This document shows positions 1-28,532 of a DNA stretch of 28,532 nucleotides, piece after piece (the stretch's first letter is position 1; every line of letters begins with the position of its first letter). Location: IMG/VR virus record IMGVR_UViG_3300030102_007053, positions 1-28,532 of that record. The stretch is one strand, 5' to 3'. The notes beneath the pieces were generated by a model. It saw only the letters and a program-made list of their open reading frames with translations. It had not been told where the DNA came from and made no database searches. The position numbers were made by a program, and so were the translations under genes. This DNA comes from a virus.

Positions 1-362
1 TTGTTATCCTCTGATATCATTCGTCTATAAAGTTTATCGTATTCTTTCCAAGCTAATTGTCTTTGTGAAAACGATACTTGCCTTTTTTTTAGTGCGACCT
101 CGTAACAATCTTTCATATCTTCAGGATCTAGTGTCCCCCACTCGCATACTTGTTTAAAATCTTTATCACCACCTATGATCCAATTATGAGCTGATATTTT
201 AATTAATGATGATTTACGATCAGATTGCAGGATTAGTGTTTCATCAAAAGCATTAATGACAACCTCTCGCCACAATTTTTGCTCTGGGTTTAGATTTTTA
301 TCTAAAATACTTCGTGCAAATTTAAGACCAATTTTATGTAATAGATAAGGAGATGCAACCAT
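1..362 (-). CDS. Small phage protein of unknown function (3' end outside window)
   Basis: Open reading frame entering from the left edge; its N-terminus is visible and its C-terminus lies beyond base 1, with about 120 codons present. It starts MVASPYLLHKIGLK at an ATG that overlaps the stop of the next upstream gene as TAATG (bases 360-364), a coupling seen throughout this phage. The middle contains NWIIGGDKDFKQVCEWG followed by LDPEDM. From memory, short phage proteins carry a similar 'W-I-x-DF-x-VCE-x-LDP' signature, but I know no established function for them. No membrane segment or catalytic motif is visible. It is the most distal gene seen in the leftward accessory block. Confident that it is coding; function unknown. 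Confidence 0.75.
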   Translation of the reverse strand, partial: MVASPYLLHKIGLKFARSILDKNLNPEQKLWREVVINAFDETLILQSDRKSSLIKISAHNWIIGGDKDFKQVCEWGTLDPEDMKDCYEVALKKRQVSFSQRQLAWKEYDKLYRRMISEDN

Positions 363-577
363 TAGTGAAAATACATTTTAGATATTTCTTTGAGTAATTT
401 ACGATATTTGGCACTTACTTTTTGTGAGCCTTTTTCATCTTTCATAAATATGTAATCTTGATACAAGCGATCAAATAGGGTATTACGTTCCTCAAAGTCC
501 ATATCTTCAATGTTTATTATCAATGGGACTTCCTCTTGGAGTTGAAACAAGTCGTTAAGATCAATTTTTTTGGACAT
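362..577 (-). CDS. Small acidic hypothetical protein
   Basis: 71 residues, starting MSKKIDLNDLFQLQEE. The N-terminal half is acidic and probably helical; the C-terminal half is basic (KVSAKYRKLLKEISKMYF). There is no hydrophobic segment, cysteine cluster or recognised motif. It sits between the 591-821 gene (13 bases of spacing) and the partial left-edge gene, whose ATG overlaps this stop codon. Its position in a string of small coupled frames supports real coding. I do not recognise the family. A small binding or regulatory protein would fit the size and charge, but that is a guess. Confidence 0.65.
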   Translation of the reverse strand: MSKKIDLNDLFQLQEEVPLIINIEDMDFEERNTLFDRLYQDYIFMKDEKGSQKVSAKYRKLLKEISKMYFH

Positions 578-590
578 ACATTAATCATAA

Positions 591-821
591 CTACTTCTTT
601 TTAGACTTTCCACCATCTATGCAAGTAAATTTTTTAAACTGTTTTGGTGGGAAGGGGTTAAACATTACTTCTCTCATAATGTCATTAGTTTGTTTTAAAG
701 ATAAATTACCTAAGCGCAAGGTATGAATGTAAGACAAAGCACTGACATAATCTCTATGTTTTAATTTTGAAGCTAATAAATACACCAGCTTTTTAAATTC
801 ATCTTTTTTTTCTTTTATCAT
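591..821 (-). CDS. Small basic hypothetical protein
   Basis: 76 residues from the chosen start, MIKEKKDEFKKLVYLLA. A longer frame opens at 857, but the ATG at 821 has a GGGAG Shine-Dalgarno-like sequence a few bases upstream, and the first 12 residues of the longer version look untranslated. The start lies inside the 3' end of the HNH gene (stop at 799), a 23-base overlap. The protein looks helical, with KLKHRDYVSALSYIHTLR in the middle and a Lys-rich tail. Family not recognised. The dense coupled context supports coding; the function is unknown. Confidence 0.6.
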   Translation of the reverse strand: MIKEKKDEFKKLVYLLASKLKHRDYVSALSYIHTLRLGNLSLKQTNDIMREVMFNPFPPKQFKKFTCIDGGKSKKK

Positions 822-1164
822 CACTACTCCCAAAATATATAGATGGATCATAACCACTTAGGTTAAAGTTTCGTGATTCTTGGTACTTGATGTTCTTACT
901 TTTGAACGTTGGTAGCTGACTATCGCAATTCGGACATACAAATCTGAGATTCGAGAGCCTATTATCTGTTTTTACACCATTTATATGGTCAAGTACAAGC
1001 GATAATTTTTTTTTCTGCCATTTACCTTCATTTTTACATATCTGACAGACGTAAGGTATTAATTTATCGTTTAAGACTCGCAATTTAAGATAAGAATAAT
1101 TTTTATAGGTGCAATTTTCTACAAATAATTCTTCGTTAGGTATTTTGCTATGTTGGTTGGCCAT
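799..1164 (-). CDS. HNH endonuclease
   Basis: 121 residues. It shows the HNH fold signature: a CxxC pair at C40/C43, the D59-H60 metal-binding pair in LVLDHINGVKTDNRLSNLR with N68, and a second CxxC at C77/C80. The two CxxC pairs would hold a structural zinc, and the His/Asn/Asp set the catalytic metal. HNH proteins of this length in phages are often free-standing homing or nicking endonucleases, and some assist packaging. It is far from any terminase here, so a homing or nicking role is more likely. The start ATG overlaps the upstream stop as TAATG at 1162-1166. Lys-rich C-terminal tail. Family assignment is strong; the target is unknown. Confidence 0.9.
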   Translation of the reverse strand: MANQHSKIPNEELFVENCTYKNYSYLKLRVLNDKLIPYVCQICKNEGKWQKKKLSLVLDHINGVKTDNRLSNLRFVCPNCDSQLPTFKSKNIKYQESRNFNLSGYDPSIYFGSSDDKRKKR

Positions 1165-1463
1165 TACTTTAACCTATCTCGCCAATCTCTGTGTTCGCCG
1201 CGAGGTGAAATAATCTGTTTATTACAAACGTAATTACTATGTGAAGTAATAACCATTGTTTCTTTGTCTGTACAAGTATAAAAACATTTTACACTATCAT
1301 CACCAAAAAAAGGCTCTACTCGTTTTTCTTGAGTCAAGCGACAAGTAACAAAATATTGATTGCGCTCATCATATAAACGACCTTTACCCTGCCATTTATA
1401 ACTAGATAAAATGACAATAAATAATAATATCTGAACACTAATTTGTTTTTTTTTAAAACACAT
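1164..1463 (-). CDS. Small exported or membrane-anchored hypothetical protein
   Basis: 99 residues from the chosen start MCFKKKQISVQILLFIVILSS at 1463. A longer frame begins at 1502, but the 1463 ATG has GAGG upstream and gives a classical N-terminus: basic residues, then a hydrophobic stretch at about residues 9-19. This predicts a signal peptide or single membrane anchor. The rest is soluble with four later cysteines (in CRLTQ, KCFYTCTDK and NYVCNKQ), fitting a disulfide-bonded periplasmic domain. The start overlaps the 3' end of the sulfotransferase gene by 11 bases. I do not recognise the family. Envelope location is inferred from the N-terminus. Confidence 0.6.
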   Translation of the reverse strand: MCFKKKQISVQILLFIVILSSYKWQGKGRLYDERNQYFVTCRLTQEKRVEPFFGDDSVKCFYTCTDKETMVITSHSNYVCNKQIISPRGEHRDWRDRLK

Positions 1464-2133
1464 ATTTAAAAACCTCAATATCTTGATTGAACATATTTCC
1501 AATTACATTTTTTGTGTAAGCATTGTAATAACTTTTATAATCAACTTTTTTTGAAGCATTTAGGTGGGGTAATTCTGGTAAATTTAAATTATAATCATCT
1601 ACAAACCTAGGCCAATCTTGTTCAAGGTGTTCAAATTTTAAAATTCTATCAAGTTTAATCACAGAGTGAGTCCAAGTTGTCTGATTTAAAACAGGTAACA
1701 TCGTATCATTGTCCTTGTTATTAAACAAAAATTCGCAAAATTCTTCAAAAGTAAGTTTTTCCTGTCCATACAATCTAAATAAGTTGTCTTGGTGAGCATA
1801 ATTATACATAGAAACAACTCTACTCCAAGGATTTCTTACAACAGAGAAACTGACATCATAACATAATTCTATTTGATAATTTTTTACAATGTCACTAAGA
1901 TCTTTAGGCGTTACATGAAAAGAAAAATCTGGATAAGGTAACAAATATTTTTGTTTATTTAGTTGTGTCAAAACATTTGGTCTAAGAAGTTGTACTACAC
2001 TTGTTGCAGAAATTAAAGAAGAAACTGAAATACCTGCTGTTTTTGGAATATGAAAGAAGAGTAATGAACTAGAGTGTTCGTTATTCTTACAAGTGTTCAT
2101 TACTATGTCAGCACCAATATTTAGGATCGTCAT
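1453..2133 (-). CDS. Sulfotransferase family protein
   Basis: 226 residues. The N-terminal FFHIPKTAGIS (residues 26-36) matches the 5'-phosphosulfate-binding loop of PAPS-dependent sulfotransferases. SVVRNPWSRVVSMY (residues 97-110) matches the 3'-phosphate-binding segment of the Sulfotransfer_2-type group. Such enzymes move sulfate from PAPS to carbohydrate or other hydroxyl groups, so a phage copy could modify host surface glycans, virion glycans or a metabolite. An alternative ATG at 2100 (residue 12, MNTCKNNEHSSS) lies just past the upstream stop and may be the true start; neither start has a clear ribosome site. The gene lies downstream of the DnaJ-type zinc protein. Family confidence is good; the acceptor is unknown. 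Confidence 0.8.
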   Translation of the reverse strand: MTILNIGADIVMNTCKNNEHSSSLLFFHIPKTAGISVSSLISATSVVQLLRPNVLTQLNKQKYLLPYPDFSFHVTPKDLSDIVKNYQIELCYDVSFSVVRNPWSRVVSMYNYAHQDNLFRLYGQEKLTFEEFCEFLFNNKDNDTMLPVLNQTTWTHSVIKLDRILKFEHLEQDWPRFVDDYNLNLPELPHLNASKKVDYKSYYNAYTKNVIGNMFNQDIEVFKYVF

Positions 2134-2302
2134 TTAAATCAGCCAAGCCAGAGCTATTTAGATTATCACGAGGATCATCTTTATGTCCTGATCCTTCACA
2201 AACTGTGCAGGTGGTTGTATTATCTACAGTCGTCAGTTTCGTTGTGTCCACTTTAATGTAACCATTACCCAAACAATCTTCGCATATTAAGTGTGTTTTC
2301 AT
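2108..2302 (-). CDS. DnaJ-type zinc-binding small protein
   Basis: 64 residues with two CxxCxGxG-type repeats, CEDCLGNGY (C7/C10) and CTVCEGSGH (C32/C35). This is the pattern of the DnaJ cysteine-rich domain, here reduced to one zinc site. The remaining C-terminus is Asp/Asn-rich. There is no J-domain, so it is not a co-chaperone by itself; small CxxCxGxG proteins usually act as zinc-stabilised protein- or nucleic-acid-binding modules. A strong ribosome site (GGAGGAG) lies in the last codons of the methyltransferase gene, and the ATG overlaps that gene's stop as ATGA (2299-2302). Co-translation suggests a possible link to methyltransferase function, which is inference only. Confidence 0.8.
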   Translation of the reverse strand: MKTHLICEDCLGNGYIKVDTTKLTTVDNTTTCTVCEGSGHKDDPRDNLNSSGLADLNDDPKYWC

Positions 2303-3765
2303 TTTTTCTCCTCCGCCACAATTATTGATTTAAAAAGCTGATAGGCAATCTGTGGCACGATTGAATTGCCTAACGACTTTATTCTATTTACTCTACCTTT
2401 GTCCAATTCATAGGATACCCCATTAGGAACTCCACAAAGTTTGGATTCAATCTCCCACCAACTTTGCCTTTTTTCATCATTTTTACTGGTAGTGAATCTG
2501 AATTCCTCTTTTGATAACTGTTGCTCACTGTTGTGTCCTTGTAATCCCTTTGAGTTGGTGTGGGAAACATCTTGTTTTCTTCCTGAACTTGTATTCTTAG
2601 TGCCTTGGGTATCGTTTTCCCTTGCGCCTTGTGTTTCTCTGCTCTCTTCTCCCAGGTTTCCAAACTCTCTGTGCAATTGTCTTTCGCCACTGGAGTTGGG
2701 TACATTTTTTTCAATTTTTTCCCCCTCTCTCTCAAGCCTGCCTCTATCATCACTTCCTCTTCCAATACTTTCCCTCCCTTGCCATTGGGTCTGCTCCCTG
2801 CTCCTGTTCTTGGAGTTGGATACATCTTCTTGTTCTCCAGATACATCATCGCATCCTGAAGTCTTGCTCCATAGGTCATATGAGGCTTGTTCTTTTTCCT
2901 CAGAATAAAACCCCCAGATTGTGTTCTCTCTACTCTGTCTGGTTGAGGTGTGTTCACATTCGTTGCTGTTGGACTTGGATACATTATTCTCACTGTGTCT
3001 GCTAGATTTAAACTGTGATCTGTTTTTCCCTTCTTTGGCATTCTTCTCCCCTTCTCGTTGAGAACCATATCTGGATGTTCTATTTCTTGAGTCGTGGGTG
3101 TTGGAAACAGAACTTTGTCGGCTAGAGCTGGGTTGCCCCTTTCTTTCCTGTGTTGACTCCCCTTGATGTTGTTGGGACCAATTCGTGAGTCTTGGGTCGT
3201 GGGTGTTGGATACATGTGATTTCCCCAACTCCCTTGATCCCTCTTGTACATACTGGGAGCGCCTTGATTCGCGGTTGCTGTTGGAGTATGCAATAATCCA
3301 GACTCTCTTTCTTTGATGCCAAGCACCGATGCCGCTAGCTGGAATAATACCACATTGGACTTCGAAACCTTCTTTTTCCAGGTCATCTTGCACCTGTCTG
3401 AGGACCATACCGTTTTGGATGTTAACAATTCCTTCCACATTTTCGCCAACAAACCATCGGGGTTTGTAAAGGGACACGACTCTAATAGTTTCATCCCAGA
3501 GATAGCGGTCATCGTCTGTTCCTCTTCGTTTTCCTGCGACTGAGAAGGGTTGACAGGGGAATCCCCCGGAAACAATGTCAACTGATTCAAAAGTATCTTT
3601 CTGGACATCTCTTATATCTCCCAAAATAGGCACATTGGGCCAGTGTTTTCGTAATACTTTTTGACAAAATGCATCTTTTTCTACAAATCCTATTGTTTCT
3701 ATATTATTATATTCTGCACCTAAACTAAAGCCACCAATACCAGAAAAAAGGTCAAGCAGTTTCAT
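2299..3765 (-). CDS. DNA cytosine-C5 methyltransferase (Dcm-like)
   Basis: 488 residues. Motif I is DLFSGIGGFSLG (5-16), motif IV GGFPCQPFS with catalytic Cys71, motif VI ENV (108-110), motif VIII HQRKRVW (150-156), and motif X SLGNSIVPQIA near residues 464-474. It would transfer methyl from S-adenosylmethionine to C5 of cytosine in DNA, typically for protection against host restriction or for marking phage DNA. The odd part is residues about 160-440, where the target-recognition domain should lie: the sequence is almost only Ser, Asn, Arg, Glu, Gln, Gly and Lys, with recurrent SNTHD/SNSN-like units and few hydrophobics. This stretch is also read in the +1 frame by the nested gene at 2388-3608. 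Starts at an ATG in TAATG overlap with a 42-residue gene. Enzyme class is certain; activity of this chain alone is doubtful. Confidence 0.93.
   Translation of the reverse strand: MKLLDLFSGIGGFSLGAEYNNIETIGFVEKDAFCQKVLRKHWPNVPILGDIRDVQKDTFESVDIVSGGFPCQPFSVAGKRRGTDDDRYLWDETIRVVSLYKPRWFVGENVEGIVNIQNGMVLRQVQDDLEKEGFEVQCGIIPASGIGAWHQRKRVWIIAYSNSNRESRRSQYVQEGSRELGKSHVSNTHDPRLTNWSQQHQGESTQERKGQPSSSRQSSVSNTHDSRNRTSRYGSQREGEKNAKEGKNRSQFKSSRHSENNVSKSNSNECEHTSTRQSRENTIWGFYSEEKEQASYDLWSKTSGCDDVSGEQEDVSNSKNRSREQTQWQGRESIGRGSDDRGRLEREGEKIEKNVPNSSGERQLHREFGNLGEESRETQGARENDTQGTKNTSSGRKQDVSHTNSKGLQGHNSEQQLSKEEFRFTTSKNDEKRQSWWEIESKLCGVPNGVSYELDKGRVNRIKSLGNSIVPQIAYQLFKSIIVAEEKK
2388..3608 (-). CDS. Overlapping (+1 frame) PTP-repeat protein nested in the methyltransferase gene
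   Basis: 406 codons on the same strand as the methyltransferase, shifted +1 and wholly inside it (its codons about 53-460). Begins MSRKILLNQLTLFPGDSPVN and ends LNPNFVEFLMGYPMNWTKVE then stop. Seven repeats, [YFH]-[PT]-[TS]-P-[TRV], fall at residues 107-110, 133, 168, 210, 263, 303 and 348, several preceded by an amphipathic segment such as LNLADTVR or ARLQDAMM. A Shine-Dalgarno GGGAG precedes the ATG with about 9 bases of spacing. From memory and unsearched, phage proteins with LPTPT repeats and a closing 'NPxFVEWLMGFPxGWT' segment occur widely, often near Dcm-type enzymes. Function unknown; plausible roles are target recognition for, or partnership with, the methyltransferase. A non-expressed shadow of the main frame remains possible, but the ordered repeats and ribosome site argue against it. 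Confidence 0.62.
   Translation of the reverse strand: MSRKILLNQLTLFPGDSPVNPSQSQENEEEQTMTAISGMKLLESCPFTNPDGLLAKMWKELLTSKTVWSSDRCKMTWKKKVSKSNVVLFQLAASVLGIKERESGLLHTPTATANQGAPSMYKRDQGSWGNHMYPTPTTQDSRIGPNNIKGSQHRKERGNPALADKVLFPTPTTQEIEHPDMVLNEKGRRMPKKGKTDHSLNLADTVRIMYPSPTATNVNTPQPDRVERTQSGGFILRKKNKPHMTYGARLQDAMMYLENKKMYPTPRTGAGSRPNGKGGKVLEEEVMIEAGLRERGKKLKKMYPTPVAKDNCTESLETWEKRAEKHKAQGKTIPKALRIQVQEENKMFPTPTQRDYKDTTVSNSYQKRNSDSLPVKMMKKGKVGGRLNPNFVEFLMGYPMNWTKVE
3611..3625 (-). promoter_or_regulatory. Internal ribosome binding site for the nested frame
   Basis: On the minus strand TTGGGAGATATAAGAGATG places GGGAG about 9 bases before the ATG at 3608. In the methyltransferase frame the same bases encode L-G-D-I-R-D-V, so both signals come from ordinary codons of that segment. 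The spacing is within the usual bacterial range, slightly long. It supports, but does not prove, independent initiation of the 406-codon frame. Confidence 0.5.
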
Positions 3766-3893
3766 TATTTCATAAGTTCCTTATCAATTTTTTTACAATT
3801 GTTTTCAAAATCTTTTTGAGAATACTTTTTTCGTTTTATATGTAGCCACATCCATTGGTAAAGTAACTCTTTTTTTTGAAGCGACATTTTCAT
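3765..3893 (-). CDS. 42-residue basic hypothetical protein
   Basis: A short frame starting MKMSLQKKELLYQWMWLH and ending KKIDKELMK. Its ATG at 3893 overlaps the stop of the 3890-4096 gene as ATGA, and its TAA overlaps the methyltransferase ATG as TAATG. Both junctions match the coupling used in the rest of this strand, and AAGG lies a few bases upstream of the start. It is rich in Lys and aromatic residues with one Cys and no membrane segment. An ATG two codons later (3887) is an alternative start. It may serve mainly to couple methyltransferase translation. Function unknown. Confidence 0.55.
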   Translation of the reverse strand: MKMSLQKKELLYQWMWLHIKRKKYSQKDFENNCKKIDKELMK

Positions 3894-4096
3894 TCTTTTT
3901 CCCTTGTCACACATTCTTGTTTATATTTTGTATATCCAAATATATCTAACGATGGGTTCTTTGGATCTGCTTTTGACCATCCTTTGTCAACCCATACACA
4001 AGTATATTCTCTTTCATTGTTTTTCTTTTGTACGAAGAAATCGGCATTGCTCCACGTATATAAATTAATCATTAGTCCTATTATAAGTGTTTCCAT
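3890..4096 (-). CDS. Small hypothetical protein with hydrophobic N-terminus
   Basis: 68 residues, METLIIGLMINLYTWSNADF at the N-terminus. The first 15 residues are hydrophobic but lack a basic n-region, so this could be a weak signal sequence or simply a buried helix. The body contains CVWVDKGWSKADPKNPSLD and ends in a charged tail. It directly follows the 4097-4339 gene with no spacer (stop at 4097, start at 4096). Several neighbours share this format of a short hydrophobic start and a small polar body. Family not recognised. Confidence 0.55.
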   Translation of the reverse strand: METLIIGLMINLYTWSNADFFVQKKNNEREYTCVWVDKGWSKADPKNPSLDIFGYTKYKQECVTREKE

Positions 4097-4339
4097 TTAT
4101 TTCTCCCAATATTTTTCATAATCTTTTTTACTATTCCAAGGTGGATTCTTCTTTTTTTTGCTAAATTCTTCAGTAGTCTCACAAATTACATATTTTAATC
4201 GCACACGAGGATCATCGTAAATTTCAGCTAATTCAATGATAGCTTTTTCACAATCTGCAACAAGTTGATTTTCATATGTTTTCATAAATAACTTATTATT
4301 TATTTCAAACCAAACTGTTAGTATAAAAAAATCAAACAT
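4097..4339 (-). CDS. Small hypothetical protein
   Basis: 80 residues beginning MFDFFILTVWFEINNKLF, then MKTYENQLVADCEKAIIEL and a Lys-rich tail. The ATG at 4339 has TAGG upstream and overlaps the stop of the 4332-4538 gene by 8 bases. If instead the internal Met at 4285 is used, the hydrophobic N-terminus disappears and a 62-residue soluble protein remains. The segment AEIYDDPRVRLKYVICE looks like an ordinary folded helix-strand unit. I do not recognise it. It belongs to the run of small genes (3765-5159) that heads the leftward accessory operon. Confidence 0.55.
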   Translation of the reverse strand: MFDFFILTVWFEINNKLFMKTYENQLVADCEKAIIELAEIYDDPRVRLKYVICETTEEFSKKKKNPPWNSKKDYEKYWEK

Positions 4340-4538
4340 CTATACCTAACCTTTCTTTAGCTTTTTCCCTTATCAAAAAAGTTTCTTTATCATAACAACC
4401 CCACCCTGTGACATCGTTATCATTTTGTTGTTCATAGATATCAACTTGTTCCCAAATTTGTGCAAAATCACAATAATCAACTTCACCATAAATATGCTCT
4501 AAGCCATTAGATAAAAAAAATATAACAATCCATTTCAT
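4332..4538 (-). CDS. Small hypothetical protein, possibly exported
   Basis: 68 residues, MKWIVIFFLSNGLEHIYGEVDYC at the start, giving a short signal-like hydrophobic segment (residues 3-9) after one Lys. The remainder is acidic with two more aromatic/cysteine clusters (YCDFAQIWEQ, GWGCYDKET). The ribosome site AAGGAG lies 6 bases before the ATG, which makes this one of the better-supported starts in the block. The 4548-4718 gene ends 10 bases upstream. Family not recognised; a small periplasmic or membrane-associated phage factor is possible. Confidence 0.6.
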   Translation of the reverse strand: MKWIVIFFLSNGLEHIYGEVDYCDFAQIWEQVDIYEQQNDNDVTGWGCYDKETFLIREKAKERLGIDV

Positions 4539-4547
4539 AAATACTCC

Positions 4548-4718
4548 TTAAAATCGTGGTTCGTGTAAATTACCATTAAGAATCATTTCTTCATAATAAT
4601 CGGCTTCTTTATCATACCACAGAGCTTTACTCCAATCGCCTTTTACCCTACACATTCTAGCTTGATGACGACAATCGTTCATTTCTTGTTCGCAACTAGC
4701 TAATCGAGGATCAATCAT
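4548..4718 (-). CDS. 56-residue Cys-rich hypothetical protein
   Basis: A short frame starting MIDPRLASCEQEMNDC and ending LHEPRF. Its ATG overlaps the stop of the 4715-4966 gene as ATGA (4715-4718), and its TAA sits just before the ribosome site of the next gene, so it fills the interval exactly. Cysteines fall at residues 9, 16 and 23 (C-x6-C-x6-C) with a His at 18, on a likely helix; this could bind metal but matches no named zinc motif that I know. The C-terminal half is acidic and aromatic (WYDKEADYYEEM). Function unknown. Confidence 0.6.
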   Translation of the reverse strand: MIDPRLASCEQEMNDCRHQARMCRVKGDWSKALWYDKEADYYEEMILNGNLHEPRF

Positions 4719-4966
4719 TCCACTGCTTTCGCAAAAACATAATGGTAATCATCAAAATGTGTGCAATCTTGAATGTGTACTACTTTCATTTTGTAACCGC
4801 CATATTCAAATTCTTTATCCATTATTAAACCAATTCGTTTAGGTATAGAAATGTGTATACCTGCATTATAATCTTCGTGAGCTAAAGAATCATCACGAAA
4901 ACCTGGTGCATATGTTTTATTATCAATATAAGTTAAAAAAGGTGACCATCTAAGTTCTTTACTCAT
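4715..4966 (-). CDS. Small hypothetical protein
   Basis: 83 residues from MSKELRWSPFLTYID. The frame is open further upstream to 5038, but that extension lies inside the 4968-5159 gene; the ATG at 4966 follows that gene's TAA after a single base, so it is the natural coupled start. The sequence alternates strands and turns (HISIPKRIGLIMDKEFEYGGYKMKVVHIQD), suggesting a small beta-barrel or OB/SH3-like fold, and ends HFDDYHYVFAKAVE. No cysteine pair or catalytic motif. Family not recognised. Confidence 0.6.
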   Translation of the reverse strand: MSKELRWSPFLTYIDNKTYAPGFRDDSLAHEDYNAGIHISIPKRIGLIMDKEFEYGGYKMKVVHIQDCTHFDDYHYVFAKAVE

Positions 4967-4967
4967 C

Positions 4968-5159
4968 TTAATTTTCCATAAGTTTTTGTTTAAAATCATC
5001 AGGGTTAGCCCCTTCTTTTTTTGCCAAGTGCTTGACATAATCGTCCACTAACTTAGCAATCATTGAAGCTGGCGCTCTAAATTTTTCTTTGCATAAACCT
5101 TTTAATAAGTCATAATCTGTTTTTCTAACAGCTACTGACTTCCATCTATTTGTGTCCAT
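4968..5159 (-). CDS. Ribbon-helix-helix-like DNA-binding protein (candidate repressor)
   Basis: 63 residues from MDTNRWKSVAVRKTDYDLL. The chosen ATG at 5159 has AAAGGA 6 bases upstream; the longer frame to 5192 lacks this. The layout fits a ribbon-helix-helix (Arc/CopG-type) domain: a short strand WKSVAVRK, helix 1 TDYDLLKGLCKEKF, a turn RAPAS, then helix 2 MIAKLVDDYVKHLAKK. Such proteins dimerise and bind palindromic operators through the strand. It is the first gene downstream of the 5160-5273 divergent control region, the usual place for an autoregulator. DNA-binding is inferred from pattern only; the palindromes at 13213, 16981 and 25842 are candidate targets. Confidence 0.6.
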   Translation of the reverse strand: MDTNRWKSVAVRKTDYDLLKGLCKEKFRAPASMIAKLVDDYVKHLAKKEGANPDDFKQKLMEN

Positions 5160-5212
5160 AATTTTCCTTTCTTTATTGTTAGACATTATCAAGATATATA
5201 AATTATGGGATA

Positions 5213-5253
5213 AGTCAAGGAGAATTGACAGTTTTGATATTTTTTTTTATAAT
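5213..5253 (+). promoter_or_regulatory. Divergent promoter region with perfect consensus sigma-70 promoter
   Basis: On the plus strand TTGACA (5225-5230) and TATAAT (5248-5253) are separated by exactly 17 bases, a perfect -35/-10 consensus pair. Transcription should start near 5260, leaving a leader of about 13 bases that is almost entirely the ribosome site AAAGGAG before the ATG at 5274. On the other strand a TTGACT (5218-5213) lies back to back, 6 bases from the first -35 (GTCAA-N6-TTGAC), probably for the leftward accessory operon, although its -10 is not clear. RNA polymerases at the two sites would compete. Confidence 0.8.
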
Positions 5254-5273
5254 ATCTGTAAAAGGAGTAAAAA

Positions 5274-5462
5274 ATGTCGGAAGAGTTATTGACAACAAAT
5301 CCAATATTAGCTGAAAAAATGTCTCTTGAAAATCAATGGAATGCTCAGTATGTTCAACAAGGAATTTATACTACTGAGATGAAAAACCTTGAGGATAAAA
5401 TTGAAACTTTAAAAAAAGCTTTAATTTTGTATGACATAAAAAAAGCTAAAGAATCTAGGTAG
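5274..5462 (+). CDS. 62-residue coiled-coil hypothetical protein
   Basis: MSEELLTTNPILAEKMSLEN at the start, then a long charged helix (TTEMKNLEDKIETLKKAL) that could form a coiled coil, and a basic tail. The ribosome site AAAGGAG is strong, and a perfect consensus promoter stands directly upstream, so this should be among the most strongly expressed host-polymerase genes in the window. It overlaps the 3' end of polA by 8 bases tail to tail with no terminator between them. Family not recognised. A small early effector would suit this promoter, but nothing in the sequence identifies a target. Confidence 0.75.
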   Translation: MSEELLTTNPILAEKMSLENQWNAQYVQQGIYTTEMKNLEDKIETLKKALILYDIKKAKESR

Positions 5463-7323
5463 CTTCACCAAAGTCTGAGCCTAGGGCAACATCTACCACG
5501 CTTGGAACACACAATTCCACGCAACTCTCCATCGCTCTCTTTATTTTTTGTACATCTTCATCATTTACATTAAAACACAATTCATCGTGTATTTGTAACA
5601 ATGGTAAAAATCCTAATTTATAGCAAGTAACGATGGCTTGCTTAGTTTGATCTGCAGCAGATCCTTGTATCAACCTATTTAGTGCCTTATAAGTAAATGC
5701 TCTTTTTATATTGTTACGACCATATTTTGCTGAAGCATTTTCAAATTTTTCAGGTGTGTGAATACCAAAATCTTTTGGTTCCCACATATCAAATCTACAC
5801 TTGCGCCCTAGTTTAGTTCTTATCACACCTTCTTCATTAGCTTTTTTCATACATCTGTCTGAAAGTAATTTTACAAAAGGCGCTCTTCTGTTAAATTTAC
5901 CTATTAATGCACTAGCATCATCAAATTGAAGACCTAACATATTTGCTAATTTATTTTTTCCCATACCATACATCAATCCTAACCCTATTGTCTTTGCCTG
6001 CTTACGATCTATACCAACTAAATCTGCTACTGTTTGATGAAAGTCAGCATCAGCATTTGTATAAGCTTCAACTAATTCTTGAGAGCCCTCATAACCCTCA
6101 CCAATGCTAGAGGCATAATGAACAACTAAACGTGGTTCTTGTTGTGAATAATCAAACGACCCCCATTTGTAACCCTCCTCAGGCAAAAATAAACCTCTAA
6201 TAGCTGGCCCAAATTCTTTGTTTCTAGCTGGGAGCTGTTGTAAATTTGGGTTTGACATACTTAATCTTCCACTAACAGTCCCCCCACTATCTGAGCGTAG
6301 TTGATTTATTTCTGCATGTATTCTACCTTTGTGTTCAAACTTCATTATATTGTTTACAAAAGTATTTCTAAATTTGTTAATCTCCCTAGCTTTAACAATT
6401 AACTGGCTAATCTGATGATTGGAGTTCGTTAGCCAATTTTGTGTAAAACTAGGTTCGCCACTTTTTTGCGTCTTAGGATAATCAATACCTAATTTGTCAA
6501 AAGCAAAACCAATTTGACGAGCTGCCCAAATATCAATATCTTTACCTACTAATTTTTTTATTTTGTGCAGAGTAGTCTTTTCTTTTACCTCAAAGTCTTT
6601 TTGTAATTTTTGTGCTTTTTCAACATCTACTCTTATTCCTTTCATCCTCATTTCAATAACAATTGGTAATAATTGTTTCTCTAAACTCCATATAGTTTCT
6701 AAATTTTGTCTGTGTATTTCGTGTTTAAATCTCTGCCATAGGAGGTACGTGAGTCGTGCATCTTGTTCTGCGTAGTAACCAACGTGTTCAGCGGGTAACA
6801 TCCACATTTCCATTTTTGGATCTACACCATGTGCTTTAGCTGCTTCAATCAAATCAGTTTCAGCTTTTAACTCACCTACATAATCTTTACCTAGAGCATT
6901 TAGCTTATATGTGTATCTGTTTTCATCAATCAAAGCTCCAGCGACCATTGTGTCTACAATCTCACCTTTGACATCTATACCATAGGCCTTAAGCCATCCA
7001 ACATCATATTGAGCATTATGAAAAATTTTACGACAAGGTAGATTGCAGATGTCGTGCATATATTTTAATACTTGTTCTTTTATTAGGTTACCACCGCCAA
7101 AGTGACCAAAGGGGTAATAGCCTTGCCAACCTTCAGTAGCCACAGCAAAACCAATTATCTCGCCTTTACTTGTTGCCCATCCAGCACCTAAACCTTTGTT
7201 TATACCCTCATCACGAGTTTCAAGATCAATAGCAATTTCCTCAGCTTCTGATAAATCCTTATACTCACTTGGCGCTGACCAAATGTGTTTTTTAAAATTA
7301 AAAGTTAATTGTAAACTAGTCAT
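5455..7323 (-). CDS. polA: DNA polymerase I (family A) with 3'-5' exonuclease
   Basis: 622 residues. It copies phage DNA. The N-terminal proofreading domain has Exo I DLET (D33/E35), Exo II HNAQYD (102-107) and Exo III YAEQDA (184-189). The polymerase domain has motif A DYSQQEPR (Asp391), motif B RKQAKTIGLGLMYG (R440, K444, Y452) and motif C QIHDE (His579-Asp580-Glu581). There is no 5'-3' exonuclease domain, as usual for phage PolA. The position matching E. coli Phe762 is Leu448. From the marine virome literature as I remember it, Leu at this site marks a large environmental PolA group with presumed slower, more accurate synthesis. The start overlaps the upstream oxygenase gene by 8 bases. 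Last gene of the leftward replication operon. Confidence 0.97.
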   Translation of the reverse strand: MTSLQLTFNFKKHIWSAPSEYKDLSEAEEIAIDLETRDEGINKGLGAGWATSKGEIIGFAVATEGWQGYYPFGHFGGGNLIKEQVLKYMHDICNLPCRKIFHNAQYDVGWLKAYGIDVKGEIVDTMVAGALIDENRYTYKLNALGKDYVGELKAETDLIEAAKAHGVDPKMEMWMLPAEHVGYYAEQDARLTYLLWQRFKHEIHRQNLETIWSLEKQLLPIVIEMRMKGIRVDVEKAQKLQKDFEVKEKTTLHKIKKLVGKDIDIWAARQIGFAFDKLGIDYPKTQKSGEPSFTQNWLTNSNHQISQLIVKAREINKFRNTFVNNIMKFEHKGRIHAEINQLRSDSGGTVSGRLSMSNPNLQQLPARNKEFGPAIRGLFLPEEGYKWGSFDYSQQEPRLVVHYASSIGEGYEGSQELVEAYTNADADFHQTVADLVGIDRKQAKTIGLGLMYGMGKNKLANMLGLQFDDASALIGKFNRRAPFVKLLSDRCMKKANEEGVIRTKLGRKCRFDMWEPKDFGIHTPEKFENASAKYGRNNIKRAFTYKALNRLIQGSAADQTKQAIVTCYKLGFLPLLQIHDELCFNVNDEDVQKIKRAMESCVELCVPSVVDVALGSDFGEAT

Positions 7324-8023
7324 TTGTTTTTATTTCACCTGTAGATGTAAGCACAGGTTGATTAGGATCTGGAGCGGGTTCTGGTTGCATAAATGGTGTT
7401 TTACCAACAAAAAATAAATTACCTGAGACAGTAATTCTTTCTTCTTCAATTTCATAATAAGGATATACTGTGTGACATAAATTAGCAGGAAAAATATAAC
7501 CTGTCCCCTCATAATTTTTATCAACAAGTTTCGTTGTTGAGTGTACTTCATTATCCAAACCCATATGAATAAAATCTAAAGCACCAACAGAGTTAGAGTT
7601 AGATTCTTTGCCTGGACCAATCTTAGCTTGATCTTGAAAAACAAAAGGAACCTTAACAAATATTACAAAAGAAAACACACCAAAATGTTTATGCACTGGA
7701 TTAAACTCGTGTTTTTTCATAAAGTTGACCCACAAATTAGCTAGATATAGTAAAACAGGAGCATCTTTTACAACTGCTTTAATTTTTTGACGATAAACAT
7801 AATCTCTAAGATCTTGTTTTTCAAATATAAAATTATCCAAAAATTTATATAAGTCTGGAAAATCAGGGTCTAAAACATATTCATCTCTAATATTACCTGC
7901 TAAATGCATATTCCATTTTAAATTTTTATTAGTGCGATCTACTTGAGATATTCTTAATTTAAGTTCATCAAAAATTGAAGTTGGTAAAGTAAACTTTTTT
8001 AGATATGGATATTCGTTATTCAT
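7316..8023 (-). CDS. 2-oxoglutarate/Fe(II) oxygenase-like protein
   Basis: 235 residues. NPVHKHFGVFSFVIFVKVP (108-126) resembles the metal-binding first half of the 2OG-FeII_Oxy_5-type fold, with His111/His113. GYIFPANLCHTVYPY (175-189) supplies the distal His184, and EERITVSGNLFF the Arg196 expected to bind 2-oxoglutarate. The canonical HxD is here H-K-H, so the third iron ligand is uncertain. Family members hydroxylate proteins, nucleic acids or small molecules. The C-terminus is a Pro-rich tail (PEPAPDPNQP). Lying between DUF3310 and PolA, it may act on DNA or nucleotide substrates, but that is inference. Starts in 8-base overlap with the DUF3310 gene. Confidence 0.75.
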   Translation of the reverse strand: MNNEYPYLKKFTLPTSIFDELKLRISQVDRTNKNLKWNMHLAGNIRDEYVLDPDFPDLYKFLDNFIFEKQDLRDYVYRQKIKAVVKDAPVLLYLANLWVNFMKKHEFNPVHKHFGVFSFVIFVKVPFVFQDQAKIGPGKESNSNSVGALDFIHMGLDNEVHSTTKLVDKNYEGTGYIFPANLCHTVYPYYEIEEERITVSGNLFFVGKTPFMQPEPAPDPNQPVLTSTGEIKTND

Positions 8024-8237
8024 AATCTCTTTCTATTATCATATCAATATAATGTTTAGCTTTTTCTAAATCATCTTTTCCATTTTTATTTTTATGTCTA
8101 CAAACATACTTTATAACATTACCCTCTGCAAATAGTAATCTGTTTTTATTAATAAACTGTGCAGGTTGTATTACAAAGTTTTTATAATGAGACCCACCTT
8201 TATTCCATATGTTATTTATATTTTTCTTGTATTTCAT
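8016..8237 (-). CDS. DUF3310 (SaV-like) protein
   Basis: 73 residues. The core from GGSHYKNFVIQPAQFI through FAEGNVIKYVCRHKNKNG to DLEKAKHYIDMII matches the DUF3310 pattern closely: SHY, IQP, EGNVIKYV.R, KNG..DL.KA.HYID. DUF3310 proteins are common in phage nucleotide or replication modules, and related sequence occurs in the T7 gp1.7 nucleotide kinase, so a nucleotide-metabolism role is likely though unproven for such short members. It overlaps the neighbouring oxygenase genes at both ends (26 and 8 bases), so the three are probably co-translated. The 21-residue N-terminal part before the motif has no features. Confidence 0.88.
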   Translation of the reverse strand: MKYKKNINNIWNKGGSHYKNFVIQPAQFINKNRLLFAEGNVIKYVCRHKNKNGKDDLEKAKHYIDMIIERDYE

Positions 8238-8709
8238 TTAACAATCTTGTGTAAGTTAATTCATTTTTGTCCTCTAAAAATTCTGTGGTTAAAACAAATC
8301 TTGGTCCATCATAGTTAACAACCATATGTTCTCTTTGATTATTAAAAATATATCTAGTCCCTGGAAAATATTGTAATTCAATTATGGGATGGTGAACATC
8401 CTGTGTATGTCTAAAAAAAGTATAAGACGTATTTGGAGATTGTATTAACATATTTATGCATACCCCTCGATTACTGTCTGTATGCCAATTATAAATTGTT
8501 CTGTGATCCATTTTTAAGATGCCGCCTTTAAAGGGGTGTTTTTCATATAACCATTTATAAAAATGATCCTTCATTAATATTTCGTGTGGTACGAGACAAG
8601 CTGTAAAATTAAAATAATCAATCCAATCCGTTTTAGGGTTCCAGATTATATTGTCTATCTGTGAATCATAAAATTGACCTACTTTTAGTTCTTCAAAATA
8701 GGGACTCAT
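8212..8709 (-). CDS. 2OG-Fe(II) dioxygenase / cupin-type hydroxylase
   Basis: 165 residues. YNWHTDSNRGVCINMLIQ gives the HxD iron ligands His76 and Asp78; RYIFNNQREHMVVNYDGPRFVLTTEF gives the distal His128 and the 2-oxoglutarate-binding Arg137. The complete HxD...H...R set supports an active non-haem iron oxygenase of the double-stranded beta-helix fold, reminiscent of aspartyl/asparaginyl hydroxylases. The substrate is unknown. A good ribosome site (GGAGG) lies 8 bases before the ATG, which overlaps the helicase stop as ATGA. This is the second of three such enzymes in the window, all with different sequences, so they are not simple duplicates. Confidence 0.8.
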   Translation of the reverse strand: MSPYFEELKVGQFYDSQIDNIIWNPKTDWIDYFNFTACLVPHEILMKDHFYKWLYEKHPFKGGILKMDHRTIYNWHTDSNRGVCINMLIQSPNTSYTFFRHTQDVHHPIIELQYFPGTRYIFNNQREHMVVNYDGPRFVLTTEFLEDKNELTYTRLLNEIQEKYK

Positions 8710-10331
8710 TGCTCTACCTCCTGTAAATAAATTAAATAATCTTTACCAATTGGGTAATTAAATTGGTGATCTGTGCTTAAAATGTGTAGTGTATCCTTTG
8801 CTCTGGTCACTGCAGTGTAATATACTCTTTTTTCATCTGCTTTTTCATCCCTATTTTTTCTATCAAAAGTTGAGGCATAATTAGTTTTAGAGTAAATTAA
8901 TACATTATTAGCCTCACCACCTTTTACTGAATGAATTGTATCAATTATTATTTCAGGGTCTTTAGATAATTTTTTTTGTCCATAATTTTTTAAGAGTTGA
9001 ACAAAATAAGCAACCTGATGATCTTTAAAATTTCTTTTTAAAACTTCCCACCAATTTTTTCGTAAATACGAATCATCCATATCTAGCCCCGCCCATTCTC
9101 GTAATTCTTTCAAATTGAAAGTTTGTGTTTCAGGTATTGTTTGCCAAAATTTACTAGTTCTAAATTCAAAATCAGTCAACTCCCTTATGTATTTATACAT
9201 ATTTTCTGCACTATTCCTACTTATTTTTTTATTATTGCACAAAGTAGTCCAAGCTTTTATTGCCTCCCATTGTTTAGTGTCAAAACTTTTTGTGCCTTTA
9301 TTGTCTGAATAATATAAACCTGATTCTTTGGCTGCCATTCTAAGTTCATTAACAGTTGAGCGCACTCTACCAAGAATATACCAAGTGCCCTCAAGACTAT
9401 AAAAAGGGATTTCGTTAAATTTTAAATATCTATTAACTGTTCCTTTTTTTGGTAAACAATCATAATCCTTCTCAACACTATCAAAAATACCTTGCCTAAT
9501 TATTTGTGAAAATTTGTAAATTTCTTCACCAAATCTTCTAGTCTGTCTTAATATAACTTTTTTTCCTGGGAAGTAGGTTGTAAAATATTTTGGATCTGCG
9601 CCATTCCATTTATAAATACCTTGATCATCATCACCAGCTAAGTATATTCGTTTTACTTTATCAGACATTTTATAAATTACTGACCATTGCAGAGGTGTAA
9701 AATCCTGAGCTTCATCAAGAATAAGTATCTCTAAAGGAGGAAACTCAACCTCATCTATGGCACGTTCAATCATATCAGTGAAATCAATAAATGAATCTTT
9801 TTTGTAATGCTCATAAGTATTTATCTTTCGTAAAAAAACATCTAAACTATCTTTTCTATAACTCTCTTTTTTATAGACTATTGTTGGATCTTGAAGCGTG
9901 TTTCGTGCTTTATCATAAATGCCTAATGACCAATCTTTATATTGAAAATTGTCATCAGACAAACGATTGTCACTATTCTTAATTATTTTTGCTTGTAAAG
10001 CATAATCAAGCATACAATCTTTGGGATCAAAAACCTCCTCTTCAAAATAACGTCTACAATATTTGTGTAAGGTTCTAAATCGTTGAAAATCATCTGTAGT
10101 GTATTGAGTGAAGGTAGCTAATGCTCTATCTCTTGCAGTATTTACAGCTTTATTTGTAAAAGAAATAAAAGCAATATCTTTGGGATGTATGCCTTTTGTT
10201 AGGTATTTTTTAAGAACTCTTTCTATAAGTGTGTGAGTTTTACCAGTGCCAGGTGGCCCAAATATCTTAACTGTTTTTTTGTGTAGGTTCTTCTGCTTTT
10301 GTAGTCCTGAACTTATCATGATATTCATCAT
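8706..10331 (-). CDS. SF1 DNA helicase (UvrD/PcrA/Rep-like)
   Basis: 541 residues. Motif I GPPGTGKT (25-32), Ia AFISFTNKAV, II LILDEAQDF, III LAGDDDQGIYKWNGA, a QTRRFG segment, V TIHSVKGGEANNV and VI VYYTAVTRAKDTLHI. This is a complete UvrD-type motor that unwinds DNA 3' to 5' using ATP. At 541 residues it lacks most of the insertions of the roughly 720-residue bacterial UvrD. With no DnaB-like or T7 gp4 helicase visible, it may be the replicative helicase working with PolA and the PrimPol. The start lies 65 bases inside the primase 3' end; no later Met precedes the Walker A loop, so the long overlap is real. Confidence 0.95.
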   Translation of the reverse strand: MMNIMISSGLQKQKNLHKKTVKIFGPPGTGKTHTLIERVLKKYLTKGIHPKDIAFISFTNKAVNTARDRALATFTQYTTDDFQRFRTLHKYCRRYFEEEVFDPKDCMLDYALQAKIIKNSDNRLSDDNFQYKDWSLGIYDKARNTLQDPTIVYKKESYRKDSLDVFLRKINTYEHYKKDSFIDFTDMIERAIDEVEFPPLEILILDEAQDFTPLQWSVIYKMSDKVKRIYLAGDDDQGIYKWNGADPKYFTTYFPGKKVILRQTRRFGEEIYKFSQIIRQGIFDSVEKDYDCLPKKGTVNRYLKFNEIPFYSLEGTWYILGRVRSTVNELRMAAKESGLYYSDNKGTKSFDTKQWEAIKAWTTLCNNKKISRNSAENMYKYIRELTDFEFRTSKFWQTIPETQTFNLKELREWAGLDMDDSYLRKNWWEVLKRNFKDHQVAYFVQLLKNYGQKKLSKDPEIIIDTIHSVKGGEANNVLIYSKTNYASTFDRKNRDEKADEKRVYYTAVTRAKDTLHILSTDHQFNYPIGKDYLIYLQEVEQ

Positions 10332-11847
10332 CCATTTCTGTAACTTCTTTGTCTTTTTTATTTTGCTTAATACTTTGATGACTTACAAAGTTTGGCATTT
10401 CAACATACCAAACATTTTTCTCACCCTCTTTATAATCTGTTCGTTCACATCCTAACATTCTTAGAGCATCTGTGGTAGTGTTAAAGGTTCTTGCTGCATT
10501 TTTTTTCAAAAAACGATCTAATGTAAGTTTCTTAAAAAAACAAATATTTGTTTTAGAATCAAGTACAACATAACCATCTTTAAGTTTCTCAAATTTATCT
10601 TGTTCAATGTGAGATTCAAAAAAATCTTTTAATACAGAGTAGCGCTCCTCCTCAACAGTATCACTGTATTGATGATCTGTTGATTCCACAGCTTTTTCAA
10701 CAATTGACTTCATCAACATTTCAAAAGCACTAGGCCCTTTTCTTGGTTTGGGCAGTGTTAACCAATATACTCTGTACCTTAACAGTTTTACTCTAAAGGC
10801 CTTTTCATCTTTCATATCCTCTGGAGATACACTAATTCTTTGACCTTTATAATCAAACTCATACCAAATGTTTTTAGTGTCTCTGATATAAGCAATATTT
10901 TCAAAGGCTTCAATAATCTCAGGCACTGCCTCTCCAATGCCTAATCTTCTAGTTTTACATAATTCTTTGTTACATATAGGTCCATATTCTGGGTGTTTTG
11001 GTGGGCATTGAAATTGATAGCCGCCCTTAAAAACAGACTTTGCCAATTGTGCAACCTCATTATTATCAAGTGGATTTGAGAATATTTGTATATTTCTTTT
11101 TTGTGCTACTTCTTCTAATTGTTGCACTGATAATGCTCCATTCTTTTTCATTTCAAGAACTAACACATTAAACAAAAAATTATTTCTGTTGTTACCACTC
11201 CAACCCTCTTGTATTAACTTTTGCACACAAGGTGGATAATGTTTCCACTCTCCCTCAGCCTCATATTCTTTTACTTTAAAATTATAAAATTCTTTAGGAT
11301 CAACAGTCCTTTCCTTAGCTAAACTAATAAAACGACCAATCATAATTGGAGTATTGTTTGAATCAAAAGCAAACTCCATAGAGGCATTCATATTGTGATA
11401 AGGCATATTTACAGCTTTGTTACAAGGAAAAATTTCTTGCGCTAGAAAATATTGTTCATTGATTTCTGATAATTTATTAACTACTTTTTTAACATCTGCC
11501 ATTTCTGAAAAGAATATAAATATATGCAACCCACCTGATTTTGATTTTATAGGTACAAAAGGCAGAGAATATTTTTTTATTATCTCAACGTACTTTTTTT
11601 CAGAATAATCTTTGTAATTGTTAGGATCTACATCAATACAACCCCACTTACATTGATCACCAACTTCAGGTTTTAATCCTAATCTAATGCCTCCATCAAG
11701 GTGTTGTTTCCAAATATCCTCGGTCACTGGTTCGTGAATCGTGATATAGTTAGCTTGTTTCTTGCCCCTTTCGTCCTCTCCCGTAAGAGAGGACTTAAGG
11801 TATCTAGAATTATCGCCTTCAAACAACGATAACAGTTCCTTGTGCAT
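10267..11847 (-). CDS. PrimPol-type (archaeo-eukaryotic) DNA primase
   Basis: 526 residues. The first third carries AEP primase motifs: GCIDVDPNNY with the metal-binding Asp72/Asp74, then IKSKSGGLHIFIFF with the SGGLH nucleotide-binding His108, then EIFPCNKAVNMPYHN, which recalls the 'E-x-FPKQ...LPxH' segment of TOTE-type primases. A cysteine/histidine cluster (CPPKHPEYGPICNKELCKTRR, around residue 295) could bind zinc or a cofactor. It would lay down primers for PolA. The C-terminal third has no helicase motif, so this is a free-standing primase. It overlaps the SSB-like gene stop as TAATG, and the helicase starts inside its 3' end, suggesting coordinated production of primase and helicase. 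Confidence 0.85.
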   Translation of the reverse strand: MHKELLSLFEGDNSRYLKSSLTGEDERGKKQANYITIHEPVTEDIWKQHLDGGIRLGLKPEVGDQCKWGCIDVDPNNYKDYSEKKYVEIIKKYSLPFVPIKSKSGGLHIFIFFSEMADVKKVVNKLSEINEQYFLAQEIFPCNKAVNMPYHNMNASMEFAFDSNNTPIMIGRFISLAKERTVDPKEFYNFKVKEYEAEGEWKHYPPCVQKLIQEGWSGNNRNNFLFNVLVLEMKKNGALSVQQLEEVAQKRNIQIFSNPLDNNEVAQLAKSVFKGGYQFQCPPKHPEYGPICNKELCKTRRLGIGEAVPEIIEAFENIAYIRDTKNIWYEFDYKGQRISVSPEDMKDEKAFRVKLLRYRVYWLTLPKPRKGPSAFEMLMKSIVEKAVESTDHQYSDTVEEERYSVLKDFFESHIEQDKFEKLKDGYVVLDSKTNICFFKKLTLDRFLKKNAARTFNTTTDALRMLGCERTDYKEGEKNVWYVEMPNFVSHQSIKQNKKDKEVTEMDDEYHDKFRTTKAEEPTQKNS

Positions 11848-12650
11848 TAGAAAGGAACGTCTTCTTTGACAGTTTCTTCTTTTACAGTTTTGTTTTTATC
11901 TTCTGCAAACTCAACTTTACCAAAAATATCAGATTCTTTGGCACCTTCATAAAAACCTTTAGTGATTTCTAAAGTACCACTGTCATCTGGTTGGTCTAAA
12001 AATTTTACAAATTCAACAACCCAACCAAACCAGTTATTACCACCACCTGATTCTTTTGTTGTTGTTAATTTATACACACTAGCCCAAGATGGAGGGATAA
12101 AATAACCATTTTTTCCTTTCATTCTTTTTGACTGCATCATTGAATTCCACAACTTTGATTTTTTCTTTTGTGTAGATTTCATTGTAATTAATGCACTTTC
12201 AATTGGCTTGAAATTTTTATCAAGAATGTAAACAAAGTGATTACCTGTATCTTCAACATAGTGACCACTGTCTAAACGATCTTTACCATCGTCAGCACGT
12301 CTTGTTTGTTGCATTATTGATGCATCAGTATGTATTTGTATTGGTCTGCCGGGACTATCTCCACGATCTGCCCACTCATTAAATGTATTAATAAACAAGC
12401 AAGGCACAACATATACACCCTCTTTACTTTTATAAAGAGAACCTGTGACCTCATTATAGATATCACCTTGTTTTGCTTTTTCATTATACTTACCATCACT
12501 CTCATCAAGCACTGGTGAGTTGGCATATAATATTTTAAGGATAGGTAATTTGGTATCACGAGCTGTGATATTTTCTGTACCTTGTCCTGAAAATTCTTCC
12601 AGATTTGTAAGAGACGGAAGAGACTCTTCTTTTTTTGCGACTTCGTTCAT
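11847..12650 (-). CDS. Putative single-stranded DNA-binding protein
   Basis: 267 residues. The acidic C-terminus ends KEETVKEDVPF, closely resembling the DDDIPF-type tail by which SSB proteins recruit polymerases and helicases. The body has features seen in phage SSB-like proteins: TKLPILKILYANSP near the start, then Trp/Phe-rich strands (LWNSMMQ, PPSWASVYKL, NNWFGWVVEFVKFL). I see no classical OB-fold signature that I can place with certainty, so the call rests on the tail and on location, directly upstream of the primase and next to the operon start. Ribosome site AAGGAG 5 bases before the ATG. Confidence 0.7.
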   Translation of the reverse strand: MNEVAKKEESLPSLTNLEEFSGQGTENITARDTKLPILKILYANSPVLDESDGKYNEKAKQGDIYNEVTGSLYKSKEGVYVVPCLFINTFNEWADRGDSPGRPIQIHTDASIMQQTRRADDGKDRLDSGHYVEDTGNHFVYILDKNFKPIESALITMKSTQKKKSKLWNSMMQSKRMKGKNGYFIPPSWASVYKLTTTKESGGGNNWFGWVVEFVKFLDQPDDSGTLEITKGFYEGAKESDIFGKVEFAEDKNKTVKEETVKEDVPF

Positions 12651-12652
12651 TT

Positions 12653-13198
12653 TTACTCCTTCTTTTTTATTGTAGTCTTGTTAGAAATATACACACCAAA
12701 TAAGTCCATAGGCACTGTGTGACCATTTTGAATCTGTTCTCGAACAAATGCTTTCAAAGTCATAGGCTCTACTTTCTTTTTTTGTGCGACATTGTGCCCC
12801 TTAGCTTTTAAATCTTCAACCAGACTATTTGCTAGATTGTCTTCTGATTTTCCAAAAGTTAAAGACACAGTGTTTTTTATTAAATCCCCATAGCCATTCT
12901 CACCAAGCCAATTAAAAGCTTCGTCAGTTTTTGACTGAGGTATTTTTGCGGCATAAAAAGGTTTTACTTCAACAGATGAACCATCTGAAAGCACTAGCTT
13001 TGATATGCCTGAGGATTGCATTAAGGTAGGGATCTCTTGTTCAGAAAGCAAACGTTCCTCATCGTGAAGTCTTTTTAAGTTTTCTTCGCACTTGGTTATT
13101 TGTTTCTGAAGATCCATAAGCTTATTGCATTTTTCAGCTATGTCACCTGACATCGCTGTATCTACCTTTATTGAGGTAGCTTCTTGCTCTAAGTCCAT
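12653..13198 (-). CDS. Replication-module coiled-coil protein of unknown function
   Basis: 181 residues, first gene of the leftward replication operon, with a strong ribosome site (AAAGGAGGT). Residues about 20-55 form a coiled coil (NKLMDLQKQITKCEENLKRL), followed by IPTLMQSSGISKLVLSDGSSVEV, then AFNWLGENGYGDLIKNTVSLTFG and a C-terminal PMTLKAFVREQIQNG. I believe proteins with this layout recur in marine podovirus replication modules, but I cannot attach a tested function. Being first in the operon suggests high early expression. It could be a nucleoprotein or host-takeover factor; this is speculation. Confidence 0.75.
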   Translation of the reverse strand: MDLEQEATSIKVDTAMSGDIAEKCNKLMDLQKQITKCEENLKRLHDEERLLSEQEIPTLMQSSGISKLVLSDGSSVEVKPFYAAKIPQSKTDEAFNWLGENGYGDLIKNTVSLTFGKSEDNLANSLVEDLKAKGHNVAQKKKVEPMTLKAFVREQIQNGHTVPMDLFGVYISNKTTIKKKE

Positions 13199-13212
13199 TA
13201 GGACCTCCTTTC

Positions 13213-13231
13213 ATTTAATACAGTATTAAAT
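13213..13231. promoter_or_regulatory. 19-bp perfect palindrome (operator candidate)
   Basis: ATTTAATAC-A-GTATTAAAT is a perfect inverted repeat with a single central base. It overlaps the probable -10 region of the leftward replication promoter (TTTAAT at 13230-13225 or TAATAC at 13228-13223) and ends 15 bases before the start codon at 13198. A dimeric repressor bound here would block the leftward promoter. It is A/T-rich and lacks a U-run at a fitting place, so a terminator is unlikely. Confidence 0.7.
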
Positions 13232-13268
13232 TTTTTTTGTTGATATGTCAAATAAAAAATTATAAGAT
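13223..13268. promoter_or_regulatory. Overlapping divergent promoters
   Basis: TTGATA (13240-13245) and TGTCAA (13246-13251, TTGACA on the minus strand) abut, giving -35 boxes for opposite directions on the same 12 bases. Rightward, a TATAAG (13261-13266, spacer 15) or TAAGAT (13263-13268, spacer 17) can serve as -10, leading to the helicase ATG at 13285 with a leader of only about 12 bases and no Shine-Dalgarno. Leftward, the -10 falls inside the 19-bp palindrome. The two promoters cannot be occupied together. The exact -10 choices are uncertain. Confidence 0.6.
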
Positions 13269-13284
13269 ATCATAACATATAAAA

Positions 13285-14691
13285 ATGGATAAATATTTAT
13301 ACAAAACAAAACCATATGAGCATCAACGAGAAGCCTTGATACGTGGGGCTGACAAAAAAGAATATGCTTATTTTATGGAAATGGGTACAGGCAAAACAAA
13401 AGTTACCATAGATAATGTTGCTTACTTATATTTACGAAAAAAAATTAACGTTGTAATTGTTGTCGCTCCAAATTCGGTATATCAAAATTGGAAGACCGAA
13501 ATAGACATTCACTGTCCCTGCGACACAGCCATCTACATTCATAAAGTAGACAAAAAATTTGAAGTAAAAGAAGGTAAACTAAACTTCTTTTTAATAAATG
13601 TAGAAGCATTTTCTCACTCCTCTGGAGTTAAAGCGGTTGAAAATATTATATCTAAATATCATTCTAGTATGTGCATAGTAATTGACGAAGCTACTTCAAT
13701 TAAGAACCGATCAGCCAAACGCACAAAAAACATATGCAAAGTATCACAACCATCACTTTACAAAAGAATTCTAACAGGTTCTCCAATTACAAAATCTCCC
13801 CTAGATTTATACTCGCAGTGTGAATTTTTACGACCAGGCATTTTAGGGTTTAATAATTATTATGTATTTAGAGCCCGATATTCAGTGATGAAACAAATTC
13901 AAGTTGGTGCTAATAAAAATCTAATGATCCCCTTATATTATACTAATTTATCAGAATTAGAGGAGAAAATCAAAGTGTTTTCATACAGAGTTCGTAAAGA
14001 CGAGTGTCTTGATTTACCACCAAAAGTTTATGAAAAAAGAAATGTTAAGCTGAGTCAACAACAAAAAATTGCATATGGTGAGTTGAAAGAAAATTGTAGG
14101 GTAATTATTCAAGATGAAATGGCATCATACAACAATAAATTAACAGAGATAATTAAATTACAACAAGCTTGTAATGGTTTTATAAAAACTGATGAAGGTC
14201 AAATAATAGAATTTCCTTGTGGCAAACTAGATGAGTTGATGAGTATTTTAGATGAGGTGGATGGTAAAGTAATCATTTGGGCTAACTTTGTTTATAACAT
14301 AGAAAAAATAATAAAAACTTTAGAGGATAAGTTTGGTTCAATGTCTGTTGTTTCCATCTATGGCGATGTGCCTGTCGTTGTTAGAAACTCAGCTGTTAAA
14401 AATTTTCAAAAAAATAAACAAGTTAGATTTTTTGTTGGTAATCCAAGCACAGGTGGATATGGGCTTAATTTAACAAAGGCTAAGACAGTGATCTATTTTA
14501 GTAATTCTTTTAATTTAGAAGTTAGACAACAATCTGAAGACAGAGCACACAGAATTGGACAGAAGAAAAGTGTAACATATATAGATCTTATTGCCAAAAA
14601 AACAATTGACGAGTTTGTTTTAAAAAGTTTAAATCAAAAACTTACTTTAAGCGCTCAAACTTTAGGTGAGGAAGTTTTAAAATTTTTGTAA
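13285..14691 (+). CDS. SNF2-type SF2 DNA helicase/translocase
   Basis: 468 residues. Motif I MGTGKTKVT (33-41), Ia VVVAPNSVYQNW, II VIDEATSIKN (Asp134-Glu135), III LTGSPI (163-168), and in the second RecA domain STGGYGLNLTKAKTVIYFS and QQSEDRAHRIGQ (motif VI arginines). The DRAHRIGQ signature is typical of SNF2-family translocases, which move on duplex DNA rather than strand-separating it. Short phage members are found in replication or recombination modules. It is one of only two plus-strand genes here, transcribed from a promoter that competes with the replication operon, and its last 37 bases overlap the Cas4-like nuclease gene tail to tail. There is no Shine-Dalgarno before the ATG. Confidence 0.93.
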   Translation: MDKYLYKTKPYEHQREALIRGADKKEYAYFMEMGTGKTKVTIDNVAYLYLRKKINVVIVVAPNSVYQNWKTEIDIHCPCDTAIYIHKVDKKFEVKEGKLNFFLINVEAFSHSSGVKAVENIISKYHSSMCIVIDEATSIKNRSAKRTKNICKVSQPSLYKRILTGSPITKSPLDLYSQCEFLRPGILGFNNYYVFRARYSVMKQIQVGANKNLMIPLYYTNLSELEEKIKVFSYRVRKDECLDLPPKVYEKRNVKLSQQQKIAYGELKENCRVIIQDEMASYNNKLTEIIKLQQACNGFIKTDEGQIIEFPCGKLDELMSILDEVDGKVIIWANFVYNIEKIIKTLEDKFGSMSVVSIYGDVPVVVRNSAVKNFQKNKQVRFFVGNPSTGGYGLNLTKAKTVIYFSNSFNLEVRQQSEDRAHRIGQKKSVTYIDLIAKKTIDEFVLKSLNQKLTLSAQTLGEEVLKFL

Positions 14692-15386
14692 AATTTTTTA
14701 ACTCTGTCAAACCATTTATCTTCATACTCTGCTAATAACTCTTTGTTCATTTCAAAACCTTGATACAATAAATCTTTTGTACAGACACAAATTAAACCTT
14801 GTTGAATGTCACCAAAGTTTTTTTTGTGCGCTAGTGAGTATGCAGCAATCTGATAGTAGTAATCCTCAATCCATTCCTCTCGTTTAGGTTTGTTTGATTG
14901 TTTGAAATCAACAATTGTTGGTTTACCTTTATAGACACCAACTACATCCGTTGAACCTGCCCATTGATCTTCATAATTTAAATTTACTTCAGTGCCATAT
15001 ACCTGACTAAATTGGTCAAGATTAGAAACAATCGTATGCGCCATCATTCTTGGAAGACTTCCTGCTTTTGACAAATTCAAATAACCAAGACCATTTAAAT
15101 ATTGTTCAAGCACATAGTGCATCTCAGTACCACGTGTTGATGCTTGGATCGTGATTCGTGAAGCTTCCTCATACCCAACTCGTGCTCGCCACTTAGCCAA
15201 AGCTTCTGTTTTTTCTTTGCTTTGTGTACCAGAAAGAATTGTTGTTACACTAGGTACTTTTTTTTCACCAACATTATAAGTGCGACCTGTTTCTTCATCA
15301 TTACGAGAATAATTCTTATAATTATATTTTTTATTAATTACAAAATCTGTAACTTCAAAAGCACTATCTTTTTTTATAAGACGCAT
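14655..15386 (-). CDS. PD-(D/E)XK exonuclease (Cas4/RecB-like)
   Basis: 243 residues. The motifs are in the order expected for the RecB/Cas4 nuclease family: TRGTEMHYVLEQYL with His90, WAGSTDVVG with Asp147, TIVDFKQS with Asp160 and Lys162, and YYYQIAAYSL with Gln179 and Tyr183. It should degrade or resect DNA ends using divalent metal, for recombination, host DNA degradation or genome maturation. There is no cysteine cluster of the Cas4 Fe-S type. The N-terminal 40 residues are basic and Tyr-rich. The 3' end overlaps the SNF2 gene, so the two messages are complementary over 37 bases. A translocase paired with an end-processing nuclease is a sensible functional unit. Confidence 0.9.
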   Translation of the reverse strand: MRLIKKDSAFEVTDFVINKKYNYKNYSRNDEETGRTYNVGEKKVPSVTTILSGTQSKEKTEALAKWRARVGYEEASRITIQASTRGTEMHYVLEQYLNGLGYLNLSKAGSLPRMMAHTIVSNLDQFSQVYGTEVNLNYEDQWAGSTDVVGVYKGKPTIVDFKQSNKPKREEWIEDYYYQIAAYSLAHKKNFGDIQQGLICVCTKDLLYQGFEMNKELLAEYEDKWFDRVKKFYKNFKTSSPKV

Positions 15387-15495
15387 AATATTTTCTGTAT
15401 TCTTTAGGTATGTATACAGGCTTACCCTCTGATTGAGTGTAAATTATATTACCCCTTTCATTTACTAAATAATATTTTTCGTTTAGATATTCCAT
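15364..15495 (-). CDS. 43-residue hypothetical protein
   Basis: A short frame starting MEYLNEKYYLVNERGNIIY and ending EYRKYYASYKKR. The ATG overlaps the stop of the 2OG oxygenase gene as TAATG (15493-15497) and the stop lies 23 bases inside the nuclease gene. It fills the only gap in an otherwise gapless operon. It contains eight or more Tyr residues and many Lys/Arg. I do not recognise it. The two exact junctions are the evidence for coding. Confidence 0.5.
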   Translation of the reverse strand: MEYLNEKYYLVNERGNIIYTQSEGKPVYIPKEYRKYYASYKKR

Positions 15496-16049
15496 TATTT
15501 TAACCAGGTTATGATGCTATAACGTGTACCCTTTATTATTGGCATAATACCATGCGGATATAAAAAATTACTTGGAAAAATTATAACATCACCCCTTTTT
15601 AATTCATAGATCTTAGTTATATCTTTGTGGTCTTGACTTGTAAAATATAGTTCTCCACCAATATAATTATCGTTCAAATTAATAATTATAGAAAGTGTTC
15701 TAGGGGTTTTAATTGAATCGTCAATATGTGTTTTGAAAAAAAAACCATCATTATACTTCAACATTTCAACATCCAAAATTTTTAAATTATTAATTGACTT
15801 ATACTCTGCAAGATAGAATTTAAGAATTTCACTAGTCCTTGAAAATATCCATGCTTTATATAATGTGTCCTGTTTGTTATTTGAAAAGGGGTAGGTAAAA
15901 ACTTTTCTTGATTTATTATCTTTTTTTTCTACTGTTTTACCTTTATTAACACACACCAAATCTGCATATTTTACCAAATTATCACACCATCTTTTATCAA
16001 AAACTTTTTGGTGATAGTGAATTGCATCATTTAGATTTTTTATCAACAT
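15495..16049 (-). CDS. Prolyl-4-hydroxylase-like 2OG-Fe(II) oxygenase
   Basis: 184 residues from MLIKNLNDAIHYHQ. A longer frame begins at 16103, but that adds a hydrophobic leader read through the upstream gene and is less likely. YNDGFFFKTHIDDS gives the HxD ligands (His108, Asp110); LSIIINLNDNYIGGELYF is the typical following strand pair; GDVIIFPSNFLYPHGIMPI supplies the distal His166, and GTRYSIITW the 2-oxoglutarate Arg176. All four key residues are present, so activity is likely. P4H-type phage enzymes may hydroxylate proteins; substrate unknown. It is the third 2OG enzyme in the window and the only one in the late block. Confidence 0.88.
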   Translation of the reverse strand: MLIKNLNDAIHYHQKVFDKRWCDNLVKYADLVCVNKGKTVEKKDNKSRKVFTYPFSNNKQDTLYKAWIFSRTSEILKFYLAEYKSINNLKILDVEMLKYNDGFFFKTHIDDSIKTPRTLSIIINLNDNYIGGELYFTSQDHKDITKIYELKRGDVIIFPSNFLYPHGIMPIIKGTRYSIITWLK

Positions 16050-16704
16050 AAAGATTATTAAAAGTAGTTTCCCAATCCATATAGCTGTCGTGACCCTCTG
16101 CACTATGTGTCCATTGACTAGGTATAAAATCAGGGGCTCCTTTTCCTGTCACCCACATAGCTGGGGAGGTAACTCTTACTCTGTTATTTGGTAAAGCTAC
16201 AATACAACCTTTCCAAGGACCACTTGTTAATTCAATTATATGCGATTGTTTGTGTTGAGCTGGGTCATCTGCTATTTCTGAACCTGTGTAATCAACAGTA
16301 AAGTAATATTTACCCGTGTAAAACTCTCCATCTATTTTACATTGCCAAGGACTACTTGATGTTCTATCAAATTTAATAACCTCAAAGTTTCTTGCAGAAC
16401 AATCCCATGGTTGTGCCAAATGAGTCTGTATTGGAGGAGGCATTACATCTAAAGGCTCATCTGCCACAAGAGCAGTTATAGGCATTCTTGCCCACATAGC
16501 GCCACCATGAGGTTTTTCAAGTCTATTCTCTTCGTCTTCACACCCTGTAAATATAACTTGAAAACTCAAACATCTATCAGGAATACTAGTGACTGCACAA
16601 GCTAGTGCATGTATATATTCTCCCTGATATTTTCTGTGATTATGAGTGAATTCTTTGCGAACCCATACTTTGAAATAGGGTATGTTACTTATTAAATAAG
16701 CCAT
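16027..16704 (-). CDS. Conserved marine-phage protein of unknown function
   Basis: 225 residues with a distinctive sequence: HRKYQGEYIHALACAVTSI, RCLSFQVIFTGCE, KPHGGAMWARMPITALV, QPWDCSARNFEV and a Trp-rich C-terminus. I recall similar 'HGGAMWARMPI...QPWDC' proteins in marine cyanophage and SAR11-type phage genomes, annotated without function; this was not checked here. It is soluble, with several Cys and Trp residues, and looks like a single compact domain. It sits at the end of the virion gene run, between the KGYAKGG protein and the 2OG oxygenase, so either a minor virion protein or an accessory enzyme would fit. AGGG lies 4 bases before the ATG. Confidence 0.8.
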   Translation of the reverse strand: MAYLISNIPYFKVWVRKEFTHNHRKYQGEYIHALACAVTSIPDRCLSFQVIFTGCEDEENRLEKPHGGAMWARMPITALVADEPLDVMPPPIQTHLAQPWDCSARNFEVIKFDRTSSSPWQCKIDGEFYTGKYYFTVDYTGSEIADDPAQHKQSHIIELTSGPWKGCIVALPNNRVRVTSPAMWVTGKGAPDFIPSQWTHSAEGHDSYMDWETTFNNLYVDKKSK

Positions 16705-16743
16705 ACCCTATCATATATATTAAATACCACATAGCAAGCAAAA

Positions 16744-16959
16744 TTATGCTTTGCTTACTTTCATTCCCAAACTTTTAGCAGCTTTTCTTAATTGAGCAAC
16801 AGTCATTTTTTTTACTTTTGCTGTTCCTACTTTAACAGGTGTTTTTTTAATTTTCATATTTTTTGTTCCACCTTTGGCATAGCCTTTGGCCATCATTCTG
16901 CCGCCTCTAGCTTTCATCATTTTAGATCCGCCCTTGGCATATCCTTTTGATTTCATCAT
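16744..16959 (-). CDS. Small basic repeat protein with SAP-like C-terminus
   Basis: 71 residues, extremely basic. KGYAKGG occurs twice (residues 5-11 and 25-31), separated by a Met/Arg/Gly-rich stretch (SKMMKARGGRMM). The C-terminus KKMTVAQLRKAAKSLGMKVSK resembles a SAP motif (helix, L-R-x-A...GxxxSK), a DNA-binding helix-extended-loop-helix. A DNA-condensing or packaging-associated role is plausible but inferred. Ribosome site AAGGAG. The gene follows a promoter and a 14-bp palindrome (16981-17026) and so may be regulated separately from the structural genes upstream. Confidence 0.75.
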   Translation of the reverse strand: MMKSKGYAKGGSKMMKARGGRMMAKGYAKGGTKNMKIKKTPVKVGTAKVKKMTVAQLRKAAKSLGMKVSKA

Positions 16960-16980
16960 AGTATTTTCTCCTTATAAGGT

Positions 16981-16994
16981 TTAAGTTAACTTAA
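16981..16994. promoter_or_regulatory. 14-bp perfect palindrome (operator candidate)
   Basis: TTAAGTTAACTTAA reads the same on both strands. It lies 3 bases downstream of a candidate -10 (17003-16998) on the minus strand, at the expected transcription start, and upstream of the ribosome site of the KGYAKGG gene. The half-site TAAGTT/AACTTA recurs in the palindrome at 25842-25855, also just behind a promoter. Confidence 0.6.
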
Positions 16995-16997
16995 TGT

Positions 16998-17026
16998 ATT
17001 TTAGGGTATTTTTGCTAAGTAGTAAA
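16998..17026 (-). promoter_or_regulatory. Sigma-70-like promoter for the KGYAKGG gene
   Basis: Minus strand TTTACT (17026-17021), spacer of exactly 17 bases, TAAAAT (17003-16998). It lies in the largest gene-free interval of the late block (16960-17082), which otherwise holds only the palindrome and AT-rich sequence, with no hairpin terminator that I can see. It would transcribe 16744-16959 and genes further left. Confidence 0.5.
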
Positions 17027-17082
17027 CCATTAAAGACATTAAATCTTTGCACTGGTGGCTCTTAAATTAGCTCGCTTTTTGC

Positions 17083-17526
17083 CTAATTATTAAGCATTCT
17101 ATAGTTTAAATAAAATATTACAATTATGATAAGTATGCCTACAACAATGGCACCATAACTTAAAAGTTTAATTGTTTCTGCTCTTTCTCTAGCTTCTTTC
17201 TCTTTTTTTCTACGTCTTTCTTTTCTAATTTTTGCTCGTATTGCAACAAACTCATTCCACATATTAATATTACCATAAAGCATAAACACTTCACGTAGTT
17301 GCTCTTCCATTTGATGGACTTTTTGCAAAGAAAAAAAAGTATCAAGTGCCTCTTCGTTTGAAGATGTAAACCAACTGCTTTTTTTCTTCTTATGCTCCTC
17401 TTCCACTTTAGACATACCACCAACGAATGTAATTATTTGATGGCTTAAATCTGTCAATTGTTTACCTACCTCTACACCAGATTTAATTGCAGTAAAGGCC
17501 GAAGTACATAAAGTTATTGGATCCAT
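17083..17526 (-). CDS. Membrane-anchored coiled-coil protein (lysis or virion accessory)
   Basis: 147 residues from MDPITLCTSAFTAIKSGVEV; the ATG at 17526 has AGGA upstream and overlaps the preceding gene by 13 bases. The frame is open to 17580, but that start would lie deeper in the neighbour. Residues about 1-35 are Ala/Gly/Val-rich and may associate with membrane. The middle is a charged helix (EEEHKKKK, then KVHQMEEQLREVFMLYGN), followed by a very basic run (RKERRRKKEKEARER), and the C-terminus is a clear membrane span (SYGAIVVGILIIIVIFYL). Paired with the XhlA-like protein next to it, a role in lysis is plausible; a minor virion protein is the alternative. Confidence 0.7.
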   Translation of the reverse strand: MDPITLCTSAFTAIKSGVEVGKQLTDLSHQIITFVGGMSKVEEEHKKKKSSWFTSSNEEALDTFFSLQKVHQMEEQLREVFMLYGNINMWNEFVAIRAKIRKERRRKKEKEARERAETIKLLSYGAIVVGILIIIVIFYLNYRMLNN

Positions 17527-17735
17527 GCGATAAGTCCTATTATTGTTATAATAATGGTAAGCATACCACTCATTAACCAAAACAACAACTTGTCTACTTT
17601 CGCACCTAATTTATCTATATCTTCGTGAATGTGAGCGAGGTGATTCTCCTTAATAGTCGTAACTTCTCTTTTCACACCTTCAATGTGTCCATAAAGAGAT
17701 ATTATATGTTCTTTCGTGGTTCGTGGTTCAGGCAT
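17514..17735 (-). CDS. Holin-like small membrane protein (XhlA-type layout)
   Basis: 73 residues. The N-terminal two thirds form a charged amphipathic helix (EHIISLYGHIEGVKREVTTI, then HIHEDIDKLGAKVDKLLF) ending in one membrane span (WLMSGMLTIIITIIGLIAW). This is the architecture of haemolysin XhlA-type phage proteins, which act with holins in host lysis. With a single span it may be a class III holin or a holin partner. It overlaps the 1152-residue gene by 8 bases upstream and the other membrane protein downstream. No endolysin is recognised in the window, so the lysis assignment is tentative. Confidence 0.6.
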   Translation of the reverse strand: MPEPRTTKEHIISLYGHIEGVKREVTTIKENHLAHIHEDIDKLGAKVDKLLFWLMSGMLTIIITIIGLIAWIQ

Positions 17736-20700
17736 TTTGTTTTCCTTGGGCTATCATTTGTCCAGATGGATCATTAGGGAATAATCCAGCATATTGTTGA
17801 GCTCTGTTAGGTTGCATAGCAGCTATTCCTTGTTGAGCTGGTGGAGGTGTTGGAGCTTCTGGTCGTGATGCGGGTTGCATAGCTGGTGCTTGCATAGCGA
17901 ACATATTCACAGTTGGTGAAATCACTTGACTTTGTGGTTGTATGTCTTCTTCTTGTGGTACTGGAAAAGTTTCCTGTATTACATCAAACTCCTCTCCTTC
18001 AGGAATAGTTTCATAATCTAACTTAAAAGGCACACCTAATGAAAGACCCATAGCATTTCTAAATGCTTTTGAACGTATTGGTTTGTCTGCCGCTTTAAGA
18101 TATGCATCTAATAATTTTGGTTGTGTTAAAATATCAGCCATAGCTTCGTCCATCGCAATTCCAAGATATTTTAAAGCACCTGTAAACATTTTACCTTCTC
18201 TACTTAAAGGTCTAAATAATAAACCTCTTGCCATATCAACAGCATATTGAGGTATATTAGCTGCCTCTTGTAAACCCTCCGTCCCCCTTACTACACGAGA
18301 ACGAGTCATTAAGTCAGTTGCTTGTTCAACCTTTTTTAAATTTTTAATATACTGTTTACCTGCATCATCATTAAAAATTGCACGTAGGGTTTGACCATAG
18401 CCTTCATCAGAGGTGTCTAAAAATTTTTTAAGGTTTTTAAAAGATTGTGGTGTAATGTTACCCCTATCATCTAATATTTCTCTATAAATTCTTGCATGTA
18501 CTTTTTCTTTAATTTGTTGAACAGCCTCTGGCTCATTTTTTAGAATATTCATAATACTACGAGCTTGATTTGGATTATTTTTATCAAACAAATAATCATA
18601 CACTTGACTTGGCCTTGCAGATGCAAGTTGCCCTTTTGTTGATTTTTCAATGTTTTTCAAAACTCTTTCTGCTTTCTCTTTTGTTGTTTTGTTTACTTTA
18701 GTAAGATCTCCTAATGCATTTATTCTTGCGAAGTCTCTGTCACCAAAAAACTTTTTAACAGCATAGCCATAACCGTCTTCTGAATCCATAAACGCTTTAT
18801 GTTTGTTTGGATTAGGAACACCAGTTTCTGGATCAATGACCTCTCTTCTATATTTACTTTCTACTGCATCACGCATCGTAGATATTGCGTCAGGTCTAGA
18901 TTTTAAAACATCATAAGTAAGATCAACATTTGTTCTATCCATATTTTGTGACCCTTTTTTAAAAACTTGTTTAAAAACATCTTCGTCACCTATTTTTACG
19001 GAGCCGTCACCAATTTTTACAACATCACTTAAAGTGCCCGCAAATTTATTTCTAAATGTTTCGTATTTTTTTGATAGTTTTATATAATCTTGCAACCAAG
19101 GATCATCAGCTCCAAGTTGATCACTAAATTCTTGTCTGTAAGCTTTTTCTAATTTTTCAGGATATCCTGGTACTCCAAAATAATCACCATCTTTTCTCAT
19201 CAAAGATGTAATTGTTTGTTTAATGTCCTCTAAACGTCTTTCACCTGCTTCAAGTTTAATTTTTTTTCCTTCGGCATCTACAACTTTTAATTTTCTTAAA
19301 GGATTTTTAACAAGCTCATCTATTTGTGTTTTTGGAATATCATTAGCCTCAAGTAAATTTTTTAAACGTTGATATTCTTTTACTACTGGACCTTTTTTTG
19401 CAAGTTTTATTGTTCTATTACCTCCAAGATTAAACAAAGTCGCATACTCATTTGCAAAATCTTTGCTTTGAGTTTTATAAATATCTTTTATTATTCCACT
19501 TATTTCAACTCCTTTTGCTTTAGTATCACCAGATGCCAAATTTACCGTTTGATTTGTAAGGTTTCTTTCAGCATTTTGCATAGCATCAATTGCTACTTTT
19601 CTTCTAGGCTCAAGTCTTTTTTGAATAACTTTCTGAATCATTCTACCTATATTTTCTTTATGTTGTGGGTTGGCACCAATAAAATCATCAATACCTAAAT
19701 TTTTTGCATTCAGTTCAACATATGCTTTTAAAGCATCTGCTCTTTCTTTATTAAATGTGTCAAACCTACCTTGCAAGCCATACTTATCATTATCCTCATA
19801 ACGTTTTTGTTTTCTAAGCATTTTAGGATTGTTCATAATTTCACCTAAAGAAAAATGAAGTTTTTCTTTTATATTGGCTAAACCAAGTGTTTCATTCATT
19901 TCATCTAATAGTTGCTTTGTTTGCGCAGCATTCAGTTTGTTATTTTTAATATCTTTTACTATATCTGGATCAATTTTGTGACCTTTGACCACACCCTTAA
20001 TTAGGTTAAATGTTTTTTCCATAGTTAAACCACCCGCAGTAACGGCTGCATTTAAAGAGTCAAATTTACCTTTTTTTTTCAACACATCAACAAAACCATC
20101 ATATCCTTTGTTTACACCATAAAGTTCATTACCAAGGTAAATACGAGCAGCATCGCCAAATGCAGAACCATAGCCTGAACCAATTCCCGCACCAACCATT
20201 GATGAAAAACCTGGACCAAAAAGACTTGCTCCAAAAGAACCTAAAGCACCTGTCGTTGCACCTGGCAAACCTCCCTCTAAAGCACCAATTGTTGTGCCAG
20301 AAGCTATCGCAGAAGCAGGAGTAGAACCTAAAATTAAACCCATAGTTGCACCAATTGCATCAGGAACCATAACTAAAGCATCTCCACCCATACCCGCAAT
20401 ATCTTCCAAACCCGTGCTTGGAGGATTTAACAATTGTTTTTTACCAGTTTCTGGATTTATAAAAACATACTCCCCAGTATTTTCTTCGTAGAAAGGTTTT
20501 ACTTCTTGACCAAACCTAGCTGATAAAACATTACTTGCCGCTTGTAATTTATCAGTATCTAAATCTCCTAATGATTTTGCAAAAGCAACTTCAGCAGCCC
20601 CCTCATAAGCATCAGCACTTATATCATTTCTAGTTGCTATCTCTTTAGTAGAATAATCAGGGTTAATATCAATTGGATCATCTAAAAACTCTGTTGGAGA

Positions 20701-21186
20701 AAAAGCCACATTATCCCTTTCAACTGACTTAGATGCAAAATTATCAAAGAAATCTCTATATTTTATATTTGATACTCTAGGAATTGAAATTTGATCTCCT
20801 TGGGGAGTTAAGGCTTTAAACGGTACATTTATTGTATTATATGCGTGTTTAGCTATTTCAAGATCATCCATAGTTTGTAAGTTTGGATCAAACTTTGAAA
20901 ATGCCTCAACATAATTTTTTTGACTTGCAAGTGGGCCATTTGGATTAAACTCTTTGTAGAATTCAAAGTAATCTGTGTTTGGATTGTCCTGTAACTCAAG
21001 TTGATACAAATAATTTGTTACGTCATGTCTATTTTGATTAGCTAGATCAGGATCAAGTTCCATCGCTTGGTCGGTGTTTTTGTAGACATTATATCTGTTA
21101 AATTTTCTTTTTATATTTGATACAGTTTCAGACAAGGGGTTAAGTTCTCCTAACTTTTCTAAATTTTCCTTAGTTGCTTTTGTCAT
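17728..21186 (-). CDS. Large internal virion / DNA-ejection protein
   Basis: 1152 residues, the largest gene here. Polar N-terminal 250 residues, then a long Gly/Ala-rich hydrophobic section at roughly 260-350 (DAIGATMGLILGSTPASAIA, GFSSMVGAGIGSGYGSAFGD) able to insert in or cross membranes, then about 700 residues of charged helical sequence, and a Pro/Gln-rich tail (SRPEAPTPPPAQQ). This composition and length resemble the ejection proteins of T7-like phages (gp15/gp16 class), which leave the head and form a conduit through the envelope. I see no lytic transglycosylase motif. It couples to the 595-residue protein gene by TAATG. Role inferred from layout and neighbours. Confidence 0.7.
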   Translation of the reverse strand: MTKATKENLEKLGELNPLSETVSNIKRKFNRYNVYKNTDQAMELDPDLANQNRHDVTNYLYQLELQDNPNTDYFEFYKEFNPNGPLASQKNYVEAFSKFDPNLQTMDDLEIAKHAYNTINVPFKALTPQGDQISIPRVSNIKYRDFFDNFASKSVERDNVAFSPTEFLDDPIDINPDYSTKEIATRNDISADAYEGAAEVAFAKSLGDLDTDKLQAASNVLSARFGQEVKPFYEENTGEYVFINPETGKKQLLNPPSTGLEDIAGMGGDALVMVPDAIGATMGLILGSTPASAIASGTTIGALEGGLPGATTGALGSFGASLFGPGFSSMVGAGIGSGYGSAFGDAARIYLGNELYGVNKGYDGFVDVLKKKGKFDSLNAAVTAGGLTMEKTFNLIKGVVKGHKIDPDIVKDIKNNKLNAAQTKQLLDEMNETLGLANIKEKLHFSLGEIMNNPKMLRKQKRYEDNDKYGLQGRFDTFNKERADALKAYVELNAKNLGIDDFIGANPQHKENIGRMIQKVIQKRLEPRRKVAIDAMQNAERNLTNQTVNLASGDTKAKGVEISGIIKDIYKTQSKDFANEYATLFNLGGNRTIKLAKKGPVVKEYQRLKNLLEANDIPKTQIDELVKNPLRKLKVVDAEGKKIKLEAGERRLEDIKQTITSLMRKDGDYFGVPGYPEKLEKAYRQEFSDQLGADDPWLQDYIKLSKKYETFRNKFAGTLSDVVKIGDGSVKIGDEDVFKQVFKKGSQNMDRTNVDLTYDVLKSRPDAISTMRDAVESKYRREVIDPETGVPNPNKHKAFMDSEDGYGYAVKKFFGDRDFARINALGDLTKVNKTTKEKAERVLKNIEKSTKGQLASARPSQVYDYLFDKNNPNQARSIMNILKNEPEAVQQIKEKVHARIYREILDDRGNITPQSFKNLKKFLDTSDEGYGQTLRAIFNDDAGKQYIKNLKKVEQATDLMTRSRVVRGTEGLQEAANIPQYAVDMARGLLFRPLSREGKMFTGALKYLGIAMDEAMADILTQPKLLDAYLKAADKPIRSKAFRNAMGLSLGVPFKLDYETIPEGEEFDVIQETFPVPQEEDIQPQSQVISPTVNMFAMQAPAMQPASRPEAPTPPPAQQGIAAMQPNRAQQYAGLFPNDPSGQMIAQGKQNA

Positions 21187-22973
21187 TAGAAAGGTTGTCC
21201 TCCACCTTTATTTGTATCATTACCTTTTGGTTTTGGCTGTTGACCAGGTTTTAAAATTTGAATACCCGGTTCACCAGAAGGTAATGTACCTTCTTTTTCT
21301 TGTTGACTTGCTGGTTTTACTCTTATAGGTCTGTTTCTTTCAAAAAGATCTCTATACATATTTAATTCTTTGTAGTCTGATGGTAACTCACCATATTTTC
21401 TACGCCATTCTTCCATTGGACTGTTCAAATCATTATATAAAGTTTCAGATAATTTTTGTCTTAGTAAAGTTGGATCTGAAACATCACCAATTGAACGCAT
21501 TGCATTCTCAATATCACTGACAGAAAAACGTCCTCCTTCTTCTCTTTGTTTTGCTTTAGCATAGGCTAATTCAATAACTAAAGACTGCAAACCAGCGTCC
21601 AAAGTTTGAAATTTCTTACTTAGAGAAGTTAAATTAACTTGAGAGCCATCAGCACCCGTCTCAAATACTGCTTGATCACCATACTGATCTTTTAATTTTT
21701 CTTTCATTTGACTTATTTCAGAATTGTAAACACTTTCAGGAATATTTAAACCTTCTTCATTTCGTGTAAATTGGTTTTTAATGAAAGCGCCTAGTCCAGC
21801 AGTCAAAGAAGAAAAATTAGCAGTTTGTCCAGCTCTTGCACCTTCATTTATATACCCTAAAGCTTTATCACCAAGCTGTGCAAGATTAAAAGATTTTTTT
21901 AGTCTTGCTTCAAGTTTAAGTCTTTCTTTCATATCCGCTTCATATTCTTTTCTCTTTAGTGAGTCTGTAAAAGCAGATTCTCTTGTGCTAGGTGGTTTAA
22001 CATATTTTCTTTTATACCCTGGAACTTTTTCTGCAAAAAAATTATCTCTGAATAATTCATTAGCTGTTATTTCAATGACAGTTTGATTTGGATCATTAGC
22101 AAGCATTACAGATGTCCTACCTAAAAATCTTTCTTGAGTTTTTGGATTAAAGTTTTTGGTTGCAATTGACATAACGTTTGGTACACCATCCGCATCAAAC
22201 TGCACTACGTCCATAAACCCTTTTTCTTCAGTTCTAGCTTTTGTATGATACCTTGGATCATAAGCTCCTTCTGGTATATAAATATTTTTACCCTTACCAC
22301 CGTCTGCTCTTGAGTCAAAGACCCAAATATTTTTGCCTTTTTTTGTTTTTGTAGCAAGAAGTTCAGCTTCAGCAGCTTTTGTTTTTCCATAAAGGGTTGC
22401 AAAATCACCAACACCATAAGCAAAACCACTTGATAAGGTTGCTCCTGGCTCTGCTAATCTTTTGGACACTAAGGCGGCAAACATTCCTAAGTTATCACTT
22501 CTGCTAAATAACCCCTCTGATTTTACTTTTTCTTTTTCCTCTTCTAATTTTTGAATTCGTTCTTGATCATTTTCAAGTCTTTGTTGATTTACACGTTGAT
22601 CAATAAAAGTAGTATTAGGATCTTGTTTAGGTCTTTGTTGGTTTTCTTTTTGAATAGACATTATACCTTGATCAAGTTCTTGTTCAAAAAGTTTATCTTT
22701 ATTTAAAGCTCTTTCATTCTCTCTACCACTAATAATGCTCTCTTTTATATTTACATCCTGAGTTGGTGTTCTTGTTTCAATTTCAACATCCTCTTGCATA
22801 CCAGATGGTTTTGTAATAGTCATTATACCTTGATCCTTGCTTGGTTGTTGACTTTGATTATTCATAGCTAACTGTTGAAAATTCATAGCAGGGCCACCAT
22901 TAACAAAACCTTGTGGTTTGTGAAGCTCCATAAATCTTTTTTGAAATAAAGGTCTGAGTAAAGTCTTATCCAT
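21186..22973 (-). CDS. Internal virion-type structural protein
   Basis: 595 residues. The N-terminus (KPQGFVNGGPAMNFQQ) is followed by a disordered Gln/Asn/Glu-rich region with a repeated DQGIM unit (DQGIMTITKP and DQGIMSIQKE), then a coiled coil (RLENDQERIQKLEEEKEKV). The central part from about residue 230 looks folded (IWVFDSRADGGKGKNIYIP), and the C-terminus is again polar and Gly/Lys/Gln-rich. Its place between two other large helical virion candidates supports an internal virion or tail-associated role. Starts 3 bases after the upstream stop. No enzymatic motif seen; family not named. Confidence 0.65.
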   Translation of the reverse strand: MDKTLLRPLFQKRFMELHKPQGFVNGGPAMNFQQLAMNNQSQQPSKDQGIMTITKPSGMQEDVEIETRTPTQDVNIKESIISGRENERALNKDKLFEQELDQGIMSIQKENQQRPKQDPNTTFIDQRVNQQRLENDQERIQKLEEEKEKVKSEGLFSRSDNLGMFAALVSKRLAEPGATLSSGFAYGVGDFATLYGKTKAAEAELLATKTKKGKNIWVFDSRADGGKGKNIYIPEGAYDPRYHTKARTEEKGFMDVVQFDADGVPNVMSIATKNFNPKTQERFLGRTSVMLANDPNQTVIEITANELFRDNFFAEKVPGYKRKYVKPPSTRESAFTDSLKRKEYEADMKERLKLEARLKKSFNLAQLGDKALGYINEGARAGQTANFSSLTAGLGAFIKNQFTRNEEGLNIPESVYNSEISQMKEKLKDQYGDQAVFETGADGSQVNLTSLSKKFQTLDAGLQSLVIELAYAKAKQREEGGRFSVSDIENAMRSIGDVSDPTLLRQKLSETLYNDLNSPMEEWRRKYGELPSDYKELNMYRDLFERNRPIRVKPASQQEKEGTLPSGEPGIQILKPGQQPKPKGNDTNKGGGQPF

Positions 22974-22976
22974 ACT

Positions 22977-24041
22977 TTACCCCATTGGCTTTAATAGTTG
23001 ATAGGCGGCATAAGCACCAAGTCCTGTTGATGCTGCTTTCGCTAATGGATCTACACCTGGACCTGATGTTTGAGTAACAGTTGATGCGGCAGTTGGTAAG
23101 GCTGTCATTATGCCCTTTTGAAATTCTATTCTTTGATAAGGCTCATAGGCTCTTGCAATCTCTGTTTGTCTTTGTGCAGTCAAAGCCTGTTGAGCTAACT
23201 GTTGTTGAACTGCACCTGCTCTAGCCATTTCTTGAGCGGCTGATGTGCCAGCTTGCACTTGAGCTTGACCTAAACGTCCTAATTCTGCTGCTCCTTGTAA
23301 ACCAGCAGTTAACTGTTGTTGTTGTTGAGTTTGAGCAGCACGAAGTGAAGACTCATAACCTTGACGTTGAGCCTCTCCAATTTGAGCTAAACGACCTCTT
23401 TCTAGTTCACCAATAGCTACACCTTCTCGACCACCACCAAAAGCACCTGACCCTATGGCTTGGTTAGCCAATTGATTTCTAGCAATTGAGGCTTGTCTGT
23501 TAATTTCATCAGTTACAAAACTTTGATAAGGATTCATAAATCTCATAATATCTGGCCCTAGAGCCGCTTGTTCCTGAGCTTGAGTTATAGCCCCAATACC
23601 TTGCTGAAATGCAGGTTGACCAAGACCTGCCAAATCTTCTGCGGCTGCAAATTGTTGCATTTGTAATGGTGATGGAGGTGCAACTTGAAACTGTGGCACA
23701 GCAATGGGTTGTGTTGCTAAATCAATCGCTTCATCATATAAAGCTAATTTACGTTCTTCAATTTCAGGAGCTTCTCTTTGAATTGTTGTTGTTTTGTCAG
23801 GTATAGGAGCTGGAGCGGGTGCGGAACCTCCTCCACCTTTACCACCAAAGTAGCCTTTAAGACCAGTAGTGCTGTTTATTTTACCACTACCACCAATACA
23901 TTTAAGAAGATGAATTTCAAACTCATTGACGTGTGCTAATTCTTTATCTTCACACTCACCTTTTTCAGCAATATCTGAATACAATAGATTGTATAACCAA
24001 ATTTTTAATTTTATAGGTAAAAGTTTAAGTAGCCACTTCAT
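22977..24041 (-). CDS. Ala/Gln-rich virion protein with shared N-terminal module
   Basis: 354 residues. Residues 1-66 form a hydrophobic-basic module (MKWLLKLLPIKLKIWLYNLL, DIAEKG, ELAHVN, LKCIGGSGK) that is clearly related to the first 67 residues of the 24422-25831 protein. A Gly/Pro-rich hinge follows (GGKGGGGSAPAPAPIPD), then about 230 residues of Ala/Gln helix (AQTQQQQQLTAGLQGAAELG), typical of internal core or injection proteins such as the T7 gp14 class. The conserved-looking GSGAFGGGREG lies mid-way. It overlaps the gp13-like gene by 17 bases. A virion role is inferred; expression late in infection is likely. Confidence 0.7.
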   Translation of the reverse strand: MKWLLKLLPIKLKIWLYNLLYSDIAEKGECEDKELAHVNEFEIHLLKCIGGSGKINSTTGLKGYFGGKGGGGSAPAPAPIPDKTTTIQREAPEIEERKLALYDEAIDLATQPIAVPQFQVAPPSPLQMQQFAAAEDLAGLGQPAFQQGIGAITQAQEQAALGPDIMRFMNPYQSFVTDEINRQASIARNQLANQAIGSGAFGGGREGVAIGELERGRLAQIGEAQRQGYESSLRAAQTQQQQQLTAGLQGAAELGRLGQAQVQAGTSAAQEMARAGAVQQQLAQQALTAQRQTEIARAYEPYQRIEFQKGIMTALPTAASTVTQTSGPGVDPLAKAASTGLGAYAAYQLLKPMG

Positions 24042-24444
24042 AAAAAAATCCTGTCTTTTTAAATTTTAAATTATTATTTTTTATAATTCTATCCCAACCT
24101 TTTCTACCTATTATTTCTAAACCATCGCATTTTTGTTCTTTTGCATAGTTTAAGAAAAACTTTTCTATTTTTTTTACTTCTTTAATAACTTTACTACCAC
24201 CACAAAACAAAATTCCTAAAATTAATTTTGCAGGGTAATATATTTTTTCTACAACATATACAGCGCATAGTTTTTTTTTGTCCATTACTAAAAACATAAT
24301 CATTGTGCCTTGTTTTAAAAGTTTGTATGTGGAATCTAATGTATGACGACCATTAGACTGTACAACCACTTTATAAATCCAATTTTTTACTTCATCCCAA
24401 AACACATCAATACACTCTATATCAACTTGCTTTATTTCTATCAT
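24025..24444 (-). CDS. T7 gp13-like internal virion protein (GNAT-like fold)
   Basis: 139 residues. The layout is that of a small N-acetyltransferase-like fold: YKLLKQGTMIMFLVMDKKKLCAVYVV as the central hairpin and CDGLEIIGRKGWDRII plus KKTGFFYE at the end. The 'G-R-x-GW...GF' ending is characteristic of phage proteins grouped with T7 gp13, which is needed for virion assembly and probably does not act as an enzyme. The place between two virion-core-type genes fits exactly. The start overlaps the upstream gene by 23 bases. Good but not certain assignment, because sequence similarity in this group is low. Confidence 0.7.
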   Translation of the reverse strand: MIEIKQVDIECIDVFWDEVKNWIYKVVVQSNGRHTLDSTYKLLKQGTMIMFLVMDKKKLCAVYVVEKIYYPAKLILGILFCGGSKVIKEVKKIEKFFLNYAKEQKCDGLEIIGRKGWDRIIKNNNLKFKKTGFFYEVAT

Positions 24445-25831
24445 TTACTAAATCGTACACTCTTTTTAATGAGTCTTGTTGTTTATAAAAAAACTGTGCA
24501 CCCTTTCTTCTCATATCTTTAAAATCATCAGGGTTCGCTCCTGACATTATGCCTGCACCCAAAATAGCATCAGCTCTTGACACAAACTCACCATCAGCTA
24601 ATTGTGCTAACATAGTATCTTCATCTTTATCACCGTTACCTGCGCCATCTTCAACATACCCCATAGCCCTTACATAATTATTAGCATCTTTTTCATCGTG
24701 ATCTGTTTTACTAGGCAAATAATTTATACCACCTGTTTTAAGTTTCAGAGTCGCCAATCCACCTTCTTTAGCTGCCATCACATCTAGTCGCTCATAGACA
24801 TTTTTTGGTGTTACTTTTTCATCTTCATCTTCATAAATTGCTCTTTCACTTGCTGGGTCAATAAGTGCTCTTTGTCTTAAATACCCTTCACTAGTCCCCA
24901 TATCAGGGAACAAATCTTCATCTCTTGTATCATAAACTGGTTGATTTGGCCTATAACTTAATCCTGCTGCACCTAAAGCTAATAATGTGCCGGGATCTGT
25001 TAATGTATCGCCTATTTTTCCTGCTACTCTATCAATACGCTCGCCAAATGGTACAGGTGGCTTTGGAATTACTGAGGGAGCATTTACTGTCCCAATAGCA
25101 GGAGCTCCAGTATACCCTTGTATAGTTTCAGCTTGTATTAAGTTCTCAGGTCTTGCGATTGCTGCCACAGGTAAACCTCCAGCTCCCGTCGCTCCTTGAG
25201 CTGCCATCATCGCTCCTTTACCAGCTTCTAAACCAGTTGTCATAAATCCTGGTGCACCTGCAATTGATCCACCACCAAAAGCTCCTGAGGCACCAGCAAC
25301 ACCTTGTTTACCCAACATAGCTAAGGGAGCTTGTGAGCCAGATATACCCGCTGCAGAAAGACCTTGAGCAGTAGTGGGTCCAACAGCACTTGCTAATACG
25401 TTAGCGCCTTGAGCTGCAGTGGTAGAGCCCGCGCCTAATGCTCCACCAAATTTAGATAATCCTGCTTGTGCACCTGTGGCTGTCGCTGTACCTCCTGTTC
25501 CTAAGGCGGCAATACCTCCAGCACCAAAACCACCAAGTAAACCAATACCTAGTGCATTTCTAGTGGACATACCTGCTAATTTAGCCACTCCAAAAGCAGC
25601 TGTACCCACTATCAAACCAATCGCTAGAGGTCCTAAATATTGTTTAAGTTGAGTGTTTGGATTGTAAGTGCCTGCACCTCCAATTGATTTAAGAAACGCC
25701 TCTTGTTGTGGAGTTAGATATGCAAGTTCGGTATCTCCCCCAATTCCTTTTGCAGCTATATCATCATATAAAAGATTGGCAATCCAAGTTTTTATAAACT
25801 TGGGGATTAATTTAATAATCCACTTAAACAT
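24422..25831 (-). CDS. Gly/Ala-rich virion protein with shared N-terminal module
   Basis: 469 residues. Residues 1-67 (MFKWIIKLIPKFIKTWIANL, DIAAKG, ELAYL, LKSIGGAGT) match the start of the 22977-24041 protein. Residues about 70-260 are almost wholly Gly/Ala/Thr/Ser with hydrophobic membrane-active stretches (GLIVGTAAFGVAKLAG, GIGLLGGFGAGGIAAL). The C-terminus is ordered and acidic, with AQLADGEFVSRADAILGAG, a segment I know from many marine phage virion proteins, and ends QQDSLKRVYDLVNDR. Probably a component that crosses or lines the membrane during DNA entry. Ribosome site AGGAG; a promoter and palindrome lie just upstream. Confidence 0.7.
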   Translation of the reverse strand: MFKWIIKLIPKFIKTWIANLLYDDIAAKGIGGDTELAYLTPQQEAFLKSIGGAGTYNPNTQLKQYLGPLAIGLIVGTAAFGVAKLAGMSTRNALGIGLLGGFGAGGIAALGTGGTATATGAQAGLSKFGGALGAGSTTAAQGANVLASAVGPTTAQGLSAAGISGSQAPLAMLGKQGVAGASGAFGGGSIAGAPGFMTTGLEAGKGAMMAAQGATGAGGLPVAAIARPENLIQAETIQGYTGAPAIGTVNAPSVIPKPPVPFGERIDRVAGKIGDTLTDPGTLLALGAAGLSYRPNQPVYDTRDEDLFPDMGTSEGYLRQRALIDPASERAIYEDEDEKVTPKNVYERLDVMAAKEGGLATLKLKTGGINYLPSKTDHDEKDANNYVRAMGYVEDGAGNGDKDEDTMLAQLADGEFVSRADAILGAGIMSGANPDDFKDMRRKGAQFFYKQQDSLKRVYDLVNDRNKAS

Positions 25832-25841
25832 AAAAAACTCC

Positions 25842-25855
25842 TAAGTTATAACTTA
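25842..25855. promoter_or_regulatory. 14-bp perfect palindrome (operator candidate)
   Basis: TAAGTTATAACTTA is a perfect inverted repeat lying between a candidate promoter (25862-25890) and the ribosome site of the 24422-25831 gene. The arms TAAGTT/AACTTA are the same as in the palindrome at 16981-16994, with two extra central bases. No U-run follows, so it is not a terminator. Confidence 0.6.
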
Positions 25856-25861
25856 AGAACC

Positions 25862-25890
25862 ATTCTACTCTGATTTGAGGGGACTTTCAA
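25862..25890 (-). promoter_or_regulatory. Sigma-70-like promoter for the virion core genes
   Basis: Minus strand TTGAAA (25890-25885), exactly 17 bases, TAGAAT (25867-25862); each box differs from consensus at one position. It overlaps the 3' end of the glycosyltransferase gene (stop at 25865). It would start transcription around 25855, inside the palindrome, and drive 24422-25831 and the genes to its left. Confidence 0.6.
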
Positions 25891-26695
25891 CCTCTAGGGG
25901 TGTCATCTCATCACTTAAACGACCAGTGTACTGATATTCACCCACATGAGTAATGTAATCGCTAATATAAACAAAACATTTACCACCTATTTTCTTCCAT
26001 AATAAACAAAACGCAAAGTCTTCACCTAAATAAGTATTTGTTTTTGAATCAAAATGTGTGTCAAAAAAATTCCAAAAATGTGGTCGCATTGCAAACTCAC
26101 CATTAATTATAGTTTTTTGTTTTATCTTTTTCTCAGGGTAAGCTTTTATCAATTTATCAAAAACATTTCGTTCTATTAACATAAAACCAGTAGGCATATG
26201 GTCCGCTTCAATAACACCATCATTAATTCTTACCTCACTATGAGCATCTGTTAACCTTACAGGATATGTCAGTGCGGCACTGTGAGCTTTTACTTCATCT
26301 ACAACTTTACCTGATTGTACTTTGTTAAGTAGTTTTTTCATATTAAGAGTTTTCATAGGGTAAACCATAGAGATTATTTCTTTCTTTTTTTCAAGTAGTG
26401 TAAAAACAGATTTTGGTTCAAAAGCAATATCTGAATCAATAAACAAAAGATGAGTAGCATCAGAGTTTTCAAGAAATCCACTTACACAAAGATTACGACC
26501 TTGTGTTACTAATGAAGACTTCATTAATTGAAATGTACATCTATATTTTCTTTTCCAACACTGCTTTTGTAGTTCAAGTAAACTTTGTGTGTAATGTATT
26601 GACACTTCACTATGCACAGGGGTGGCAACATGTAAATGTATTTTGTTTTTTGGTTGTTGTTCTTGATCAATCCAAATAGGGTTATTATTGACCAC
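25865..26695 (-). CDS. Glycosyltransferase, GT-A fold
   Basis: 276 residues, starting with GTG at 26695 behind AAAGGTG, overlapping the neighbouring glycosyltransferase by 11 bases. HLHVATPVHSEVSIHYTQSL opens the nucleotide-binding fold; HLLFIDSDIAF holds the DxD metal/sugar-nucleotide motif (Asp87, Asp89); HMPTGFMLIERNVFDKL and YLGEDFAFCLLWKKIGG (GED at 224-226) are the acceptor and catalytic-base regions; YITHVGEYQY near the end offers a metal-binding His. It transfers a sugar from a nucleotide sugar, probably to a virion protein, DNA or host surface glycan. Co-location with a GT-B enzyme and late genes favours virion or surface glycosylation. Confidence 0.88.
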   Translation of the reverse strand: MVNNNPIWIDQEQQPKNKIHLHVATPVHSEVSIHYTQSLLELQKQCWKRKYRCTFQLMKSSLVTQGRNLCVSGFLENSDATHLLFIDSDIAFEPKSVFTLLEKKKEIISMVYPMKTLNMKKLLNKVQSGKVVDEVKAHSAALTYPVRLTDAHSEVRINDGVIEADHMPTGFMLIERNVFDKLIKAYPEKKIKQKTIINGEFAMRPHFWNFFDTHFDSKTNTYLGEDFAFCLLWKKIGGKCFVYISDYITHVGEYQYTGRLSDEMTPLEVESPLKSE

Positions 26696-27611
26696 CTAGC
26701 ACACCTTTCAGAAAAAAAGTCCATTCAATTGCTTTTTTATCCCAAGAATAATAATTTTTTACAAAATCTTGTTGACGATCTAAATGTGCTTGTATTACTG
26801 GCTCGTGAAGCGTGGTCAATGAATCTTTAATGCCGTGTGCAAATACAGTAGCTAATCGTGATGGATCTTTGTCATAGGTTACATATATAGGAAACTCGGC
26901 TCCTGTCTCATACAAAGCACCATAATTAGTTGTTATACAATATAAACCTGCAGCCATACATTCAAGCAACGAGATACACGATGTTTCTTCCCATATGCTT
27001 GGATAAGCGTACATATGATAGTTAGGTAGTTTCTCCAAAATAAAATTATTATCTCTATGCCCAATATAGTTTACATTTGGTAACTTTCTTGCTTGTTCAA
27101 ACAAAGGTTCATATTCAGCACGATTTTTGTCATCAAATTCTTTTCCATAAATTTCTGTGCTTGAATACACATCTAAAATTATATCTTCATTTTGTAAATG
27201 TTGCATTGCTGCCAACAAGACATTTAGTCCTCGCCAAGGTGTGTTTTGATGTATTACTCTTAATGTATCACCTTGCTTATAATTGGTCCGTTTTGGAAAA
27301 TTTATTACACCATTTTTAATAACGTGACACTTGTGAGTAGGGACATCAAACATCATTCTAAATTTTTCATAGTTCCAATGTGAGTTGAACACATACCAAT
27401 CATACTTATCGTGATTACGTTTATCCTTGAACCAAGGAGCAATGTTTGGTTGATCATAACTATTTTTTTGCCAAAGTATGTTTATCTTGTCTTCTGACAA
27501 AGGTGTTTTTTCAGGAACAGAGGTAGTAATATTAAATTTACCTAACAACTGATTATCTACATATTTTTGTAGAAAACCTAATTGTAACTCCGTTCCTCCT
27601 AAAGGATTCAT
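26685..27611 (-). CDS. Glycosyltransferase, GT-B fold (GT4-like)
   Basis: 308 residues. NPLGGTELQLGFLQ at the start is the N-terminal glycine loop of GT4-type enzymes; WYVFNSHWNYEKF and VIKNGVINFP are the domain-linking segments; AYPSIWEETSCISLLECMAAG contains the EX7E motif (Glu208, Glu216) that binds the donor sugar nucleotide. At 308 residues it is shorter than the common 350-400, with a reduced N-terminal domain. The ATG overlaps the upstream stop as ATGA and the second glycosyltransferase overlaps its 3' end, so both are likely made together and may act in series. Substrate unknown. Confidence 0.9.
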   Translation of the reverse strand: MNPLGGTELQLGFLQKYVDNQLLGKFNITTSVPEKTPLSEDKINILWQKNSYDQPNIAPWFKDKRNHDKYDWYVFNSHWNYEKFRMMFDVPTHKCHVIKNGVINFPKRTNYKQGDTLRVIHQNTPWRGLNVLLAAMQHLQNEDIILDVYSSTEIYGKEFDDKNRAEYEPLFEQARKLPNVNYIGHRDNNFILEKLPNYHMYAYPSIWEETSCISLLECMAAGLYCITTNYGALYETGAEFPIYVTYDKDPSRLATVFAHGIKDSLTTLHEPVIQAHLDRQQDFVKNYYSWDKKAIEWTFFLKGVLGGQ

Positions 27612-27838
27612 TTTGTTTTGATCTCCCCTCCGTCTTTTGAAATTTTCATAAGATCAGGGTGGTTATTTTTTTCTAGGGACATAATGATGTCAGTAGCAAT
27701 CGCTCCTAAATGATTGGCAAAGTCTCTTGCACTTGAGGGATTAAAAACAAGTTTTTTCTTCTTATTTAAAATATCTAACTCTTTTTTGCTAAAATGCATT
27801 TCAGCTTCAGCCGTTTTGTGATTTATTAAAATCTTCAT
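27608..27838 (-). CDS. Small hypothetical protein
   Basis: 76 residues, starting MKILINHKTAEAEMHFSKKE. It has a basic N-terminal half with LNKKKKLVFNPSSARDF and a C-terminal helix (ANHLGAIATDIIMSLEKNN). No membrane segment, cysteine or catalytic motif. The start overlaps the stop of the 27835-28020 gene as ATGA, and its stop overlaps the glycosyltransferase start. I believe similar short proteins occur next to structural genes of marine phages, but no function is known to me. Confidence 0.65.
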   Translation of the reverse strand: MKILINHKTAEAEMHFSKKELDILNKKKKLVFNPSSARDFANHLGAIATDIIMSLEKNNHPDLMKISKDGGEIKTK

Positions 27839-28020
27839 TGACTATCACCAAACAAATCAAAACCTGGCACTATGACATTAGTGTCAATAACGATATCATC
27901 TTTTATTGTGTCTGTTGATGGGTCTTTTACATCGGCCATTGCCTGCGCTTCATTTAAATATACTTGATGTGTTTTTTTATTTCTAAATGTTTGTTTAGTT
28001 TCACATTTTATAGTTTTCAT
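27835..28020 (-). CDS. Small hypothetical protein
   Basis: 61 residues from MKTIKCETKQTFRNKKTHQV. The frame can be extended to a TTG at 28035, but the ATG at 28020 is the better start. The N-terminal part is basic and the C-terminal part acidic (DTIKDDIVIDTNVIVPGFD), ending LFGDSQ. A TATAAT lies 15 bases before the ATG on the minus strand without a matching -35. Family not recognised. First of the small genes that follow the 113-residue structural protein. Confidence 0.6.
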   Translation of the reverse strand: MKTIKCETKQTFRNKKTHQVYLNEAQAMADVKDPSTDTIKDDIVIDTNVIVPGFDLFGDSQ

Positions 28021-28060
28021 ATGTATTTTTAACAATTATAAAAATACAAAGCAAGTAAAA

Positions 28061-28402
28061 TTATCCGTTTTCTTGTGACCTATCAATTAGAGCATATGAA
28101 ACAATACCTTGTATTTCATTAGCAGTGCCAGCTGTAAGTTTAAGAATATCACCTTCTTCTAAAACTAGAGTTTGCGATATGATTTGCCTTGTAGTATTTG
28201 CAGCCATAGATGCATTATCTATTCTAAAAGTTGATGTGGCACTTGTATCAGTCACTTGTGTAACTAAACTTACATTTCCAGTTGAACCATTGTGTGCTTG
28301 TATTTGTTTTATTAAACATCTTCCACTTGTAGGAGCTGTCAAAACAGAAGTTGTACCAGTAGTGGTTAAATTAAAACCAGCATTTTTATATTGTATTGTC
28401 AT
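28061..28402 (-). CDS. Small beta-rich phage structural protein
   Basis: 113 residues, poor in charged residues and rich in Thr/Ser/Ala/Asn, with alternating strands (SGRCLIKQIQAHNGSTGNVS, STFRIDNASMAANTT, LEEGDILKLTAGTANEIQG). This is the typical composition of small beta-sandwich proteins in phage structural regions, such as head-decoration or tail-associated proteins. The pattern 'strand - HNGS - strand ... LEEGDxLKLTAG' is one I associate with such proteins. The ATG overlaps the stop of the upstream partial gene as ATGA (28399-28402). A decoration or tail role is inferred from composition and position. Confidence 0.65.
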   Translation of the reverse strand: MTIQYKNAGFNLTTTGTTSVLTAPTSGRCLIKQIQAHNGSTGNVSLVTQVTDTSATSTFRIDNASMAANTTRQIISQTLVLEEGDILKLTAGTANEIQGIVSYALIDRSQENG

Positions 28403-28532
28403 GATAAAAAAAACTCAAATGCTTGTTGTTCGTTTTTAATTTCTTGTTGATAAGAAGTATTTAACTTATCTATAATTTGTGTCAATGCTAAATTTATTAG
28501 TCTTTGATTTTCTAAATTATACTCTTCTTTAG
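28399..28532 (-). CDS. C-terminal part of a small helical protein (5' end outside window)
   Basis: The last 44 codons of a gene that enters from the right edge, reading KEEYNLENQRLINLALTQII, then charged helical sequence, ending AFEFFLS before TGA. The stop overlaps the ATG of the 113-residue protein as ATGA, matching the local style. The visible part looks like one long amphipathic helix or coiled coil. Its identity cannot be judged from this fragment. Confidence 0.6.
   Translation of the reverse strand, partial: KEEYNLENQRLINLALTQIIDKLNTSYQQEIKNEQQAFEFFLS

Follow-up and report, generated by a model that had tools for sequence, protein, structure and literature searches.

A nested +1 reading frame in a phage C5-cytosine methyltransferase gene probably encodes the target-recognition part of a two-subunit enzyme

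An original prediction for this DNA described two long open reading frames on one strand, the one at 2388-3608 being nested in a methyltransferase gene. Both frames, here called alpha and beta, are present at those coordinates in the window, i.e., the whole 28,532-nt stretch of viral DNA that was analysed, and both are read from the minus strand. The offset from alpha to beta is 157 nt, which places beta in the +1 frame of alpha, and the 406 codons of beta lie entirely within the 488-codon alpha gene. The third frame of the minus strand is crowded with stops. The parts of the locus are as follows:

2299..3765, minus strand: alpha gene, C5-cytosine methyltransferase of 488 aa with motifs I-VIII and X (PF00145, 4.4e-52; TIGR00675, 1.4e-44; M.HhaI match, 5.7e-21, residues 2-163 only)
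3295..3765, minus strand: alpha catalytic large domain with motifs I (LDLFSGIGGF), IV (GGFPCQPFS), VI (ENV) and VIII (QRKRVWI), from motif positions and the AlphaFold model of relative L171
2386..3294, minus strand: alpha-frame passenger stretch from motif VIII to X, stop-free, with low-complexity VSNTN-type repeats
2350..2385, minus strand: alpha motif X, RIKSLGNSIVPQ, from motif positions; its helices are of high confidence in the L171 model
2388..3608, minus strand: beta gene, nested +1 frame of 406 aa (phrog_1008, 3.5e-33; dN/dS 0.19 in the variable region)
3618..3622, minus strand: GGGAG, Shine-Dalgarno-like, 9 nt upstream of the beta ATG
3291..3608, minus strand: N-terminal part of beta, dual-coding with alpha motifs IV-VIII (dN/dS; confident beta-hairpin in the L171 beta model)
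2460..3290, minus strand: beta module array; its seven modules are 26-53 aa long and start with HTPT, YPTP, FPTP or YPSP
2400..2450, minus strand: motif IX-like segment of beta, LNPNFVEFLMGYPMNWT (hhalign to actinophage methylases)

Alpha has the features of a PF00145 member, i.e., the SAM-binding motif I, the catalytic PCQ of motif IV, the ENV of motif VI and the QRxR of motif VIII, and the match to this family bears out its earlier reading as a clear methyltransferase. Motif X is also present. In its own polypeptide, alpha is without a target-recognition region and motif IX; the stretch between motifs VIII and X drifts in sequence and is disordered in the L171 model, and the motif IX-like segment sits in the beta frame instead. 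Placement of the target-recognition region and motif IX on the same chain as the catalytic motifs holds for single-chain C5 enzymes, but not for the known split ones. The ordered repeats, C-terminal motif, ATG and ribosome site ascribed to beta in the original prediction can now be specified. The seven modules start with [H/Y/F]-(P)-[T/S]-P at beta residues 107, 133, 168, 210, 263, 303, and 348, the C-terminus reads LNPNFVEFLMGYPMNWTKVE, and the GGGAG stands 9 nt before the ATG. The beta stop codon, with its last base at 2388, is followed at once by motif X in the alpha frame.

That an accidental frame of 406 codons would be unlikely had also been proposed, and this agrees with a randomization in which the alpha protein was kept fixed, its synonymous codons were shuffled 5000 times and the longest +1 frame was scored. 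The mean was 161 codons and the maximum 362, compared with 407 observed, and none of the 5000 shuffles was as long; with codons drawn from the neighbouring genes, the maximum was 324 codons. The G+C content of the region is 44-47%, as compared with about 32% in most of the window, and the coding strand is poor in T. This T-depletion of the alpha frame explains some of the openness of beta, and can itself be caused by selection on the beta frame.

The first beta ATG usually lies 11-14 codons upstream of the PCQ motif. By itself the ATG is uninformative (127 observed and 115 expected), but its combination with a Shine-Dalgarno sequence that has at least five of six matches to AGGAGG occurs at 76 of 144 loci, whereas synonymous randomization of the alpha codons gives an expectation of 22.1. 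A second conserved in-frame ATG, belonging to the sequence MTxxSG, is found 18 codons past PCQ in 96 of the 144 loci, and may be an alternative, or even the true, start of beta. The N-terminal third of beta is weakly constrained.

Selection was analysed in codon-aligned locus pairs split into four zones, with 56 independent pairs, none of which share a locus; the alignments were built on the alpha protein, and are thus biased against finding constraint on beta. Outside the overlap, dN/dS is 0.10 for alpha and 1.56-1.65 for the +1 frame. Where the overlap covers the catalytic core, both frames are constrained, alpha (0.22) more than beta (0.81). In the variable region past motif VIII the roles are reversed, and beta has a dN/dS of 0.19 (95% interval 0.16-0.23) where alpha has 1.12 (0.93-1.35) and the +2 control frame 1.41. 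The positions of the changes follow the same pattern, since the third position of alpha codons takes 67% of changes outside the overlap as opposed to 22% in the variable region, while the first position, which is the wobble position of beta, takes 57% of the variable-region changes compared with 22% outside. A comparison of the window with six close relatives gives 0.18 for beta and 1.60 for alpha. Over the variable two thirds, beta is the constrained frame and the repeat-rich middle of alpha is a passenger, and the reversal of dN/dS implies that what reads as VSNTN-type repeats in alpha is a shadow of the PTP modules encoded in beta. The selection regime is cleanly readable, with one third in which both frames are constrained and a remainder in which the roles are swapped. 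The earlier description of beta as overprinted on the enzyme gene consequently fits the catalytic-core part, but has to be turned around for the variable two thirds, and the synonymous variation per frame, which had been suggested as a check, is unlike that of single-frame coding. Given the shuffle test (0/5000), the enrichment of Shine-Dalgarno sequences and the purifying selection in the variable region, beta is, as read from sequence, a real gene, and a chance open frame is ruled out by the shuffles, dN/dS and the codon-position pattern.

Beta matches phrog_1008 (3.5e-33; L026, 4.7e-72), a phage family labelled 'DNA methyltransferase', and the suspicion that it represents a real phage family is substantiated by its presence in hundreds of phages and prophages. 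A first search with beta found 24 viral loci, and a search with a beta alignment found relatives encoded in 476 viral and 237 bacterial or archaeal stretches, out of which 80 of each were retained. In nearly all loci examined, beta overlaps the methyltransferase frame in the identical +1 relation. Among the Bacilli, the family occurs in 27 of 399 sampled genomes, and in 0 of 14 control genomes. Searches for HNH, nuclease and other known domains gave no Pfam or NCBIfam match of substance in beta. In 137 loci the alpha frame has no stops, where 986 would be expected upon shuffling of synonymous beta codons, but these loci were picked beforehand with both frames open, and the zero is not independent. 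A fairer count of openness comes from 74 related phage genes found by methyltransferase alignment alone, with no beta criterion, though by relatives of this enzyme. Stops in the +1 frame of homologous methyltransferases had been named as a point to check, and in nearly all of these 74 genes the frame is kept open between motif IV and a point just short of motif X, whereas the +2 frame of the same genes has 3 to 36 stops each. Clear exceptions are L247 (identical to the frame-broken contig L093) and L234.

Some loci deviate from the common arrangement. L027 was considered as a truncated enzyme with a surviving beta and rejected, because a frame change disrupts its enzyme frame and its beta is likewise interrupted, by a stop upstream of MTTEISG. 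L093, L136, L151, L154, L170, and L177 were considered as fusions, but look like single-base frame changes that exchange the alpha and beta frames, for which mutation, phase variation and assembly error are not separable. In four loci from Bacilli (L298, L299, L301, and L302), motif I reads CSGVGC, alpha stops after motif VIII, and a +1 beta overlaps; when L302 is read through, its beta holds motifs IX and X, as in M.AquI. In L103, an extra short cassette with PTP and LMGYP is present at 2119-2350, downstream of the alpha/beta pair. L026 is Paenibacillus phage DevRi, in which both frames are annotated 'DNA cytosine methyltransferase', with a note by the annotators that the nested one was called by no program.

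In actinophages, the same parts are found in one frame or in two separate genes. Mycobacterium phage Hamulus gp68 and Gordonia phage Fitzgerald gp4 have motifs I-VIII, LLPTP modules, an EWMM segment (EWMMGWPAGW in Hamulus and EWMMMLPAGH in Fitzgerald) and motif X (GNGVCP, with the consensus GNGVCP[QP]QA) in a single frame. Two overlapping genes in different frames are present in Firecracker (gp6/gp5), Maverick (78/77), Vash (32/33) and Colucci (82/83), where the first gene has motifs I-VIII, and the second the modules, IX and X. In Severus and ByChance these two genes lie next to each other, also in different frames, and Ovechkin gp69/gp70 resembles the two-gene forms. Nesting of the second part, with motif X left in the outer frame, is seen in the window, in Paenibacillus phages, in Pseudomonas phage PMG1 and in Edwardsiella phage eiAU. 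The beta segment LNPxFVEFLMGYPxNW aligns by hhalign (probability 95%) with the actinophage segment RLxxAFxEWMMGWPxGWVT, which lies immediately before motif X and shares its frame. The +1 frame of Hamulus retains a leftover beta N-terminus, and Hamulus may for this reason have arisen by secondary fusion instead of preserving the ancestral form.

In the C5 methyltransferase fold, as represented by M.HhaI, the large domain comprises motifs I-VIII and X, and the small domain the variable region and motif IX (PMC3404938). By their motif content, alpha and beta appear to match the large and small domains, respectively. An AlphaFold model of the compact alpha relative L171 (65 aligned sequences) has a large domain mostly with pLDDT >90 and a motif X region at 81-97, while residues 161-211, between motifs VIII and X, fall below about 55 and are disordered; superposition on M.HhaI gives a Z score of 23.8 over 193 residues. 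To judge from this modelled relative, alpha is without a small domain, and only the large domain and motif X are predicted to fold. The most compact members have just 58-75 codons from motif VIII to X, which is few for a small domain. When modelled alone, L171 beta has a pLDDT of 62 and a pTM of 0.26, with only a beta-hairpin and the motif IX helix confidently predicted, and a fold search with this low-confidence model has a best Z of 2.5. Such a poor solo model is what a partner-dependent domain might give, and proves nothing.

Across loci, beta has mostly 1-9 modules with a median of 41 aa, which is about the size of the target-recognition units of Bacillus phage methyltransferases. The length of alpha between motifs VIII and X tracks the number of modules (r = 0.90). 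The module families of the window recur elsewhere in other positions and with other neighbours; family 5 is found in 11 loci with nine neighbour pairs, and family 2 in 15 loci with 11 neighbour pairs. By analogy with tandem target-recognition units, each beta module would confer one specificity.

Based on these observations, we consider it very probable that the locus encodes a two-subunit C5 methyltransferase in overlapping frames, in which alpha is the catalytic subunit and nested beta supplies the small domain with target recognition and motif IX. The outer frame would give alpha, with motifs I-VIII and X joined through a long disordered stretch that is a mere shadow of beta, and the nested +1 frame, from its own ATG and Shine-Dalgarno sequence, would give beta, with about seven exchangeable target-recognition modules ending in motif IX. 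Alpha and beta would assemble and act jointly as one enzyme that methylates the phage DNA, most likely at several sequences, and thereby counters host restriction. The assignment of target recognition to beta, which is probably correct, rests on position, motif IX and the one-frame homologues.

A different reading, which we regard as quite unlikely, is that beta is expressed mainly as a fusion by programmed frameshifting, in which ribosomes would read motifs I-VIII of alpha and then move by +1 into the frame of the modules and motif IX, yielding one-chain enzymes. Natural one-base changes in L093, L136, L151, and L154 do bring motifs I-VIII of alpha in frame with beta parts, and these, with the one-frame genes of Hamulus and Fitzgerald, indicate that covalent fusion is tolerated or useful. 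However, a single shift would drop motif X, which the window and most relatives encode in the alpha frame; beta has its own ATG and an enriched Shine-Dalgarno sequence, and the whole overlap is open in both frames. It is also improbable that beta is a real protein with a role independent of methylation, e.g., an anti-restriction or host-takeover factor, that merely happens to be located in the methyltransferase gene. The free exchange of beta-type modules would suit such a protein, as would the one clear free-standing beta-like gene, in L129 (a Flavobacteriales MAG, 3167-3961), which lies directly behind an alpha gene and has its other two frames filled with stops. Against this, almost all members found lie over or next to a C5 methyltransferase gene with the same +1 relation, complete actinophage methyltransferases contain these parts in frame, and alpha has no small domain of its own; rather than being unrelated to the enzyme, beta probably is its missing target-recognition and motif IX part. 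That beta is an untranslated shadow, open through composition and enzyme constraint, is barely credible, for although the T-poor region removes stops and the N-terminal third of beta mirrors conserved enzyme motifs, no shuffle reproduces the frame, beta is constrained where alpha is not and the synonymous-site pattern is reversed, Shine-Dalgarno sequences are enriched, and L129 has a free-standing copy.

Division of a C5 methyltransferase between two proteins has precedents. The small gene of M.EcoHK31I is reportedly nested within the large gene, in a different frame, and methylation is said to require both proteins. By its description, M.EcoHK31I (YGGCCR) has motifs I-VIII and X in the large polypeptide and motif IX only in the smaller one (PMC3404938), which resembles the window, where I-VIII and X are in alpha and IX is on a separate polypeptide. 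The predicted target-recognition domain (TRD) of M.EcoHK31I is assigned to the larger subunit (PMC3404938), which is a counterpoint to the two-subunit reading given here, since selection and the one-frame homologues place the TRD of the window in the nested frame; a further difference is the seven-module array. M.AquI is a natural two-polypeptide split with motifs I-VIII in the larger chain, where the break falls within the variable region and the second chain has IX and X (PMC3404938), whereas motif X of the window is in alpha and beta is wholly nested. Firecracker, Vash and Maverick have IX and X on the second chain as in M.AquI, and these pairs, together with Colucci, are closer to M.AquI than the window is. 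Multispecific Bacillus phage C5 methyltransferases have tandem target-recognition units in one enzyme (PMC8936443), similar to the window, but their units share the catalytic frame and the modules of the window are in +1. The methylase gene of mycobacteriophage ShiLan likewise contains a second frame, but this is a hidden HNH element, an inserted homing endonuclease (PMC11855218). Beta is instead integral to the gene in nearly all relatives, and no Pfam or NCBIfam HNH match was found in the window beta or the other beta proteins scanned.

The original prediction knew of no description of such an overlapping pair. This does not hold for two-polypeptide C5 methyltransferases as such, of which M.EcoHK31I and M.AquI are known (PMC3404938), but literature searches for nested methyltransferase genes in phages found none. 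What is new is the assignment of target recognition to a nested, shuffled module array over a passenger catalytic frame, together with the selection data behind it and how widely the family is spread. We lean towards the view that the locus represents a class of C5 enzymes, widespread among phages and prophages, in which the whole TRD is a block-recombining cassette array in the +1 frame, and in which the 'TRD' recorded in databases for the catalytic frame is a passenger. The arrangement is present in nearly all related phage and prophage genes examined, usually annotated as a single gene, and it is uncommon for one stretch of a DNA virus to encode two long proteins. If the reading is correct, many phage 'DNA cytosine methyltransferases' are half-annotated, prediction of specificity from the catalytic frame is meaningless, and cloning of recoded (codon-optimized) genes silently destroys the recognition subunit. 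One catalytic subunit could then also serve several recognition proteins, free-standing extra beta copies included. The one-frame, two-gene and nested homologues form a series in which the origin and separation of overlapping genes can be followed.

TRD assignments in M.EcoHK31I and in unusually short enzymes such as M.BatI may likewise need redrawing. M.BatI is a prophage enzyme that is active from its native gene and has an unusually short TRD (PMC8936443), and it may be a candidate member of the family with a hidden nested beta. As an experimentally active member it was set aside, because a motif-spacing test on the Bacilli loci did not convince.

As for the surroundings of the locus, a protein of 64 aa, whose weak similarity to the DnaJ zinc finger stays under the cut-off, is encoded at window positions 2108-2302 (minus strand), and its ATG overlaps the alpha stop codon. 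A protein of the sulfotransferase family (PF03567, 2e-8), found here in a phage contig, is encoded at 1453-2133 (minus), and one that resembles 2OG-Fe(II) oxygenases (PF13759, 1.9e-8) at 7316-8023 (minus). Large frames of 1152, 595, and 469 aa at 17728-21186, 21186-22973, and 24422-25831 (all minus) have no PHROG match. A DNA helicase gene (phrog_62) at 13285-14691 stands alone on the plus strand, the other large genes of the contig being on the minus strand.
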